Positions 1 through 64,000 of a stretch of 64,000 nt of DNA are shown in pieces. Under the pieces are notes generated by a model. It saw only the letters and a list, made by a program, of their open reading frames with translations. It did not search any database and was not told the origin of the DNA. Made by a program: the position numbers and the translations under genes. The stretch spans positions 1-64,000 of the forward strand of contig JACASX010000002.1 in assembly GCA_013390745.1 (NCBI GenBank), written 5' to 3'. Within the stretch, counting starts at the first letter, position 1; each line of letters begins with the position of its first letter. The DNA comes from Marine Group I thaumarchaeote (GTDB lineage: Archaea > Thermoproteota > Nitrososphaeria > Nitrososphaerales > Nitrosopumilaceae).

Positions 1-507
1 AAAAGAAAAGTGATTCTGGTGAGGGTTGAAGAAGAATATGCTTCCTATTCATCTAAAAAAAGACCTGCAATACCCATTATCAAAGAAATAATCAAAAATT
101 TTTATGATGAAGAGATCGTTGTAATGGCACGGTATACATCTCAAGCAAGACATTTAGAACAAACTTTTGGCAAAAAAATCAGAGTGTTAAACAAGGTTAT
201 TGATAGTAAAATATTGTTGGAAAATACTGATGTTTTCATTGGATCCGGTGGAACAATGACTGCCGAATCTGCACTACTTGGTACTCCGACAATTTCGTAT
301 GATGCTGTTCCAAATATTATAGAGGCCTATCTTGTCAGGAAAAAATTGGTAATAAGGAAAACAAATCCTAAACAGATAGTAATATCAATTAGGAAGATTT
401 TTGGGTCCAAAAATTTAGAAATAAAAAAGAAATCTAAAAAGATGCTAGATTCTATGGAAGATCCTTATCCTATCCTTGTAAAAACAATGAAATCTATGTT
501 GAAGTAA
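1..507 (+). CDS. DUF354-like GT-B fold protein, C-terminal part (5' end outside window)
   Basis: The reading frame is open to the first base of the window, so this is the C-terminal ~168 residues of a longer protein. It carries a GSGGTMTAESALLGTP segment, the glycine-rich loop typical of the nucleotide-sugar site in DUF354 and UDP-GlcNAc 2-epimerase or MurG-like GT-B proteins. The basic C-terminal tail has no membrane segment. Family membership suggests a role in surface glycan synthesis, but the substrate cannot be inferred from this fragment. The TAA stop overlaps the TATA-like box of the downstream tRNA gene. A distant glycosyltransferase is the alternative reading. Confidence 0.65.
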   Translation, partial: KRKVILVRVEEEYASYSSKKRPAIPIIKEIIKNFYDEEIVVMARYTSQARHLEQTFGKKIRVLNKVIDSKILLENTDVFIGSGGTMTAESALLGTPTISYDAVPNIIEAYLVRKKLVIRKTNPKQIVISIRKIFGSKNLEIKKKSKKMLDSMEDPYPILVKTMKSMLK

Positions 508-515
508 TATTATAA
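505..515 (+). promoter_or_regulatory. TATA-like box A of tRNA-Gln
   Basis: The AT-rich element TAATATTATAA lies about 25-35 nt before the first base of the tRNA, the usual archaeal box A distance. It overlaps the stop codon of the preceding gene. Confidence 0.5.
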
Positions 516-539
516 GGGGATAGAAAAAAAATGTACTGA

Positions 540-611
540 AGCCCGGTAGTGTAGTGGCAAGCATAGGGGCCCTTGGAGCCTTTGACCTCGGTTCGAGTCC
601 GGGCCGGGCTA
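540..611 (+). tRNA. tRNA-Gln (anticodon TTG)
   Basis: A full cloverleaf can be drawn. The acceptor stem AGCCCGG pairs with CCGGGCT, followed by discriminator A. The D-arm loop is AGTGGCAA. The anticodon stem GGGGC/GCCTT encloses the loop CCTTGGA, and the T-arm is CTCGG-TTCGAGT-CCGGG. The anticodon reads TTG (573-575), and the A1-U72 first pair fits glutamine tRNAs. The base before the anticodon is C where U33 is nearly universal. There is no intron, and CCA is not encoded. A one-base shift of the loop breaks the anticodon stem, so Gln is preferred. Confidence 0.82.
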
Positions 612-619
612 CTATTTTT

Positions 620-1390
620 TTAAAAATCCATTTTAGTTAACAATTTTGTTGCGATGACAAAAAGAATGGATGCGAGAACTAACAAAACTACCATTTCTAA
701 AATAACAAACTCTGTAATGGTGCCAAAAATTCCAGCCCTAATTATATCGACAAGATATGTAAGTGGATTCAGATAAAATATAGTTGCAAGAGGTTGTGGA
801 GCGCCAGCGGCAGGATAAAAAGCTGTACTTACAAAAGCAAAGAAAATAAAAACCGTGTTAATAATTACGTTAAAGCCCTCGCTTGAACGCAGTCTTGCGG
901 ATATGATTGAAGCAATAGAACCAAATAATATTGCACCAACTATTGAGCTAAAAACTATGAGTGGAATTGTCACTAAACTAAATTCTACTGATTGGAAAAA
1001 TACTGGATAACCAACTGCCGCGATTAACGCTGCACTAACTAGACCTACTATTGCAATAGTAGTGATATTGCTAAGAATGTAGTTTGATCTTGTAAATGGA
1101 CCTGACATTATTTGTTCAAACATTCCGTGTCGTCTATCATTCCAAATTATAATTCCAGAAATGAGTGTACTATTCATAATGTTAAAACCAATCATCCCAG
1201 AAGCTAAGAATGCTGGATAGCTTAGATTCTTGGTTCCAAAAGGTACTTCATCTATCAGTGCACTGTACGCAAAACCAGCTACAAAAATCCAAATCAGGGG
1301 AAAAATTACCTGCCAGATTAAGAAACCTGGATTCACTGAGATGGTAATATTTCTATTAACTAATCTGATTATCGGATGTATTAGAATCAC
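620..1390 (-). CDS. ABC-2 type transporter permease
   Basis: This 256-residue integral membrane protein has about six hydrophobic segments and the layout of ABC-2 (DrrB/NodJ-like) permeases. A cytoplasmic N-terminus is followed by paired helices and the loop NDRRHGMFEQIMSGPFTRS, which corresponds to the coupling region that docks on the ATPase. It would form the membrane half of an exporter with the ATPase encoded just upstream; the two reading frames overlap by 35 nt. The substrate (lipid, drug or polysaccharide) is not evident. The 3' end converges on the tRNA-Gln gene, with 8 nt between them. Confidence 0.88.
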   Translation of the reverse strand: MILIHPIIRLVNRNITISVNPGFLIWQVIFPLIWIFVAGFAYSALIDEVPFGTKNLSYPAFLASGMIGFNIMNSTLISGIIIWNDRRHGMFEQIMSGPFTRSNYILSNITTIAIVGLVSAALIAAVGYPVFFQSVEFSLVTIPLIVFSSIVGAILFGSIASIISARLRSSEGFNVIINTVFIFFAFVSTAFYPAAGAPQPLATIFYLNPLTYLVDIIRAGIFGTITEFVILEMVVLLVLASILFVIATKLLTKMDF

Positions 1391-2309
1391 CTACAACTTT
1401 GAGAAATACTTCTTCAAGATTTGTTGGTATTGCCGACAAATCATCTATAGCTATATTGTTTTGATTTAAAATTTTTAAAATACTCATTAAAACAACTTCA
1501 GAATCAGTAGAATGTATTGTAATTGTTGCCCCCGTATTAAACTCAATTTTACAATCCTGAATATCTTCTAAAAGATTTCCTAATGCTTCAGTGTTAGATG
1601 AAACGTGAATTTTGATTGTTTTTTTACGGCCAAATCTTTTTTTAAGTTCGTTTGGGGAATCAACAGTAATTATTTTGCCTTTGTTAATAATTGCAATATT
1701 ATCACAGAGATATTCTGCCTCGGTTAATACATGTGTGGTATAAAATATTGTTAGGTTTTTTTCCTTTACTTTATTTTTTAAAAAATCTAGTAATTGTCGT
1801 CTAGCAGTTGGATCCAGTCCAACAGTAGGTTCGTCTAAGAACAACAAATCCATATCATGCATAAATTCACGTGCAACCTGGACTCGCCTTCTCTGACCAA
1901 TGGAAAGATCCTCATTTCTTTTCTTTCTAATTTCAACTAGATTAAAGGCGGTAAGAAGTTCTTCTGTTCTATCCATTCTAGTTTTTTTGTCAAGGTCCCA
2001 CATCATTCCATATTTTTCCAGAGATTTTTCTACTGAGAGTGTAGGTTCATAACTTGGTTGCTGTAAAACTACGCCAATTTTTTTTCTTATACTTAATGGT
2101 TCCTTTACAGCATCAATTTCTAGAACTGAAATTTTGCCACTGGTTGGCTGGATCAATGTGGTTAACAGTTTAATCACAGTTGATTTTCCTGCTCCATTTG
2201 GTCCTAGAAAACCAAAAATTTGTCCATCATCGATGTCAAGATCTATACCGTCTACAGCATTTATTTCATCATATGATTTGAAAAGCGATCGGGCAAAAAT
2301 AGATTTCAT
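1356..2309 (-). CDS. ABC transporter ATP-binding protein
   Basis: This is the nucleotide-binding subunit (317 aa) of an ABC-2 exporter. The Walker A motif GPNGAGKST is at about residues 36-44, the Q-loop at LQQPSY (about 83), the signature LSIGQ at 135-139, Walker B LLFLDEP at 155-161, and the H-loop is in TTHVL. A C-terminal domain of ~90 residues follows, as in DrrA-like proteins. The frame is open 42 codons further upstream, but that part would overlap the divergent RPA gene and looks non-coding. The ATG at 2309 lies about 27 nt from a TATA-like stretch (~2331-2343), which favours a leaderless start there. It is co-transcribed with the permease. Confidence 0.9.
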   Translation of the reverse strand: MKSIFARSLFKSYDEINAVDGIDLDIDDGQIFGFLGPNGAGKSTVIKLLTTLIQPTSGKISVLEIDAVKEPLSIRKKIGVVLQQPSYEPTLSVEKSLEKYGMMWDLDKKTRMDRTEELLTAFNLVEIRKKRNEDLSIGQRRRVQVAREFMHDMDLLFLDEPTVGLDPTARRQLLDFLKNKVKEKNLTIFYTTHVLTEAEYLCDNIAIINKGKIITVDSPNELKKRFGRKKTIKIHVSSNTEALGNLLEDIQDCKIEFNTGATITIHSTDSEVVLMSILKILNQNNIAIDDLSAIPTNLEEVFLKVVGDSNTSDNQIS

Positions 2310-2330
2310 GTTTCTTGAAATCCTAGACTC

Positions 2331-2343
2331 CTTAAATGTTAAT
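2331..2343. promoter_or_regulatory. Shared AT-rich promoter element between ABC ATPase and RPA genes
   Basis: The sequence CTTAAATGTTAAT sits about 27 nt before the ATG of the leftward ABC ATPase gene and about 40 nt before the proposed TTG start of the rightward RPA gene. It is a plausible TATA element in either direction. This is inferred from position and composition only. Confidence 0.35.
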
Positions 2344-2376
2344 AAGAGCCAAAAAGAAGAAATTGAAGGGAGCAAC

Positions 2377-3771
2377 TTGTCAGAGTTTGAAGAATTATTA
2401 AAAAAGATACAGGAGCAAAAACCTGAATTAACCAAACAAGATATTGACGATAGAATTAAACAGAAAATCGAAAAGATAGGTCCAGGTTATTTGACAGATG
2501 AAGGAGCTCTTTTTCTTATTGCGAAGGATTTAGGGATATCATTAAAGCAGACTTTGAAAACTGAAATGAGTTTAAAGGATATTTACGTAGGTGCTAAGGA
2601 CGTATCAATTGAAAGTAGGGTTCTCAACATTTCACCCACAAAGCAATTTTCTAGAAAAGATGGTTCTCCTTTCCTACTTAGAACTATGACTGTTTATGAT
2701 AATGATTCGACGGTAAGTGTCAAGCTTTGGGATGAAAAAGCTAACCTGCCAGGAATTGAAGAACTGAAACCTGGTGATTTGATAAAAATAATCAAGGCGT
2801 ATATCAAATCGGATCTTAATGGTAGTCCAACGATAAATGTTGGTTCGGGATCTAATATCGAGTCAACCAATAAAGAAAGTAAAATTCGCGCAGTTGATGA
2901 ACTGACTATTGATGTCAGTGAGGTTAAGGAAAATCAAAGTAATCTGGTTGTTTCGGGTAAAATAGATGGTAGTATAACTACACTAGAATTTACTAACCGA
3001 CGGGGCGAACCAGGAAAAGGACTTAAAATGAGATTAAAAGGAAATGATGATGCCACAAAAGGAGTCGTCATATGGGGAAAAGATGAATCGTTTTTGCCTA
3101 AAGTTATTCCCCAGAATGCAAAAGTTAGGCTCTTGGGTGTTAGAACAAAGATAGGAAACCAAGGTCTTGAAATTCATGGAAATGAGGCAACACTGATTGA
3201 AATTGAGGGAGGAAAAGAATCAGAGCCTGTTATTGTACGTATTGCTACAATGAAAAGAAATGATGGAGGAAAAACTGTTGCAATGGGTATAGACAATAAG
3301 AAAAACATGGTGTATTTGACTGACTCTTCAAATATGCTAGATTCTATTAGTGCTGGAGATGTTATAGAATGCATGCCAGCACAAGTTTTTGGTAATGCTG
3401 TAACGATAAACAATAATTCGTTTGTAAGAAAAATTGATGATGAGAGCATACCACAGTTATCCAGTCTGAGAACAAAAATCTCCGAGATTAAATCTGGAAA
3501 TAATTACTGTATTGAAGCCATAATTTTGAAAGAACCAGAAAAGCGGGAGGTACAAACAAAAACTGGAGAAACAATCTTACTATCAGAAATGTTTGTTGAA
3601 GATGATAGTGGTCAGATTTGGATTAAGGGATGGAGAAAGCAAGCTATTCTTTTAGATGGCCTTTCTAGCGGCGAAATAATTTCTGTGACTGCTGTTAACG
3701 CAAAAGCTGGACTTGAAGGAAGAACAGAATTGTTTTTAACTCCATTTTCAGCTGTTGCAGAAAAGAACTAG
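2377..3771 (+). CDS. rpa: Replication protein A (OB-fold ssDNA-binding protein)
   Basis: This ~464-residue protein is built from successive OB folds, for example the VSIESRVLNIS...VKLWDE module around residues 70-130. At least two more beta-rich modules follow, matching archaeal RPA/replication factor A, which coats single-stranded DNA in replication and repair. The short helical N-terminus begins SEFEELLKKI. I place the start at a TTG (2377) preceded by a GAAGGGA ribosome site. An in-frame ATG at 2308 would overlap the divergent ABC gene by 2 nt and remove its promoter. No zinc finger is visible. The end overlaps the convergent Lhr gene by 4 nt. Confidence 0.82.
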   Translation: MSEFEELLKKIQEQKPELTKQDIDDRIKQKIEKIGPGYLTDEGALFLIAKDLGISLKQTLKTEMSLKDIYVGAKDVSIESRVLNISPTKQFSRKDGSPFLLRTMTVYDNDSTVSVKLWDEKANLPGIEELKPGDLIKIIKAYIKSDLNGSPTINVGSGSNIESTNKESKIRAVDELTIDVSEVKENQSNLVVSGKIDGSITTLEFTNRRGEPGKGLKMRLKGNDDATKGVVIWGKDESFLPKVIPQNAKVRLLGVRTKIGNQGLEIHGNEATLIEIEGGKESEPVIVRIATMKRNDGGKTVAMGIDNKKNMVYLTDSSNMLDSISAGDVIECMPAQVFGNAVTINNNSFVRKIDDESIPQLSSLRTKISEIKSGNNYCIEAIILKEPEKREVQTKTGETILLSEMFVEDDSGQIWIKGWRKQAILLDGLSSGEIISVTAVNAKAGLEGRTELFLTPFSAVAEKN

Positions 3772-6518
3772 TCCCAAAAACCTCTTGTCATTACATACTG
3801 CCTTTCGGCTTCGTAAATTTGTTTATACATAAGCTCTTGGTCAATCATATTTCGTAAAATCCTTGCGCCGGTATCAGCACCAACACCATAACCAGATAAT
3901 ACGATTATAGCATTTTTACCAAAAGTTTCAACCAACGAGGCAACTTTCCAAGCTCGCTTAAACCTTTGATTTTCTTCGGCTGAAAGTTTTTTTCCACTAT
4001 GTTTTTTCTGAATGATTTTAACCAAATCATAATCTGAATAAAATGTGGTTGTAATTTGCCTGCTTTTGCAATATTTACAACTAAGATTTTTCTTTACTTC
4101 TTCCGTAATAATGGCTAGTTGCCATTTGCCACAACGAGCACAAATTAATCGATGTTTGGTTTTAAACAATCGCTTTTTTACTAAATCAAGAATTGCCTTA
4201 TCAACACTTGCTGGAGATGAATAATATTTTGTGGCGTGATCTAAGAGTGGTTCTGCTAATTTGGAAAACTTGTCAACATCGACCCATTCAATCTGAATTT
4301 TGTTGTTTCTAATTCTGTTCAAAACGGTTTCAGTGGATTTTAGATCAAATTTATCATGGAATAACTCCCTTAATGCTTCCATAACAACAGGTGTGTTTTG
4401 GTACCGCTCATAAATAAAACGGCCAGACTTTCTATCATAAATAGCACCACGACCTACCATTCCAAATTTTTTTGCAACACACCATGTTCTCCAATTAACA
4501 TTATGTGTTCCAACCAAAGATGCGGTTACAACATCGCGAAGAACAAATTCTTCGGTTAAAGCTTCAACAAAGATCTTCTTGCTAATTCTTGCATTAGATT
4601 CCAAAACAATCCTATATGCATCTGATCTTGATTGAACAACGTATCCAAGAGTAGATTCTAGTAGTGAAGAAAGTATAGTTGCCAGAGTTGAATTGATTTT
4701 TGTACCAAAACATGCATGAATAACAATATTACGATCTGTTCTTACAGATTCAATTACAATAGTTTTCTCATCAGGTATGATGTTAAAATCTAGTTCTGGA
4801 ATTATTTTGTTAAGCATTGATAATGAACCATGTCTCACTTTATTTCTAAATAATCCAACTTTTTGTGCAGTATCGTAATCTATGGGAATGTTTTCTCCCT
4901 CCCAGTAAGGCACGTTTTTTGGTGCACCTCTTATTGGTTCAACATTAACTTGCAAAGCTTTTTCGTCAATATTCAGTATTCTCCACTGCATTCCACGTAG
5001 AACAAATATGTTGCCCGCTTCACCATGATCTCCTACAAACCTTTGATCTAAGGATCCTATGATCTTCTTTCCTACTGAATCAAACACTTTAAATTTTAAA
5101 ATATCTGGAATTGTTGAAAGATTCTCAAAATAATACCTAAATGCTTTTCGTGTCCTCCAAAATTTCATTTTTTTTCTGTCAAACGACAAAATATAGATAC
5201 TGTCTAAGATTTCTAGAACACTACAAAATTCATCTAATGTTATATTCCTAAATGGATACGCTTGTTTGATTATTTTATACGCAAAATCAATAGACAATTC
5301 TCCCATCTGCAGTGATAATCCTACTAGGTGGTGAGCCAAAACATCAAGAGATTTGTTATGAATTTTTTGTTCTTCAATAGAACTATTTTTTATTCTATCA
5401 AGGATTGCTTTTGTTTCAAATTCATCATCAGGACTATTTGTGATAATTAGCCCTCTTGCAGAAGAATTTCGAAAATGTTTACTCCTGCCTATTCGTTGCA
5501 TTAATTTTGATACCTGACGTGGTGAGCCATAATGAATTACAAGTTCTACCGAACCAATATCTAATCCTAATTCAAGAGATGATGTGCATACAACTATACC
5601 ACTTGACCCACTCCGAAGTATGCTTTCTGTTTCTTCTCTAACTTGTTTTGATAATGAGCCATGATGTAATTCTATGTTCATCAAAGTCTTTTCTCTTAGT
5701 ACTGAAGCTAAAAATTCAGATTCGCCCCTAGTGTTAGTAAACAAAAGAATTGGAGAGTTTATACCTGATTTTTCAATATATTGAATAATTGAATCGGCTA
5801 CTTCAGAAATTGAGCCTTTCACAAATTTGACTTCAACATCATATTTCCTCATTGATTTATCCTGAATTATCTTACATGGCTTCTTTGTTCCAACGAGAAA
5901 ATGTCCAGCATCCTCAACATTTCCAATGGTAGCTGATAAGCCAGTTCGGATGATTTTTTGGTTTGAGTTAAGCTGTAACCTTTCCAGGCTTATTGAGAGT
6001 TGAGAACCTCTTTCACTTGACAAAAGCTCATGTACTTCATCAATTATGACTCGTTCCAATTCAGAAAGTGCAGTTAACATTTTCTGCTGGGTAAGAAGGA
6101 TAACAAGCGTTTCTGGTGTTGTAATTAATACATCAGGTGGTGAGTCTGAGATTTTTTTTCTAAGTGATTGAGGTGTATCGCCATGTCTAACTTGAATTGT
6201 TAGACCATCTAATTCAGCATATTTGGTTATTCGTCGAAAAACATCACGGTTAAGTGCTCTTAACGGTGTAATGTAAAGCACCTTGATCATTCCCTGCTTT
6301 TTTGTTTCCTTTACCTGTGAAAAGGTAGGAATTACGACGCATTCTGTTTTACCGGAACCGGTTGGTGCTATAACCAATGAATCAATTTTTTGACAAATTA
6401 TTGGTAGTGCTCTTTTCTGTATATCCGTTAACTGTTCGAATCCTAATGAGTGAAATTTTTCTTCTAGAAAAGCTTCAGGAGGATGACTCTTCAATATTTT
6501 TTGTTCTAACTCGCTCAT
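3768..6518 (-). CDS. lhr: Lhr-type superfamily 2 DNA helicase
   Basis: A protein of about 916 aa. The first ~420 residues hold two RecA domains with motif I APTGSGKTE, motif II DEVHE, motif III GLSATIG and motif VI QRIGRSKH. A winged-helix and Lhr-core region follows (FVGDHGEAGNIFVLRG), then a C-terminal zinc-ribbon-like CARCGKW...CKYCKS. Lhr proteins are 3'-5' helicases that act in DNA repair and replication-coupled processes. I use the ATG at 6518 (MSELEQK); another in-frame ATG is 12 nt upstream. The 5' end overlaps a membrane microprotein gene read in another frame. Confidence 0.87.
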   Translation of the reverse strand: MSELEQKILKSHPPEAFLEEKFHSLGFEQLTDIQKRALPIICQKIDSLVIAPTGSGKTECVVIPTFSQVKETKKQGMIKVLYITPLRALNRDVFRRITKYAELDGLTIQVRHGDTPQSLRKKISDSPPDVLITTPETLVILLTQQKMLTALSELERVIIDEVHELLSSERGSQLSISLERLQLNSNQKIIRTGLSATIGNVEDAGHFLVGTKKPCKIIQDKSMRKYDVEVKFVKGSISEVADSIIQYIEKSGINSPILLFTNTRGESEFLASVLREKTLMNIELHHGSLSKQVREETESILRSGSSGIVVCTSSLELGLDIGSVELVIHYGSPRQVSKLMQRIGRSKHFRNSSARGLIITNSPDDEFETKAILDRIKNSSIEEQKIHNKSLDVLAHHLVGLSLQMGELSIDFAYKIIKQAYPFRNITLDEFCSVLEILDSIYILSFDRKKMKFWRTRKAFRYYFENLSTIPDILKFKVFDSVGKKIIGSLDQRFVGDHGEAGNIFVLRGMQWRILNIDEKALQVNVEPIRGAPKNVPYWEGENIPIDYDTAQKVGLFRNKVRHGSLSMLNKIIPELDFNIIPDEKTIVIESVRTDRNIVIHACFGTKINSTLATILSSLLESTLGYVVQSRSDAYRIVLESNARISKKIFVEALTEEFVLRDVVTASLVGTHNVNWRTWCVAKKFGMVGRGAIYDRKSGRFIYERYQNTPVVMEALRELFHDKFDLKSTETVLNRIRNNKIQIEWVDVDKFSKLAEPLLDHATKYYSSPASVDKAILDLVKKRLFKTKHRLICARCGKWQLAIITEEVKKNLSCKYCKSRQITTTFYSDYDLVKIIQKKHSGKKLSAEENQRFKRAWKVASLVETFGKNAIIVLSGYGVGADTGARILRNMIDQELMYKQIYEAERQYVMTRGFWD

Positions 6519-6594
6519 AAACCATCGCACCTATAATCCCTGCAGCAAATAAAATAATTCCAATAATAGGAATGTAATCAAAAAATCCTGCCAT
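6475..6594 (-). CDS. Small single-span membrane protein overlapping lhr start
   Basis: A 39-codon frame encodes MAGFFDYIPIIGIILFAAGI, then IGAMVYERVRTKN and an acidic/serine tail. It contains one clear hydrophobic helix (residues ~8-26) followed by positive charges, a standard small membrane protein layout. Its last 44 nt overlap the first codons of lhr in another frame, implying translational coupling. It lies in the short gap between radB and lhr. There is no recognised family; the helix-plus-charge pattern supports coding, but chance cannot be excluded. Confidence 0.45.
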   Translation of the reverse strand: MAGFFDYIPIIGIILFAAGIIGAMVYERVRTKNIEESSS

Positions 6595-6626
6595 TGAATA
6601 CACACGTTCCTAGGATATTAAATAGA

Positions 6627-7277
6627 TTAAGATTGATCAGTAAGGCCTTTCGATGTTATAGTATATTGAAATTGTTTATTTGCAAAGGGAGAAATGGCTT
6701 GGCATGAATATCCATTGTTATTTTTTGAAAGTTTAATTTTAGTATGTATGTACATGCTGATTGATTCTTCCAAGTTTTCCTTTTCATGTTTGTTAACAGT
6801 TCTAACAATGTTAGTAACAATTATAGGAATTTTGCTGTCAATGGCAATGCCTGATAAAGTATGCATATATTTCATAAAGGAAATATATTTTTCAAGAGAC
6901 TGTTCTTTTTTTGAATACTCAAATGAGAAAAGATCCGTTACGCTATCAACTATAATCAAAGAATATCTCTCGGGCGATGTTTTTGATAAACAATTAATCT
7001 GTTGTGCGGTGTTGGTAATACGATTTACCTTGATTTTATCAAGTAATGATGAGTTGATTTTCTGTAATTGCATCATTTCAACAAGTCTTTCAGGTCTAAA
7101 CTCACCAGTTGTATCTTGGAAAAGAATCTCTTTTCCATTATGTAAAGCATTAACGCAGATTTGGAATATCAACTGCGTTTTTCCCGTAGCGCTTTGTCCA
7201 GAAACACTAGTAATTAATCCATCTTTAATACCACCGCCAAGAAATTTATCAAGTTCTTTTAATCCTGTTTTAATCAT
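6627..7277 (-). CDS. radB: RadB-like RecA-family ATPase
   Basis: A 216-residue single-domain RecA/RadA-type protein. It has Walker A GQSATGKT at residues 27-34 and Walker B YSLIIVDS at about 105-112, preceded by the family opening TGLKELDKFLGGG. It lacks the N-terminal helix-hairpin-helix domain of RadA, as RadB does. RadB proteins assist RadA in homologous recombination. The gene lies upstream of lhr on the same strand and divergent from the Sm-like gene. A KaiC-like RecA ATPase is the alternative, but the short length and the opening favour RadB. Confidence 0.8.
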   Translation of the reverse strand: MIKTGLKELDKFLGGGIKDGLITSVSGQSATGKTQLIFQICVNALHNGKEILFQDTTGEFRPERLVEMMQLQKINSSLLDKIKVNRITNTAQQINCLSKTSPERYSLIIVDSVTDLFSFEYSKKEQSLEKYISFMKYMHTLSGIAIDSKIPIIVTNIVRTVNKHEKENLEESISMYIHTKIKLSKNNNGYSCQAISPFANKQFQYTITSKGLTDQS

Positions 7278-7378
7278 GTCTTTGTTTACACTAAAAAACT
7301 AAAGAGATTTTCCTAAATAATCGATAGGCAAGGCTTTAATTATAGTAACCAAAGAAAATTGCAATAAGTGGATAACAA

Positions 7379-7621
7379 GTGTCACAAACAACTGCAAAAA
7401 GACCGTTAACAACCTTACAAAAAAACACAAACAAAAGCGTTATTGTTAGATTGAAAAATGATGTTGAATACAAAGGTAAGATAGATAATGTTGATTCTTA
7501 TATGAATTTGATAATGTCTGATGCAGAAGAGCTAAATGACGGAAAAATCGTTGAAAAGTATGGGAAAATAATTTTGCGGGGAAATAACGTACTCTTTATC
7601 AAATTAGAAAACGAACTTTAA
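7379..7621 (+). CDS. Sm-like (LSm) RNA-binding protein
   Basis: An 80-residue protein with both Sm motifs. Sm1 is SVIVRLKNDVEYKGKIDNVD around residues 19-38, with MNLIMSDAEE, and Sm2 is IILRGNNVLFI near residue 65. Archaeal Sm proteins form hexa- or heptameric rings that bind U-rich RNA. The GTG start at 7379 is preceded by a TATA-like TTTAATTATA about 40 nt upstream. metK begins 13 nt after its stop, so the two are probably co-transcribed. Confidence 0.9.
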   Translation: MSQTTAKRPLTTLQKNTNKSVIVRLKNDVEYKGKIDNVDSYMNLIMSDAEELNDGKIVEKYGKIILRGNNVLFIKLENEL

Positions 7622-7634
7622 ACTATAATTACAA

Positions 7635-8792
7635 ATGTCAAAAACCTATATTTTCACATCAGAGTCCGTAACTGAAGGTCATCCAGATAAGGTGTCTGAC
7701 CACATTTCTGATGCAATACTGGACGAATTTCTTAGGCAGGATCCAGATTCAAGGGTGGCGGTTGAGACGCTTGTAACAGCAAATTTTGTTGTAGTTTCTG
7801 GCGAAGTTACATCAAAAGGAAAGTTTGACGTTGAAAAAGTTGTGAGAGATACTATTGCGGAAATTGGTTACGACGACGACGCATTGAAGTTTGATGCAAA
7901 AACTTGTGAAGTTATTGTAAAGATACACCTACAGAGTTCCGATATTTCTCAAGGAGTAACAGCAACAACAGGAAAGGAACAGGGAGCAGGAGACCAAGGC
8001 TTGATGTTTGGATACGCTACAAACGAAACTGGTGAGCTAATGCCCTTGCCAATATCACTGGCTCATAAATTGACAAAAAAACTTGCTGATGTTAGAAAAT
8101 CAAAAGAATTGACATGGGTTAGGCCTGATGGTAAGTCTCAAGTTTCTGTTATGTATGTAGATGACAAACCGCAAAGAATTGAAACTGTTGTAATTTCAAT
8201 TCAATCTGATCCTAAAATATCAAATGAAGAAATTAGAAAGCAGATTATTGATAAAGTGATAAAACCTGTTTGTGGAAATTGGTGGCACGAGAATATTAAA
8301 ATGTATATAAATCCAACCGGAAAATTTGAATTTGGCGGGCCAGCTGCTGACACAGGACTTACCGGTCGAAAAATAATCGTTGATTCTTACGGTGGAATGG
8401 GAAGACATGGTGGTGGTGCATTTTCGGGAAAGGACCCATCAAAGGTAGATAGATCAGCATGCTACATGTGCAGATACGTTGCAAAAAATCTTGTGGCGGC
8501 GGGTCTTGCAGATAGATGTGAGATACAGATTGCATATTCCATTGGAGTTTGCCAGCCGTTGTCATTGATGGTTAACACATTTGAAACAAACAAAATACCT
8601 GAAGAGAAGATTGAGAAAATTCTAAACTCGCACTTTGACATGAAACCAGCCTCAATAGTTTCCCATCTAAAACTAAAGAGACCGATTTACAAAAAAACTG
8701 CAGGTTATGGTCACTTTGGTAGAAACGAGCCAGAATTTACTTGGGAAAAGACTGACAAAGCCGAAGATCTAAGAAAGGCGGCTGGACTGTAA
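7635..8792 (+). CDS. metK: S-adenosylmethionine synthetase, bacterial/eukaryal type
   Basis: A 385-aa enzyme that makes SAM from methionine and ATP. It is the classical MetK family rather than the divergent archaeal MAT. It shows the opening [13 protein letters not shown], the hexapeptide GAGDQG (~residue 118) and the glycine-rich [10 protein letters not shown] (~257), followed by SKVDRSA. All three MetK domains are present at normal length. The product supplies the corrin methyltransferases and radical SAM enzymes encoded elsewhere in the window. The 3' end overlaps the convergent epimerase-like gene by 24 nt. Confidence 0.96.
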
Positions 8793-9641
8793 AAATTCTG
8801 CAACTGTTGTTAATTTAACATCAGATAATTTTTTAAGTTGTTTTCCGTCACTTGTGTAATCTCCAACTAGGATGTTTAGTGATTCTAAACTGTAAACACT
8901 TCTTGGATTACGTTTTGCTTCATCATACGCGCTCTCTAGATTGATTTTTTGAATTTTTACACTGGTATTTTTAGTAAAAAGCTTCACAAAATCTTCAAAG
9001 CTCATTTTTTGTGGTCCCACTAGATCTAAAATCTTTTTAGAAAATTTTTTCTCATTAATGGCTTCTAGGATAATTTTTGCGACATCTACCACGGATATTG
9101 GTTGTAATCTATATTTGCCAGAACCTGGAATGATAATAACACCTTTTTTCATCTGCTTGGAAAGAGCTTTGGTTAGGTAGTCTGTTTTTCCTATAATGTA
9201 AGAGGCGCGAAATATAGTGTAATCTAACCCAGAGTTAATTATTTCGCGTTCAGCCTTGTATTTTGAAACAAAATAATCTGACTTGTTGCTTCTAGAAACA
9301 CCAAGACCACTGATAAAGATAATTTTTTTAATACCTGCATTTTTACACGCTTTAATTACATTTTTTGTCAGATTGAGATTGATTTCTTCAAACGTAGATT
9401 TTGATGATTGTCTTCCTATACCAATTAGATGTATCAAAGCATCGTAATTTTTTAGTTTGGCTTGAAGTTTTGGTTCTAAGAGATTTATGGATGTTATCTT
9501 TACTTCAGAAGCATGTTTACGAAAATTTTTTCGGGAAACTCCTAAAACTTTGATTTTATTTTTGTGAAGAAAATTTCTTAGGTTTTTACCTACAAAGCCA
9601 TTAGCGCCAGTAACTACTATACCTCTAGATATGCTTGACAT
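8769..9641 (-). CDS. NAD(P)-binding epimerase/NDUFA9-like extended SDR
   Basis: About 290 aa with an N-terminal Rossmann motif [12 protein letters not shown] (residues ~9-20), a conserved YFVSKYKAE that supplies the active-site Tyr and Lys (Y-x3-K), and FRASYIIG. These are hallmarks of atypical extended SDRs related to NDUFA9 and the NmrA/UDP-sugar epimerases. The physiological substrate is unknown. I chose the ATG at 9641 (MSSISRG), which directly precedes the nucleotide-binding fold; an in-frame ATG exists 12 nt upstream. It is divergent from cbiD, with only ~50 nt between them, so the promoters are close or overlapping. Confidence 0.82.
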
Positions 9642-9691
9642 GGAAAAAATCACACAACAATTGATTTTAAGGATATCATTAGTTATTCATT

Positions 9692-10789
9692 GTGGATCTT
9701 CCAGAAAAACCTGTAGGTAATTTACGTACTGGATTCACTACTGGTACATGTGCTACAGCTGCATCAGTTGCGGCTGTTTTATCAATTATTAATCAGAAAA
9801 AAACTGAATCGGTTGATGTTTTACTTCCAAAAAAATCGAGAGTCAAAATTAATATCAATAGTTGTGAATTTGAAAAAAACAAGGCGCATTGCTCAGTAAT
9901 TAAAGACGCAGGCGATGATCCAGATGTAACGCATGGTGCAGAAATTGTCGTTGACTTGGAACTAACACCAAACCCAAATTCCATTGAAATAGATGGTGGT
10001 GAAGGTGTAGGTAGAGTAACAAAACCTGGAATAGGATTAGATATTGGCCAAGCTGCAATTAATCCAACTCCACGAAAAATGATCATTGAAAATTTAACTG
10101 AAGTTGGTAAAGAAATTTTAGAAAAAAATGGAATCAAGGTAATAATATCAGTTCCAAAGGGTAAGGAGCTTGGACCAAAGACTGACAACCCTCGAATTGG
10201 AATCGTTGACGGAATATCAATTCTAGGAACAAGTGGAATTGTAATGCCATACTCAACTGCATCATTTGCAGCTGCTATTAGACAGCAGCTTGATGTTGTA
10301 CTTTCGATGGGAGATGATACAGTTGTCTTAACAACTGGTGGAAGAAGCGAGGATTTTGCAAGAAATGTTTTTGATCTTCCTGATCATTCATTCGTACAGT
10401 TTGGAGATTTTTCTGGATATACAATCTCACAATGCGCAAAAAAAGGAATGAGTAAAGCGCATGTTGGTGGATTTATCGGAAAGTTTGCCAAGATGGCAAC
10501 TGGTGTCAAACAGACACATGTAAAGGGCTCAAAAGTTAACATGGATTTTCTCTCAGAATTAGCAAAAAAATGCAAGGCTGATGAGGATGTTGTTCAGAAA
10601 ATAAAAAATGCAAATACTGCTAGAAATGTTCAAGAGATTATTCTTGAAAATAATATTGATGGATTCTTTGATTTGATTTGTTCAGAAGTTTACAAACAAA
10701 TGAGAGGTCATTCAGAAAATAAGATCCCTATTGAAATTATACTGTTTAATTTCGATGGGAATGTTTTGGCACGCTATCCCAAACAGTAA
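9692..10789 (+). CDS. cbiD: Cobalt-precorrin-5B C1-methyltransferase CbiD
   Basis: 365 aa that match CbiD along the whole length. Signatures are LRTGFTTGTCATAA near the N-terminus, IKDAGDDPDVTHG at ~70-82, and GLDIGQAAINP with PR around 113-126. CbiD methylates C1 of cobalt-precorrin-5B in the anaerobic (early cobalt) corrin route. The GTG start at 9692 fits the conserved N-terminus. It is the first gene of a rightward block cbiD-cbiG-cbiX-cbiC, 32 nt before cbiG. Confidence 0.95.
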   Translation: MDLPEKPVGNLRTGFTTGTCATAASVAAVLSIINQKKTESVDVLLPKKSRVKININSCEFEKNKAHCSVIKDAGDDPDVTHGAEIVVDLELTPNPNSIEIDGGEGVGRVTKPGIGLDIGQAAINPTPRKMIIENLTEVGKEILEKNGIKVIISVPKGKELGPKTDNPRIGIVDGISILGTSGIVMPYSTASFAAAIRQQLDVVLSMGDDTVVLTTGGRSEDFARNVFDLPDHSFVQFGDFSGYTISQCAKKGMSKAHVGGFIGKFAKMATGVKQTHVKGSKVNMDFLSELAKKCKADEDVVQKIKNANTARNVQEIILENNIDGFFDLICSEVYKQMRGHSENKIPIEIILFNFDGNVLARYPKQ

Positions 10790-10821
10790 GGAATTTTATT
10801 AAACTAGCATACAATCAATGC

Positions 10822-11880
10822 ATGGAAAGAATAGCAATTTTAGCCATTACTAAAAATGGCATTAAGATCGCAAAAGAACTAAAGGAAAAATTCTCTTCCT
10901 GGGAGGTGTTTGCGCCAGATAAATTCTCTGATGATAATAAGGACATTACATGGTATGCTGATAGCACAACAACAAAAATTATGGAATTATTCAAATCAAA
11001 TGATGCGCTAGTTTGTTTGTTCTCCTTAGGTGCCGTTGTAAGATTAATCTCACCATACTTGAAAGACAAGAAAACTGACCCTGCGGTTATTGTAATAGAT
11101 GATAAGGCTCAGTTTGTAATTAGTGCGCTTTCCGGGCATCTAGGTGGAGCAAACCAGCTTACAAATGACATTGCAGATAGGCTTGGTGCAACACCTGTAA
11201 TAACAACGGCTGCCGATGTAAACAAAACCATTGCGGTAGACCTTGTTGGAAAAGATTTTGGATGGAAGATTGATGATGATTCTAATGTAACAAAGGTTAG
11301 CGCGTTTATGGTCAACGAAGAAAAAATTGGTGTGTATCAAAACTGCGGAAGGAAAGATTGGTGGGGAAATAAGCTACCAGCTAATGTTACAGTATATTCT
11401 ACAATCAATGAACTAAAAAATTCAGGTTCAAAGGGATGCCTGATCATAACGGATGAGATTGTTGATGATAATAGTATATTACAAAATGCTGTAGTGTATA
11501 GACCACCGAGTCTAGTAGTGGGAGTTGGATTGCATTGGGATACCGCAAAGGATACCATCAAAGATGGCTTGATGAGTTGCATGAATAAATTCAAACTTAG
11601 TGAAAAATCAATTGCAAGGTTTGTCTCAATTAAGAAAGAAAAAGACGTGGTTGGTCTTGTTGAACTTGCAAAAGAGATGTCTATACATATACAATATTTT
11701 GAAAAGGAGGAGCTTGCTTCTATTGCTACACCAAATCCATCGAAGACAGTCCAAACATTTGAGGGTACACCAAGTGTGTCAGAAGCTGCAGCAATTAGGA
11801 GCTCTGAAGGAAAATTAGTAGTTGAAAAACAAAAATTCCCTCCAAACTTGACAATAGCGATTGCGAGGATACCAAATTGA
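10822..11880 (+). CDS. cbiG: Cobalt-precorrin-5A hydrolase CbiG
   Basis: 352 aa with the three-part CbiG layout. The N-terminal domain contains FSLGAVVRLISPYLKDK and VIVIDDKAQFVISALSGHLGGAN (around residues 70-118). A linker follows, then a C-terminal domain starting VVGVGLHWDTAKDTI (~230) and ending with FPPNLTIAIARI. CbiG opens the delta-lactone of cobalt-precorrin-5A, releasing acetaldehyde. Its TGA stop overlaps the TTG start of cbiX (TTGA), indicating coupled translation. Confidence 0.94.
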   Translation: MERIAILAITKNGIKIAKELKEKFSSWEVFAPDKFSDDNKDITWYADSTTTKIMELFKSNDALVCLFSLGAVVRLISPYLKDKKTDPAVIVIDDKAQFVISALSGHLGGANQLTNDIADRLGATPVITTAADVNKTIAVDLVGKDFGWKIDDDSNVTKVSAFMVNEEKIGVYQNCGRKDWWGNKLPANVTVYSTINELKNSGSKGCLIITDEIVDDNSILQNAVVYRPPSLVVGVGLHWDTAKDTIKDGLMSCMNKFKLSEKSIARFVSIKKEKDVVGLVELAKEMSIHIQYFEKEELASIATPNPSKTVQTFEGTPSVSEAAAIRSSEGKLVVEKQKFPPNLTIAIARIPN

Positions 11881-12629
11881 AAAGAGGATTGTTACTAATT
11901 GACAGGGGAAGCCGAGAAAAGGAGGCAAAGCAGGAGTTGGAAGTGATCTGCAAGAAGATAAAGGAAAAGGGAAATTATGAATTTTCTAACTATTGTTTCT
12001 TGGAAGTTATACCACCGTATATTGAAGAGGGAATTAACCAAAGTCTCACTCACAACATTGATGAATTAACGATTGTTCCGTACTTTCTTTATCCTGGAAA
12101 AAAGATCAAGGCTGCCGTAAACGAATCAATTGGATTTCAGAAAAAAACAGACGTAAAACTTCGAATAACCAAGCCCATGAGCATGCACAAAACTATGATT
12201 GAGCTTGTAGATAACAGAATTACATCAGCATTAAGTGAAAACTCTGTTAACCTGCCGAAAAATGCTGTGGATGTACTTGTTATTGGGCATGGGAGTAAGG
12301 ATCCGAACGCCAAACGTTCCATGGAATATGTGGTTGATGGGATAAAACCTACATACAGAAATGTAAGTTTCTGCTTTTTGGAAATCGAGGAGCCTAACAT
12401 TAAACAGGGAATTATCAAATGCAAAAATGACAATCCGGAGGTATTGGTGGTTGTCTTTTATTTTTTGCATGAAGGCGCACATGTAAAACGAGACATATAT
12501 GAAGATCTGAATCCTGCATTGGAAGAAGCAAATTTGCAGAAAGCACTAATTACAAAACATATCGGAACTGATGACAAGATGGTTGATCTCATCATTGAAA
12601 GGGCCAAGGAGGTGGAAGTTGCAAACTAG
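11877..12629 (+). CDS. cbiX: Two-domain CbiX sirohydrochlorin cobaltochelatase
   Basis: 250 aa made of two CbiX-like halves. It would insert cobalt into sirohydrochlorin at the start of the anaerobic corrin pathway. The C-terminal half has the metal-site histidines in VIGHGSKDP (His138) and FLHEGAHVKRDI (His198, His202). The N-terminal half has the same fold cues but reads LIDRGSREK and FLYPGKKIKA, so Arg10 and Lys76 replace the two expected histidines. It starts at a TTG overlapping the cbiG stop. Ferrochelatase or CbiK-type alternatives are unlikely given the neighbours. Confidence 0.9.
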   Translation: MKRGLLLIDRGSREKEAKQELEVICKKIKEKGNYEFSNYCFLEVIPPYIEEGINQSLTHNIDELTIVPYFLYPGKKIKAAVNESIGFQKKTDVKLRITKPMSMHKTMIELVDNRITSALSENSVNLPKNAVDVLVIGHGSKDPNAKRSMEYVVDGIKPTYRNVSFCFLEIEEPNIKQGIIKCKNDNPEVLVVVFYFLHEGAHVKRDIYEDLNPALEEANLQKALITKHIGTDDKMVDLIIERAKEVEVAN

Positions 12630-13248
12630 AAAAGGACAATCAATAGAGAATGAAAGTATGGAGATCATTGATCGTGAGGTTGGATCTCATCCGTATAGCG
12701 ACATGGAATGGCCAATAGTAAGAAGAATTATTCATGCTACAGCAGATTTTGATTTTGCAGGAAAAAACAAGATTGTATTACACAAGGATGCGATCAAAAG
12801 TGGAACCAGTGCGCTGAAAAATGGCTGTAGTATAATCACAGATGTGAATGGTGTAATAGGTGGACTGAACAAGCAAAACCCAAAAGATTTTGGGAATGAT
12901 ATAATATGCAACATTTCAGATCCAGGTCTAGCTGAAAGAGCAAAGCAAGAGAACAAAACTAGGGCACAGATGTCCATGCGAGTTGCAGCTTCTGAGATGA
13001 ATGGAGGAATCGTAGCAATAGGCAATGCTCCAACTGCATTATTGGAAGTAATCAAGATGATTCAAGAGGGCGTTACAAAACCTGCACTAGTTATAGGAAT
13101 TCCTGTTGGATTTGTCTCTGCAGCTGAATCTAAAGAAGAGTTACAAACTATTGATGTACCGTTTATCACTAATGTTGGTAGGAAGGGAGGAAGCTCCTGT
13201 GCTGCGTCAATTGTTAATGCATTATTCAAACTGTTAAGAGAAAACTAA
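12619..13248 (+). CDS. cbiC: Cobalt-precorrin-8 methylmutase CbiC
   Basis: 209 aa matching CbiC/CobH. It has VRRIIHATADFDFA near the N-terminus with the catalytic His, then ALKNGCSIITDVNGV, and a glycine-rich AIGNAPTALLEVI. It moves the C11 methyl group to C12, giving hydrogenobyrinate/cobyrinate. The open frame extends further upstream, but a TTG at 12619 directly after an AAGGAGGTGG ribosome site is the natural start. It overlaps the cbiX stop by 11 nt. This is the last cobalamin gene of the rightward block. Confidence 0.93.
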   Translation: MQTRKGQSIENESMEIIDREVGSHPYSDMEWPIVRRIIHATADFDFAGKNKIVLHKDAIKSGTSALKNGCSIITDVNGVIGGLNKQNPKDFGNDIICNISDPGLAERAKQENKTRAQMSMRVAASEMNGGIVAIGNAPTALLEVIKMIQEGVTKPALVIGIPVGFVSAAESKEELQTIDVPFITNVGRKGGSSCAASIVNALFKLLREN

Positions 13249-13253
13249 ATCAG

Positions 13254-13439
13254 ATGGTCGGCAAAAAAGTTGCGTCTATTTGCATTATAATTATTGGAAT
13301 TATTGTCACTATACCGTTCAATTACATGTATGGAATTAGTGGATTTGAAGTAGATGTGGTTTGGACAATTGTTGGAATTGTTATGATTGCTTCTGGTGTT
13401 TATTTATTAAAAAATTCATCTAAACTAAAACCAATCTAA
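13254..13439 (+). CDS. Small two-span membrane protein
   Basis: 61 aa with two hydrophobic helices (about residues 6-24 and 35-53), separated by an aromatic loop and ending in a lysine-rich tail. It begins 5 nt after cbiC and could ride on that operon. Its stop overlaps the convergent cbiA stop by 4 nt. I do not recognise a family. Its position raises the possibility of a role linked to corrinoid or cobalt handling, but nothing in the sequence shows this. Confidence 0.6.
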   Translation: MVGKKVASICIIIIGIIVTIPFNYMYGISGFEVDVVWTIVGIVMIASGVYLLKNSSKLKPI

Positions 13440-14791
13440 ACTCTATTACTAACAAGTTTCGTAGCATACTTTGCGCTATCAAAGTACAGATGACAGTATG
13501 ATGCAAGCGTATTGTATTCAGAAAGTCCGTCCTTTTTTCTGGATATTCCTTCGCCAATCTTCAGATCATACACAAGTTTAACATCTCTTGGAAGATTTCG
13601 AATCTTCGAATAGTGAAACTCGTGTGCACGAAACTTTCTAGGAGTAGAAATAAGACATCTTGATGTGATTCTTCCTTCTGTGTAGTTTAGCGTCATTTTT
13701 TCCGTCATCTGAGTTTCGGCATCAAACAAACCCACCATCTTGTATTTCTTTTTGCCAAAATCGATCGATTTTGTGAGATACATAAGACCACCACACTCTG
13801 CATAGATTGGCATTCCCTCTTCAGCATGCTTTTTTATCAGATTCCTCATAGTCGTGTTCCGTTCAAGTGATTGCCCTAAAACCTCTGGAAATCCTCCACC
13901 AATGTAGATTAAATCACAACCTGGGATTTTTTTATCTGTTACTGGACTAAAAAATTTCAGCTTTGCTCCTTCTCTACGTAATGCTTCAAGGTTATCATGA
14001 TAATAGAAATTAAATGAGCCGTCAAGTGCAACCGCTACTGTAGCTATAGGTTTTTTGATTTTTTTTGACTGAACCTTTGGAAGTTCTGATACGTTTTTAC
14101 AAATCTGAATTATTTTATCGATGTCAAGACTGTCAGAAATCTCACGTGAAACTTTCCTAATTTTATTTTGCAGTGACCTTTGTTCCTTTACAGGAATAAG
14201 TCCGAGATGTCGTGATTCCAAGCTCTCAGAATTTCTTAGTATAGAGCCAAGTATTGGAACCTTCAGGCTTGCAAGTGCTTGCTTGCACATACTTTCATGT
14301 TTCTTGCTGCCAATTTTGTTCAAAATTACGCCAACAATCCTAGAATTACGATGAAACTTTGCAAACCCTAGTGCGGTCGCAGCAATGGAACGTGCTGTTT
14401 TGCTTGCGTCCAAAATTAAAATGGTAGGAGATTTTAGCAGCGATGCAACATGATGTGTACTAGCATAGTTTGTCTTTCCACCAAACCCATCATAATAACC
14501 CATCACACCCTCAATTACAGAAATATCAGATGTGGAATTTTTTACAAAACTATGTAGTAACTCACTTTCTCCCATTAACCATACATCCAAATTTTTTGCA
14601 TCCTTACCTGATATTGCAGAAAGATAACTGGGATCAATATAATCAGGACCAACCTTGAATGGCTGTATCCTATAGCCACGTTTCTTGATCCCATAAATTA
14701 TCGCGGATGTGATCGATGTCTTGCCAACTCCGCTGGTTACCCCAGCAACAACTAACCTTGGAATCTTCAATTCTTTGTCTAGGAATTTCAT
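13436..14791 (-). CDS. cbiA: Cobyrinate a,c-diamide synthase CbiA
   Basis: 451 aa with an N-terminal dethiobiotin-synthetase-like ATPase (GVTSGVGKTSIT at ~17-28, then FKVGPDYIDP). The C-terminal class I glutamine amidotransferase domain has its nucleophile in YAECGGLMYL (~335) and a catalytic His in the final third (ASYCHLYF). It amidates the a and c carboxylates of cobyrinate using glutamine and ATP. It runs opposite to the cbiDGXC block and is divergent from the adenosyltransferase gene, with a 42-nt gap. Confidence 0.95.
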   Translation of the reverse strand: MKFLDKELKIPRLVVAGVTSGVGKTSITSAIIYGIKKRGYRIQPFKVGPDYIDPSYLSAISGKDAKNLDVWLMGESELLHSFVKNSTSDISVIEGVMGYYDGFGGKTNYASTHHVASLLKSPTILILDASKTARSIAATALGFAKFHRNSRIVGVILNKIGSKKHESMCKQALASLKVPILGSILRNSESLESRHLGLIPVKEQRSLQNKIRKVSREISDSLDIDKIIQICKNVSELPKVQSKKIKKPIATVAVALDGSFNFYYHDNLEALRREGAKLKFFSPVTDKKIPGCDLIYIGGGFPEVLGQSLERNTTMRNLIKKHAEEGMPIYAECGGLMYLTKSIDFGKKKYKMVGLFDAETQMTEKMTLNYTEGRITSRCLISTPRKFRAHEFHYSKIRNLPRDVKLVYDLKIGEGISRKKDGLSEYNTLASYCHLYFDSAKYATKLVSNRV

Positions 14792-14833
14792 CTACTATCA
14801 ATCTTTTTAGTTTAGAGAAAATTCAAAGTAAAC

Positions 14834-15367
14834 GTGAGCCAAAAGGGACTAGTTATAGTATATACTGGTGGAGGCAAGGGAAAAACCTCAGCCGCACTAG
14901 GACTTGTGCTAAGAGCTGTAGGATACAACCATAAAGTTTGCATGATACAATTTGTAAAAGGCACTTGGCATTATGGTGAGCTCGATTCTGCAAAAAGGTT
15001 AGCACCAGAATTTGAGCTGATTACGGCAGGCAAGGGATTTGTAGGTATTTTAGATGACAAAAGCCCACGCGAGGATCACGTAAAGGCGGCAAACGATACG
15101 CTGAAGATTAGTAAGGAAAAGATAATGTCGGGTAACTTTGACGTTGTTATACTGGACGAGATTAACTATGCACTACAACTGAAATTACTGAATTTGGATG
15201 ATGTAATAGATCTCATAAAGTCAAAGCCGCCTGAACTTGATCTTGTATTGACAGGCAATCATGCAGAAGAGAAAGTCATAGAATTAGCAGATCTTGTGAC
15301 TGAAATGAAAGAAATCAAACACCCATTCAGATCTGGCATAAAAGCAAAGAAAGGAATAGATTTCTAG
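14834..15367 (+). CDS. cobO: Corrinoid (cob(I)yrinate a,c-diamide) adenosyltransferase, CobA/CobO type
   Basis: 177 aa with the P-loop YTGGGKGKTSAALG (~9-22), MIQFVKGTWHYGE and VILDEINYAL, the diagnostic segments of CobA/BtuR/CobO. It transfers the adenosyl group of ATP to the reduced corrinoid. The GTG start at 14834 places the P-loop near the N-terminus as in homologues. Its divergence from cbiA suggests joint control of the corrinoid-modifying step. Confidence 0.94.
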   Translation: MSQKGLVIVYTGGGKGKTSAALGLVLRAVGYNHKVCMIQFVKGTWHYGELDSAKRLAPEFELITAGKGFVGILDDKSPREDHVKAANDTLKISKEKIMSGNFDVVILDEINYALQLKLLNLDDVIDLIKSKPPELDLVLTGNHAEEKVIELADLVTEMKEIKHPFRSGIKAKKGIDF

Positions 15368-15406
15368 ACAGCAACAATAAATTACCTAGTTAAAAAAATA
15401 CAGCAA

Positions 15407-16207
15407 ATGACAACTGAAGTACATGAATTACCGGAAGTAGGAGAAATTGTTGTTGCTACAATTACTAAGATAACAGCTCATGGTGCTTATACAACTCTAG
15501 ATGAGTATAACGATATTCAGGGATTTTTGCATGCTTCAGAAATAGCACATGGGTGGGTACGAAATATTAACAAATTTGTAAAATCGGGAGAGAAAAAAGT
15601 TCTGCTTGTAAAGAGGATTAAGGAAGGTAGGGAAGAAATTGATTTATCACTTAAACAGGTTTCAAGGGATCAACAAAAAAAGAAACTTGTTGATGTAAAA
15701 CGATTCGAAAAAGGAAAAAGCATTATTAAAAGTGTGCAAGAGAAAGCAAAATTATCAAATAGTGATGTTGAAAAACTAGAAGACAAGATTTTTTCAAAAT
15801 ATGATTCCGTTTATGATGGAGTTGTTGATATAGCTACAAACGGAATTAAAGTTTTTGGTGATTTGAAATTACCTAAAAAAACTTTGGATGTAATTGAAGA
15901 AGTAAGTATGAAAATTAAATTGCCTTCAGTAGAAATTAGGGGTATTTTAGAATTAGTAGATAATAGCTCAAATGGAGTAGAAACCATAAAGAACAGCTTA
16001 CAAGGTTTTGAAAAGACAAATCAAGATAACGTAAAAATTTTGTACATAGGAGCCCCAAAATATAGAATAAGTGTAACTGCTTCTGATTTTAAATCTGCAG
16101 AAAAAACTCTTAAGCCTATCTTAGAAGACATACAAAAAAATATTGAAAAAAACAAGGCTAGTTTTAAATTCACGAGAGAAGAATCTAGAAAAACTGGTGA
16201 AGGATAA
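15407..16207 (+). CDS. eif2a: Translation initiation factor aIF2 alpha subunit
   Basis: 266 aa. An N-terminal S1/OB domain (GEIVVATITKITAHGAYTTL, then GFLHASEIAHGWVRNI) is followed by a helical domain and a C-terminal alpha-beta domain that binds aIF2 gamma. It is part of the GTP-dependent complex delivering initiator Met-tRNA. Its TAA stop shares a base with the ATG of nop10 (TAATG), a gene pair conserved in many archaea. Confidence 0.95.
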   Translation: MTTEVHELPEVGEIVVATITKITAHGAYTTLDEYNDIQGFLHASEIAHGWVRNINKFVKSGEKKVLLVKRIKEGREEIDLSLKQVSRDQQKKKLVDVKRFEKGKSIIKSVQEKAKLSNSDVEKLEDKIFSKYDSVYDGVVDIATNGIKVFGDLKLPKKTLDVIEEVSMKIKLPSVEIRGILELVDNSSNGVETIKNSLQGFEKTNQDNVKILYIGAPKYRISVTASDFKSAEKTLKPILEDIQKNIEKNKASFKFTREESRKTGEG

Positions 16208-16362
16208 TGCGGTTTCAGATAAGAAAGTGTTCTGAGTGTGGACGATATACATTAAAAGATGAATGCAAAAAATGTAATAAAAAAACTATGTTAGTCCATC
16301 CAGCAAAATTTTCTCCCGATGATAAATACGCAAGATTACGTATAGCAGAAAAACCGAATTAA
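16207..16362 (+). CDS. nop10: Nop10, H/ACA RNP protein
   Basis: A short frame of 51 codons starting MRFQIRKCSECGRYTLKDEC with a compact zinc ribbon (CSECG...CKKCNKK). It continues with the conserved TMLVHPAKFSPDDKYARLR typical of Nop10. Nop10 binds Cbf5 and is needed for pseudouridylation guided by H/ACA RNAs. It overlaps the aIF2 alpha stop by one base, so it is co-translated. The tail EKPN ends just before the convergent PEBP gene. Confidence 0.95.
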   Translation: MRFQIRKCSECGRYTLKDECKKCNKKTMLVHPAKFSPDDKYARLRIAEKPN

Positions 16363-16366
16363 ATTT

Positions 16367-16810
16367 TCAAGGTGCGTATGTGCCTGTAAGTGTTGCCTGT
16401 TCTATGATGTGACCTTCCATTGCTTTTTCAACGTCAGCCTTTGTAGATTTGTCGGGAAGATCCAATTCGCTGTCAAGTGCGTAAAGTTTGAATACATACG
16501 TATGCATTTTATCAGGCGGTGCAGGTCCACCATATCCTACTTCACCAAAGTCTGTCATTCCCTCTGTTGACTTTGCTGGTTCTAGTTCTGTTTTAGTTGG
16601 GTCTATGTTCCATGCAACCCAATGCACCCAAATCTTACCAACAGCTCCCATCGCATCGGGGTCATCCATAATGAGAGCTAAAGATTTTGTTCCCTCAGGG
16701 ATTCCACTAACGGTCAAGGGTGTAATTTTATTTCCATTCTTATATCCACATTCTCGCGGTATCTCACCACCATGTGAAAAAGCGGAGCTTGTCAGTTTGA
16801 GGTTTCCCAT
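16367..16810 (-). CDS. PEBP/YbhB family protein
   Basis: 147 aa with the phosphatidylethanolamine-binding protein motifs: LALIMDDPDAMG (~46-57), VHWVAWNI, and the ligand-pocket GGPAPPDKMHTYVFKLYALD region, written here as GGPAPP at ~94 with HTYVF after it. Members bind anionic ligands; the cellular role in archaea is unknown. A strong GGAGAAGGAGGT ribosome site precedes the ATG. There is no signal peptide, so it is cytosolic. Confidence 0.92.
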   Translation of the reverse strand: MGNLKLTSSAFSHGGEIPRECGYKNGNKITPLTVSGIPEGTKSLALIMDDPDAMGAVGKIWVHWVAWNIDPTKTELEPAKSTEGMTDFGEVGYGGPAPPDKMHTYVFKLYALDSELDLPDKSTKADVEKAMEGHIIEQATLTGTYAP

Positions 16811-16846
16811 TTGCTTACTTTTACCTCCTTCTCCAGTTAAATTTTG

Positions 16847-17215
16847 CTAGGATTCCAAAACAATCTTATCGTTTGAAAAAGACATGACTGAACCACCTAA
16901 ACTTTTAATTTTATTTTTTAATTCGTTGTCAATCGTAGCAATTATACCTCCACGCTTTCTTACACGTTCAATTATCGCTTGATCTGCAAACTTACCAGAC
17001 ATTTGGGTGGTTTTCAAATTTCGTGCAAACTCAAGAGTTGTTATAGCATCTTGTTTTTTCTTTTGTGTTTTAGAAAGTTTTTTCAGCTCATTTAGTACTG
17101 GAGATGGAACGACAAATTGTATTTGACCGATTTCAGTGTTTACAGAATCAATGTTCTTGATCTTGTGAGTAGATAGATGAATCAGAAAGCTTGTATCACA
17201 GATGACTTCAACCAA
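16847..17215 (-). CDS. PIN-domain protein, Fcf1/VapC9-like
   Basis: 122 aa comprising a single PIN domain. Acidic residues lie at CDTSFLIHL (Asp7), at NELKKLSK, and in the second half at ADQAIIERV and ATIDNELKNK. The positions match the metal-binding Asp cluster of Fcf1/Utp24-like archaeal nucleases involved in RNA processing. It overlaps the aIF2 gamma stop by 8 nt on the same strand, and this pairing with aIF2 gamma suggests a housekeeping role in RNA or ribosome maturation rather than a toxin. No antitoxin gene is adjacent. Confidence 0.83.
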   Translation of the reverse strand: MVEVICDTSFLIHLSTHKIKNIDSVNTEIGQIQFVVPSPVLNELKKLSKTQKKKQDAITTLEFARNLKTTQMSGKFADQAIIERVRKRGGIIATIDNELKNKIKSLGGSVMSFSNDKIVLES

Positions 17216-18473
17216 TTATTCCTGCACCAATAAGTCTCCACCTTTCTGCAATTCTCCTGCTAAGTGCAACACTTCCTTTATCAAAAATGCACACTGGCCT
17301 TCTAAATTCCACTTCTATATTATCAGATTTTACTTTGTTTACTGTTGCAGGTACAGGGGCAGTTCCAACATTAATTCTAAGTAATTCACCAATTTTTATA
17401 GGTGCAACTTTGGTTTCTCCGGCAGAACCAACAGCAGTATCAAATAAACTGATTTTTAGTTTTGCCTCTGTAGAATTTTCAGGTAGAGTACCAGGCTTGC
17501 CAACTACAGAGCCTATTAGTGAATCACTTGTTGAAAGAGATGGATCAAGTTTTGTTCCAATTGCCACCAGACCTCCTGATTTTACTTCATCTACAATACC
17601 AGCGCCTGTTCCTAAGGAAACTATTTCTGTCTGTATAGATTGATAAGATTTCTTCTTCGGATTAATTAATCCGGGTTTGATCTCAATTTCATCGCCAACC
17701 GATAACTTTCCCTGAGTTATGCTACCACCAATTACTCCACCTTTGAGATTTTTTATTTTAGTTCCAGGTTTGTTTATATCAAAAGATCGTAAAACATGCA
17801 TCACAGTGTCACTAGATTCATCTCTAACTGGTGTTTCAATCGTTTCTTCAATAGCACCTATCAAAGCATCCATGTTAAGAGATGACTGTGCGCTAATTGG
17901 TATAATTGGAGAACTAGCTGCCTTTGTTCCCTTTACAAACTTTGTAATTTCAGAGTAGTTTGATAAAGCATCTTGGTGTGATATGAGATCAACTTTGTTT
18001 TGAACAATTACAATTTGCTTGATTCCCAATATTTGCAAAGCTAGAAGGTGTTCTTTTGTTTGAGGCTGTGGAACTTTAGAATTTGCAGCAACCAACAGCA
18101 AAGCACCGTCCATTAGTGCCGAACCTGAAAGCATGTTTGCCATCAAACTTTCGTGACCTGGACTATCTACAAAACTTATCACTCTTGATAATTCGCTTTC
18201 TTTTCCACAGTTATGACATTTTGGCTCAGTTGAATACCCCAATGGCGATTCACAGTCTTTACATTTGTAAAATGCTGCATCTGAATATCCAACACGTATG
18301 GTAATGCCTCTTTTTAGCTCTTGACTATGTTTGCTAGTCCAATTTCCAGTTAGTGCATGAATTAGAGTTGTTTTTCCGTGGTCTACATGACCTGCAGTAC
18401 CAATATTGACACATGGTTGTTTTCCATATTTTTTTATGTACCAATCAGGAAGTGAATCTTTCCAATGCATCAT
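17208..18473 (-). CDS. eif2g: Translation initiation factor aIF2 gamma subunit
   Basis: 421 aa. The GTPase domain has G1 GTAGHVDHGKTTL (~25-37), G3 DSPGHE, and G4 NKVDL. A zinc knuckle CKDCESPLGY...CHNCG is inserted, a feature of e/aIF2 gamma. Two beta-barrel domains follow. It is the GTP-binding core of aIF2 and also binds mRNA 5' ends in archaea. It is preceded by S6e and followed by the PIN gene in the same direction. Confidence 0.96.
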   Translation of the reverse strand: MMHWKDSLPDWYIKKYGKQPCVNIGTAGHVDHGKTTLIHALTGNWTSKHSQELKRGITIRVGYSDAAFYKCKDCESPLGYSTEPKCHNCGKESELSRVISFVDSPGHESLMANMLSGSALMDGALLLVAANSKVPQPQTKEHLLALQILGIKQIVIVQNKVDLISHQDALSNYSEITKFVKGTKAASSPIIPISAQSSLNMDALIGAIEETIETPVRDESSDTVMHVLRSFDINKPGTKIKNLKGGVIGGSITQGKLSVGDEIEIKPGLINPKKKSYQSIQTEIVSLGTGAGIVDEVKSGGLVAIGTKLDPSLSTSDSLIGSVVGKPGTLPENSTEAKLKISLFDTAVGSAGETKVAPIKIGELLRINVGTAPVPATVNKVKSDNIEVEFRRPVCIFDKGSVALSRRIAERWRLIGAGIIG

Positions 18474-18501
18474 TAAGAATTAAAAATTCTGTTATGTTAA
18501 C

Positions 18502-18957
18502 CTATTCCTTTTTTTCTTTAGGAGCTTCTGCCTTTGGTTTTTCTTTAGGAGCTTCTGCCTTTGGTTTTTCTTTAGGAGCTTCTGCCTTCTCCTCTTTCTT
18601 AGGTTCCTCTACCTTAATTTCGCCATCATATTTACTGTTAAGTTGATAAATTTCTTCAGATATTGTATTTCCTCTTAATAGCTTCCGTTTTCGCAGACCT
18701 TTTTCTGTTTGTTGTAAACCAACTCCTTTTGGTATTAGGATACGTTTTCTTGCAGAGCCAAGTAGATCTGATCTCATAGGAATACCTGATTTATCACTAC
18801 CACCTGTAATCTTGATCTTTCCCTCTAATCCCACAAGAGAGGCATCTGTTTCTTGACCTATTAGTAGTCCAAGCAAAGGATTCGCATCGTTATCTTTTAG
18901 TTCCCTAGTAATTGATTTTCCTTTTGTGTCAGATATTGTTATCTTGAAGTTGGCCAA
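18502..18957 (-). CDS. rps6e: Ribosomal protein S6e
   Basis: 151 aa. The N-terminal ~100 residues match S6e (FKITISDTKGKSI, then RSDLLGSARKRILIPKGVGL). An unusual low-complexity tail is made of repeated KEKPKAEAP units, encoded by a 27-bp tandem repeat. S6e is a small-subunit ribosomal protein. The tail is probably disordered and charged. It lies 28 nt upstream of aIF2 gamma in the same direction. Confidence 0.94.
   Translation of the reverse strand: MANFKITISDTKGKSITRELKDNDANPLLGLLIGQETDASLVGLEGKIKITGGSDKSGIPMRSDLLGSARKRILIPKGVGLQQTEKGLRKRKLLRGNTISEEIYQLNSKYDGEIKVEEPKKEEKAEAPKEKPKAEAPKEKPKAEAPKEKKE
18514..18588. repeat. 27-bp tandem repeat inside S6e gene
   Basis: Two exact copies and a partial third copy of a 27-bp unit (18514-18540, 18541-18567, 18568-18588) encode the 9-residue KEKPKAEAP repeats at the C-terminus of S6e. 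The frame is preserved, so copy number can change without frameshift. Confidence 0.9.
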
Positions 18958-19006
18958 GCATTCGAAAAAATCACCAAACTACTAATTAACCTTTGGAGTT
19001 TGTTAG

Positions 19007-19180
19007 CTAGAAACCTGGTCTGTCTGGAATATAATCCGCAGACATATTCAGTGCCTTCTCTTTCATAATCTCCAAGTAAGTTTCGTAATCTGCCTCAAAG
19101 CTACAGTGTGGACATTTTACTTTTGTAATCTCATCGTCAAGAACCGCAACCTTTTCGCATTCTGGACATCTTGCATCCAT
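19007..19180 (-). CDS. Small zinc-ribbon protein
   Basis: 57 aa starting MDARCPECEKVAVLDDEI, with a CPEC...CPHC zinc ribbon (residues ~5-30) and a conserved-looking tail ADYIPDRPGF. An upstream in-frame ATG would add five hydrophobic residues. The ATG at 19180 is about 25 nt from a TATA stretch at 19201-19210, fitting a leaderless transcript. That TATA is the left copy of the duplicated tRNA-Gly promoter. No specific function is recognised; Zn-ribbons of this kind often bind nucleic acid or protein. Confidence 0.72.
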   Translation of the reverse strand: MDARCPECEKVAVLDDEITKVKCPHCSFEADYETYLEIMKEKALNMSADYIPDRPGF

Positions 19181-19200
19181 AAAAAAAATTATCAATCAAA

Positions 19201-19272
19201 CTATATAATATTAATTTCAAAACCCGAATTGAACGGAGTTAGTCCAGACTGGCAGGACATCAGCTTCCCAAG
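19201..19272 (+). repeat. Left copy of 72-bp direct repeat: tRNA-Gly promoter plus 5' half
   Basis: These 72 bases match 19985-20056 at 69 positions. They comprise the TATA box, the leader and the 5' half of tRNA-Gly through the anticodon loop, ending at CTTCCCAAG. The downstream half of the tRNA is missing, so this is a tRNA fragment rather than a functional gene. It borders the methyltransferase stop codon (19274) by a single base. Confidence 0.92.
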
Positions 19273-19273
19273 A

Positions 19274-19963
19274 CTAGTCTGTTTTTTGTATTTCAATTAC
19301 TGTTTGATAATCTTCATTTTTATTTGTATTATCAATTTTAAGTGATCTTATATCAAACTCATTTTCGTTTAATCCTATTTCTTTGAATTTTTTCTTAATT
19401 TGAATTATTGAAAAATCATTATAATAACTCCCATCTGTATCGTTCCAATTCATTTTATGTTTTTTTAAATCTGGAAAAAATCCTCTATATGCTGTAATAT
19501 AAGCATATTTTTTGGTTACATTAACAATTTTTGCAACAAACGCATCCATATCATACACATGATCTATTACTGCATGTGAAAAAACTAAATCAAATTTTTT
19601 TGAAATATTCAATTTAATAAAATCTCCCACAAGAAATTCAAACGATGAGTTCTTTTTACATTGTTTGATAGCAGTTTCAGAAATGTCTGTTCCTGTATAT
19701 TTGATGTTAGCAAATAATTCTTTTAATTGTATTGGATAAACACCAGTTCCACATCCTATCTCTAACACGGTTTCTAGATTATTTCTTGTTTTTAGATATT
19801 GAATAAAATCTTGATGTTGAATTTCGTGACATTTATGCATTTTAGTATACCAATTATTTTGTTCATCGCCGTCCTTTTCCTGCCATGTTTTTCCATAACT
19901 AGAATGGCCAAAAATTCCCGTATTTTTGATTTTATTCTTTAGAGTTTCCAGGTTTCTAACCAT
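19274..19963 (-). CDS. Class I SAM-dependent methyltransferase between tRNA repeats
   Basis: About 229 aa with Rossmann motif I VLEIGCGTGVYPIQL and an acidic motif II residue in YTGTDIS. It continues with FLVGDFI and FSHAVIDHV, typical of the Methyltransf_11/25 families; the substrate is unknown. The gene fills almost exactly the space between two direct repeats of the tRNA-Gly promoter and 5' half. I prefer the ATG at 19963 (MVRNLETLK), about 27 nt from the TATA of the right repeat read backwards. A further in-frame ATG at 19984 abuts the repeat. It looks like an inserted cassette. Confidence 0.82.
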   Translation of the reverse strand: MVRNLETLKNKIKNTGIFGHSSYGKTWQEKDGDEQNNWYTKMHKCHEIQHQDFIQYLKTRNNLETVLEIGCGTGVYPIQLKELFANIKYTGTDISETAIKQCKKNSSFEFLVGDFIKLNISKKFDLVFSHAVIDHVYDMDAFVAKIVNVTKKYAYITAYRGFFPDLKKHKMNWNDTDGSYYNDFSIIQIKKKFKEIGLNENEFDIRSLKIDNTNKNEDYQTVIEIQKTD

Positions 19964-19984
19964 GGAACAAAAAACCAATGACAT

Positions 19985-20056
19985 CTATATAATACTAATT
20001 TCAAAACCCGAATTGAGCGGAGTTAGTCCAGACTGGCAGGACGTCAGCTTCCCAAG
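19985..20056 (+). repeat. Right copy of 72-bp direct repeat (intact tRNA-Gly side)
   Basis: This is the partner of 19201-19272, at 69/72 identity. The three differences are one in the leader, one at the first base region of the tRNA (GAGC versus GAAC) and one in the D/anticodon region (GACGT versus GACAT). Here the sequence continues into a complete tRNA-Gly. Confidence 0.92.
19986..19994. promoter_or_regulatory. TATA box of tRNA-Gly, possibly bidirectional
   Basis: TATATAATA lies about 27 nt before the first base of tRNA-Gly, as expected for box A. Read on the other strand it lies at the same distance from the ATG of the methyltransferase (19963), so it may serve both. Confidence 0.55.
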
Positions 20057-20090
20057 CTGGAGGTCGCGTGTTCAAATCCCGCACTCCGCA
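20017..20090 (+). tRNA. tRNA-Gly (anticodon CCC)
   Basis: A complete cloverleaf: acceptor GCGGAGT with ACTCCGC, discriminator A, and anticodon stem TCAGC/GCTGG enclosing the loop TTCCCAA. The T-loop is TTCAAAT. The T-stem GCGTG/CCCGC contains one U-C mismatch (position 52-62) where homologues normally pair G-C. No intron and no encoded CCA. The region upstream and the 5' half are duplicated 784 nt to the left. Confidence 0.88.
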
Positions 20091-20103
20091 TCTTGACTTC
20101 AAA

Positions 20104-20241
20104 TTAACGCAAGTCTTTATCGTCTACTTTTTCAATTGAAAGGATTTCAATTATTTCGTTGATCTTAGAAACAATATCAACGTACGAAGGTGAAACGATC
20201 TCTCCCTTCTCATTGTGATCAATTATCAGCTTTTTTACCAT
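20104..20241 (-). CDS. Small acidic/basic hypothetical protein
   Basis: 45 codons beginning MVKKLIIDHNEKGEIVSPSY, then a helical, amphipathic segment with many Ile and Glu residues and ending DDKDLR. There is no membrane helix or cysteine. It lies 34 nt upstream of nothing else on its strand except tRNA-Gly on the opposite strand, and 34 nt after the amidotransferase stop codon, so it may be the last gene of that leftward unit. I recognise no family; the balanced composition supports it being real. Confidence 0.45.
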   Translation of the reverse strand: MVKKLIIDHNEKGEIVSPSYVDIVSKINEIIEILSIEKVDDKDLR

Positions 20242-20275
20242 AAATTTTCTAATTATTTTACTATATTTCAATCTA

Positions 20276-20818
20276 TTAAATTGATAAAAAAGATTGGATC
20301 ATGGATTGTCCATCGCTACTCATTTCTGGATGAAACTGCGTACCAAAAATGTTCAAATTATTATGTTTTACAATTTCATACTTGCATGATTTGGAGCTGG
20401 CTAAACTATGAAGTTGGCTACCTAATTGTGAAATCTCATAGTTGTGACTTTCAGTTACGTCTATTTCTCCACGGCAAATTTCGTTTTCCTTTTCAATGAC
20501 AACGGTTTCCTGGCCTCCTACATGTTCGTCTGATTTTTTTATTGTGCCGCCCAATGTAATGGCTAGAATTTCAGCGCCATAACAAATTCCAAGCAATGAT
20601 TTTTCCTCAGAAATGACATGTTTTATAATTTTAGAATTTAGGGCGTTAATTTTTCTATCGTTTTTTTTTCGTCCAGAAAGAATAAACGAATTAAATTGTT
20701 GTATATCTGATAGATTTACTTCATCAAATTTTTGGCTGATAAATTTAATTTTCTTTTCAGAAAGAAAGTTTACCAGATTTTTTGTGTAGATAGAACCATT
20801 GTCTACAACAAGTAGCAA
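20276..20818 (-). CDS. Class I glutamine amidotransferase, GMP synthase subunit A-like
   Basis: 180 aa forming a single class I GATase domain. The nucleophile is Cys79 in LLGICYGAEIL, and the His163/Glu165 pair is in GTQFHPE. Length and the opening LLVVDNGSIYT resemble archaeal GuaA subunit A, which passes ammonia from glutamine to the synthetase subunit. The oxyanion region reads ILSGRKK rather than the usual LSGGP, so a different amidotransferase is possible. The synthetase subunit is not in this window. It begins directly after the UPF0182 gene. Confidence 0.65.
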   Translation of the reverse strand: MLLVVDNGSIYTKNLVNFLSEKKIKFISQKFDEVNLSDIQQFNSFILSGRKKNDRKINALNSKIIKHVISEEKSLLGICYGAEILAITLGGTIKKSDEHVGGQETVVIEKENEICRGEIDVTESHNYEISQLGSQLHSLASSKSCKYEIVKHNNLNIFGTQFHPEMSSDGQSMIQSFLSI

Positions 20819-23674
20819 CTATTTGCCTACCTCAATCGAGATATAATGTAGCTCAGTTATGTTGTCAACAACTTTGATATATCCAAAGTTAAATGCATTT
20901 TCTTCCTCCCACATTAGAATACGCTTACTAGTTCCAGCTTCGTTGATGAATTGTGTAACCAATTTAGTTGTAGCCTCTTGGTCAGATTTTGAATAGAATG
21001 CGATATCACCTATACTAAACGACAATGGAATTTGAATTGTAGTTGGAGTAGTGAGAACTATGCCCTTTTCTTCAAAAATTGATAGCACAACATCTATTCT
21101 CGCATCTTTGTCTAGTACAATACCCATTACGCCATCACTGGTCGCAGAAGCAGTTGGTGTAACGCCAGCTAGTTTTTGCAGATATGCCTCAAATGCTGAT
21201 TCTTGTGTATCACCTAGACCCACATGATATTCGCCAGTAAACGCGGCACCAACAGCTGCAATAGTACCAAGTTGTGCAACAACACCGCCTGCACCGGCAG
21301 TATAAACTGGGATAAAGTAGGTATCATGCTCACCCACTTGGTATAATATGTTATCACCAATTCGAGGATTTCTCAAAAGTGTCTTTAATTGAGCAAAGTC
21401 TGGATCTCTATCCAATGCCTCACGAACAGAGGTAGGACCTAACAGTTTAATGTCTGATTCTATTGGAACTTCATAAAATTGCATGTGACCGAGGTTCGGT
21501 TTATCATTTTCTACAACCATGTATCCAGCCAAGTTTCTTCCCTGTGAACCTCTAAGTTCGAGAGACAGCAAGCCAATAAATTCTGGTTCTTCAAATCCAG
21601 GTGGCTTTGCTTGTATGTAGTAAGTATCTAAGCCACGAGGTATTTCATAGAATTCATTTGCTTGTATGAATATATCAACATCAGTAACGTGATAGATGTT
21701 GTACATCTCGGTCCTCCAGTTAAAAAGCTCCTGAGGATACCTTATCTGTTTTTCAAGCCATTCAGGCATCTCGATTACGTTGTGTTTATACTGGCTCATG
21801 AACATATCAGAAAAAAAGTCGTCTCCATGTTTGATTAGTTGAATATTACCGTCATAGGTATCTACTAACCCATAACCTACCAATCTAAGATATGGATTTC
21901 CCGCTGACCAAGGCACATCACTTGAATCAAATCCAATAATGAGGGGAACGAGCCAATAGGTATTCTTGCCATCTGTTACTGGGAGTGAATCAAGCTCCTT
22001 TCCAAACAAGTCATACAAAAAGTATGGATAAAGTGTTTCCATTCTTTCATTAACATCCTTGTATCTCATAACGTGAATTGGCGTTCCAGGAAATGAGATC
22101 ATAAAGTTTGGCTCAAACAGCCAGCTGATAGGCGGGGCAATTTCCAAGCCACCCATTCCATCATAGGATGCACCGTTTAGTTCTGCGGTGGTTGATCCTC
22201 GGTCTGTTGGATATCCGGACCAAGTTTGATCAAGCAAGCCGCCCTCGCCATAGTAGATTTGTCTCTGTTCAAACAACTCAGAGCTATCAACAATTACACC
22301 ATCAGTCGCCTCTAAAGTTAGAAATCCGTTTGGCACATGAGTATAAACTAGGTGCTCGTTATACCACTGGTTTTCCAAGCTTACAGAAGAAGGCAGAATT
22401 GGTGCCATGGATGCAGTCCAGTATAGTTTGTTATCAAACCTCAAAATATCATTATCTTCAAAATTTACATAAGGTATCAATCCAATTTCTGGTTTTAATT
22501 TTGCAAATGCCGCTTCCCAATCCCATACACGGATACCGTCTAGAACATCAGCATTATCTTCAATGTACTGATCAATTTGGTTTGGAGAAATTGATTTTAT
22601 TGATGGATCATGAATGTGTTCTGTGATTTGATCTAATTCAGCAAGGTATTGATTCACGCCAATTTGTTGTGCAGTATATGGTCCAAGATATTCTATCTTT
22701 TTAGCATCAGCAATGCTGGTGTTAACAGACATAGCAATGCCGACAACTACTGCAATTGCAATAATAGTAAAAATTCTGATGTAGACATCTCTTTTTAACA
22801 TATGCGTTAGTATTCTAGATCTAATCCTATCAAATATTGAAAACGCAATTAGTGCAAATCCAACAACAAATGTTCCTCCTATGGCATATCTTGTATTGTA
22901 ATCAATGTTTTCACCAAAGAACATGTTAAAGGCGGACCAGATTATACCAATTCCTACAATTGCTTCCAATGATGAAGTGTAATTAAGCCACTTTGGTTTT
23001 CCTTGAGCCGCATCATGAATATAGGATGTAGCAACCTTGAAAATATGATGTAGCCCAACAAACAACAAGAGCCGTAATCCAATAACACCCAGTATGGATG
23101 GAACCAGAATTAATAGTGCTGGAATCATTGGAATCACTTTTTCAGTTGCATAGGAATAATCGGTTGGTGGTGTTACAAAAGGAAGTGAAAATATTGTAAG
23201 TATGTTCTCTATACCCAAACTATTTCCGTCTATTACATAGATAGCGGCAAAACCAAACATAATGTTTGCAAAGAATGCCCCAAAGAGGACAACCTTGGTA
23301 AACTGCCAAATTACAAAATGTGGGACAGATAGCTTGTAATCGTGGAAACTTGTAATAGTTTCTGATGCAGCCGAAGTTGGGCTACGATTAATGAAACCAA
23401 TTGCGGTAGACAAAGAGTACCATAAAACCGAATGGCGTTTTACTATGTTTACACGTACTAGTGCTATCACTGATAGAATTATGGAAGAAACTAACGCAAA
23501 GTAGAGTGGTGTTATAAAAAGATCAGCAAATTCTTCCACATTCATAAATAATGTCACAGCCTGGCTGCCTACAAGAGCAAAGGCAATAATTGCGATTAGA
23601 GCTACTATTCCTATTTTGATATACTTTCCAGCATCTGGTAGTGTGGTACCGCTTTCTTTTGATGAGCTATACAA
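20819..23674 (-). CDS. UPF0182 family large membrane protein
   Basis: 951 aa. The N-terminal ~320 residues contain about seven transmembrane helices. A long extracytoplasmic region rich in Tyr/Trp follows, with conserved UPF0182 features such as RIWDWEAAF-like text (VWDWEAAFAKLKPEI) and NPYLRLVGYGLVDTYDGN. UPF0182 proteins occur in actinobacteria, cyanobacteria and archaea; no biochemical role is established. The start is taken at MYSSSKESG. It abuts the amidotransferase start at its 3' end, with adjacent codons and no gap. Confidence 0.88.
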   Translation of the reverse strand: MYSSSKESGTTLPDAGKYIKIGIVALIAIIAFALVGSQAVTLFMNVEEFADLFITPLYFALVSSIILSVIALVRVNIVKRHSVLWYSLSTAIGFINRSPTSAASETITSFHDYKLSVPHFVIWQFTKVVLFGAFFANIMFGFAAIYVIDGNSLGIENILTIFSLPFVTPPTDYSYATEKVIPMIPALLILVPSILGVIGLRLLLFVGLHHIFKVATSYIHDAAQGKPKWLNYTSSLEAIVGIGIIWSAFNMFFGENIDYNTRYAIGGTFVVGFALIAFSIFDRIRSRILTHMLKRDVYIRIFTIIAIAVVVGIAMSVNTSIADAKKIEYLGPYTAQQIGVNQYLAELDQITEHIHDPSIKSISPNQIDQYIEDNADVLDGIRVWDWEAAFAKLKPEIGLIPYVNFEDNDILRFDNKLYWTASMAPILPSSVSLENQWYNEHLVYTHVPNGFLTLEATDGVIVDSSELFEQRQIYYGEGGLLDQTWSGYPTDRGSTTAELNGASYDGMGGLEIAPPISWLFEPNFMISFPGTPIHVMRYKDVNERMETLYPYFLYDLFGKELDSLPVTDGKNTYWLVPLIIGFDSSDVPWSAGNPYLRLVGYGLVDTYDGNIQLIKHGDDFFSDMFMSQYKHNVIEMPEWLEKQIRYPQELFNWRTEMYNIYHVTDVDIFIQANEFYEIPRGLDTYYIQAKPPGFEEPEFIGLLSLELRGSQGRNLAGYMVVENDKPNLGHMQFYEVPIESDIKLLGPTSVREALDRDPDFAQLKTLLRNPRIGDNILYQVGEHDTYFIPVYTAGAGGVVAQLGTIAAVGAAFTGEYHVGLGDTQESAFEAYLQKLAGVTPTASATSDGVMGIVLDKDARIDVVLSIFEEKGIVLTTPTTIQIPLSFSIGDIAFYSKSDQEATTKLVTQFINEAGTSKRILMWEEENAFNFGYIKVVDNITELHYISIEVGK

Positions 23675-23740
23675 ACTTACAAAACTCTGCTAACCGTCTA
23701 TTAATTCCTTAGCGCGATAAAATGTCTAGTTTTGATGAAA

Positions 23741-24865
23741 TTACACTAAATTAGCAATGCCCTTACAAAGCATGTAGGCAGCAGCATATTTCGGAACGGA
23801 GATTTTTTCGTTAGTGTATGGGCCAAACCTTCTGTTTTTCAATCGAAATTCGATTGGTGAATTTGCTGAAATCTCTACTGGTTCATCGCCAATCAGGCAC
23901 GCTTCTGCATATGGATTGAATTTTTCAATATTATCGCAAGCCAGTTTTGCAAGACCGCTTTTGCTATTGAGTGAGCCCTCAAGTCGAAAGATCCTATGAA
24001 TGTCAACTGTTACATTTGGATCTATCTTAATCCCAATCGAGTTTTTCCCAATTTCTTCAAGTATTTGCTGATAAGCAAGTTTTCCATCAGAGATGATTTT
24101 AGTTATAGCCTTTGATCTTTTCGATTTAGAGCCAAAAAGTTCTTTTGCCACACGTCCACGCCATCCTGCTTCATCAAGCTCGGGAAATGTATGTCTCGAA
24201 GGATTTTCTTTTTTAAAACCAAACCTTTCAGGCATAACTCTCCGAAACATGATGTAGTCAATCAAATCACCTCTTTCTTTAGAACCGAGTTGGTTATAGG
24301 GCGAGTTTGTTACATAAAGATGAAATCCTTCATTGCCTGAAAAGGATATTCTGATGTTTTTATCATCTATCCGTAAATCAGCAGTTAGAATTTTTACCAA
24401 ATTCAAAACTTCTTTTTTTACACCAGAAATACAATTATCGCAAGTCAATGATAAAAGATCCAGTTTGTTTGATTTGCATTTAGGACACGTATCGTGTAGC
24501 AAAGATACCTCACCACAAGAAAGACACTTTACGCATGTGTGATCTTTCCTGCAAGACAGGTTTAGATCCTTTGCGTCTATGTCAAAAATAAGATCCGCTT
24601 CCTTCCAGTCTTTTTCTGCCATTGGTAAATTTGGAAAAGAGTAATAGGCGTTTGAACAAAAAACATCAGAAGGTACATTTGTCATTAACATCAAACGTAA
24701 ATCTTTGTCAGTTTTTAACGAAATATGTCTGACCATTCCAGAATTAAATTTTTTATAACCATACTCCCTTTCTAGTGATCTATCTGGAATGTGAATAAAA
24801 TCGAAATGATCAAAATAATACTGCTTGAAAGTTTCTTCTAAAAACTTTAAATCATTTTCAAGCAT
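23741..24865 (-). CDS. priS: DNA primase small (catalytic) subunit PriS
   Basis: 374 aa of the archaeo-eukaryotic primase family. It shows the catalytic acidic motif in LIFDIDAKDL (~90-99) and a cysteine-rich zinc segment (CVKCLSCGEV...CPKCKSNK...CDNC, ~117-146). SGNEGFHLYV (~180) and the third acidic motif within NVTVDIHRIFRLEGSLNSKSG (here split as VTVDIHRIFR and GSLNSKSG) complete it. It makes RNA/DNA primers with PriL, encoded immediately upstream with no gap. Confidence 0.95.
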   Translation of the reverse strand: MLENDLKFLEETFKQYYFDHFDFIHIPDRSLEREYGYKKFNSGMVRHISLKTDKDLRLMLMTNVPSDVFCSNAYYSFPNLPMAEKDWKEADLIFDIDAKDLNLSCRKDHTCVKCLSCGEVSLLHDTCPKCKSNKLDLLSLTCDNCISGVKKEVLNLVKILTADLRIDDKNIRISFSGNEGFHLYVTNSPYNQLGSKERGDLIDYIMFRRVMPERFGFKKENPSRHTFPELDEAGWRGRVAKELFGSKSKRSKAITKIISDGKLAYQQILEEIGKNSIGIKIDPNVTVDIHRIFRLEGSLNSKSGLAKLACDNIEKFNPYAEACLIGDEPVEISANSPIEFRLKNRRFGPYTNEKISVPKYAAAYMLCKGIANLV

Positions 24866-25888
24866 TTACAATCTTTTCTTTCCAAACTGCATTGGATTTA
24901 TAATATTATCACAATCTGGTGTAGCAAAGCACATGTCATGGCTTTCTATCTTATCACATGACGGACAAGAATATTTTGTGTTACTGCCTGTTTCACCTGA
25001 AATTTGTTTAATTTGGTACCGTGTAACTTTTTCATTCCAATCAGGAGCATTTTTGAATAATGGTGCAATCTCGTCTATAGTCTGTCCTCTTCCAAGAAGA
25101 AATGTTGCTAACATAAATCTGCCAAAATGAGGCAAGTTTTCCCCATTGTTGAGTACTTCTATTGCATGTTTAATGCACGGAGGATATTCTGTTGATACAA
25201 TTGTCTTAACTACAAATTTTTTGGCTAGTTCAGATAATTTGTGAACTTTATCCTCAAACCCTTTAGACATAGATGGTGTGTTGGCAGCTCTAATCCTAGA
25301 ACTGATGTAGCCACCAAGTTCCTTTCTAATCAATCTTGCAGATTCATGTGTACTTAAAAAAACCATGCCGTTCTCAACATGTCTATTAACTAACTTCCAC
25401 TCAAGTTCATGAAAATTTACAGCGTGTTGCAAGTAGTCAGAAATTGGAATAACAAAATAGCCCCCAGCCTTTTTGATAGTTATAGAAAAAATGTCTCGGA
25501 AAATTTTGATTGCAAATTCCTCGCTTGTTTTATTTGAATCGCTAACTAGATCCCTTTCCAGAAATTTCTCAGCCCGACGGGCCTCAGCAAGGGAAAATCT
25601 ATTGATTAGTGTGTTATGTCCACTTAGTTTTAGCAGTACTATTGCTATCAAAAATGAAAATACGTTTAGTGGAAGTATGATATCTTTGTCGCTCGAATTA
25701 TCTGCTTTTGGGTTGTAAATTTTTCCCTCTGCTGCAGATTCAATCCGCTCATATGCTTTATCCACAATAATCTTAAGATCAGGATCGGTAGCAAATTGTT
25801 CTAATGTAAATCCTTTATCGTTTAGATATTGCCCAGCTTCCGCTAAAAAAGGATATTTTGCAATCTCGTCTTGCCCTAAACTGATCAT
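24866..25888 (-). CDS. priL: DNA primase large subunit PriL
   Basis: 340 aa. The N-terminal part is helical. The C-terminal Fe-S domain supplies four cysteines: PPCIKHAI (~230), CPSCDK, and DMCFATPDC near the end. PriL regulates primer initiation by PriS. The ATG at 25888 (MISLGQDEIAK) is preferred over an upstream TTG because it lies ~27 nt from a T-rich box. The stop codon is directly followed by the priS start, so the two form one transcription unit. Confidence 0.93.
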   Translation of the reverse strand: MISLGQDEIAKYPFLAEAGQYLNDKGFTLEQFATDPDLKIIVDKAYERIESAAEGKIYNPKADNSSDKDIILPLNVFSFLIAIVLLKLSGHNTLINRFSLAEARRAEKFLERDLVSDSNKTSEEFAIKIFRDIFSITIKKAGGYFVIPISDYLQHAVNFHELEWKLVNRHVENGMVFLSTHESARLIRKELGGYISSRIRAANTPSMSKGFEDKVHKLSELAKKFVVKTIVSTEYPPCIKHAIEVLNNGENLPHFGRFMLATFLLGRGQTIDEIAPLFKNAPDWNEKVTRYQIKQISGETGSNTKYSCPSCDKIESHDMCFATPDCDNIINPMQFGKKRL

Positions 25889-25985
25889 ATATAGACTACC
25901 CAAACCTTTCTAAAAAAATTTGATTTAAAAGCTTTCAAAACAAAAAAACAATACTGTTTAAATTATGTTATGAGGGTTTTCAGGC

Positions 25986-26825
25986 GTGCAGATTGGACTT
26001 CATGTTTCGATTTCAGGTTCTGTTGCTAATGCAGTTACTAATGCTATAGAACGTGAATGCTCTGCATTTCAAATCTTTACGGGAAATCCTAGAGGATGGT
26101 ACTCCAAAGATCTTACGAACGAAGATATTTCAAATTATAAGAAAAATCTTAGTGAGTGTGATATTGATCGGTTTGCAACGGTAGCACACATGCCATATCT
26201 CCCAAACCTTTCTACTCCAGATATTCCTGGCTATGAAAAATCTATCAAAGCTATGATAAGAGAGGTTAAGCGATGTGCCAGAATAGGAATACCTTATCTT
26301 GTAACACATTTGGGAAGCCACAAGGGATCTGGAGAGGAAAAGGGAATGCAGAAGTTAACAAGTGCTCTAATGGAAGTTGCCAAAGCAACAAAAGATGTCA
26401 CAATTCTTCTTGAAAATACTGCTGGGCAAAAAAATTCTGTAGGCTCTGATTTTACACAGCTAGCAGAGATTTTCTTCAGCCTGGAACCTGCAAGTAGATT
26501 TGGAGTTTGTATTGATACATGTCATGCGTTTGCGGCGGGATATGATCTAAGAAATCAAAAAAATGTAAAAGACACATTTGAAAAATTTGATAAAGAGGTC
26601 GGACTGAAACATTTGAAAATTCTTCACTTGAATGATTCAAAGGGTGAATTGGGGTCCCATCTTGATAGACATGACCATATAGGTTTAGGTCAGATAGGAA
26701 ACGCTGGATTAAGCAAAGTAATCAAATTAATGAATAAAAATAAAATTCCCATAATATTAGAGACCCCGATTGATGATAGGCGAGACGAGTTTGAAGATAT
26801 TGGAACTGCAAAAGAACTTGCATAA
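25986..26825 (+). CDS. nfo: Endonuclease IV (Nfo), AP endonuclease
   Basis: 279 aa with a TIM-barrel zinc-site series: VAHMPYL, LVTHLGSHKG, LLENTAGQ, CIDTCHAFAAGYD, HLNDSKGELGSHLDRHDHIG and ILETP. It cleaves DNA 5' to abasic sites in base excision repair, complementing the endonuclease III in this window. The GTG start is about 26 nt after a GTTTAAATTA box, so the transcript is probably leaderless. The glycyl-tRNA synthetase follows 33 nt later. Confidence 0.96.
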   Translation: MQIGLHVSISGSVANAVTNAIERECSAFQIFTGNPRGWYSKDLTNEDISNYKKNLSECDIDRFATVAHMPYLPNLSTPDIPGYEKSIKAMIREVKRCARIGIPYLVTHLGSHKGSGEEKGMQKLTSALMEVAKATKDVTILLENTAGQKNSVGSDFTQLAEIFFSLEPASRFGVCIDTCHAFAAGYDLRNQKNVKDTFEKFDKEVGLKHLKILHLNDSKGELGSHLDRHDHIGLGQIGNAGLSKVIKLMNKNKIPIILETPIDDRRDEFEDIGTAKELA

Positions 26826-26858
26826 AACTAATTTATTTCACCTAGGTAGCTTGCAATT

Positions 26859-28316
26859 ATGAAATATGATGATGTTATGAAACTCGCACTGGAACGTGGA
26901 TTTTATTTTCCAAGTTGTGAGGTTTATGCTGATGCACAGGCTGGATTCTGGGAATATGGACCGGCTGGTGTAAGTTTGAAAAATAAGTTCTTAGAACTTT
27001 GGAGAAGGGAATTGGTTAGACGTGACAAAATGATTGAGATTGATGGTTCACAAATAATGTCCAAGTCTGTATTTGAGGCATCTGGTCATTTAGCTAGTTT
27101 TGCTGACCCCATTGTAAGGTGTACAAAGTGCAAATCAACATACAGGGCGGACAAAATAATAGTTGACGCCACCAAAACTGTCATTCCTGAAAGTGCTGGT
27201 CTTGATGAATTTGACAAAGTTATCTCTGAAAAAAATGTAAAATGCCCAAAATGTAATGGTGATTTTGAAAATACTAAAAAATTCAATATGATGTTTCAAG
27301 TTGGAATAGGACCGGAAGGTGAAGAAGCCTACCTAAGACCCGAAACATGTCAGTCCATCTTTGTTGATTTTCCACGACTTTTCAAGACTATGAGAGGGAA
27401 GCTTCCGCTGGGAATTGCACAAATAGGTAAGAGTTTTAGAAATGAGATTGCTCCAAGACAAAGCCTACTGAGGCTGAGAGAGTTTTATCAGGCAGAAATT
27501 GAGATATTTTGTAATCCTGCTAAACTAAATGAGCTTGACAAGTTTTCGGAGATAGAGAACACAAAGATTCCAATTCAAGTTGATGACGAAGTGAAGATTA
27601 TGACTTGTAAAGAGGCGGTGGATTCAAAAATAATTCCAAACAAGTTTGTTTCCTACTACCTGGGAATATTAACCGAGTTTTATGAAAAAGCCGGTGTAGA
27701 CATACAAAAAAGCAGATTTCGAAAATTGGGAGAAAAGGAAAAAGCGTTCTACGCGGAAGTTGCTTTTGATTTTGAGGTTGAGACAACTACAGGATGGCTT
27801 GAGCTTGTGGCATGCAACTATAGAGCGGATTATGACTTGAGTGGTCACGCTACTAAGAGTAAAGAAAAGTTTGAGGTGATGGACAATGACGAAAAAGTAC
27901 TTCCACATATTTTTGAGCTTTCTATGGGAATAGACCGTAGTTTGTACACCATATTAGAACATAGTTTACGAGAAGACAAAGAAAATGATAGGACCGTGCT
28001 ATCACTCAAGCCGTATTTATCTCCAATTCATGTTGGAGTATTATCACTTGTAAAAAAAGATGGTCTTGCGGAAAAAACAGATGAAATTTATCTAAAAATC
28101 AAGCGAAAATATGATGTGTTTTTGGATCATTCTGGTGCGATAGGAAGAAGATACAGAAGGTTGGACGAAGTTGGTGCGCCTTATGCCATTACAATTGACC
28201 ACCAAACGTTACAAGATGATACGGTTACTATTAGAATGCGCGACTCGATGGAACAAAATAGAATAAAAGTTTCTGAATTGGATGAGATACTTGCTAAGGA
28301 AACAGCTTTCCCTTAG
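26859..28316 (+). CDS. glyS: Glycyl-tRNA synthetase
   Basis: 485 aa, class II synthetase of the archaeal/eukaryal alpha2 type. Recognition is from SCEVYADAQAGFWEYGPAG at the N-terminus, a zinc-binding insertion (CTKCKSTYRADK...CPKCNGDF, ~88-145), motif 2 RNEIAPRQSLLRLREF, and motif 3 within SMGIDRSLYTI. The C-terminal anticodon-binding domain follows, with HVGVLSLVKKDGL. It charges tRNA-Gly, one gene for which lies at 20017. Confidence 0.96.
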   Translation: MKYDDVMKLALERGFYFPSCEVYADAQAGFWEYGPAGVSLKNKFLELWRRELVRRDKMIEIDGSQIMSKSVFEASGHLASFADPIVRCTKCKSTYRADKIIVDATKTVIPESAGLDEFDKVISEKNVKCPKCNGDFENTKKFNMMFQVGIGPEGEEAYLRPETCQSIFVDFPRLFKTMRGKLPLGIAQIGKSFRNEIAPRQSLLRLREFYQAEIEIFCNPAKLNELDKFSEIENTKIPIQVDDEVKIMTCKEAVDSKIIPNKFVSYYLGILTEFYEKAGVDIQKSRFRKLGEKEKAFYAEVAFDFEVETTTGWLELVACNYRADYDLSGHATKSKEKFEVMDNDEKVLPHIFELSMGIDRSLYTILEHSLREDKENDRTVLSLKPYLSPIHVGVLSLVKKDGLAEKTDEIYLKIKRKYDVFLDHSGAIGRRYRRLDEVGAPYAITIDHQTLQDDTVTIRMRDSMEQNRIKVSELDEILAKETAFP

Positions 28317-28369
28317 TCTTTAAAATTTTAAAAATTAAAAATAGAAAAAATTGGACTTTGTCTTAACGC

Positions 28370-29041
28370 CTATTCAAGGAAATCCATTGGATTAGATTGT
28401 GTTTGCGTTTGGGACGGAAGTCCTGTTGGAGTTGTTGTTGGTATTGATGGAAATTTTTCGTCTGTTTGTTGTGAAGCAACAGCTTCTGCTTCCTGAAGAA
28501 TTGAGTTTGTCTCTTCAGTCATAGCATTGTCTTGCATCTCAAACGAATCGCCTGAAAGTGAATCAACCATAAGTCCATTCAATGTTTCTGTCATGGTATT
28601 CAACTCAGAGTCTGCCTCTGGCATGAATTTGCTCATTGTTGGTTTCAATTCTTTCATAGTTGACATCGCTGGTCCAATTGCAATCATTGCGTCACCAAGA
28701 TCATGAATAGTAGTTAATCGTAATTGTACTTGTTCAAGGGAATTTCTGGCATTGCCCAATACTCTTGAAACTTTACGAATTTCTGCCAATTCAGAAGATA
28801 GAACCCTACTAGTTGGTGTATCATGGCTCTGCGTTGCAGTGACAACTCTATCAAAAAGTTGCTGATCCCTTTGATGTAATTTTGTCAACATGACGTCCAT
28901 CTTTGAAGTTTGCACTTGAAGTTTGTTAACTGCTGTTTGAATTCGTGGTTTTAGTGCGCCTTGTGGCTTTACAGTATCACGAATCTTTTCAGTCATACTT
29001 TTTACTTCTCTTTGTGCCCATGTCTTTTCAAAAGATGTCAT
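28370..29041 (-). CDS. CdvB/ESCRT-III (Snf7-like) family protein, paralogue 1
   Basis: 223 aa, highly helical and charged, with PQGALKPRIQTAVNKLQVQ near the N-terminus, SSELAEIRKVSRVLGNA and LEQVQLRLTTIHDLGD. These match thaumarchaeal CdvB proteins, which polymerise on membranes during division and remodelling. The C-terminus is acidic and then proline-rich (KFPSIPTTTPTGLP), a possible MIM2-like contact for the Vps4/CdvC ATPase. A second copy is at 55735. Neither cdvA nor cdvC is in the window. It is divergent from the MurI-like gene. Confidence 0.85.
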   Translation of the reverse strand: MTSFEKTWAQREVKSMTEKIRDTVKPQGALKPRIQTAVNKLQVQTSKMDVMLTKLHQRDQQLFDRVVTATQSHDTPTSRVLSSELAEIRKVSRVLGNARNSLEQVQLRLTTIHDLGDAMIAIGPAMSTMKELKPTMSKFMPEADSELNTMTETLNGLMVDSLSGDSFEMQDNAMTEETNSILQEAEAVASQQTDEKFPSIPTTTPTGLPSQTQTQSNPMDFLE

Positions 29042-29148
29042 AGGGCATCGTTTACAATTTTATTCTTAATACTGGGTGTGTATTTAGATCAACACTAGGC
29101 TAAATTTAGCTAACAAACAGTAAAAACCGGAACAAATCGCTTGAATTT

Positions 29149-29910
29149 GTGGCAAAAATCGTAGTATTTGACTCTGGATTTGGGTCTCTTTCAATAATAA
29201 GACCAATACAACAAGCAGTGAAATCTGATATCATCTATTTTGCTGACCAAAAAAATTTTCCATACGGTAAAAAATCCAAGTCCCAATTAACCAAGATCAT
29301 AACCAAAACAGTAAGCATGTTAGAAGAAAAATTTAAGCCAGATTTGATAGTAATTGGTTCTAATACTCCATCTCTATTAGTTGAGATAAATAAAAAAAAA
29401 ATAGTAAAGGTCTTACCTCCAATTAAAAAAGCGTCTAAAATTTCTAGGACGGGAAATGTTGCTATACTTGCTACACGTACCGTAGTACGAAGTAAAAAAT
29501 TGTCTGAATATGTAAGAAAGAACAGATTGCCCAAACATGTCAATATAAAGAGAATTGATGCAACAAAGTTAGTGCGTTTAGTGGAAGAAGGAAAATTTCT
29601 TGATGATCAAAAGTTGTGTGAAAAAACTATTAAAAAAGTACTTTCAGAATCATTTTCTAAATTAGGTATTGATGTAGCAATATTATCTAGCACGCATTTA
29701 CCATTTTTGCTCCCATTTTTAAAAAAACAATTTCCAAATATTACATTTGTGGATCCTGCAAAAGAGGTGTCCCAAAAAGTTAGAAAAATTGTGGGAAAAA
29801 ATTCATCAAAAAAAAATACGATGAAAATTTTTACATCATCAAATCCAAAAAAATTTCAAAAGTATCTCTGGCAAATTGGAATTAAAAAAAATGTTAGTCT
29901 TTTGATTTAG
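29149..29910 (+). CDS. Glutamate racemase (MurI)-like protein lacking both catalytic cysteines
   Basis: 253 aa with the overall MurI pattern: FDSGFGSLSI at the N-terminus, YFADQKNFPYG (~30-40), NVAILATRTVVRS, LVRLVEEGKF and VDPAKEV. The two cysteines that act as acid/base in glutamate racemase are both serine, in VIGSNTPS (Ser71, normally ACNTAS) and ILSSTHLP (Ser181, normally GCTHYP). The fold is retained but racemase chemistry is unlikely. The GTG start at 29149 precedes the family opening. It converges on cbiF with a 17-nt overlap. Confidence 0.82.
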   Translation: MAKIVVFDSGFGSLSIIRPIQQAVKSDIIYFADQKNFPYGKKSKSQLTKIITKTVSMLEEKFKPDLIVIGSNTPSLLVEINKKKIVKVLPPIKKASKISRTGNVAILATRTVVRSKKLSEYVRKNRLPKHVNIKRIDATKLVRLVEEGKFLDDQKLCEKTIKKVLSESFSKLGIDVAILSSTHLPFLLPFLKKQFPNITFVDPAKEVSQKVRKIVGKNSSKKNTMKIFTSSNPKKFQKYLWQIGIKKNVSLLI

Positions 29911-30667
29911 TCTTTGCCTTTCTGAACATATGGCTATATGTTTTATCATATAGGCGAGAATATTCGTATGATTTTGGTTTTATAACATCCCCGATTATAA
30001 TGATAGCAGTTCTAGTAATCTTTTGATCTCTGACTCTCTTTGTAATTGTCTCTAATGTACCTGTGATAATTTTTTGATCGTCCCAACTTGCACGATAAAC
30101 AACCCCAACAGGTGTTGATTTTGGATATCCGCCTGTTAATGCTTCTTTTACTATACTTGATAGAAGTTGAACGCTAAGATAGAAGATCATTGTTGCTCTA
30201 TGTTTTGCAAGTTCTGATATTTTTTCACGCTTTGGAACTTTTGTGCGTTTTTCTGCTCTTGTTATTATCATAGTTTGTGTTACTCCGGGAAGTGTTAGCT
30301 GAGCTCCAAGTGCAGCTGCGGATGCTAGAAATGATGTAACTCCAGGTACTATTACAGAATCAATTTTTTCTTTATACAGATTGTCCATCTGTTCACGTAT
30401 TGCTCCGTAAATTGATGGGTCACCATCATGAAGTCGTACCACTCTTTTACCTTTTTTGGCATTTTTTTTTAATAGATCAAAAATTTCTTCGCGTACAAGT
30501 TTTGCTGCATCATACCTTCTGGCTTTTTTGCACATCTTAAGAATCTCAGAAGGAATCAAAGAACCAGAATATACAACAACATCTGCCTTCTGAATCAGTT
30601 TTTTTGCCTTGACAGTGATTAGATCTGGGTCACCAGGACCACAACCCACAAAGTAAACCTTAGGCAC
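29894..30667 (-). CDS. cbiF: Cobalt-precorrin-4 C11-methyltransferase CbiF
   Basis: 257 aa, tetrapyrrole (corrin/porphyrin) methylase fold. It has the N-terminal FVGCGPGDPDLITVKA, the SAM-binding VRLHDGDPSIYGAI (~80-93), and VPGVTSFLASAAALG. The sequence groups with CbiF/CobM by QLTLPGVTQTMIITRAEKRT and VYRASWDDQ. It methylates C11 in the cobalamin pathway. The start overlaps the cbiL stop by 8 nt, so they form an operon cbiT-cbiL-cbiF read leftwards. Confidence 0.94.
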   Translation of the reverse strand: MPKVYFVGCGPGDPDLITVKAKKLIQKADVVVYSGSLIPSEILKMCKKARRYDAAKLVREEIFDLLKKNAKKGKRVVRLHDGDPSIYGAIREQMDNLYKEKIDSVIVPGVTSFLASAAALGAQLTLPGVTQTMIITRAEKRTKVPKREKISELAKHRATMIFYLSVQLLSSIVKEALTGGYPKSTPVGVVYRASWDDQKIITGTLETITKRVRDQKITRTAIIIIGDVIKPKSYEYSRLYDKTYSHMFRKAKTKSKD

Positions 30668-31382
30668 GTTTCACCACCAGAATGGAGAAATATTTGGTAG
30701 TGAGGGTATCATCATTAACTTCACCCAATGTCATTTTTCTGATTATTTCATGATCTGTACCAAGATCCTGCCCAATTGCAAAAATAGAATTATCTGGAAA
30801 CCCTGCATCCTTTAAGACTTGGATTACTTGGTCAAAATATCTTCCATCTTTAAGAAAAATCATGCTTTCTGAGTTTCTCGCAATCTCCTTTACAGTACTC
30901 AAATCATAACAAGATGGAATTATTGAAACCTTTTCTGCACCTTCGGCTACACTAACTCCAATTTTTGATGCAAAACTGAATATGGAAACTATGCCTGGAA
31001 CTACACTGATTTTCATTTCCGGGTAATTGGCTTTAATCTCTCTGTGCATGTATATCCATGTACTATACAGATATGGATCTCCTATTGTAATGTAAACAAC
31101 ATTTTTCCCAGACAATACTTTTTCGGCCATTATCTTTGCATTTTTTTTCCAAGTTGCCTCAAGCACATCTTTGTCCTTTGTCATTGGAAATATCAGTCGC
31201 ACAATTTCTTGGTTTTTCGATTTATCAATTATATCAGAAATAATGGATAACACAATACTTGGTCTATCCTCATTTGAAGCAGGGCACATGATTGTATCCG
31301 CTGCATTAATGGCGTTTACAGCTTTAACTGTTAATAATTCTGGGTCTCCGGGTCCGCATCCAACACAAACTAATTCAGCCAT
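30660..31382 (-). CDS. cbiL: Cobalt-factor II / precorrin-2 C20-methyltransferase CbiL
   Basis: 240 aa tetrapyrrole methylase with VGCGPGDPELLTVKAV at the start, VVYITIGDPYLYSTWIYM (~108-125) and VPGIVSIFSFASKIG. The YSTW...REI segment is the usual CbiL discriminator from CbiF/CbiH. It adds the C20 methyl group after cobalt insertion. It lies 14 nt after cbiT and overlaps cbiF, in one leftward operon. Confidence 0.93.
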   Translation of the reverse strand: MAELVCVGCGPGDPELLTVKAVNAINAADTIMCPASNEDRPSIVLSIISDIIDKSKNQEIVRLIFPMTKDKDVLEATWKKNAKIMAEKVLSGKNVVYITIGDPYLYSTWIYMHREIKANYPEMKISVVPGIVSIFSFASKIGVSVAEGAEKVSIIPSCYDLSTVKEIARNSESMIFLKDGRYFDQVIQVLKDAGFPDNSIFAIGQDLGTDHEIIRKMTLGEVNDDTLTTKYFSILVVKRA

Positions 31383-31396
31383 AAAAAATCATCTTT

Positions 31397-31987
31397 TTAA
31401 TTTTTTGTGGCAGACAATATTGTAACTGGATTTCGTGCAAGCATCATAGTTCCTGTAGATGTCTTTCGGCTCTTTGAAATGGTAACCTGAGTTATGTCAA
31501 CTGACTTGAGACCTTGCTCCTGTACAAAAGACAGAACCGAAAAGATCGTTTCTATCTGTATCATTCCTATTACTATCCTTCCTTCTGGCTTAAGCTTGTC
31601 TAGACACATCCTAACAATTTCCGTTGTATCCTTACCCGTTCCACCCACAAAGATTGCATCCGCATCAGGTAACTCAGAGATAGCCTCATTGGCATTGTTA
31701 TCTATTACAGAAACGTTTGATATCCCAAACTTTGCAAGATTTTTTTTTGTTAATTCTACCGCTTTTGGATCATAATCTACTGCATGGACATGACCAGAGT
31801 CTTCTACCTGTAATGCTGCCTCTACTGACATGGAGCCAGAACCACAACCAATATCGTAAACAATCATTCCAGGCTTTAGTCTGCCCTTTGAAATCTGAAC
31901 CGCGCGCACTTCTTCCTTTGTAATCGGAACTTTTTCATCTCGGTCAAAAAGTTCGTCAGGAATGCCAGGTGTTTTTGTCTTCCACAT
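31397..31987 (-). CDS. cbiT: Cobalt-precorrin-6B C15-methyltransferase (decarboxylating) CbiT
   Basis: 196 aa class I methyltransferase with motif I YDIGCGSGSMSVEAAL (~45-60) and VHAVDYDPKAVELTKKNL. The CbiT-specific opening PGIPDELFDRDEKVPITKEEVRA is split here as GIPDELF and PITKEEVR, followed by AIFVGGTGKD. It methylates C15 and decarboxylates the acetate side chain at C12. The partner CbiE is not fused and is not in this window. It is the first gene of the cbiTLF operon. Confidence 0.93.
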   Translation of the reverse strand: MWKTKTPGIPDELFDRDEKVPITKEEVRAVQISKGRLKPGMIVYDIGCGSGSMSVEAALQVEDSGHVHAVDYDPKAVELTKKNLAKFGISNVSVIDNNANEAISELPDADAIFVGGTGKDTTEIVRMCLDKLKPEGRIVIGMIQIETIFSVLSFVQEQGLKSVDITQVTISKSRKTSTGTMMLARNPVTILSATKN

Positions 31988-32001
31988 ATGATACAGCCCA
32001 T

Positions 32002-32706
32002 CTAAGTAAATGGCAGTGAAAAGTCATCTCTTGGAAGATTCAAAAGCGTATAGGTCATGATCCATGCAAACAAGTACAAGAAGACGTAACTGCCCATTCC
32101 TGTTGTTACAAGTTTCTTCCTGTCTGCCTTTGGGAAGTTTATCTTCATTCCCTTTGCTATGAAGCAAGTGATGATGAAAAGAACAATCATGAATATGATT
32201 GATGACCATCTACGCTCTTCATTGCCGTCTATTTCTTCAAAGAGAAATGTTGCAATTGCTCCTCCAATAATTGCAAAGCCAAAGCGCATCCAGAAAAGCG
32301 TGTTAGTACGTTTTTTGATGATGTTTTTTTCTTCCTCAGAGATTACTGGTGTGGGTGGTGGTATCTCTGAGGTATCAGTGGATTCTGCTTCTATCTTTGA
32401 TTCTGATTCTATTTTTGATTCTGATTCAAGTTCTGGTTCAGGTTCCGGTTCATTTTTTGCTGTCCCCTGTATAGTATCTTGATCAGGAGAAAGTTTCTTT
32501 TCCATTTCATTATACTCCCATTCATTTAGTCCAACTGCATCGTAAATGGTGCTATTAGGATAATTTCGCTCAAACCAATCCCTGTATTTTTCTTCTAAAA
32601 TGAATCGTTTGAGATAGCTGTGAGGGTCTTTGTTAGGATCTACAAAATCCTCGATTTTTTTACCCCTCGAACCGAACCTTATTCTTTTTTTACCGTGTCT
32701 AGCCAA
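32002..32706 (-). CDS. Membrane protein with acidic linker
   Basis: 234 aa. A basic N-terminus (MARHGKKRIRFGSRGKK) and a soluble segment of ~85 residues are followed by a low-complexity acidic stretch (EPEPEPELESESKIESESK). About three transmembrane helices occupy the last 100 residues. There is no recognised domain. The acidic linker between a soluble N-domain and a membrane part suggests a tethered cytosolic domain. It stands alone 15 nt upstream of cbiT on the same strand, so it may be co-transcribed with the cbiTLF genes. Confidence 0.7.
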   Translation of the reverse strand: MARHGKKRIRFGSRGKKIEDFVDPNKDPHSYLKRFILEEKYRDWFERNYPNSTIYDAVGLNEWEYNEMEKKLSPDQDTIQGTAKNEPEPEPELESESKIESESKIEAESTDTSEIPPPTPVISEEEKNIIKKRTNTLFWMRFGFAIIGGAIATFLFEEIDGNEERRWSSIIFMIVLFIITCFIAKGMKINFPKADRKKLVTTGMGSYVFLYLFAWIMTYTLLNLPRDDFSLPFT

Positions 32707-32772
32707 TGAAATTTCTAGATTTTTTCTGTGGTGCCATTTTTAAAACCTTTGTCTGAGTACCAAATAATCGAT

Positions 32773-32794
32773 AAGAGTATAATCGGATACTCTT
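32773..32794. promoter_or_regulatory. Perfect inverted repeat over rqcH TATA region
   Basis: AAGAGTAT and ATACTCTT form a perfect 8-bp dyad separated by AATCGG, ending 10 nt before the rqcH ATG. The left arm and spacer contain GTATAAT about 27 nt upstream of the ATG, a plausible TATA box. A repressor bound to the dyad would cover it. This is inferred from symmetry and position only. Confidence 0.4.
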
Positions 32795-32804
32795 TACTCA
32801 TATT

Positions 32805-34703
32805 ATGACACTATCTGGAATTGAATTAAGATATCTTGTTAATGATATCAGCAAAAAAATTGACGGTTACTATGTTAGTAACATATATGGGATTACAAAG
32901 GACAGTCTGCTTTTCAAATTTCATCATCCAGAAAAATCTGACGTTTTACTCATGTTATCCACTTTTGGAATTTGGGTAACAAAAGTGAAGATAGAACCTA
33001 TTGAGCCAAACAAGTTGTTAAAGCATCTTAGAAACAACCTACTCAGATTCAAACTTAAGGAAGTAAAGCAGATTGGTACTGAAAGAATTGTATATTTGAC
33101 ACTTTCCTATTTTGAAAAGGAATTTGTTATTGTTGTAGAGTTGTTTAGTGATGGAAATATCATAATTTGTAACAATGAAATGAAAATTTTAGCTTTGTCA
33201 CATTCCATAAACGTCAGACACAGGCAACTCCGTGTGGGTTCACAATATGTTCAGCCTCCGCTAGACAACTTGGATATTTTGAATATGACTGAGAAAGATT
33301 TTGAACCAATTCATTCTACGTCAATCGCCGTGGCAAAATGGATAGGAAAAACCTTGGGGTTGCCCAGAAAGTATATCGAGGAGATAACGAGATTGGCAAA
33401 AGTTGAATCAAAAAAGAAAGGAGAAGATGTATCTAATGAGGAGATAAAGCGATTATTTGATTCCGCCACTCAGATTGTTAACAATGTTGTAAGTGGCAAA
33501 CATGATCCTGAAATTGTTCGAAATGATGAGATGTATGTTAATCCTATTTCCCTAGGGGGAGAAAACAACGAAAAAATTGCCAGCTTTATGGATGGACTCG
33601 ATACAGTTTTCACTGAAAGTATTATTACCAAGGGAAAAACGATTCAGAGTTCCTCGTTTACCAAAAAAATTGCAGAGTTGGAAACAAGACTTGGTGAGCA
33701 AACAAAGGCAATTAAAACAGTCACTGAAAAATCAGAAAAAATTGCTATAGTGGCAAACTCACTTTTTGAAGGGGTTTCTCAAGGAATTTCAGCAATGGAC
33801 GATTCCAAAATTACTGCCCTGCTGAAAAAGAATAACTCGGAGATTGTAAAAGAAAAAGGAATAACATATCTCAAAGTTGAGGATGAAAAAATCAAAATGG
33901 ATTTGAACTCGTCTCTTCCCACAACTGCTTCCGCATTATTCAACGAATCAAAAAAGCAAAAAGCTGCCATAGGTTCCATTGAAAAATTACTGAGAAAAAC
34001 TGAAAACGAGCTTGAAAAGGTGGTTAAGCAAGGCGAAAGTGCCAAGCAAGTTAACGTTACACAGGTTAGAAAGAAAAACTGGTTTGAACGATACAGATGG
34101 TTTTACACAACGGATGGCATCTTAGCAATAGGAGGACGTGACTCTTCGTCAAACTCTGCCATTATCCGGAAGCATCTTCAGAAAAATGACAAGGTGTTTC
34201 ATGCCGAAATGTCTGGCTCGCCATTTTTTTTGTTAAAGGGAGATGACGCAGCCACACCAGCAAGCCTTACTGAAGTCGCTCATGCTACGGTTTGCTTTAG
34301 CAGGGTATGGAAGGAAGCATTCTATGGTTCAAGCGCTTACTGGGTCAACCCAGACCAAGTCAAAAAGGGTGCTCCCAGCGGACAGTCTATGGCCAAGGGC
34401 TCTTTTATGATTGAAGGACAGCGCAACTTTGTCAAAATATCAAGTTTGAAGATGTGTGTTGCCATAATCAAATATGAAGAAAGCTATTTGCTTACCTGTG
34501 GTCCGCCAAGCCTGAAAAATACGGCAGTTTGCTATGCGATGATAGAACCAACAGGACAAGATATGCCTGATGTTGCAAAAAGAATTCGTCATGAATTTTT
34601 GTCAAGCAACGAGGAGATTACAAAACCGTTTAGTATTGATGATTATGTGCGGGTCTTGCCTGCAGGCGCATGTAACATAACAGAATCTGGATCAGGAACC
34701 TAA
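32805..34703 (+). CDS. rqcH: RqcH/NEMF/Tae2 family ribosome quality-control protein
   Basis: 632 aa. The NFACT-N domain starts MTLSGIELRYLVNDISKKI. A helix-hairpin-helix part and a coiled-coil (~290-430) follow. The NFACT-R domain has KNWFERYRWFYTTDGILAIGGRD, cited here as WFERYRWFYT and LAIGGRD (~425-450), then HAEMSGSPFFLLKG. Such proteins bind obstructed large ribosomal subunits and, in bacteria, direct alanine tailing. The motif usually reading DR in NFACT-N appears here as ER (GTERIVYL). It is monocistronic, with a dyad at its promoter. Confidence 0.92.
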   Translation: MTLSGIELRYLVNDISKKIDGYYVSNIYGITKDSLLFKFHHPEKSDVLLMLSTFGIWVTKVKIEPIEPNKLLKHLRNNLLRFKLKEVKQIGTERIVYLTLSYFEKEFVIVVELFSDGNIIICNNEMKILALSHSINVRHRQLRVGSQYVQPPLDNLDILNMTEKDFEPIHSTSIAVAKWIGKTLGLPRKYIEEITRLAKVESKKKGEDVSNEEIKRLFDSATQIVNNVVSGKHDPEIVRNDEMYVNPISLGGENNEKIASFMDGLDTVFTESIITKGKTIQSSSFTKKIAELETRLGEQTKAIKTVTEKSEKIAIVANSLFEGVSQGISAMDDSKITALLKKNNSEIVKEKGITYLKVEDEKIKMDLNSSLPTTASALFNESKKQKAAIGSIEKLLRKTENELEKVVKQGESAKQVNVTQVRKKNWFERYRWFYTTDGILAIGGRDSSSNSAIIRKHLQKNDKVFHAEMSGSPFFLLKGDDAATPASLTEVAHATVCFSRVWKEAFYGSSAYWVNPDQVKKGAPSGQSMAKGSFMIEGQRNFVKISSLKMCVAIIKYEESYLLTCGPPSLKNTAVCYAMIEPTGQDMPDVAKRIRHEFLSSNEEITKPFSIDDYVRVLPAGACNITESGSGT

Positions 34704-34787
34704 ATTTTCTCGGTATCTTTTCTTGTAAGGATCCTTGTATCTTTTTTTCTTCCTGACGCTCTTAGCCAAGCGATATCTCATCCCCAT
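34692..34787 (-). CDS. Possible very basic microprotein
   Basis: A 31-codon frame reads MGMRYRLAKSVRKKKRYKDP and continues KKRYREN; roughly half the residues are Lys or Arg. It overlaps the 3' end of the aconitase-X small-subunit gene in another frame and the last codons of rqcH on the opposite strand. The composition recalls small ribosomal or RNA-binding peptides, but there is no recognisable family and it could be chance. Confidence 0.22.
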   Translation of the reverse strand: MGMRYRLAKSVRKKKRYKDPYKKRYRENLGS

Positions 34788-35124
34788 CCTTCATGCTGTC
34801 ATATTCATCAGGCGACAAAATAAACAAGGGTATGTTTGCAAGCGCACAGCCTGATGCAACTGTAAGGTCTGCCTTTTGGCAAGCCATTGCAGCAGGGGCA
34901 GAATTGTTTGACTTTAGAGAATAGATGGTATATGCACCAACACTGCTGCCTATCCCGTTTGGAAAAACTAGGATGGAATCTGCAATCTTTTTTCCAAACA
35001 GATCATGTTTTTGGTCAGTAATTGCCCCTGTTTTTTTGTCAACAGAACCCAGAAAGTTAATTGGCTGGTTGGACTTGACAACCTTTCCAGTAACCTTTCC
35101 TCTTACAATAGTTTTCAGAGTCAA
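34762..35124 (-). CDS. Phosphomevalonate dehydratase small subunit (aconitase X swivel domain)
   Basis: 120 aa matching the DUF126 swivel domain: a beta-rich N-terminus, GSVDKKTGAITDQKHDLFGKKIADSILVFPNG (cited as TGAITDQKHDLFGK and ILVFPNGIGSSVGAY), and ASGCALANIP. In archaea it pairs with the DUF521 subunit to dehydrate (R)-5-phosphomevalonate to trans-anhydromevalonate 5-phosphate in the archaeal mevalonate pathway. It overlaps the large-subunit stop by 4 nt (ATGA), so translation is coupled. Confidence 0.9.
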   Translation of the reverse strand: MTLKTIVRGKVTGKVVKSNQPINFLGSVDKKTGAITDQKHDLFGKKIADSILVFPNGIGSSVGAYTIYSLKSNNSAPAAMACQKADLTVASGCALANIPLFILSPDEYDSMKDGDEISLG

Positions 35125-36275
35125 CTTGTTTCATCCCTCACTATTTCTGACAGTGGTTTTAGGTTGACATCCAAGCCGTTTGAGTTTTTCAGATAGTATG
35201 CGCCCTTGATGCTGTTTGTGGTAACGCTGTCTGCATCCTTTTTGGTAACCAGTGGGGTAAGACATGTGCAGCAATCTGACATCAACTCACATCCAGCGCT
35301 TTCAAGCTGACCTGCATATCCCAGGTGCCTTGCCTGTTCCTGGATAGCCCTTGGGCAAAATATCAGACATCTCTTCTTGAATGCCCTTCCCTTTAGCATT
35401 GAAGCCAGGTCATTCATCTCCTCCAGTCCAAGTTGTGGGCTGCCAAGCGTAATCAGGTCGCCCGACTCTGCGGTGTTTAGCTCATCGTAAACTTTCTGCA
35501 TCTCCTTTTCATCAAAATCTACCTTTTCTGATGCGTCAGAATTGTCATCCAAGACAAACTTACCGCAGGTTCCAGACGTTCCCATGCTAGCACAGAGTGA
35601 CTTGCTACATCTTTTATCCAAATTCTTTACGCCAGAAATTGCAACAGACTTGTCCGCCACCTTTCCAGCAAAATATCCCAACAGTCCAAAGGTCAGTTCG
35701 TTTGGCTCGGAAACCTTCATGGCAATTGACATGGTTGGGGAATCGTCCTTTCGGAGATCAGAGTATGGACTCTTGCCAGTGATTGCGCTTGCCAGTGCAG
35801 AAAATGCGCTTTCCTTGTTTGTCTTTAGCTTTCCAATCGAGTTTGCATAAATTGCCGCGTTGGTTTCCGCAATGGCTACTTGTGTGCCCTCCTGTGGCAT
35901 GTCATAGATCTCATAAGGAATGCAGGAGAACGATGGAGTAACTCCCATCTTTTTGTATGATTTTTTAATGCTTTCCTGCTTTTGTATAAAATTTTCATCA
36001 AGACCAAACTTTTCTACGCTGTCCTTGTCATAGCCCATCGGGTTTACCGTGGTCCTTACCTTGAACTTTGCACTCTTGCTTAGAGTTGCTAGAAATTCCT
36101 CGCCTGCATCGCCAATCGTGTTATAGTTTACGCCGGAGACATGCGCCCAATGAATCGGTACAAGTTTTTCAGCGTCTGTTGCCTCACCGGTAGCTGACAA
36201 AATCCTGTATGCTATTTGCAACGCTTCGCCATGTTCTCCGTTTAGAGATTCCTCTTCGTCCTCTGTTAATTCCAA
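35121..36275 (-). CDS. Phosphomevalonate dehydratase large subunit (aconitase X catalytic)
   Basis: 384 aa of the DUF521/aconitase X type. It opens with LTEDEEESLNGEHGEALQIAYRIL, cited as LTEDEEESLNG and ALQIAYRIL, and has HVSGVNYNTIGDAG (~45-58). Candidate Fe-S ligands lie in SLCASMGTSGTCGKF and SDCCTCLTPLV. Together with the small subunit it feeds isoprenoid synthesis for archaeal ether lipids. The GC content around here is slightly higher than in neighbouring genes. Confidence 0.91.
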   Translation of the reverse strand: MELTEDEEESLNGEHGEALQIAYRILSATGEATDAEKLVPIHWAHVSGVNYNTIGDAGEEFLATLSKSAKFKVRTTVNPMGYDKDSVEKFGLDENFIQKQESIKKSYKKMGVTPSFSCIPYEIYDMPQEGTQVAIAETNAAIYANSIGKLKTNKESAFSALASAITGKSPYSDLRKDDSPTMSIAMKVSEPNELTFGLLGYFAGKVADKSVAISGVKNLDKRCSKSLCASMGTSGTCGKFVLDDNSDASEKVDFDEKEMQKVYDELNTAESGDLITLGSPQLGLEEMNDLASMLKGRAFKKRCLIFCPRAIQEQARHLGYAGQLESAGCELMSDCCTCLTPLVTKKDADSVTTNSIKGAYYLKNSNGLDVNLKPLSEIVRDETS

Positions 36276-36308
36276 TAATTGTGATTTGGCTTTTCTCTAT
36301 AATAGTGA

Positions 36309-36833
36309 TTACCAAGGACGTCTGCCGGTTTCTTCTAGATAATTATTGTAACGTTTGCAGAGTTTGTGCGCGTCATATATTACCCAAAGTGCATATGGAA
36401 TTAGTATGATTAGTCCTATGCCCCCTGTGACGACTGCAATTACAGCTATAATAATTCCTACAACCAAAATAACTATACCCTTAATTATTTTACCAAGATA
36501 AAGATGGCCGATTCCTCCAAGACAAAATAATCCAAGAACTATAGTCAAGACCATGGTCACACCCATAGACTTCCATTCTGGTGGTCTGTTGAATCGTTGT
36601 TCTTTGTAGACTTTTGGTTTTGAGCCACCAGTTTTTGCCCTTTCTTCTGATCTAGGTATGTATTCTTCCTCATACTCTGCCAATTCTTCCTCTCGGGATT
36701 TCTTTCTGGGTTGTGTAGGTTTACCCATACTAGGTTTTGGTGTATCATCAGTTGGTTCCCTAGGTGTTCCGCATGAGCCACAAAACTTTGCAGTTGATCT
36801 TAGCTCATGTCCACAGTTATCACATAGTACCAT
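36309..36833 (-). CDS. Zinc-ribbon and TM2-domain membrane protein
   Basis: 174 aa. The N-terminal zinc ribbon is CDNCGHELRSTAKFCGSCG (residues 4-22). It is followed by a charged segment containing SREEELAEYEEEYIPRSEE and then a TM2-like membrane domain (GLFCLGGIGHLYLGKIIKG, with two or three helices) ending YDAHKLCKRYN. TM2 proteins are widespread, with unclear roles. It is the first of three neighbouring zinc-ribbon genes on this strand that share the RxxELxEYExxYL motif. Confidence 0.82.
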   Translation of the reverse strand: MVLCDNCGHELRSTAKFCGSCGTPREPTDDTPKPSMGKPTQPRKKSREEELAEYEEEYIPRSEERAKTGGSKPKVYKEQRFNRPPEWKSMGVTMVLTIVLGLFCLGGIGHLYLGKIIKGIVILVVGIIIAVIAVVTGGIGLIILIPYALWVIYDAHKLCKRYNNYLEETGRRPW

Positions 36834-36912
36834 ATTTTGCCAAACTATGTTTGATTAGCGCACCAATAAGTCTGATCTCGGTAATTTTCTATAACAAAAT
36901 TATAACAAATGG

Positions 36913-37434
36913 TTACTGCTTTGATCCACACTTGCCACAAAATTTTGCAGCTGGCTTTAATCTGGCTCCACAATTGCTACAAGATGAAGATGTTTGTCTT
37001 GCCTCTGCTGGCTTGCGGGTAGGTCTTTGACCTTGTCTTGCTAGGTACTTGCTCTCATAATCATCTAGATCTTGTCTGGCAGGTTTTGGTGCTAATGTTC
37101 CACCTGATCCTCTCCTTACAACAAAGACAATTCCAATAATTGCAGCACCGATTGCAGCAGCTCCAATTACGATATAGAGTGGTTCAATTGTAGATCCACT
37201 TAGTATATTGAAAGGACTGCCAGTTTTCGCAAGCTGACATACTCCATTAACCATGACTGTTCCTGCACCACATCCTTCACTAGATTCTACAGGCGCAAGC
37301 TGACAGACTCCGTCTACTAGAACTGTTCCTGTTCCACATCCATCACCTGCAAACACACTTGGTGTTATCACAATACCAAGTAGAAGAATTCCTAAACAGA
37401 TGTGGGGAATCATTGTTTTTTCCATACACATCAC
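36913..37434 (-). CDS. Secreted/membrane protein with Cys repeats and C-terminal zinc ribbon
   Basis: 173 aa. A signal peptide (~1-29) is followed by two copies of a short repeat (GCGTGTVLVDGVCQLAP and GCGAGTVMVNGVCQLAK), a transmembrane helix (~85-107), and a cytosolic tail. The tail has ARQDLDDYESKYLARQG and a zinc ribbon CSNCGARLKPAAKFCGKCG. The topology is Cys-repeat domain outside and zinc ribbon inside. The EYExxYL-type motif is shared with both flanking genes. The function is unknown. Confidence 0.8.
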   Translation of the reverse strand: MMCMEKTMIPHICLGILLLGIVITPSVFAGDGCGTGTVLVDGVCQLAPVESSEGCGAGTVMVNGVCQLAKTGSPFNILSGSTIEPLYIVIGAAAIGAAIIGIVFVVRRGSGGTLAPKPARQDLDDYESKYLARQGQRPTRKPAEARQTSSSCSNCGARLKPAAKFCGKCGSKQ

Positions 37435-37446
37435 ATACTCTTTTAG

Positions 37447-38604
37447 CTATCGCTTCGCCCCACAGCTAGTACAAAACATATCCTTTGCAGCGATCTTGGA
37501 TCCGCATTCTTCACAAAATGGATTAGATTTTTTTGATTTGGATTTCTTTACTTTCGGACTCTCAGCTTCGGGAGACCTGTAATATCGTGAAAATACTTCT
37601 GGCTCTGTTTTCTGACTGCCTTTGGGTTTTTCAGCCGGGGTGGTCTGCTCTTTCTTCGCTTTCTGACTGTCTGCAGTTTTTTCAACAGAGACTGCTGGCT
37701 TTTCGTTTCCAACAATCCTGAAAACCTTGATGCCCGTAATTGGGGATGTGCCCTTGACTGCCCACTTGCCGTTTTTCATCTTCACAGCCTTTGGGTTCTG
37801 AATCTCTACCTTCCTTTTTGCCTTAACATCGTAGGCTTGCCAAGTAACATTGGTTTCTGATTCATTCAGATATTTTTTTTCATATTCTTCCAGTTCCTGC
37901 TGTCTAGATTTCTTCTTAGGCTCTGGTTTTAGCGTTATCCGTGCAGGTTTTCTGGTTGCCTTAACTTTGTAGGTCTTCCGAGAAACTTTGGTTTTTGATT
38001 TTTTTAGGTGCTTTTTTTCATATTCTTCTAGCTCTTGCTGCCGAGACTTGGTTGCCTTTGTCTGCTCAAGTCTTGTTTCCAATTCTGAAATCTTTTTGGT
38101 AAGACCTTCCCGTGCAGTTTCCTTGGTTGATCTTTCACCTACATCACCATCAGCAGTAAAGGCAAAACCTCCAGATGCCTGTTTTTCTACTGGTTCAACC
38201 TCTTGCTTTGTTTCAGGTTCCAGCTTTTGTGTTCCACAGTTAATACAAAACTTTTCATCGGCAGAAATTTCCGAGCCACATTCTTCACAAAACAGATTAG
38301 GTTTCTCTGGCGTAGTCTTTGGTTCCTGCTTTTCCGTTCCTCAGCTTTTACAAAACTTTTCATCGGCAGAAATTTCCGAGCCGCATTCTTCACAAAACAG
38401 ATTAGGTTTCTCTGATATGGATACGATTCTTGCTTGATAGATTTTGTCTTTCAGGTGAGTCTTGACCAAGTCCTCTAGAAAGTCCTTATCAGATATGAAA
38501 AGTTCCTTGTTTCTCTCAAGGGTTTCTCTTATGTGCGCAAGTCGATACTTGTCACCCCTGCCAAGCGCAATTAGCATCTCTACTTGTTCAATCTTAGATA
38601 GCAA
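37447..38604 (-). pseudogene. Zinc-ribbon protein gene interrupted by an in-frame TGA
   Basis: A frame of 386 codons runs from a TTG (38604) to 37447 with a single interruption, TGA at 38341-38343 (codon 88). Before it lies a helical N-domain and CEECGSEISADEKFCKS; after it GTEKQEPK. A second near-identical ribbon reads CEECGSEISADEKFCINCG, so the TGA sits where the fourth zinc Cys (TGT) belongs. Downstream are two SRQQELEEYEKK motifs, a DUF5679-like domain with its Cys lost, and a last ribbon CEECGSKIAAKDMFCTSCG. It may be a recent nonsense mutation, sequencing error, or recoding. As separate frames it would be 38341-38604 and 37447-38082. Confidence 0.72.
38245..38414. repeat. Duplicated zinc-ribbon segment (two 65-bp copies)
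   Basis: Positions 38245-38309 and 38350-38414 are 65-bp copies with one difference, spaced by 105 bp. Both encode EKPNLFCEECGSEISADEKF. The copy next to the TGA (38341) and the copy next to TGT (38236) differ at that codon by one base. Confidence 0.9.
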
Positions 38605-38652
38605 TGATTTTCATTTTATTCGCTGAAAATTAAACTTATAACAAAAAATCAT

Positions 38653-39321
38653 ATGAATCTGTATGTAATGAAGAGAATTCTTGATGGGATGCAAAAGACT
38701 ATGATGGCTGTCAAGCCGCCCAGATATACAGCCTTGGAAGGCTTACAGAGGGCTGAAACTGCCAGTCCTTTCAAAATACTGATTGGAACTGTGCTTTCCG
38801 CAAGGACAAGGGATGAGAATACTACCAAGGCGGTAACAGGGCTCTTCAAGGTCTATAACACCCCGCAGAAACTGGCAAAGGCCAAGGCAAAAAATATTGA
38901 GAAGATGATAAAGTCGGTTGGATTTTACCGTGTAAAATCAAAACGGATAATCGAGGTTGCAAATATCATTCTCACCAAGTATCATGGAAAGGTTCCCGCA
39001 GACATAGACAAGTTGGTTGAGATTCCCGGGGTTGGCAGAAAGACAGCTAACTGTGTTCTTGTATATGCGTTTGAAAAGCCAGCAATACCAGTTGATACTC
39101 ACGTTCACCGGATATCCAACAGACTTGGTTTAGTAGACACAAAAACACCGGAGGAGACAGAGATGGAGTTGAGAAAAAAGATTCCCAAAAAATATTGGCT
39201 GCCCATAAACAATACTTTTGTTATGTATGGTCAGAACATCTGCAAGCCAATTTCACCAATGTGTACCGTATGTAAAATTAGAAACAGTTGTAATTATTTT
39301 AAAACTAAGAACGCTTCTTAG
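38653..39321 (+). CDS. nth: Endonuclease III (Nth)
   Basis: 222 aa DNA glycosylase/AP lyase. The helix-hairpin-helix LVEIPGVGRKTANCVL contains the catalytic Lys130, and the catalytic Asp148 is in PVDTHVHRIS. The 4Fe-4S loop cysteines are C197, C204, C207 and C213 (spacing C-x6-C-x2-C-x5-C). It removes oxidised pyrimidines. It is divergent from the zinc-ribbon cluster, and its end overlaps the convergent secreted protein gene by 17 nt. Confidence 0.96.
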   Translation: MNLYVMKRILDGMQKTMMAVKPPRYTALEGLQRAETASPFKILIGTVLSARTRDENTTKAVTGLFKVYNTPQKLAKAKAKNIEKMIKSVGFYRVKSKRIIEVANIILTKYHGKVPADIDKLVEIPGVGRKTANCVLVYAFEKPAIPVDTHVHRISNRLGLVDTKTPEETEMELRKKIPKKYWLPINNTFVMYGQNICKPISPMCTVCKIRNSCNYFKTKNAS

Positions 39322-40000
39322 AAAAAATCAATATGATAACCACGGCTCCAATAATACCAGTAACAACAAACGGAAACATCGAAAGTGGGTTTTCGCCATA
39401 GTCGGCTGATATGATTTTTACAGTGAAGACACCATCTGTTACTGCTGGTGGATCAGTAGAACCCTTCATTCCGTGAACAGAATATGATTTTATTGCAAAC
39501 GGTGAGATGTCAAGATTTGATAGTACTGTTCGCAAGCCATTATCAACAGTTAACCCACTTTGTTCAGAATATGTAATCTTTGTAGGTTTTCCTGGAGCCC
39601 AGCCATTTTCGTAAGCTGAATAAAGAAGAACATATCCTGTTTCTGGAACGTCGGCAGCTATCCAGTATGAGTATCTCGGATGGCTTCCCATTCCAATCTC
39701 AAAAAATTTGCCAGCAATCTCTGAATCATAAATGCGTATTGCCGCATCCCCTTCTGGGTTTCCATATAACAAATCATTATGAAACTCTATCTGCCAACTG
39801 CTTGCATGTATATTTTCAAACTCCACAATCACCGCATCACTCCTGACTTTATTGAATTCAAAATAGGGAATTTCTGTTTGCTGAATGACCAATGATGGGT
39901 TACTAGGTTCAAGGTAATCTCCAATAATTGGATCTTGGGCAAATGCAGGAATTATTGTTAACGTTAGAAAAGCAACAAGTAGGTACTTCATATTCAGCAA
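39305..40000 (-). CDS. Secreted protein with C-terminal membrane anchor
   Basis: 231 aa. A signal peptide ends near AFAQDP (~residue 22). A beta-rich extracellular region of ~175 residues contains SSWQIEFHNDLLYGNPEG and an aromatic-rich middle. A single C-terminal helix (FPFVVTGIIGAVVIILIF) and the charged end SKKRS resemble archaeal surface-anchoring tails. The function is unknown. It precedes nothing on its strand except the endonuclease III overlap and follows sat by 21 nt, so it may be read together with it. Confidence 0.75.
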   Translation of the reverse strand: MLNMKYLLVAFLTLTIIPAFAQDPIIGDYLEPSNPSLVIQQTEIPYFEFNKVRSDAVIVEFENIHASSWQIEFHNDLLYGNPEGDAAIRIYDSEIAGKFFEIGMGSHPRYSYWIAADVPETGYVLLYSAYENGWAPGKPTKITYSEQSGLTVDNGLRTVLSNLDISPFAIKSYSVHGMKGSTDPPAVTDGVFTVKIISADYGENPLSMFPFVVTGIIGAVVIILIFSKKRS

Positions 40001-40021
40001 ATTTTCAGCGGAGATAAAAAT

Positions 40022-41167
40022 CTAGTCTACAAATGGTTTGTCATAACCCAAGATGACTTTGGCAACTTCAGGTCGCAGGCTATATTCTGATGGCGCTTTT
40101 CCTTCTTGAATAAGTGAACGTAGCTTAGTGCCGCTAACTTGTTCTCTTGACTCCTCATCGTGAGGACATACCTTTGGGTTAGTAAATGTAAGACACTTCC
40201 TGCAGTAAAAGAATGCTGGGAAGAATATTGGTGCAATCTCAAGATCATTATAATCATCAAATATTTTTTGGGCCGCGAAAGGATCATAAAATTTTCCAAC
40301 GCCTGCATGATCACGCCCAATGATGATATGTGTACAGCCATAGTTTTGCCTCATTATAGCATGATGAATTGCTTCTTTGGGTCCTGCAAATCTCATTTCT
40401 GTATGAAGAGTTCCTAACTTGCATCTGTTCTCAGGATAATAATTTTCAATCATAGCCTCATACGATTTGATAATCACTTCGTCTTTGAAGTCGCCAGATT
40501 TTTTCTTTCCAATAAGCGGATTAACGAAAACGCCGTCTCGCGTAGTTATAGCTGTCTTTTGTAGAACCTCATGAGCAACATGTGGTGGATTTCTAGTCTG
40601 GAATGCAACAATTTTTTTCCATCCAGACTTTGAGAAGGCCTCTCTTGTCTCTAGAGGAGTCATTCTGAATTTTCTAATCTCTATATCTTCTGGTCTCTTA
40701 ATGTAGTCTATTTTTCCACTCACAAGAAAATCATTCATTGCCAATGTTTTTGCCACACCGGGATGTGAATTGTCATCTGTGCCGTAAACACCTTTTACTG
40801 TTTTCTCTTTATCAAAACTGAAAGTCTCTTCCACATTTAATACCGCAACTCCTAATCCATCAGGATTTTTTAATAAAACATTGCCAGAGTCCTTTATTTT
40901 TGAGGCAGTTGACTCGTCAACATCCAACACGATTGGAATTGTCCATGGTATATCATTTGATAGTCTTCCTTTTGAAACGACAGAATCAAAATCCTGCTGA
41001 GATAAGAAACCCTCCAACGGACTGAATATTCCGTCAGCAATATTTTCCACATCATTTGCAAGATCAGCGCTAATTGATATTGATGATAGGCCAGAAGGAT
41101 CAATGTTTGAAAATCTGTTTACTAGATTTCCACCGTGTGGTTTAGATACTCCAGTGCCTTCGGACAA
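40022..41167 (-). CDS. sat: Sulfate adenylyltransferase (ATP sulfurylase)
   Basis: 381 aa. The N-terminal PUA-like domain and the catalytic domain are of the Sat type: [13 protein letters not shown] (~195-207, HxxH), [28 protein letters not shown] (~285), and a C-terminal EVSGTKLR-like segment ([12 protein letters not shown]). It activates sulfate to APS for assimilation. A CRKC...CPHDEE pair of cysteines near 325-340 may bind zinc, as in some archaeal forms. It lies 6 nt after cysH in the same direction. Confidence 0.95.
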
Positions 41168-41172
41168 GATTT

Positions 41173-41892
41173 TTACTTACTGTGGTCCATGTGGAGACCG
41201 CATTCCTTATCGGATTGATTTTCCCACCACCAGCGGCCTGCTCGTAAATCTTCACCAGGTTTTACTGCTCTTGTACATGGCTCACAACCAATACTAGGAA
41301 AGCCTTGATCAATTAATTTATTGTAAGGGATATCGTTTTCTTTGATATATCCCATTGTTTGTTCCCAACTCCAATCAAGAATTGGATTAAGTTTTACCAT
41401 ACTATCATGTTGTTCATCGATCTCAATTTTTGCAGATGATTGTCTGTTTTGAGTCTGATCACTTCTAAGACCAGTAATCCAACCGTCCAAAGTAGACAGC
41501 ATTTTGTTCAAAGGATGTACCTTTCTTACACCACAACATAATTTTCTATTTTCAGCACTCTCATAGAATAGATTCAAACCGTTAGTTTGTACCATCTCAA
41601 TTACTTCGCTTGCGTCAGGAAAAGTAATTTCAATTTTAGTATTGTATTTTTTTCTTATTTCATCCATAACGTCATATGTTTCCTGATTTAGTCTTCCTGT
41701 GTCTAATGAAAAAACTCTGGCTTCTGGATTAATTTTTGATAACATATGAATTACACATACATCTTCAGCACCAAAACTTGATGCCAACGCAAGTTTAGGA
41801 TGAATGTTTTCTAAACCCCATTGCAGTACCTCCTCAGGAGTTTTTAATTTATCATTTAATTCAGATATTTGTTCTGTGGTAAATTTTGACAT
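41173..41892 (-). CDS. cysH: Assimilatory APS/PAPS reductase
   Basis: 239 aa from the ATG at 41892 (an in-frame upstream start would add 24 unlikely residues). The Fe-S type motif is complete: [12 protein letters not shown] (C119, C120), [10 protein letters not shown] (C203, C206) and the catalytic ECGLH near the C-terminus (C231). This 4Fe-4S pattern indicates reduction of APS rather than PAPS, consistent with no APS kinase being seen next to it. It makes sulfite for assimilation with sat. Confidence 0.93.
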
Positions 41893-41977
41893 AAAAATCA
41901 TTTTTTGGTTTGTTTTATAATCATTACTGATATCAATCAATGACAATTCTAAAATTACAAACAAGTAGTGATATTAC

Positions 41978-43108
41978 ATGAAAAATGAGGTTTTAGTTAT
42001 AGTGTTCCCATCTATATTTTCTAAAAATAAGGTCAGTTTCCTTATATCAAATATTAAAAAAGTTCTCAAAATACAAAACCAAAAATTTCGTAAAATAAGA
42101 AAAGAAGGCGATGTAATAATAGTTGAAGCAGATGATCCAGTTTTTGCATCATCAGCCATCAACACATTATTCGGAATAAAAGGAGTGGCGATTGCAAAAC
42201 GAGTCAACAATAATTTTGAATCGATTGTGAATGGTGTATCAAAGGCTGCTGTAGATATTTTTCTTAAAGGTGAAAGATTTCTTTTGCAAATAGAGGGGTA
42301 TGCCAAGGGATTTACAACTAAGGACATTGAGCTTGCAGCTACTTCGTCTCTAATAGAAAAGACTGCGGAAATGGGAATCAAACCGGGTACTAGTAAAAAA
42401 TATGATAGAAAGCTTTACGTCTATTTGACAAAACTAAATGCCTACATTTGTATTTATTATGATAACGGACTCGGAGGAGTTCCCAACAACTCACAAAATA
42501 AAGAAATGGTCTGTTGTATTTTTGATGAATTATCAGCGGTCTCATGTCTTGAAACAATAAAACAGGGATTTGATGTAAAGATCATAGTTTGTTATAGCAA
42601 AGATTCAGAGTTGTTACATTTGGTTAGAATGGTGAATCAAATAATTCATAGAACAGTTAAACCAAAAATAAATTTGGAGTTTTATAAAATATCTGTTAAT
42701 AAAAAACTAGCATCACTGTTACTAACAGAAATCACGGCTAAAATGCTAGCACAAATAGCAACCACAAGCGGTACCAAAAGAATTTCTTTAAGTCTATCTC
42801 CACTAATTCATCCAGTTGATTTTGTTGAGAGCTTGATCAAACAAGCACACAACAAGAACTTGGTTCCATATTTTCCTTTATCTGGTTTAGATGATAATGT
42901 GTTTGAAAGTGCTAGAGAGATTGGTCTAGAAAAATATCTAGACAGAATTAAAAAATTAGGCAGCTCAAGATTTTATGATTCCAAGCAGCCTGCAAAAAAA
43001 ATTGAAAAAATTGTTGAAGAGTCCATCACGAGTAAAAAGACTGTCTCAGTTAATGTGGGACAAAATAACGTTCATGAGATCTTGGATGAAGTAAGATCAA
43101 ATAATTGA
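41978..43108 (+). CDS. ThiI-like THUMP protein without a PP-loop
   Basis: 376 aa. An N-terminal ferredoxin-like plus THUMP region (~60-170) has FLLQIEGYAKGFTTKDIELA and YDNGLGGVP, as in ThiI. In ThiI a PP-loop SGGxDS follows at once; here the segment reads NKEMVCCIFDELSAVSC, so the nucleotide-binding motif is lost. The rest keeps a Rossmann-like pattern and then a C-terminal part (~250-376) not found in typical ThiI. It may act as a tRNA-binding protein rather than a 4-thiouridine synthase. It is divergent from cysH and precedes the glycosyltransferase by 6 nt. Confidence 0.72.
   Translation: MKNEVLVIVFPSIFSKNKVSFLISNIKKVLKIQNQKFRKIRKEGDVIIVEADDPVFASSAINTLFGIKGVAIAKRVNNNFESIVNGVSKAAVDIFLKGERFLLQIEGYAKGFTTKDIELAATSSLIEKTAEMGIKPGTSKKYDRKLYVYLTKLNAYICIYYDNGLGGVPNNSQNKEMVCCIFDELSAVSCLETIKQGFDVKIIVCYSKDSELLHLVRMVNQIIHRTVKPKINLEFYKISVNKKLASLLLTEITAKMLAQIATTSGTKRISLSLSPLIHPVDFVESLIKQAHNKNLVPYFPLSGLDDNVFESAREIGLEKYLDRIKKLGSSRFYDSKQPAKKIEKIVEESITSKKTVSVNVGQNNVHEILDEVRSNN
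42485..42509. repeat. 25-bp sequence shared with 44830-44854
   Basis: The 25 bases beginning AACAACTCAC and ending AGAAATGG recur exactly at 44830-44854. Here they encode NNSQNKEM within the ThiI-like protein, at the degenerate PP-loop. Confidence 0.8.
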
Positions 43109-43114
43109 AGATTT

Positions 43115-44350
43115 ATGAAAAAAATAGGTCAGTTTATCTATCCTTGGGGAAATGGGCATTACACACGTATGATGAGGCTTGATGAGGTACTACCGAAATA
43201 CATCAATGAGGAATTTGATACTCATTATTTTAGCAAGGGAGAAATTTACAAAAAACTGCTTGAAAAGTTTCCAGATAAACGAAAGAATGTACATGAAGTT
43301 TTAATGCCAACCCCCATAGATGGGAAGGTTGGTCCGAGTGTTGCGTTATCCTTACTTAACATACTTTTTCCGGTTGAAGATAACCACTCGTTAGTAAATC
43401 AAGTTAAAAACTACATGAAGAAAGAGAGAGAATTCTATGACAAGGAAAAATTCGATGTTGTGATAAATGATGGTGACATGGGATCTAATGTACTAGCTAA
43501 GAATAGAGGAATTCCTAGTCTTTTTGTAACAAATCAATATATGCCCAAGTTGTGGAAATCTCGAAGTTATTTGAAACCAGGACTATATTTTATATCAAAA
43601 CAAATTGCAAAGGCTACAAGAGTATTAGTGGCTGACTCAGCTCCACCTCATACAATCTGTGAATATAACTTGAATTTTCCTGATGATGTTAGAGATAAAG
43701 TCACGTATGTCGGCCATTTCTCAAATAGAAAGTTGGTGAAATCTACATCACAAACTGATTTGGAAAGGCTTGTTGATGGAGCAGATTTTGGATATTGGAT
43801 GAGAACAGGAAATAAACCAACAAATGATAGAACTGGTCAAAGATATGAAGAAGTTTTTCATGAAAGTGAAATGAATGATGAAAGACGAATTATTTCTCAT
43901 GCCAAGAACGACAAATCTATTGATAGAGTTGTTGGAAAGGATGGGAAAAAATATTCGATTGGAGAGGCATATGAAAAAAAGATTGATTGGATTCAAATTG
44001 ATATTGGTTTTTTGACGGAGCAGGAAATGCAGACAATATTAACTGGATGTAAATATGTAGTAATCAATGGCTCTCATACAATAATGGGAGAAATAATGGG
44101 TATTAATTCAAAACCAATAATTGGTATGCCGATATATGATGAACACACAAATCAAATAAAATGGGCAGAAGAAAAGCAGTTGGGAGTTTTGGCTGAAAGT
44201 AAAAAACAAGTAATCAAAGCAATTCAAATGATAAGGCAAGATTATAACAAATATCAAGAGAAACTATGTGTGTTCTCTGAAAATTTTGATGGAAACGGAG
44301 CAGAAAATACTGCTAAAATAGTCTCAGATATTCTAGAAAGAAAGAAATAG
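43115..44350 (+). CDS. GT-B (MurG/GT28-like) glycosyltransferase
   Basis: 411 aa with an N-terminal GNGHYTRMMRL glycine/histidine loop typical of GT28/MurG and UGT enzymes. The C-terminal half has VVINGSHTIMGEIMG and PIIGMPIYDEHTNQIKWAEE, the UDP-sugar binding region (G-x-x-T-x-x-E and D-x-x-x-N). It probably adds a sugar to a lipid or protein acceptor at the membrane. There is a helical insert (~200-300) rich in charged residues. It lies 6 nt downstream of the ThiI-like gene. Confidence 0.83.
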   Translation: MKKIGQFIYPWGNGHYTRMMRLDEVLPKYINEEFDTHYFSKGEIYKKLLEKFPDKRKNVHEVLMPTPIDGKVGPSVALSLLNILFPVEDNHSLVNQVKNYMKKEREFYDKEKFDVVINDGDMGSNVLAKNRGIPSLFVTNQYMPKLWKSRSYLKPGLYFISKQIAKATRVLVADSAPPHTICEYNLNFPDDVRDKVTYVGHFSNRKLVKSTSQTDLERLVDGADFGYWMRTGNKPTNDRTGQRYEEVFHESEMNDERRIISHAKNDKSIDRVVGKDGKKYSIGEAYEKKIDWIQIDIGFLTEQEMQTILTGCKYVVINGSHTIMGEIMGINSKPIIGMPIYDEHTNQIKWAEEKQLGVLAESKKQVIKAIQMIRQDYNKYQEKLCVFSENFDGNGAENTAKIVSDILERKK

Positions 44351-44373
44351 TTTTAACATAATAATTTTTGTTA

Positions 44374-44443
44374 GTCTGGTACGTGGTATGTTCGATGGGC
44401 GAACTGACCTTAACGGGATGAAGATATAATCCACGTACTAGGC
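44374..44443 (+). ncRNA. Candidate structured small RNA
   Basis: This lies in the gap between two protein genes. A 13-bp terminal stem (44374-44386 with 44431-44443, two G-U pairs) encloses 44 nt. Inside are a hairpin GTTCG-ATGGG-CGAAC (44390-44404) and CTGACC...GGGATGA, which resembles a k-turn (CUGA/GAUGA). An AT-rich box precedes it. It could be an L7Ae-bound guide RNA, but no clear ACA or C/D boxes close it. It could also be a leader element for the gene at 44511. Confidence 0.4.
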
Positions 44444-44510
44444 GTAATTTGTAGAAGTTGTGATGCGATCATTCTAACTTTGCGAACGCTTTTATGGAAA
44501 AAATTTAGTC

Positions 44511-44846
44511 TTGTCAGCATTGCCTAATTGCCCAGAATGTCTTGCACGAGAAAAAAAGGCTCTTAAAATACAATATGAGACAGAGGCTAAAAAGGCAGAG
44601 GAGGAAGGTAAAGATTACTTTATTCCCGCTGATAGAGATATAGGAGCTGATATTGAAATACCTATGAAATTAGATCCTTCCACAAAACATTTCATCTGCA
44701 AGAGATGTGGATTGTATGCCACCAGAGAACAAATATCTGACATACGTGATAGACTTAACCAAAGAGAATCTACAAAAGAAGACAAGCAGTATGATTATTT
44801 AGAATGGTGGCAGAAAAGCAAGAAAGACAAACAACTCACAAAATAA
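44511..44846 (+). CDS. Hypothetical protein with split zinc-binding cysteines
   Basis: 111 aa with CPECLAREKK at the N-terminus and CKRCGLYATREQI at ~63-75, two CxxC pairs separated by ~55 residues that could form one zinc site. The middle is acidic and helical, and the tail is charged (WWQKSKKDKQ). A TTG start at 44511 is used; a second TTG is 9 nt downstream. It is followed 4 nt later by a gene of unknown function, so they form a pair. No known family is recognised. Confidence 0.65.
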   Translation: MSALPNCPECLAREKKALKIQYETEAKKAEEEGKDYFIPADRDIGADIEIPMKLDPSTKHFICKRCGLYATREQISDIRDRLNQRESTKEDKQYDYLEWWQKSKKDKQLTK

Positions 44847-44854
44847 AGAAATGG
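44830..44854. repeat. 25-bp sequence shared with 42485-42509
   Basis: The exact partner of the repeat at 42485-42509. Here it spans the last codons and stop of the zinc protein gene and the ATG of the next gene. Confidence 0.8.
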
Positions 44855-45225
44855 GGAAGAAACAGAGTGACATACCTGAAGATGTAAATAAAGAATTAGA
44901 ATCGCCTAAATTTGGAAAACCGATTGAGCTCACAGCATCTGGATATATTTTGGATGTTAATGAGAAAGACGGCAAAGTTGACATCCAAACTTACGAGCCT
45001 GTTTCTGGAGCCACAATTTTAGAAGGACTTTCTCTTTCAAAAAAAATTAAACTAAATGGATTGGAAAAAGGTGTTATCTGTGAATTTAAGCTTGATGAAT
45101 TAAAGGCGCCGTTAAGCAAAAAGACTATAGAATATTTGAAAGAACAAGGAATTATGATGGATGCAATTATTCAGTTTGAATTAAAAGAAGTGAAAATAAT
45201 CGACGAAAAACCAGAGACCGCTTGA
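44851..45225 (+). CDS. Hypothetical cytosolic protein
   Basis: 124 aa, soluble, with a beta-rich middle (GYILDVNEKDGKVDIQTYEP) and a helical C-terminal third (KKTIEYLKEQGIMMDAIIQF). There is no cysteine motif or membrane helix. It begins 4 nt after the preceding zinc protein stop and is probably co-translated with it. The family is not recognised. Confidence 0.7.
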   Translation: MGKKQSDIPEDVNKELESPKFGKPIELTASGYILDVNEKDGKVDIQTYEPVSGATILEGLSLSKKIKLNGLEKGVICEFKLDELKAPLSKKTIEYLKEQGIMMDAIIQFELKEVKIIDEKPETA

Positions 45226-45227
45226 AA

Positions 45228-46034
45228 TTATTTTTTAGAAGTTCTTTTTGTTAGCTGCTTTCTAAACGCATTACCAATAATTGGATTTATCAAAAATGGA
45301 AAATTTTGTTTTGCCCATATCCCGGCCCTAGCAACCGAGGGAACAACAATCTCCAGTCTTGATGAATTCGCAGCTTTGAGAATTGTGTTTGCTACTTTTT
45401 CTGGACTCAAGATAGCTATTGTAGAATGCCTTGAAAAATTTTCAAAAGATGGATGATCAAACAAAGGGGTGTCTACCATTATTGGGCTAACTACGGTTAC
45501 ATCTACTCCTGTTCCAGAAAGCTCGTGTTTTAACCCCTCTGAAAAGCCCAGCATGGCAAATTTAGTTGCACAGTATGAAGCAACGCCTGGAACTCCGAAA
45601 CTAGCACCAACAGATGCAACATTTACAATGTGTCCTTGGTCTTGTTCAATCATATGTGGAAGAAAATTTTTCGTGCAGTATATCATTCCAAAGTAGTTTG
45701 TTTCCATCTGTGATTCTATTTCTTCGATGGTAAGCTCTGAAACCTTACCATAAATAACGAATCCCGCATTGTTTACTAAAATATCAATTCGGCCAAATGT
45801 ATCTATTACCGTATCAGTCATCTCCTTAACTTGTGATTTGTTAGAAACATCACATTGACAAACTAGAGTAGAATCTGTATATTGCGAAATTTCTTTCTGT
45901 ACTTGAAGTAGTTTTTCTCTTCTTCTAGCTACCAAAACCACCTTTGCGTTTTTTTTAGCAAATTTGATAGCAGATGCTTTGCCAATTCCACTAGAAGCAC
46001 CTGTGATTACAACCACTTTATTCCTGTAATTCAT
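45228..46034 (-). CDS. Short-chain dehydrogenase/reductase
   Basis: 268 aa classical SDR: the cofactor motif VITGASSGIGKASA (~8-21), NNAGFV, and active-site Ser in VNVASVGASFG with the pair YCATKFAMLG (Tyr-x3-Lys, ~155-164). The C-terminal part is hydrophobic and basic (PFLINPIIGNAFRKQL). The substrate is unknown; the closest general type is DltE-like SDRs acting on lipids or sugars. It converges on the preceding gene with a 2-nt gap. Confidence 0.92.
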   Translation of the reverse strand: MNYRNKVVVITGASSGIGKASAIKFAKKNAKVVLVARRREKLLQVQKEISQYTDSTLVCQCDVSNKSQVKEMTDTVIDTFGRIDILVNNAGFVIYGKVSELTIEEIESQMETNYFGMIYCTKNFLPHMIEQDQGHIVNVASVGASFGVPGVASYCATKFAMLGFSEGLKHELSGTGVDVTVVSPIMVDTPLFDHPSFENFSRHSTIAILSPEKVANTILKAANSSRLEIVVPSVARAGIWAKQNFPFLINPIIGNAFRKQLTKRTSKK

Positions 46035-46067
46035 AGTTTAAAATTATTATAGAAAAATAAGTACTTT

Positions 46068-47165
46068 CTATTCAGTCTTGTGTTCCTTTTCTAAATGACT
46101 TGCAAATTTGCTATCGCTGAGTAATTTACCGCAGACTGGACATTCGCTCTGAACAGTTTCTGGTCTTGTATATTTACCTAAAGCAAGCTTGACTAGTAGA
46201 ACCCAAGTTACTACAATTGGGACATAATATGTTGCAATCCTCCAGCCTATTACAGCGTTCCATTCAAGCCCTGATTCTGGAATTACTAAATTAAAAGGAT
46301 CTAGATTGTTAATATACGCAACAATTCCAAATTCTGCCAATCCGGAACCGCCTATAGTAATAGGCAAGTTTCCAATTGCGTTTGCACCCATCACAGCCAT
46401 TATCGAATCGAAAAACTCTATGGTAAATCCAACGCTGTTTGCGATTATCAAAAATGAAAGTCCATAGAATATCCACGCAACCAAAGCTATTAAGAAACCA
46501 ACAACAAAAACTTTTTTTGTTTTGGCTGAACCCAAATTTTCTCTGCTTAATGTACACACCTCTTCCAACCATTCATTGCTTTGTTTCAAAGATTTCTCAC
46601 CACGTTCCTTTCCAAATTTTGTCATTAATACAGCAATACCTTTTGGTACCTGAAACGTGTGTTTCGATGAAACAAAAAACAAAACAACCCAAATCGAAGT
46701 TACCACAATACTAGTTGCTAAAACTATGGTAGCAACCACATAAGCACCGCTTAGTAATGCAAAAACCCCAGCAAGAATTGACAGTACACCTCCAGCAAGA
46801 ACTTCTGTAACAATATCAAGAATTGCCACCCATGATGCCTTTGCTGGTGAGATTCGTTTTTTAGTTAAGTAATAAATTACTGCAAATTCTGCTCCAACAA
46901 ACATTGGTGTCGTAAATTTAATGAATTCGCTCCCAACCCTCATTGCTGCTAAATTCTTAATGGAATCAAAAGGACCAAGGAATGTTCTTGCTATGTAACT
47001 TAGTTTTAATCCCTGTAATCCTAGTTTTGCCATCATTACTAAAGATGCTCCAATGAATGGTAATGCACCTATAGCAAGAAGATCTTCTAATTTTATATTA
47101 AATTGAATAACGATTATAATAATAGGAATCATAGTTGCAGGAATAACTGCAATCCGCCAGTCCAT
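46068..47165 (-). CDS. Flippase-like (UPF0104/YbhN) membrane protein with C2H2 finger
   Basis: 365 aa with about eight transmembrane helices and the signature region of lysylphosphatidylglycerol flippase-like (UPF0104) proteins: SEFIKFTTPMFVGAEFAVIYYL (cited as SEFIKFTTP and VGAEFAVIYYL), then ANAIGNLPITIGGSGLAEFG. These are thought to move lipids or lipid-linked glycans. An additional C-terminal zinc finger follows the last helix: CPVCGKLLSDSKFASHLEKEH (C-x2-C-x11-H-x4-H, residues ~342-361). Confidence 0.84.
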   Translation of the reverse strand: MDWRIAVIPATMIPIIIIVIQFNIKLEDLLAIGALPFIGASLVMMAKLGLQGLKLSYIARTFLGPFDSIKNLAAMRVGSEFIKFTTPMFVGAEFAVIYYLTKKRISPAKASWVAILDIVTEVLAGGVLSILAGVFALLSGAYVVATIVLATSIVVTSIWVVLFFVSSKHTFQVPKGIAVLMTKFGKERGEKSLKQSNEWLEEVCTLSRENLGSAKTKKVFVVGFLIALVAWIFYGLSFLIIANSVGFTIEFFDSIMAVMGANAIGNLPITIGGSGLAEFGIVAYINNLDPFNLVIPESGLEWNAVIGWRIATYYVPIVVTWVLLVKLALGKYTRPETVQSECPVCGKLLSDSKFASHLEKEHKTE

Positions 47166-47237
47166 TCGAAGAATTTTTCATGCATTCAAATATAAGCCAA
47201 TCAAAAATGATATTCTGACGAACGAGGCTGAAGATTA

Positions 47238-48185
47238 ATGATTACAAGTGTTAAGGTGCGTGCACCGTCATCAACGGCAAATTTGGGTCCAGGTTTTGAT
47301 GTGTTTGGTTTGGCATTGAACGCATTCTATGACGAAATAACGCTAAGTAAAACTAGCAAATCTATCAGTACAAACAGACCTTGGCATGGAGTTAGAATAC
47401 TAACTGCTGATGATGTGCCTAAAGACCCACAACAAAACACTGCTGGATTGGTAGTCAAATCAATGAAGCAAAAATTCAAAATAAAATCTGGAATTGAGAT
47501 TAGAATTAAGAAAGGTGTACCAGCTGGATTTGGAATGGGAAGTAGTGCTGCTTCAGCTGTAGCAGCCGCGTTGGCGTTCAACAAATTATTTAATCTAAAA
47601 CTAGATAACAAAACGCTAATCAAGTGTGCTGGAATAGGAGAAAAAGCAAGTGCAGGAACTATTCATTATGATAATGTTGCAGCGTCATTACTGGGCGGAT
47701 TTGTAATAGTAAAAACAAAACCTTTTGATGTTATTAGGTTAGAACCGCCAAAAGATTTAGTCTTATGTGTAGCTATTCCGAAATTAAAGGTACCAAAGAA
47801 AAAGACAAAGGTCGCAAGAGCTGTAATTCCAAAGACAGTTAAATTATCAGATTTAACCGCAAATCTTTCGAACGCTGCTAATATTGTTTCTGGATTTTTG
47901 CTCAAAGATTCAGATCTTATTGGAAGATCTATTCAGGATGTAATTGTTGAGCCAGCTAGAAAACATTTGATTCCAGGTTTTTCAAAAGTAAAGAGTAATG
48001 CGCTTAATGCTGGAGCCCTGGGTGTCACCATAAGTGGCGCAGGTCCATCTGTAATAGCTTTCTGTAAAAAATCTCAAAATCTAAAGAAGATTGGAAAATC
48101 TATGGAAAAAGGATTTAGTTCTGCAAAAGTGGGTTGCGACATAATTATTTGTAAACCTAGTACTGGTCCCAAGATTAGAGTTTGA
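47238..48185 (+). CDS. thrB: Homoserine kinase ThrB
   Basis: 315 aa GHMP kinase. The opening APSSTANLGPGFDVFGLAL (~9-27), the ATP-binding GVPAGFGMGSSAASAVAAAL (~91-110), and the C-terminal GVTISGAGPSVIAF are all present. It phosphorylates homoserine toward threonine. It is followed by queC with 1 nt between, so they share a transcript although the pathways differ. Confidence 0.93.
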   Translation: MITSVKVRAPSSTANLGPGFDVFGLALNAFYDEITLSKTSKSISTNRPWHGVRILTADDVPKDPQQNTAGLVVKSMKQKFKIKSGIEIRIKKGVPAGFGMGSSAASAVAAALAFNKLFNLKLDNKTLIKCAGIGEKASAGTIHYDNVAASLLGGFVIVKTKPFDVIRLEPPKDLVLCVAIPKLKVPKKKTKVARAVIPKTVKLSDLTANLSNAANIVSGFLLKDSDLIGRSIQDVIVEPARKHLIPGFSKVKSNALNAGALGVTISGAGPSVIAFCKKSQNLKKIGKSMEKGFSSAKVGCDIIICKPSTGPKIRV

Positions 48186-48186
48186 A

Positions 48187-48864
48187 ATGAAAAAAGCAGT
48201 GGTGGTTTTTAGTGGTGGGATTGATTCTATCAGTACATGCACATATTTGAAGCAAAAATATGAATTGTATGGAATTTCTTTTTTGTACGGTCAAAAAGCA
48301 AATCAGGAAATAAAAAAGGCAAAGTCATTCGCAAAAATCCTTGGATTAAAAGATCACAAGATTGTAGACATCAATTTCATGAAGAAATTGTATGGAAATA
48401 CAAACGCGCTTACAAGCTCGAAGAAAAAAATTCCTAGTAAATTTAATTATTCAATTGTTGTGCCTATCAGAAATGGGATTTTCCTATCGATTGCAACAGC
48501 ATGGGCTTTTTCAATAAATGCTTCTTTAGTTGCATATGGTGCACACACAGGCGACAAAAACTATCCAGATTGTAGACCAGCCTTTTCAAAAAAAATTGAG
48601 TCTTCGTTTAATCAGGGAGAAATTGATGGTATTAAATCAGGAATTCGAAAAAGGATAGAAATTTGGTCGCCATACAAGGCAAAACTATCAAAAAAGCAGT
48701 TATTAAAAAAAGGCTATGATGTTTTGGGAGATAAAATTTTCAACACTTGGAGTTGCTATAAAAATGGAAAAGTACAGTGTGGTAAATGTGAATCGTGTAA
48801 TAACCGAAAGGCTGCATTTCTTGAAGCAGGTATTGACGATAAAACGCTATATTCATTGGTTTAA
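48187..48864 (+). CDS. queC: 7-cyano-7-deazaguanine synthase QueC
   Basis: 225 aa with the PP-loop VVFSGGIDSISTCTYL (~6-21), GAHTGDKNYPDCRP (~119-132), and the zinc cysteines CYKNGKVQCGKCESC (C197 region). It converts 7-carboxy-7-deazaguanine to preQ0, the precursor of archaeosine in archaeal tRNA. QueE and a type I GTP cyclohydrolase are encoded 2-4 kb downstream. The end overlaps the convergent hypothetical gene by 12 nt. Confidence 0.95.
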   Translation: MKKAVVVFSGGIDSISTCTYLKQKYELYGISFLYGQKANQEIKKAKSFAKILGLKDHKIVDINFMKKLYGNTNALTSSKKKIPSKFNYSIVVPIRNGIFLSIATAWAFSINASLVAYGAHTGDKNYPDCRPAFSKKIESSFNQGEIDGIKSGIRKRIEIWSPYKAKLSKKQLLKKGYDVLGDKIFNTWSCYKNGKVQCGKCESCNNRKAAFLEAGIDDKTLYSLV

Positions 48865-49119
48865 TTTTGAGACAAACTTTCTAATTTCTTTTCCTTTCAC
48901 AATGGCCTTTCCAAGTCGCCTTAGATCTTTTTCATCTATCATTAACGGTGATCTGCTGAATCGTCCATGCGAATAGGAACAGAATCGTAATAATTTGTAG
49001 CCGTTATCAAACTCTAACAGCTGAATTGTAGGTTCGTGATATTGAGAAGATATTGAAACTTCATCTATAACCATGCCTTTACCCCATGGCATTTTGAATG
49101 GTCTTGGAATTTTTCTCAT
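48853..49119 (-). CDS. Hypothetical small protein
   Basis: 88 aa, basic, starting MRKIPRPFKMPWGKGMVIDE with a beta-rich core (TIQLLEFDNGYKLLRFCSY) and a positively charged C-terminal helix (DEKDLRRLGKAIVKGKEIRKF). There are no metal or membrane motifs. It could bind nucleic acid, judging from charge alone. It converges on queC. No family is recognised. Confidence 0.6.
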   Translation of the reverse strand: MRKIPRPFKMPWGKGMVIDEVSISSQYHEPTIQLLEFDNGYKLLRFCSYSHGRFSRSPLMIDEKDLRRLGKAIVKGKEIRKFVSKLNQ

Positions 49120-49187
49120 TTCATATAATGTTACAGTGTTTCTGATAAACCTGATCGTATTTGGTGAATTTTTAAAAAAAAAGAAGT

Positions 49188-49433
49188 TTAGAGGGTAATT
49201 GTTGAGGTTCCTCTGTTTGTGGTTATTTTTTGACCTTTCAAAGAAGGTTGTGAAACAACAGGAATATCTTTAGCCTGAACTGTAGCGGTTCCTCTATGAG
49301 TTACCAGTACTGTGTTGGCACCAGATACTTGTAAACGCTCTTTTTGTAATTTCTGGGCATCTTGTGTGAATTTCCCAAAGGTAGCGTTGATGTTCTGTAC
49401 TGCTGTTCCTCTATGTGTGGTTAATTTTACCAT
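49188..49433 (-). CDS. Small protein with three THRGT-type repeats
   Basis: 81 aa containing TTHRGTAVQ, VTHRGTATVQ and TTNRGTSTI, spaced ~40 and ~27 residues apart. A charged helical linker (TQDAQKLQKERLQ) separates the first two. The repeated T(H/N)RGT(A/S) strand may be a beta-strand unit. There are no Cys residues, signal peptide or membrane helix. A TATA-like ATATATGAT lies upstream on this strand. The function is unknown. Confidence 0.6.
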   Translation of the reverse strand: MVKLTTHRGTAVQNINATFGKFTQDAQKLQKERLQVSGANTVLVTHRGTATVQAKDIPVVSQPSLKGQKITTNRGTSTITL

Positions 49434-49612
49434 GATATAGTATTTTTTTTGTTTATCATATATTGTGGTAAGCTTGAATTATGATATTACATCTACAAAG
49501 CTTACTTTTCATAGTATATCCTTGAATCTCCGTTAGTACATATACCAATCCAGAAGTTTCCACCTCTTGACGATTACATTATTTTTTATTACGCATAGAA
49601 ATATAATTTTAT

Positions 49613-50413
49613 GTGGAATACTACAATAGAGTAGCGGAGAATTACTTAGAACTTGCTAGTACCCAAAGACTACATTTGCTATTCAAGATTATGGAGAGAA
49701 GTCGCAAAAGGATAGAACCAATGGCTAAGGAGCTTGGTGCAACAAAGCAGGAAGTTCATAGGAATTTAGTGCGGCTGGAACATAGTGGACTGATCTCAAA
49801 GGACAAAGAAGGAAAATATGCATTGACTGCTTTTGGTCATGCCTCGTGCCTGCAGATATCTACTACACTATTCTTATCGCAACGTTTGGATTATTTTGAA
49901 GATCATAATTTTGGCGATATCCCTCACAAGTATATCATGAGAGGTGGTCAGCTGGCATTTGGCACACACATCAAGGGAATTACAAAAACACTAGAAAAAT
50001 GGAAAGATATCTACAAAAATGCCGATGAATATATTTATGAAATTCTGTCAGAGATACCAGGAGACCTTTTTGATCCTCTTATAAAAAAAGTGAAATCTGG
50101 TGTCAAATTTCAATATATTGTTTCAGAATTTGCAAGCGTTCCTCAAGGCAGAAAAGCTGAACTAAAGAAATCAGGCTTTGACAAACTAATTGAAAATGGG
50201 ATGATTGAAAGAAAGATGAGAAAATCTGTTAAAGTGATCATAGTTTTAAACGAAAAAGAAGCCTGTGTTTGTTTTCCTGATCTTAACGGAGAAGCTGATC
50301 TCACTGAAATGTTCTATGGTAATGATTATCAGTTTCATGAGTGGTGTATTGATTACTTTAGAGATTGTTGGTCTGACGCTGACCTCTTTATAGAAAGTAA
50401 GTTAAAAGAATAG
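49613..50413 (+). CDS. Winged-helix transcription regulator, FilR1/DUF1724-like
   Basis: 266 aa. The N-terminal winged helix (LLFKIMERSRKRIEPMAKELGATKQEVHRNLVRLEHSGLI; cited in part) occupies ~20-75. It is followed by a ligand-binding type domain with SEIPGDLFDPLIKKVKSGVKF and FYGNDYQFHEWCIDYF, resembling the archaeal FilR1/methanogenesis regulator middle domain. A GTG start lies about 27 nt from a T-rich box; an ATG two bases upstream is out of frame. The effector and targets are unknown. The gene stands alone. Confidence 0.78.
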   Translation: MEYYNRVAENYLELASTQRLHLLFKIMERSRKRIEPMAKELGATKQEVHRNLVRLEHSGLISKDKEGKYALTAFGHASCLQISTTLFLSQRLDYFEDHNFGDIPHKYIMRGGQLAFGTHIKGITKTLEKWKDIYKNADEYIYEILSEIPGDLFDPLIKKVKSGVKFQYIVSEFASVPQGRKAELKKSGFDKLIENGMIERKMRKSVKVIIVLNEKEACVCFPDLNGEADLTEMFYGNDYQFHEWCIDYFRDCWSDADLFIESKLKE

Positions 50414-50418
50414 TGTGG

Positions 50419-50745
50419 TTATCGGTTTCCTAGAATTGGTTTTTTAAGAACAAATCCTCGAATGAGCAAATACCATCCAATAAACACACCGCCAACAATG
50501 CTCCAGTATATCCAATTTAGTAATCCCGTATCAGACATTTTTTCCTCTGATGGGGCACACTTAGACAACCATGATACCTGTTCACAAAGTAAAAGATTCT
50601 TTTCGCCAACCATTTGATCAACTGTCGGTATTATTTGAAATGCAATTAGATTTGCAACCGCAAATACTATCGCAAATTCAATAAGATACCAAGTAAAACT
50701 TGGCCAAGATTCCCTTGGAATATGAGCGTTATCGCGTCCTACCAC
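50419..50745 (-). CDS. Two-span membrane protein
   Basis: 108 aa with two hydrophobic helices (about 20-40 and 80-98). An extracytoplasmic loop of ~40 residues between them contains two Cys (LLCEQVSWLSKCAP) that could form a disulfide. No family is recognised. It ends next to the convergent regulator gene (5-nt gap) and lies 32 nt downstream of folE on the same strand. Confidence 0.7.
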   Translation of the reverse strand: MVGRDNAHIPRESWPSFTWYLIEFAIVFAVANLIAFQIIPTVDQMVGEKNLLLCEQVSWLSKCAPSEEKMSDTGLLNWIYWSIVGGVFIGWYLLIRGFVLKKPILGNR

Positions 50746-50777
50746 AAATCGAATCTAACTAATGATTATTTATCTTT

Positions 50778-51344
50778 TCAGGAATTTTGTGTAAAAAATG
50801 TTTTTGAGGGATTTTTAATAATATTTATGACGTTTTCTTTTTCTTCTTTTTTCTCATAAATACCTCTAAATGCGGCAGAAGACACAGACGCATTATTTTT
50901 TACGCCTCTCATCTTCATACAAAGGTGTTCAGCCTCTGTAATTACAGCAACTCCTTTTACTCCTTGAGAATACAACTCATCTGCTATGTTTTTTGTCATT
51001 CTTTCTTGTATTTGTAATCTTCTTGAATATTTTTCAACCAAGCGGACTAGTTTAGAAATTCCAAAAACTCTGCCGTTTGGAGAATAGGCGAGCTGGATCT
51101 TCCCAAAAAATGGTAATATGTGATGTTCGCACATGGAGTAAAATTGAATGTCTCTTACTACTACGACCTCTGAGTCTTCTGAAAATTGTACTGATAGTTC
51201 AGAATTAGAATCATAACCGCTAAAAATTTCCTTGTATGAATTTGCTACGCGTTCGGGTGTTTTAGTTAATCCTTCTCTAGTAGGATCCTCACCTATTTCG
51301 ACGATTAATTCCCTAACAAGTTTTTTGATTCTTTCCTCATCCAT
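50778..51344 (-). CDS. folE: GTP cyclohydrolase I, FolE type
   Basis: 188 aa with the zinc and catalytic motifs MCEHHILPFFGKIQLAYSPN (cited as CEHHILPFFG), a GISKLVRLVEKYSRRLQIQERMT stretch (in part), and EAEHLCMKMRGVKN. It makes dihydroneopterin triphosphate, the first intermediate toward 7-deazaguanines. It is the bacterial/eukaryal type rather than the archaeal MptA type. It lies downstream of queE, with a TATA-like GATATAAATAC in the gap, so it may have its own promoter. Confidence 0.94.
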   Translation of the reverse strand: MDEERIKKLVRELIVEIGEDPTREGLTKTPERVANSYKEIFSGYDSNSELSVQFSEDSEVVVVRDIQFYSMCEHHILPFFGKIQLAYSPNGRVFGISKLVRLVEKYSRRLQIQERMTKNIADELYSQGVKGVAVITEAEHLCMKMRGVKNNASVSSAAFRGIYEKKEEKENVINIIKNPSKTFFTQNS

Positions 51345-51385
51345 AAGAATACAAATTCTGAAAACTGACTCTGTATTTATATCTC

Positions 51386-51400
51386 ATCGCTTAGATGCTT
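51386..51400 (-). promoter_or_regulatory. TATA-like element upstream of folE
   Basis: Read on the minus strand, the 76-nt gap between queE and folE contains GAGATATAAATACAG about 25-55 nt before the folE ATG. This suggests a separate promoter. No riboswitch-like fold was seen. Confidence 0.35.
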
Positions 51401-51420
51401 CGTAGACTGAAGGAACAAGC

Positions 51421-52134
51421 TTACGGAGCAGAAATTATTTTGTGTAATTGTGGTACTACTCTAACTTCCTCATAGTATGGATAGACATTATCATAAAACA
51501 CCAATAATTGTTCTAAAGTTGGTTCAGAAAGGCTGGTTGTTGGTTGGATAACAAACCCAGAAATGTCTTCTTTGGAAATAATTTTAAAAATTTGGTCTAA
51601 AAGTTCTTTGAATGAGCCTAATTCAGTTTTTGAGCTGATAACTATCTTGATGTAAGTTGTTTTTTTAGCCTCTATTGCTGCCTTGAGGCATTCAAGTGTA
51701 TTTTTAATTAGATTAGGATAATGTTTTTCGTCAATAAATTCTGAATCTATTGTTTTGAACTCAATTTTAACAAAATCAATAGACGGTAAAACATATAGAA
51801 ATTTTTTTGAATCAAAACACGCAGATTCCAAATATGTAGGAAGGCCACGAGCTTTAACATGTTTTGCAAGTTCGTTGACAGCCTCATATTGAATGAGTGG
51901 TTCGCCTCCAGTAAAGTTAACCTTGTAAGTGTTATCTTGCAGATTATTGTCTATTAGATCACATGCTTCAGTAATTGAATATTCTTTACCGGAATCTAAT
52001 GGAAGTGCATCCAATGTATCACAATAAAAACAAGTGTAAGGACATCCTGCAAGCCTCACAAATAGAGTTTTGGTGCCATAAAGTATTCCCTCTCCCTCAA
52101 TAGATGTGAAAATTTCAAAAATTCTAGTTTTCAA
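51421..52134 (-). CDS. queE: 7-carboxy-7-deazaguanine synthase QueE
   Basis: 237 aa radical SAM enzyme with FTSIEGEGILYGTKTLFVRLAG upstream of the cluster motif CPYTCFYCD (C31, C35, C38; C-x3-C-x2-C). NFTGGEPLIQYEAV follows. It converts 6-carboxytetrahydropterin to 7-carboxy-7-deazaguanine using SAM. With FolE and QueC it supplies three of the four preQ0 steps; QueD is not in the window. Confidence 0.92.
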   Translation of the reverse strand: MKTRIFEIFTSIEGEGILYGTKTLFVRLAGCPYTCFYCDTLDALPLDSGKEYSITEACDLIDNNLQDNTYKVNFTGGEPLIQYEAVNELAKHVKARGLPTYLESACFDSKKFLYVLPSIDFVKIEFKTIDSEFIDEKHYPNLIKNTLECLKAAIEAKKTTYIKIVISSKTELGSFKELLDQIFKIISKEDISGFVIQPTTSLSEPTLEQLLVFYDNVYPYYEEVRVVPQLHKIISAP

Positions 52135-52194
52135 ACATTTTTTCTAACAATACTGGTTATTTATTTAATCTGAAAATTAAATGAAGTTTGGTTG

Positions 52195-52389
52195 TTACGC
52201 CGTTACTGGTTGTTTAGTATAAAACAGTCCAGCTATGAATAAGATGACTCCTATAATGCCAATTAAACTTCCAATGAATTCAACCGTTTCTTTGACATCT
52301 CCGACAAGGGGTGCCCAAAAAACTGCAATTAAAAAGCCTGTAACAATCATTGGAATTCCAATTCCAACGGTGATTTGTTTTGATGCCAT
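52195..52389 (-). CDS. Small two-span membrane protein
   Basis: 64 aa: MASKQITVGIGIPMIVTGFL forms the first hydrophobic helix, then a short acidic loop (GDVKETVEF) and a second helix (IGVILFIAGLF), ending YTKQPVTA. No family is recognised. It is separated from queE downstream and from the coiled-coil gene upstream by short AT-rich gaps. Confidence 0.65.
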   Translation of the reverse strand: MASKQITVGIGIPMIVTGFLIAVFWAPLVGDVKETVEFIGSLIGIIGVILFIAGLFYTKQPVTA

Positions 52390-52422
52390 GTTGTCAATTA
52401 CTGCTAAAATTGTATATGAAGT

Positions 52423-53493
52423 TTATGATGAAATATAAATTAGTTTTTCAACTTTCAGCAACAGGTCTTTGATTGTTTGGATCTTTTTTCCAATTGTTAA
52501 ATCGAGGTATTTAGCATTAGTTCCGCCTGGAGCATTTTCCAAGTCTTTTATGTCCTGTTTAGCCTCCTCAATAAGATTAAAAGCCTTTTTGAGGAAATGG
52601 TCTGCTGCGCTGTTTTCCTTTAGATCACCAGCAAGACTTTGGGCTTTCTTTTCAAGCGGAACAAGTAACGACTGTAATCTTAAAAGTCCAGCCTGGCTAA
52701 TTTCTTTTACCTGTTCAACTTTTTGTTGATGAATAATAATAATTTTGAATTGATATTTTATTTGGCTGGTAGTGTTTGCTTGTAAAAGTTGAAGATGAGA
52801 TTGTTGCAAGTCATTGGCGGTTTTTTCTAAGCCAAATGTCTTAGCTTGAAGTATTAGGCTGTTAATCCTCTCTGCGTGTTTTTGCACAAATTGTTTTGCC
52901 TTGTGAATTCTGTTCTGTTCACTAATTTCATATAATAATTTCTGGATTTGTTTGCCTTCTGATGAAATCTTGCTAAGAACCTCCTTGGTTTGTTCTATGC
53001 TGCCTTTTGCAATGTTTGCCTTAGCCAAAGCGAGTAACTGATCTATCTGTTCAAAATCTACATCTGTATTTAGTTTGGCTGATATCAACTTTAATTTTTT
53101 GATGTTGTTTTCATATTTCTTAATTGTTTGGCTGTGAACAGAAGTTACCACCTGTGGTGTTTCCTGCGATTCGTTTTCTGAAATTGCTAAACTAGTACGT
53201 TTGAATGCAATCATGGCAGAAATAAAGTGTTGTTTTGCTGACTCGGTATCTCCATTTTCTACGGCCTGAGTTAACAGAACTGTTTCTCTTGAACCCTCAT
53301 CATAGAAATCATAAACTTTCTGTGAAATATTGCCCAGTCTATCAACATCATTTTTGATATGTTCTTTTGTGTTCTGAATTATTTTTACGAGTATGTCAAG
53401 CTGAGAGTCTGCATGTATGATATTAGGGATAGTAACAAAACCCATGCTTACAATCAAAAATAATGAGAAAAAGACAAGTAGTTTGTTCATCAT
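52423..53493 (-). CDS. Secreted all-helical (coiled-coil) protein
   Basis: 356 aa with a signal peptide (~1-28, ending IIHADS). A long helical region with heptad-like patterns follows (for example AKQFVQKHAERINSLILQA and LLQANTTSQIKYQFKIIIIHQQKVEQ in part) up to the C-terminus. No transmembrane helix follows the signal. Its start overlaps the stop of the membrane-anchored winged-helix gene by 4 nt (ATGA), so it is the third gene of that operon. It may be the extracytoplasmic partner sensed by that protein; this is inference. Confidence 0.72.
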   Translation of the reverse strand: MMNKLLVFFSLFLIVSMGFVTIPNIIHADSQLDILVKIIQNTKEHIKNDVDRLGNISQKVYDFYDEGSRETVLLTQAVENGDTESAKQHFISAMIAFKRTSLAISENESQETPQVVTSVHSQTIKKYENNIKKLKLISAKLNTDVDFEQIDQLLALAKANIAKGSIEQTKEVLSKISSEGKQIQKLLYEISEQNRIHKAKQFVQKHAERINSLILQAKTFGLEKTANDLQQSHLQLLQANTTSQIKYQFKIIIIHQQKVEQVKEISQAGLLRLQSLLVPLEKKAQSLAGDLKENSAADHFLKKAFNLIEEAKQDIKDLENAPGGTNAKYLDLTIGKKIQTIKDLLLKVEKLIYISS

Positions 53494-54506
53494 GCATCCT
53501 CCAATTTACTTTTTAATTTTACAATATTCTGCAAATCTTTCTTCTCAATTTCTATAATTCCCTGCCTTTCAAGCCGTTTAACAGCCCTCCACATTGTGGT
53601 ACGTGGTTGAAGGAATTTCTTTCGTAGTTCACTTTCATAAGCTTGACCACCATTTGCCGAGATGAAATTAATTATCTCCTTATCGTCTTCTCTTAGATCT
53701 TGTTTTACCTTGAAAATTACTTCTGGATCAAGGCTTTGTGGTTTAGGTTGTTCATCTTTCTGAATTATTACAGATGGTTCAATTCTAGATGCTTTTCTTT
53801 TTATAATTACGATTGCAGCCGCGATCGCAACAGCCACTATACCGCCAATATACAGGATTAAAGAGTTATCAGCTGTACTGTCTTCCTGAATTGGTTGTAC
53901 GGATTGAGCGGAAGCTAATGTGCTAATGTAATAGCTGATGTTTGTTTGGCCTGGAGGGAAAGTTAGATTTGATTGCTGGTTATCTACCTGCATACTAATC
54001 GGGAAATTACCCATTTCGACGATCACTGCATCTCTTGGTGTTAGTAATGAATATTGTACAGGTGCATCTATAGCAAACGCCCATATTTTTCCAGTTTTTG
54101 AAACCAAGTCCTGCGTATCATAATCAATAGAGATATGTGATGCGCCAAATGTTTCTATTACAACTGAATTATGATTAATCTCATTTGATAGTAAAAATCC
54201 ATCCTCATCAGTAATCGTAATATTTTCTATCATTTCTCCAAAAAGTTCAACCATAATTTCCAGTTTTAGTGGATCCACATCTAATTCATAAAAAACATGA
54301 GTTGAGCCATCTGGATAAATGGTGAAATCAAGGGTTCGACTAGAACCAAAGGATTGCTGGATTGGTGCGCTTAATGCTACAAGCACCAGACCTATCACAA
54401 CTATTGGTATTCTTACCATCGTTGAGAGGATATCCGTATTCCTTACCAAAAGCATTTCCCCCCCCGGAGATTGATGTTTTTGTGCAACTATTTGTTGCAA
54501 ATTCAT
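53490..54506 (-). CDS. Membrane-anchored winged-helix regulator with extracellular sensor
   Basis: 338 aa. An N-terminal signal/anchor helix (IPIVVIGLVLVALSAP, ~33-48) is followed by a beta-rich external domain (~55-210; DFTIYPDGSTHVFYELD). A transmembrane helix (LILYIGGIVAVAIAAAIVII, ~222-241) leads to a cytosolic winged helix (DDKEIINFISANGGQAYESE, FLQPRTTMWRAVKRLERQG). It thus looks like a one-component membrane sensor with DNA binding at the C-terminus. The start is uncertain: ATGs at 54506, 54455 (just after a G8 run) and 54419. It lies 3 nt after the soluble winged-helix gene. Confidence 0.78.
   Translation of the reverse strand: MNLQQIVAQKHQSPGGEMLLVRNTDILSTMVRIPIVVIGLVLVALSAPIQQSFGSSRTLDFTIYPDGSTHVFYELDVDPLKLEIMVELFGEMIENITITDEDGFLLSNEINHNSVVIETFGASHISIDYDTQDLVSKTGKIWAFAIDAPVQYSLLTPRDAVIVEMGNFPISMQVDNQQSNLTFPPGQTNISYYISTLASAQSVQPIQEDSTADNSLILYIGGIVAVAIAAAIVIIKRKASRIEPSVIIQKDEQPKPQSLDPEVIFKVKQDLREDDKEIINFISANGGQAYESELRKKFLQPRTTMWRAVKRLERQGIIEIEKKDLQNIVKLKSKLEDA
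54458..54465. repeat. G8/C8 homopolymer in the 5' part of the membrane regulator gene
   Basis: Eight consecutive C on the plus strand (G on the coding strand) fall between two possible start codons of the membrane regulator gene. They either encode Gly-Gly-Glu or serve as a purine-rich ribosome site for the ATG at 54455. Confidence 0.8.
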
Positions 54507-54509
54507 AGT

Positions 54510-54833
54510 CTAATACCTTAAATTCATGGATTCAATGAGATTTTGAAACTTTTGGAATTCTTGGACAAAATCAAGCCCTTTTTCAGTAATTCTGAAAAGT
54601 CTGTTTCTGTCTATTCTTTCCGATTGCATCAAGCCCGCATTGATTAGCTTCTCACATTTGTCTAATACCGCATAGTGAGAGAGGTTTGCTTTTCGAGATA
54701 TTGCAGATACAATAACTCCTCTTTGACCTCCGTCCATGGTTACATCTAGGATATCACCCATGATTCCCATTTCGGATCTGTACTGTTGTTTTGACATGTC
54801 ATAGTATGGATCTAGGGTGTTTATGAGGAACAT
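54510..54833 (-). CDS. ArnR1-like winged-helix transcription regulator
   Basis: 107 aa, a single winged helix: GDILDVTMDGGQRGVIVSAI, then KANLSHYAVLDKCEKLINAGL as recognition helix region and LFRITEKGLDFVQEF as wing and last helix. It resembles small archaeal HTH_45/ArnR1-type regulators. It is the first gene of a three-gene operon with the membrane-anchored winged-helix protein (3-nt gap) and the secreted helical protein. Confidence 0.82.
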   Translation of the reverse strand: MFLINTLDPYYDMSKQQYRSEMGIMGDILDVTMDGGQRGVIVSAISRKANLSHYAVLDKCEKLINAGLMQSERIDRNRLFRITEKGLDFVQEFQKFQNLIESMNLRY

Positions 54834-54981
54834 TATGAAACACCATAGCGGAACGCATAGCGGAACACGTTTTTTTACGTCAAAATCTGCCTAAAATTGG
54901 CATTTTCTCTGCGGGGGCGAAAATCCAAGATTTCTGGTGTTTGCCATAACTTTTATCTTGTTGAATAATTTTATTGAATCA

Positions 54982-55584
54982 ATGGGCTTGTTTGATATTT
55001 TCAAGGATAAAGATGAAGATGAAAATTCTGGTGGAACGGCTGAAGAAACTCCTAGTTTTGAATCTGAACCTCAACCAGAAGAAACTCCTAGTTTTGAATC
55101 TGAACCTGAAGCAACAGTAGAGAGTAGAGATGAAACTCCTGCCACAGAACCGGTTGAAGAAACAACATCGTATTCACAGCCTGCTGAAGAAACAACCTCA
55201 TATTCACAAACTGGAACTGCAGTACAAAGTCAGCTTGGAATAGAACAATTGATGGATAAACGATTCAAGTTAGGAGAGGCTATTGACTATGTTGCAACCA
55301 TGATTAAAGAATTGAGGGATAAACGAACAGGTTTGGTAAAAAGCATTGAAGATGAATCAGTTGATATTAGAAATTTGAAAGAAAAGCTTACGAAGATAAA
55401 TCAATTCATACAAGACGAAAATGAAGGGTTACAAGAACTGACTAGAAAACGATCTGAAGTGGAAAAAGATGCGGACGATGTCGGCAATATAGTTTACAGC
55501 CTAAAAGATAAAATTTCAGAAATTGACAAAATAGTAGCTGACGAGGCTAGTAGAATTAAGAGTTTTAAAGATTCTAGAAGTTAG
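54982..55584 (+). CDS. Acidic coiled-coil protein (MGLFDIFKDKD N-terminus)
   Basis: 200 aa from the ATG at 54982; the open frame extends 15 codons further but those are unlikely. After MGLFDIFKDKDEDE comes a Pro/Glu/Ser region with a duplicated EETPSFESEP unit and a duplicated EETTSYSQ unit. A long coiled coil follows (~95-200; KEKLTKINQFIQDENEGLQE). The short amphipathic N-terminus could touch membranes. It converges on a zinc-ribbon microprotein and a CdvB paralogue, which suggests a link to membrane remodelling. Confidence 0.7.
   Translation: MGLFDIFKDKDEDENSGGTAEETPSFESEPQPEETPSFESEPEATVESRDETPATEPVEETTSYSQPAEETTSYSQTGTAVQSQLGIEQLMDKRFKLGEAIDYVATMIKELRDKRTGLVKSIEDESVDIRNLKEKLTKINQFIQDENEGLQELTRKRSEVEKDADDVGNIVYSLKDKISEIDKIVADEASRIKSFKDSRS
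55042..55107. repeat. 30-bp direct repeat in coiled-coil gene
   Basis: The unit GAAGAAACTCCTAGTTTTGA plus TCTGAACCT-like sequence occurs at 55042-55071 and 55078-55107, encoding EETPSFESEP twice. Confidence 0.85.
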
Positions 55585-55724
55585 GAAAATACTGATTCTT
55601 TTATCTGTCGTTTTTCTCCACAGTTTGTACAAAATATATCATCTGTAGAAATCATAGATCCACAACTTGTACAAATTGGATCGGTTTTCTCTGGAGTTGA
55701 AGTTTTGAACCAATTGCGTAGCAT
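55581..55724 (-). CDS. Zinc-ribbon microprotein
   Basis: 47 codons beginning MLRNWFKTSTPEKTDP, then a zinc ribbon CTSCGSMISTDDIFCTNCG (residues ~18-36) and a tail EKRQIKESVFS. It starts 10 nt after the CdvB paralogue stop on the same strand and is very likely co-transcribed with it. Its stop overlaps the end of the convergent coiled-coil gene by 3 nt. The ribbon type matches those in the cluster at 36.3-38.6 kb. Confidence 0.7.
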   Translation of the reverse strand: MLRNWFKTSTPEKTDPICTSCGSMISTDDIFCTNCGEKRQIKESVFS

Positions 55725-55734
55725 CTAAAATCAC

Positions 55735-56379
55735 TTACATAAAACGCGATTGTGAAGGTTCTGATACCTGATCTGGTATAGTAGGAAACTTATCTCCAGA
55801 TTGCTGCTCTGCTACAGCAGAAGCCTCTTGCAAGATTTTTTCTGCATCTGAATTCATAACCGCATCAGCACCAAATGAGGCATCTGTGCTGTGGAAGGTT
55901 TCCGTCATCAAACCTCCTAACATCTCTGCCATGTTGCTAAGCTCTTGATCTGCACCTGGCATAAATTTGGCAAGTGACGTCTTCATGTTTTTCATAAGTC
56001 CGATGGTTGGCATTACAGTTACTACTGTGTCTCCCAAGTCATGGAATGTTGTTAATCGCAATTCTATTTGTTCTATGGCCATTCGTGCATTTCCAAGTAC
56101 ACGGCGAACCTTACGAATTTCAGCTAGTTCCTTTGATAATGATTTAGCAGTATGAGTATCATGCTGTTGTGTAGCTTCTACGATTCTATGAAAAAGTTTT
56201 TCATTTCTGCTATCTAATGATGAAAGCATACCGTCTAATTTTGAAATTTGCATTTGTAATTTTTTAATGGCTGTCTCTATACGTGGTTTTAAGGCACCCT
56301 TTGGCTTGATTACACTGTTTAATCTTTCAGATATGCCTGGTGTCTGTGGTTTTGTCCACCTACTTGATAGCGAAGCCAT
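55735..56379 (-). CDS. CdvB/ESCRT-III (Snf7-like) family protein, paralogue 2
   Basis: 214 aa, clearly paralogous to the protein at 28370. Shared blocks are GALKPRIETAIKKLQMQ, SKELAEIRKVRRVLGNA, IEQIELRLTTFHDLGD and, near the end, the acidic-then-proline KFPTIPDQV. The core helices 1-4 are present; the C-terminus holds a short MIM2-like stretch instead of a winged helix. It is likely a membrane-polymerising factor in division or vesicle formation. It is followed by the zinc-ribbon microprotein. Confidence 0.85.
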   Translation of the reverse strand: MASLSSRWTKPQTPGISERLNSVIKPKGALKPRIETAIKKLQMQISKLDGMLSSLDSRNEKLFHRIVEATQQHDTHTAKSLSKELAEIRKVRRVLGNARMAIEQIELRLTTFHDLGDTVVTVMPTIGLMKNMKTSLAKFMPGADQELSNMAEMLGGLMTETFHSTDASFGADAVMNSDAEKILQEASAVAEQQSGDKFPTIPDQVSEPSQSRFM

Positions 56380-56481
56380 GTAGCATGATTTAGGAATTAA
56401 TTATTAATTTCCGGTGTGAATAATGGTTAACAGGAAATGAATTTTCGATGACTAAATTTACTAGTAAACGTCACAAATTAT

Positions 56482-57012
56482 GTGAGTAAAAAGCCGATAA
56501 TTGGTGGTATTATCCTAGTAGCCATCATAGGAGTAGTATTTGTTGGAGCCCAGATAAACCCAGATAATCCTGAAAATGAGGAGGTTGTTTTTCATGTTAC
56601 TTTAGCTGACCCAAGTCAATACAAGTGCGAACCAGGATTTCGGTGTGAAGACCATCACCTTCACTACCGTGTTGATACCTACATTGGCGAGGAAGGGGTG
56701 TATATGTTTCGATTTGTTGCAAATGGAGATAGCCCAAAAGTACTCTCTGTAAGAATAAGTAATTGGCATGGGTCAATGGTTACCACAGATGAGCCGCTAT
56801 TATTCTCAGAATCTTTTATTCTAAAAGGAACACCGCACGAAAGCGAAACATCACTTTATTATACTTGGGATTATGACGGACAGAAAAAATTCTCAATTTC
56901 AGAAGCAGACATTTTTTCGAGTAAAATCGCCCCGGGGTGTTGTCAGATTATAATTAATCCTAATGGAGATTTAATGGGACCAGTATCAGTAGATTTGATT
57001 AAATTGAGGTAG
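56482..57012 (+). CDS. Membrane-anchored extracytoplasmic protein
   Basis: 176 aa. One N-terminal helix (PIIGGIILVAIIGVVFVGAQI, ~5-25, cited at 20 or fewer as IIGGIILVAIIGVVFVGA) anchors a beta-rich domain outside. Four Cys (KCEPGFRCED, APGCCQI) could form disulfides. A GTG start is used. The family is not recognised; such small anchored domains are common in these archaea. It precedes a small two-helix protein by 28 nt. Confidence 0.68.
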   Translation: MSKKPIIGGIILVAIIGVVFVGAQINPDNPENEEVVFHVTLADPSQYKCEPGFRCEDHHLHYRVDTYIGEEGVYMFRFVANGDSPKVLSVRISNWHGSMVTTDEPLLFSESFILKGTPHESETSLYYTWDYDGQKKFSISEADIFSSKIAPGCCQIIINPNGDLMGPVSVDLIKLR

Positions 57013-57040
57013 ATTCTGATATTGTATCAAGGTGAAGTAA

Positions 57041-57250
57041 TTGGCAGATAACAAGAAAAAGCAAAGACGGAATATGATTATTATTTTGGCATCAATCTGG
57101 TTTGTAGTTACGCTCCCCTTACCTTGGATGGTTACTGGTGATGTAGGTCAAGGCCAACTATCCACTCTTCTACCAATTATCGGTCTGATCTCAATACCTT
57201 TTGTAGCGCTTGGTATTGCATGGACTTTAAAACCCGAGTTAACAACATAG
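57041..57250 (+). CDS. Small two-span membrane protein
   Basis: 69 aa with a basic N-terminus (MADNKKKQRRN), two hydrophobic helices (IIILASIWFVVTLPLPWMV and LLPIIGLISIPFVALGIAW) and a short tail. It starts at TTG. Its stop is immediately followed by the stop of the convergent hemerythrin-like gene. No family is recognised. Confidence 0.65.
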   Translation: MADNKKKQRRNMIIILASIWFVVTLPLPWMVTGDVGQGQLSTLLPIIGLISIPFVALGIAWTLKPELTT

Positions 57251-57793
57251 TTAATTTTTGAACCAAGGCTGGCTTTCCAAATAATCTATTTCTTTTACAA
57301 TAGATTCCATTTTTTTGGCAATCACCATATCTGATTGAAATTGCTCAAACATCTCCTTTTCCTCTTCTTTAGAAATAATCTCTTTTTCTGCCCGCTCGAA
57401 AAAATCCTCTTCCTTTGATATATGATCATTCAGATAAATCGAATAAGTTCTTAGGAATCGTGCTACGGGTTCACTAGATTCTTCTCCATTTTTCCAACGT
57501 TTTAGATGAAGTGTGATTTTATAGGCTATGTTCCTGCTAAACTCATGCTCTATCAGCAGTGCCCGAATCTCTTTTTTGAGATGATCATAACTGGCAACAC
57601 AAGGAAAGTATGAATCCTCTTCCCTAGAATAATGGATTGAATCCAGAAATTCTGAAATGATGTTGGCAATCTTCTCCAAATCAGCGAATGGGATAGTTTT
57701 TCCAGAATTTATCTCGGAATAGCATTTTGAAATAACCTTGTCTAGTCTTTTGATTTGTTTGTGATCATCTCTAAGAGTGTCTGTAGCGCTCAA
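57251..57793 (-). CDS. Hemerythrin-like HHE domain protein
   Basis: 180 aa four-helix protein with the iron ligand pattern: DDHKQI (~9), HYSREEDSYF (~54), IEHEFSRN (~84) and NDHISKEEDFF (~122). Such HHE proteins bind O2 or NO at a di-iron site or act in iron/oxidative stress responses. It is cytosolic, with an acidic C-terminal helix. It is divergent from the antiporter gene. Confidence 0.88.
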   Translation of the reverse strand: MSATDTLRDDHKQIKRLDKVISKCYSEINSGKTIPFADLEKIANIISEFLDSIHYSREEDSYFPCVASYDHLKKEIRALLIEHEFSRNIAYKITLHLKRWKNGEESSEPVARFLRTYSIYLNDHISKEEDFFERAEKEIISKEEEKEMFEQFQSDMVIAKKMESIVKEIDYLESQPWFKN

Positions 57794-57874
57794 CTATTCA
57801 AAATTTGTAAGCTGTCTTATAATTTGTATATGACCTAATCGTTATTTTACGTACCGATAATTGACATAGTTGTA

Positions 57875-59332
57875 ATGAATTTGGTATTCTTGGCTTTGTT
57901 AGACAGTTTTGTCTCTTTTTTCAGAGACGAGGTTTTCTCTAACATTGATACCAGTCAACTTGCAGGCAGAAATGTAAGAGATATACTGAAATCATATTTC
58001 GAAGAAAACCCCATTTCTGAACCAGACCCTGGGGGATCTGGCTATAATTTTCTTCCAGAAGGAATCGCAAATTTACAAAATATTTTAGCTAACTTATCAT
58101 TTGGAGATTCTCTAGTTGCTTCAGCACCAATTTTGCTTCTTGCCGCCAGCGTGGTAATAATAATGGGCGTCCTGGGAGAAGCATTTTTCAAAAAAACAGG
58201 TATTCCAGATATTTTATTTTTGATGGTTTTGGGGATAGTTATTGGGCCGGTTTTGGGAATAATTCAACCAGAGGCAGTGCTAAAAATTGTTCCTTACTTT
58301 GCTGCCGTCGCGTTGATAATTATCATGTTTGATGGTGGGTTGAATCTTCACATAGGCAAGGTCTTAAAGACCGCACATTTTGCCATAGTTCTTGTAATTG
58401 TAGGATTTGCAATTTCAGTTGGTATTGTTGCTGGACTTGCTCATTATGGCTTGGGGTGGGAGTGGATAGACAGTATTCTGCTTGGATCAATAGTTGGTGG
58501 TAGCAGCTCTATCATTGTTTTCGGTCTTGTACAAAAAATCCATATATCTGATGATGCAAAATCCATGCTCAGCTTCGAGTCCGCACTGACTGATATTTTT
58601 GCCGTCATTATTGCGTTCGTTTTGTTTGAGGCAATGCTATCTGGAGAATTTAGCCTTGATCTGTTGGGAGTGACAATTGGAAAGGCTATCATGGTCGGTC
58701 TTGTGCTTGGTCTTGGGGTTGGTATTCCCTGGATGTTTGTTATATCAAAGCTGAAAAATGCTCAACATAGCTACATGCTAACAATCGGAATGATATTTTT
58801 GTTGTTTTTCCTAGCCACATCGTTTGGTGAGTCGGGAGCTCTAACAGCTCTTGTGTTCGGATTAATGCTTGGAAAAAAGACATACTTCTCACGACTTCTT
58901 AAAATCAAGTTTCCAGAGGATACCATTGACAACTCACTACACAGCCAAGTTACTTTCTTGGTAAGATCATTTTTCTTTGTTTTTGTAGGTTTGCTAGCAA
59001 GCTTTACCCAGATTGAATATGTTATCTTTGGCGTTATCGCTGCAATTGCAATTTACGTAGGTAGAATAATTATCACAAAAACAGTTCTTGTCAGAGGTTT
59101 TTCTAAACTTGACAAAAAAGTAACTTCAGTTATGATTCCGCGTGGTTTGGCAGCGGCAGTACTGGCTACTTTTCCACTATCAATGGGACTTCCGAATGCT
59201 GAGGCATATCCACAAATCATCTTTTTTATTATCATAACGTCGGTTATTATTACCACAATCGGCTTAGGTGGTGCAAAAAAAATTCCGCTTCCAGAAAGTC
59301 AGAGTGGTGGTTTCATTAAAGATAAAAAATAA
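57875..59332 (+). CDS. CPA1-type cation/proton antiporter
   Basis: 485 aa. A soluble N-terminal part of ~85 residues precedes 12 or so transmembrane helices. Key regions are IPDILFLMVLGIVIGP, MFDGGLNLH (~153-161) and ESALTDIFAVIIAF (~230-243), the acidic ion-binding helix of NhaP-like exchangers. It probably exchanges Na+ or K+ for protons to control internal pH. The extra N-terminal segment (LVFLALLDSFVSFF...) is unusual and may hold another helix. Confidence 0.86.
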   Translation: MNLVFLALLDSFVSFFRDEVFSNIDTSQLAGRNVRDILKSYFEENPISEPDPGGSGYNFLPEGIANLQNILANLSFGDSLVASAPILLLAASVVIIMGVLGEAFFKKTGIPDILFLMVLGIVIGPVLGIIQPEAVLKIVPYFAAVALIIIMFDGGLNLHIGKVLKTAHFAIVLVIVGFAISVGIVAGLAHYGLGWEWIDSILLGSIVGGSSSIIVFGLVQKIHISDDAKSMLSFESALTDIFAVIIAFVLFEAMLSGEFSLDLLGVTIGKAIMVGLVLGLGVGIPWMFVISKLKNAQHSYMLTIGMIFLLFFLATSFGESGALTALVFGLMLGKKTYFSRLLKIKFPEDTIDNSLHSQVTFLVRSFFFVFVGLLASFTQIEYVIFGVIAAIAIYVGRIIITKTVLVRGFSKLDKKVTSVMIPRGLAAAVLATFPLSMGLPNAEAYPQIIFFIIITSVIITTIGLGGAKKIPLPESQSGGFIKDKK

Positions 59333-59335
59333 AAA

Positions 59336-60247
59336 TTAACAGGAGTCTTTTAGTCCCTTGTAGCGGTTTCTGATAGTTACTTCTGTAACATTGGCTGCTT
59401 CTGCAATATCTCTTTGTGTTTTATCTTCACCATTTTTGACACATGAAAGATATAACGCAGCTGCTGCCAGTCCCATAGGATCCTTTCCTGCAGATATTTC
59501 ATTTTTTTGTGCAATTTTTAAGACTTTAATTGCATGTCTCTTTGTTTTTTCCTGTATTCCAATTTTGCTTGCTATGCGTGCTATACATTGAACAGAATCC
59601 GTAACTGGCATCTTTAGATCTAATTCTTTTATAAGAAGTCTGTAACATCTTGCAATGTCCTTTCGTTTTATATTTGCAGCCTGTTCTACATCTTTAAGAT
59701 TTCTTGGAGTTTCGGTGTCTCTGCAAGCAGCATATAATGCTGATGCCATTAAGGCAGAGATTGATCTTCCTCTAACTAATCCTTTGTCCAGTGCTTTTCT
59801 GTAAATGTAAGCTGCTTTTTCTATCACTGCGTCAGATATAGCAAGTTTATCTTTCAGTCTATTTAGTTCACTAAATGCCTGCCTAAAGTTTCGATCTACT
59901 GGTTCGTGAACTTGGCTTCTACTATCCCAAGTTCTAAGTCTCTCAATTGTACTTTTCATTGCAGAAGTTAGAGGCTTTCCAGATGCGTCTTTGTTAGTAG
60001 GATTAATGATTGTTGCAAGTCCCATGTCATGCATTGTAAGTGATGTAGGAGCTCCAGCTCTAGCTCTATCACCATGTTCGTCCTGAGTAAAGGATCTCCA
60101 TTCTGGTCCTGATTCCTGTAGCTTTTCAGTTAATACAAAACCACATTTTGAGCAACATAGTTCTCCTGATTCGTGATCAGTTACCAGAATACCCTTAACA
60201 CATCTAGGACATTTTTCTTTTAAATTTGGTTTCGTAGATTTTACCAT
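59336..60247 (-). CDS. tfb: Transcription initiation factor B (TFB)
   Basis: 303 aa. The N-terminal zinc ribbon uses C13, C16, C32 and C35 (CPRCVKG...CCSKCG), then the B-finger segment LQESGPEWRSF. Two cyclin-like repeats and the DNA-contact motif VTEVTIRNRYKGL complete it. It recruits RNA polymerase to TBP-bound promoters. Archaea of this group carry several TFBs; this copy's specificity is unknown. It is divergent from the secreted repeat protein, with a 94-nt gap holding two TATA-like boxes. Confidence 0.95.
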   Translation of the reverse strand: MVKSTKPNLKEKCPRCVKGILVTDHESGELCCSKCGFVLTEKLQESGPEWRSFTQDEHGDRARAGAPTSLTMHDMGLATIINPTNKDASGKPLTSAMKSTIERLRTWDSRSQVHEPVDRNFRQAFSELNRLKDKLAISDAVIEKAAYIYRKALDKGLVRGRSISALMASALYAACRDTETPRNLKDVEQAANIKRKDIARCYRLLIKELDLKMPVTDSVQCIARIASKIGIQEKTKRHAIKVLKIAQKNEISAGKDPMGLAAAALYLSCVKNGEDKTQRDIAEAANVTEVTIRNRYKGLKDSC

Positions 60248-60279
60248 TTTCTCACTTTCTCAGATCTAATTTCTACAGT

Positions 60280-60290
60280 CTTTATAAACC
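60280..60290 (-). promoter_or_regulatory. TATA-like box of tfb
   Basis: On the minus strand GTTTATAAAG lies about 33-43 nt upstream of the tfb ATG, leaving a short leader. Confidence 0.4.
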
Positions 60291-60310
60291 ATGTACTAAA
60301 GGCTTCGGTC

Positions 60311-60320
60311 TATATTTATA
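60311..60320 (+). promoter_or_regulatory. TATA-like box of secreted repeat protein gene
   Basis: TATATTTATA is centred about 27 nt before the ATG at 60342, fitting a leaderless transcript and supporting that start over a GTG at 60360. Confidence 0.45.
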
Positions 60321-60341
60321 CAGAAATATTGGCTGAAAGTA

Positions 60342-61943
60342 ATGTTTGCGTGTTTTGAGGTGAAATGTCAAGGCGTTTTATGCTTTAGTTTGATGACTTG
60401 TATGCTATTGTTTTCTTCGATTTCCGAGTCATATGGTCATGGTCTAGGCTACGAAATTATGCCACCAGAAATGCTTGGTTCAAAATTAGTTTCGCTTGAA
60501 ATATCATCTGACACTTGGCCTGATGAATATACAAAAGAAATATCCTTTGCCTTGTTTGAAACGGATACTGGTGTTGCGGTCAAGAATGTTACATATTTCG
60601 TTATGCTAACAAAACAAAATGAAGTGTTGTTTGACATAATAAGCCAAAGAGATGATGGTGTCTTTGTTTTAAAACTGCATACAACAGAAGATGAACAAAT
60701 CACAGTTGAGGAAGAAGATTCTAATTTTTTCGGCTCTTTGCTTGGTGGAAGCAAAATTGTTAATGTTAAAGGAAATGTATTTGGTTCGGGAGGACTATAC
60801 GATTTTAAAGTTATTATAACTACTGGTGATGATTACTCGAATGTTCTTTCTCCTCCACTGGATTATGATGTAGGGATTTCATTTTTGGACAAAACTTCTC
60901 ATAGTATCAATGACATAAATTTTGGACAGCAGAAGATGAGCGTTATAACATATTATGAATTGATTAATGATGATTTCACCTACGACCAAAACAAAAGGAT
61001 GATTAGTTATTCCATGCCATTTGATTGGTCTGAAAAAAATATTCTGGTGACTTCGGTTATGCATCAGGAGATTATAATTCCAAAAACCTTTGGTGATTTA
61101 ATGGTGAAAAGCTTTTCAGTAAATGTGAATGGGTTTCAAGTACCTGACGGTGTAATAACAATTGATGATTTTTCAGCAGAAAACAGAGTTGCTCATATCG
61201 TATTGAATCAAAATGATATTTTAGAACTGTCAAAGAAAATAGATGGCTTTTCCAACAAAATGGATTTTTCTATAATGCCATCAGCGGATAATCTGCCACT
61301 AACTACAATGACGGAAAATGCACAGTTCAAACTAAATCTGAGCTGGGAGCCTCAAAGCATAAAATCTGGTTCAACAACTGCGTTTTACTTCGAGATTTTA
61401 GATGCGTTCTATGTAGATAGGCAAGTTTCTGTCAGCTATGATTTATCCATATTTCATGATGGTGAGGAGATTGGGCAAGTAAGTACTGTTAGTGTTGACA
61501 TGGGACTTAATGTGATAGAATTTGATGTCCCAGATGATGTTAGTGGGGTAGTGACATTACAGTTTGAAAACTTGAATGGAAGTAATCTCGCTGACGCAAC
61601 TTTTCCAGTAGTTGTAAACAGAATTAACATTGATGAAACATCAATACCTGCTTGGATTAAGAATAATGCTGGTTGGTGGGCAACAGACCAAATTGATGAC
61701 TCTGCATTTCTGCAAGGAATTCAGTACTTGATCCAGGAAGAAATTATGATTATCCCCCCTACTGAAACGTCTAATGATTCCGATGCAATTCCAGATGCTG
61801 GACAACGAGCACAGGCATTTGATCAGCGTGTACCTGCTTGGATTAAGAATAATGCTGGTTGGTGGGCAACAGACCAAATTGATGACTCGTCATTCCTGCA
61901 AGGAATTCAGTATCTAGTACAAAAAGGGATTATAGTTGTCTAG
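60342..61943 (+). CDS. Secreted protein with C-terminal PAWIKNNAGWW repeats
   Basis: 533 aa with an N-terminal signal (hydrophobic CFSLMTCMLLFSSIS, ending near SYGHG), a long beta-sandwich-like extracellular region, and two copies of PAWIKNNAGWWATDQIDDS-FLQGIQYL near the C-terminus (~435 and ~497). This ~35-residue unit recurs in many surface proteins of ammonia-oxidising archaea and is probably a cell-surface module. There is no anchor helix at the C-terminus. It converges on kamA with a 4-nt overlap. Confidence 0.82.
   Translation: MFACFEVKCQGVLCFSLMTCMLLFSSISESYGHGLGYEIMPPEMLGSKLVSLEISSDTWPDEYTKEISFALFETDTGVAVKNVTYFVMLTKQNEVLFDIISQRDDGVFVLKLHTTEDEQITVEEEDSNFFGSLLGGSKIVNVKGNVFGSGGLYDFKVIITTGDDYSNVLSPPLDYDVGISFLDKTSHSINDINFGQQKMSVITYYELINDDFTYDQNKRMISYSMPFDWSEKNILVTSVMHQEIIIPKTFGDLMVKSFSVNVNGFQVPDGVITIDDFSAENRVAHIVLNQNDILELSKKIDGFSNKMDFSIMPSADNLPLTTMTENAQFKLNLSWEPQSIKSGSTTAFYFEILDAFYVDRQVSVSYDLSIFHDGEEIGQVSTVSVDMGLNVIEFDVPDDVSGVVTLQFENLNGSNLADATFPVVVNRINIDETSIPAWIKNNAGWWATDQIDDSAFLQGIQYLIQEEIMIIPPTETSNDSDAIPDAGQRAQAFDQRVPAWIKNNAGWWATDQIDDSSFLQGIQYLVQKGIIVV
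61646..61912. repeat. Direct repeat encoding PAWIKNNAGWW modules
   Basis: Copies at 61646-61726 and 61832-61912 (186-bp offset). The first 57 bases are identical, the rest has a few changes, consistent with recent duplication or conversion. Confidence 0.9.
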
Positions 61944-63289
61944 GCAGTTTTTGTGTATTTTGTTTTAAGCTCATCTTCAAAGAAGAATTTTTCTCCAAAG
62001 GCAGGCTCTAAATCATCAAGCCAGATTGCATTTTCATCGTACTTTGCAAAGAATGGCACGCCTACCCATTCTGACTCTCTGCCTTGTAATAGCTGTAATA
62101 CTATCACTTTCTGTCCATTAATTTCTGACACGCCGAGAACATGCACCTTGCCTGGAGTAGCTGACATGCTTGGTCCTCTAACGGTTCTTGCCAAACCACT
62201 AACTTTTCTAAATGCAGTTCTAAAGATCTTTTCTGCCTTTACAAGAGGCACCCCGAAATACTGTTGGGCACCTGTATCTCTAACAACAAACATGTAGTAT
62301 GGTATACAACCCAATGAAACCTGTTTTTGCCACATCTTTGCCCACATGTCTGCATCATCATTTATGTGAGCCAAAATAGGTGATTGAGTTCTGATTTGAG
62401 CACCAGTATTTCTTATGCGTTTGATTGCTTCCTTTATTGGATCCGTTGAAAGCTCAACAAGATGATTAAAGTGAGCCATTATCGCCAAGTGTGTTCCGCT
62501 TTTTACTATTTTTTCAAAATTTTTCAGAGTTTCATCAGCATCAGAATCGGTTAAAAATTTGTAAGGCCAGTAAGAGACAGCCTTAGTCCCAATCCTAATT
62601 GTCTTAAGGTTGGGTAATTTGGCGTCAAGCAAGGCATCAGTATAAACAGAAAACATGCTGGCCTTCATAATCATAGGATCTCCACCAGTAAACAAAACGT
62701 CCGATATTTCTGGATGCTCTTTTAGATACTGTATTAACTGCTCACCCTCTCTCATTGCAAATTTCATCTCATCCATGCCAACAAACTGCGGCCATCGAAA
62801 ACAGAAGGTGCAGTAAGCATGACATGTTTGGCTCTGGCTTGGGAAGAAGAGGCAAGTTTCATCATACTTATGCTGCATTCCATAAAGTTTTGTTCCATCC
62901 TTTAGCTCTGGAACATTGAGTTCCATCTGACCAGCTGGATGAGGATTTAATTGCAAACGACATTCGTTTGCAACACGTGCAATTTCTTTTTTATCTGCTC
63001 CACTTCTCAAAGTGCTTGCCATCTTATCATAATGCTCAGGAATCAACATGCCTTTCTGAGGAAATGTTAGAACATACATAGGATCATTTGGAACGTTATC
63101 CCAGTCAATAAGCTGCTCAACGACATAATTGTTCGTCTTAAAAGGAAGTACGTTGCCAACAACTTCCATTTGAAATTGTGTTTCCTCTGACATTTGCTGA
63201 ATTTGTGGAATGGTACGAAAATTTATCAAAGTATAAGTCTTGATCGAGGTGGTTTCGTCTACTGACCAAAGTGCTTGCTGTTCTGTCAT
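61940..63289 (-). CDS. kamA: KamA-family radical SAM aminomutase
   Basis: 449 aa, with the cluster motif CHAYCTFCFRW (C156, C160, C163), TGGDPMIM, and a PLP-Lys candidate in SATPGKVHVLG. It resembles lysine 2,3-aminomutase, which makes beta-lysine, an osmolyte precursor. The N-terminal ~140 residues are longer than in bacterial enzymes, so glutamate 2,3-aminomutase or another substrate remains possible. No partner acetyltransferase is adjacent. Confidence 0.85.
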   Translation of the reverse strand: MTEQQALWSVDETTSIKTYTLINFRTIPQIQQMSEETQFQMEVVGNVLPFKTNNYVVEQLIDWDNVPNDPMYVLTFPQKGMLIPEHYDKMASTLRSGADKKEIARVANECRLQLNPHPAGQMELNVPELKDGTKLYGMQHKYDETCLFFPSQSQTCHAYCTFCFRWPQFVGMDEMKFAMREGEQLIQYLKEHPEISDVLFTGGDPMIMKASMFSVYTDALLDAKLPNLKTIRIGTKAVSYWPYKFLTDSDADETLKNFEKIVKSGTHLAIMAHFNHLVELSTDPIKEAIKRIRNTGAQIRTQSPILAHINDDADMWAKMWQKQVSLGCIPYYMFVVRDTGAQQYFGVPLVKAEKIFRTAFRKVSGLARTVRGPSMSATPGKVHVLGVSEINGQKVIVLQLLQGRESEWVGVPFFAKYDENAIWLDDLEPAFGEKFFFEDELKTKYTKTA

Positions 63290-63370
63290 TACTTATTTTA
63301 TCACATAACATTGTTAAAGCTTGATAAAAAATGGCAAAATAGGCACGAATTTTTGTTTTCTAGGCATGTA

Positions 63371-63380
63371 AATTTATAAA
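63371..63380 (+). promoter_or_regulatory. TATA-like element before the last gene
   Basis: AATTTATAAA lies ~86-95 nt before the ATG at 63466 in the divergent gap between kamA and the membrane protein gene. If used, it leaves a leader of ~60 nt. No other feature was seen in this gap. Confidence 0.3.
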
Positions 63381-63465
63381 AAATTTTGATTGGTGCTTAA
63401 ATAACTACTGACTGATTGGTATAATTCTGAGATTCAGCCTAATTTTTGATTAGTGAACAGGGAAA

Positions 63466-64000
63466 ATGGTTGAGGAAGGAGTTACGGAGATTTCTGTAGG
63501 AGAATTTGAAACAATTCCTCAGATTCTAGCTTCTTCAGAGTCTCTTCAACTAGCATTTGTTTTTTTAATCGTTGGTATGGTAGTTATCGGAATAATTTAC
63601 CGTAAATTTTCTCATTGGATTTCATCTCAAAAATTCAACTATACGCGACCACATTTTTCTCGATTTGTTCGTAAGGCAGTGCTACCATTTTTTGCATTAG
63701 CTTTAGTATCATCCATTAATGTATACATACAAACTACGGAGCTATTTGAGGCAGAGAATTTAACTGAGGGCACAGGTGAATTAGATCCTGCTGAAAAATT
63801 CGCAAAAATTCTTAATTCCATTAACATATTAGTAATTGGTTGGACAATATCACACCTAATTCCAATTGCTTTAACAAAACGTGATAAATCGATTCTGGAA
63901 AGACAAGATTACCAAAACTGGTATAACATGCAAGGATTTTCAGACGATGATGATTTATTCCACAAATGCTTCAAGTGGGTTCCACCCCAAACAACTCCTT
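63466..64000 (+). CDS. Membrane protein, MscS-like N-terminal part (3' end outside window)
   Basis: 178 codons are visible from an ATG preceded by CAGGGAA; the frame is open at the window end. Three hydrophobic helices (FVFLIVGMVVIGIIY, AVLPFFALALVSSINV and ILNSINILVIGWTISHLI) are joined by basic loops. The overall pattern, including FVRKAVLPFF and a helix before an acidic loop, fits mechanosensitive channel (MscS-type) proteins of thaumarchaea, but the diagnostic pore helix would lie beyond the window. Confidence 0.6.
   Translation, partial: MVEEGVTEISVGEFETIPQILASSESLQLAFVFLIVGMVVIGIIYRKFSHWISSQKFNYTRPHFSRFVRKAVLPFFALALVSSINVYIQTTELFEAENLTEGTGELDPAEKFAKILNSINILVIGWTISHLIPIALTKRDKSILERQDYQNWYNMQGFSDDDDLFHKCFKWVPPQTTP

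Follow-up and report, generated by a model that had tools for sequence, protein, structure and literature searches.

The locus analysed here raises the question of how a single methyltransferase gene came to lie between two copies of the promoter and 5′ half of tRNA-Gly(CCC), next to an intact tRNA gene, and whether an integrase had a part in it. We address this within a 64,000-nt stretch of the small genome of a Marine Group I thaumarchaeote, an ammonia-oxidising archaeon (GCA_013390745.1, contig JACASX010000002.1; the whole stretch is called the window) and by comparison with related genomes (G numbers; the window genome is G000), whose assignment to the Nitrosopumilaceae was made by general gene content and the preliminary description of the window and not by a tree. 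The window genome is a draft in 18 contigs, 86% complete, and the site lies inside a 173-kb contig.

Anatomy of the insert and its empty sites

The 72-bp direct repeat noticed in the preliminary description was reproduced at the same coordinates: its copies (19201–19272 and 19985–20056) are identical at 69/72 positions and end in the anticodon arm of tRNA-Gly(CCC). Since copy 2, compared with the whole genome, gave E = 4.7e-28 and the next-best match 0.02, the repeat is not a chance resemblance. The gene content also bore out that exactly one gene, a class I methyltransferase on the minus strand, lies between the copies. The parts of the locus are as follows.

19007–19180, minus strand: zinc-ribbon protein gene, conserved in congeners, ancestral neighbour of tRNA-Gly and left marker of the insertion site
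19201–19232, no strand assigned: original bidirectional promoter, copy 1 (TATA box and tRNA leader), from alignment with the congener interval
19233–19272, plus strand: displaced 5′ half of tRNA-Gly(CCC), positions 1–40, the left attachment site, with the same endpoint as in G079, G101 and G120
19273–20056, no strand assigned: inserted DNA, 784 bp (methyltransferase ORF, second promoter and second tRNA 5′ half)
19274–19963, minus strand: class I SAM-dependent methyltransferase, 229 aa, 26.8% GC (Pfam Methyltransf_31)
19964–19984, minus strand: methyltransferase leader, probably from the zinc-ribbon leader (BLAST similarity and control leaders; suggestive only)
19985–20016, no strand assigned: duplicated bidirectional promoter, copy 2 (TATA box and tRNA leader), from the repeat comparison
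20017–20090, plus strand: intact restored tRNA-Gly(CCC), found by ARAGORN

The tRNA part of copy 1 (positions 1–40, 19233–19272) ends just beyond the anticodon loop, where CAGCTTCCCAAG is followed by ACTAGTC; the intact tRNA-Gly(CCC) instead reads on into CTGGAGG. The methyltransferase stop codon (TAG, 19274–19276) begins one base past this end, and 21 bases separate its ATG (19961–19963) from the second TATA repeat. Of the three mismatches between the copies, two are substitutions in the displaced 5′ half, which is probably decaying. The restored tRNA has the same sequence in six congeners (96% identity in a seventh) and, since it has also kept a host-type TATA box, is probably functional. 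Comparison of the repeats revealed no inverted repeats at the ends of the insert and there is no transposase among its genes, so it lacks the marks of a transposon or insertion sequence. Elsewhere in the window (18511–18615), 27-base direct repeats within the ribosomal protein S6e gene encode a repeated (A)EAPKEKPK tail.

In nine congeners the zinc-ribbon gene, TATA box, tRNA-Gly(CCC) and downstream genes follow one another without the insert, and the 784 bp are missing in every congener with a readable site, including the closest, G008. When the insert is removed and the window flanks are joined, they give one continuous 206-bp alignment to the G008 empty site, as expected if the methyltransferase, promoter and 5′ half had entered together and restored the tRNA. 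The zinc-ribbon gene is 93–100% identical in six of the closest congeners, and among the 93 family loci at which both it and tRNA-Gly(CCC) could be placed, the gap between them is 50–55 bp in 89, the four exceptions being 113, 141, 797 and 1623 bp. The ancestral order proposed in the preliminary description (zinc ribbon, shared TATA, tRNA-Gly) thus agrees with the relatives, and the comparison of this locus suggested there found empty sites rather than a methyltransferase and tRNA fragment common to all relatives. The methyltransferase cassette was seen once among 250 species genomes, with no further copies or places among them. Judged by these alignments, the ancestral order is clear and the insertion is recent, falling after the split from G008.

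Several other irregularities at this tRNA were noted in the family. In G083 (L264:1173–2696) a lone photolyase-related gene (PF04244) lies on the opposite strand between the zinc-ribbon gene and tRNA-Gly(CCC), with no tRNA fragment, and in G217 (L265:2431–2847) a 0.8-kb insertion upstream of the tRNA contains an ORF of 138 aa that weakly matches a model for Doc-type toxins. Second tRNA-Gly matches in G075, G140, G151 and G193 were rejected as fragments: they stand at contig ends, where the leaders that can be read are normal, and the assembly seems to have broken at the tRNA. When the family was scanned for 5′ halves with a base other than C after them, known fragments turned up only in G000 and G079; the AAGT matches, taken as a group, appear to be complete tRNA variants.

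The duplicated promoter and the cargo gene

Copy 2 carries a host-type TATA box and tRNA leader, and such a duplication of the host promoter is found in the window insert only, the elements of integrase-bearing relatives having none. The earlier suggestion that the new gene thereby received a TATA box at a leaderless distance is in keeping with the spacing from TATA repeat to ATG (21 nt for the methyltransferase, 20 nt for the zinc-ribbon gene). BLAST similarity between copy 2 and congener leaders runs on through the methyltransferase leader to the start codon, so that the resemblance to the zinc-ribbon leader probably continues for ~21 bases past the TATA repeat; if these are counted, the duplicated block may reach ~93 bp. 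Among 71 TATA-associated leaders, that of the methyltransferase was the best match to several zinc-ribbon leaders, and against the seven nearest of these it gave p = 0.001–0.035 in shuffles. It is suggestive, but not firm, that the methyltransferase leader derives from a zinc-ribbon leader. Were this so, the foreign DNA would, with the same reserve, consist of little beyond the ORF with a duplicate zinc-ribbon promoter attached; template switching or a promoter imported by homology would explain this, a site-specific integrase does not.

The methyltransferase itself (E = 9.5e-19 against Pfam Methyltransf_31) has the lowest GC content, 26.8%, where 53 large ORFs of the window have 36.6 ± 3.4%, and its nearest relatives are 42–56% identical and patchily distributed in the family. 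Given this composition, the patchy relatives and the empty sites, horizontal acquisition of the gene is well supported on sequence grounds. The genome contigs scanned contained only distant methyltransferases (≤38% identity), viral contigs yielded nothing related to the methyltransferase, the integrase described below or the tRNA 5′-half pattern, and a phage collection gave one weak methyltransferase match only. Most relatives sit among genes that, by eye from their translations, resemble those for glycosyltransferases, sugar epimerases and aminotransferases, and from these neighbourhoods we infer that the cargo is probably a glycan-modifying methyltransferase, acting perhaps on a surface glycan. 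Stretches of 8–12 kb around nine relatives contained no tRNA, so the gene is not in itself a marker of tRNA cassettes. In one glycan cluster (G088, L057:5087–7382) two diverged copies of the methyltransferase family flank a single gene.

Integrase attachment sites at tRNA-Gly(CCC) and tRNA-Thr(CGT)

When the family was searched with tRNA-Gly as query, G079, G101 and G120 proved to have a 5′ half separate from the intact tRNA. In all three the zinc-ribbon gene and its leader are followed by a tRNA 5′ half with the same anticodon-arm endpoint as in the window, and the intact tRNA-Gly lies on another contig, preceded by new sequence. This new sequence forms the first part of a tyrosine integrase akin to PF16795 (archaeal phage integrase), a model that detects the family weakly, the matches falling just under the family cut-off; a PDB search with the integrase gave no match. 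The integrase frame runs antisense through the tRNA-Gly 5′ half, and the motif LGKLTSYQxxxTP occurs twice: at the far end it follows the N-terminal MLSKTEREYL..., and next to the tRNA it precedes the catalytic ...RHYFLP, so that the gene is split by integration, as in the ‘suicidal’ integrases of SSV type. As read from these genes, 5′-half (pTN3-like) suicidal integrases do occur in Nitrosopumilaceae. Within the genus of the window, G022 carries a truncated integrase (LGKLTSCQSGLTPLTDFSKNLTKNSNH...) directly upstream of tRNA-Gly(CCC) (L119:12791–13085), and in G217 a degraded stretch upstream of tRNA-Gly resembles, by eye, an integrase remnant. A near-perfect inverted repeat, TTACTGTTTTTAGTAAGA / TTCTTACTAAAATCAGTAA, abuts tRNA-Gly in G022, and similar sequence is present at the attR of G079 and G120.

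The preliminary description had regarded duplication of the 5′ half as setting the insert apart from integrase elements. This part did not stand: G079, G101 and G120 use the same tRNA, the same half and the same crossover, and 5′ targeting by pTN3-like elements is known (PMC8371274). Its statement that the cassette holds no integrase was correct, and it can be extended in that no integrase of the matching family was found in the window genome (86% complete) or its genus by searches in which PF16795 is insensitive.

We then compared each tRNA near the 35 tRNA-family matches of the window genome with its surroundings, ~5 kb to either side as far as the contigs reached. Whether other tRNA loci hold fragments, as the preliminary description had proposed to check, received a divided answer: the only 5′-half copy is that of the window's tRNA-Gly, and the only other long perfect half copy is a 3′ half. 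It belongs to tRNA-Thr(CGT) (G000:C4:29979–30052), whose 3′ half recurs 44/44 identical at C4:27523–27566, 2.4 kb off. This cassette (G000:C4:27523–30052, L142:9024–11553), outside the window and on a different contig from the tRNA-Gly cassette, has its junction at the anticodon loop and contains two genes only, for an inositol-1-phosphate cytidylyltransferase/CDP-alcohol phosphotransferase and an inositol monophosphatase-like protein. Such inositol-phosphate genes stand beside tRNA-Thr in 0/12 other congener loci read, G008 included, and the joined flanks give a 642-bp alignment to G008 at 95.8%. In G070, G059 and G091 an integrase of the same family abuts a tRNA-Thr(CGT) 3′-half fragment that begins in the anticodon loop, the integrase frame continuing through the fragment; in G070 and G091 the intact tRNA-Thr, adjoined by an int(N) piece, is 12–13 kb distant. 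Neither cassette contains an integrase or an integrase remnant. Taken together, the Gly and Thr comparisons place both integrase-free cassettes at attachment sites of one integrase family, in each case at the same tRNA half.

Further tRNA fragments and a tRNA-like match were observed in the course of these comparisons. The match (G000:C2:102183–102240), which scored below threshold, stands 120 bp from a tRNA-Val gene and on the other strand; it may be a degenerate tRNA or one with an intron. 3′-half fragments of tRNA-Cys(GCA) (L270:8060–8101 and L271:6569–6610) lie beside integrases of the same family, whose frame here does not continue across the fragment. In G158 (L361:4656–12000) a tRNA-Thr(CGT) 3′ fragment lies beside genes that resemble, by eye, Cas1 and a 939-aa family B polymerase; this neighbour is probably a casposon.

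Origin of the insert and its relation to known elements

Starting from what is observed directly, i.e. the anatomy, the empty sites, the crossover held in common with integrase-bearing elements and the second cassette, we infer integrase catalysis, a circle and supply in trans. We consider it rather probable that the insert is a cargo-only insertion at an attachment site of the Nitrosopumilaceae family of SSV-type tyrosine integrases, with the integrase acting in trans or since lost; similarly, the left junction may well have been made through recombination in the anticodon loop by an integrase of this family. The methyltransferase would have travelled on a small circle together with a duplicate of the tRNA-Gly(CCC) promoter and 5′ half, and this circle would have recombined with the chromosomal tRNA within the 7 bases of the anticodon loop; the integrase would have come in trans from a resident element, or been encoded by a gene since lost. 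The chromosomal 5′ half would be displaced and left to decay, and the incoming 5′ half would join the old 3′ half to restore the tRNA. Because the insert carries a host-type bidirectional promoter, expression of the tRNA would be kept and the methyltransferase would receive its TATA box at a leaderless distance. In favour of such a course, the crossover point in G079, G101 and G120 is that of the window, and the Gly and Thr sites are both used by the integrase family. Supply in trans is not an ad hoc assumption, since elements with suicidal integrases can be excised by a related, complete integrase provided in trans (PMC8371274). Against it, the cassettes lack an integrase, and none of this family was found in the genome or genus; the host promoter, and perhaps the zinc-ribbon leader, is duplicated; and an integrase gives no reason why the insert should start one base from the methyltransferase stop codon and its unique part should stop close to the start codon. 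The viral contig collections yielded neither a circle nor a free form of the cassette.

A decayed element is hard to separate from a circle mobilised in trans, and the probability we attach to it is contained within that of cargo-only insertion. Here a larger suicidal-integrase element with the methyltransferase would have entered tRNA-Gly, deletion bias in a streamlined genome would have left only the cargo, and the host promoter would have been regained from an empty-site allele. That such decay happens is seen from the truncated integrase beside the same tRNA in G022, the degraded integrase-like stretch in G217 is in agreement, and the displaced half, with two of its 40 bases substituted, shows some age; however, regaining the host promoter needs a second recombination, and both cassettes are clean and younger than the G008 split, the 44/44 Thr repeat leaving little time for decay. 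On these grounds we favour the circle mobilised in trans and think decay of a larger element somewhat unlikely. In a scenario without any integrase, template switching or microhomology-mediated repair during replication would have placed a copy of the ORF in a broken tRNA gene and then copied the promoter and 5′ half a second time. In its favour are the boundaries of the insert, almost at the start and stop codons, and the host-like duplicated block with its promoter and perhaps leader; the single photolyase-like gene that entered the same interval in G083 with no tRNA fragment may be a parallel. Such an illegitimate event does not predict a breakpoint at the integrase crossover of three relatives, nor another cassette at a different site of the same integrase family, and we regard it as unlikely.

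It is quite improbable that homology brought in a donor fragment from a related strain whose methyltransferase and tRNA-Gly already had one promoter in common, the end at the anticodon loop being illegitimate. In copy 2 the promoter is indeed nearer to G008/G007 (ACCAAT; ATACTAA in G008) than is that of copy 1, which resembles G002/G006, but CCCGAATTGA is common to both copies and seen in no relative, and no donor arrangement with the methyltransferase was found. A simple recombination tract was also discarded, sliding identity showing no clean switch of closest relative at the insert. Finally, an assembly artefact is very improbable indeed: although the genome is incomplete and in 18 contigs, the contig around the site is 173 kb long, three positions distinguish the copies, and a like cassette stands on another contig.

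To our knowledge, archaeal tRNA-targeting elements are known with their integrases. If cargo-only insertion is true, two clean insertions at the sites of one family would mean that single metabolic genes can be added to a streamlined archaeal genome with hardly any extra DNA, and a genome with two such cassettes would make trans-mobilisation of integrase-free cassettes directly testable. Only tentatively, and with the chances rather against it, do we extend this to marine small-genome Nitrosopumilaceae in general, which might gain single metabolic genes as integrase-free cassettes riding on a suicidal integrase supplied in trans; a cassette would consist of cargo and a tRNA half (here with the promoter), the docking sites would be the Gly-CCC 5′ half and the Thr-CGT 3′ half, and the tRNA gene (here with its bidirectional promoter) would be regenerated at every insertion.

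Considering known systems, the pTN3-like suicidal integrases of Thermococcales have the tRNA 5′ half as attB and express the tRNA from the integrase promoter (PMC8371274). The window insert shares with them this attB and the intact tRNA restored on integration, and with SSV/pTN3 elements in general the insertion into the anticodon loop with a tRNA half at both ends. It differs in having a single gene and the host's own tRNA promoter in place of the integrase promoter, and in lacking an integrase; a tyrosine integrase split into int(N)/int(C), with attP inside the integrase gene, is seen in G079, G101 and G120 and not in the window. Since no integrase is carried, we do not file the insert as a member of the SSV/pTN3 type. 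Like a satellite, it uses an attachment site in common with an autonomous element (the Gly site here, the Thr site for the second cassette). In the ‘gene capture’ of SSV-type elements, as far as it is recounted in PMC8371274 (citing She et al. 2001/2004), genes become fixed between tRNA-half repeats; the likeness lies in archaeal chromosomal genes left between tRNA halves after integrase loss or partition, and the difference, within that account, in the absence of both int(N) and int(C) from the window and in its single cargo gene. The integrated mobile elements (iMGEs) and cryptic integrated elements of thaumarchaea likewise have tRNA genes as targets, in the same phylum, but are multigene, and all but one of the tRNA-targeting iMGEs use the 3′ part, the sole 5′ exception being CalSub-E1 at tRNA-Ser in Caldiarchaeum (PMC6563490); to this one case for the whole phylum, 5′-half suicidal integrases in Nitrosopumilaceae can be added. 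Caldiarchaeum also has a tRNA-Thr 5′ fragment beside a 1.8-kb insertion, which is similar in that the fragment lies upstream of an intact tRNA with a small insertion between, and different in encoding a putative recombinase and having several genomic copies (PMC3293823). Tycheposons and ‘hitcher’ elements, likened here by description and not by sequence, are likewise tRNA-bounded cargo in small-genome plankton, with a helper-dependent mobility such as the window insert may have had; the tycheposons described, however, carry a tyrosine recombinase gene and a multigene body at a tRNA border and span 4–200 kb (PMC10872708, PMC11389934), where the window insert is one methyltransferase gene.
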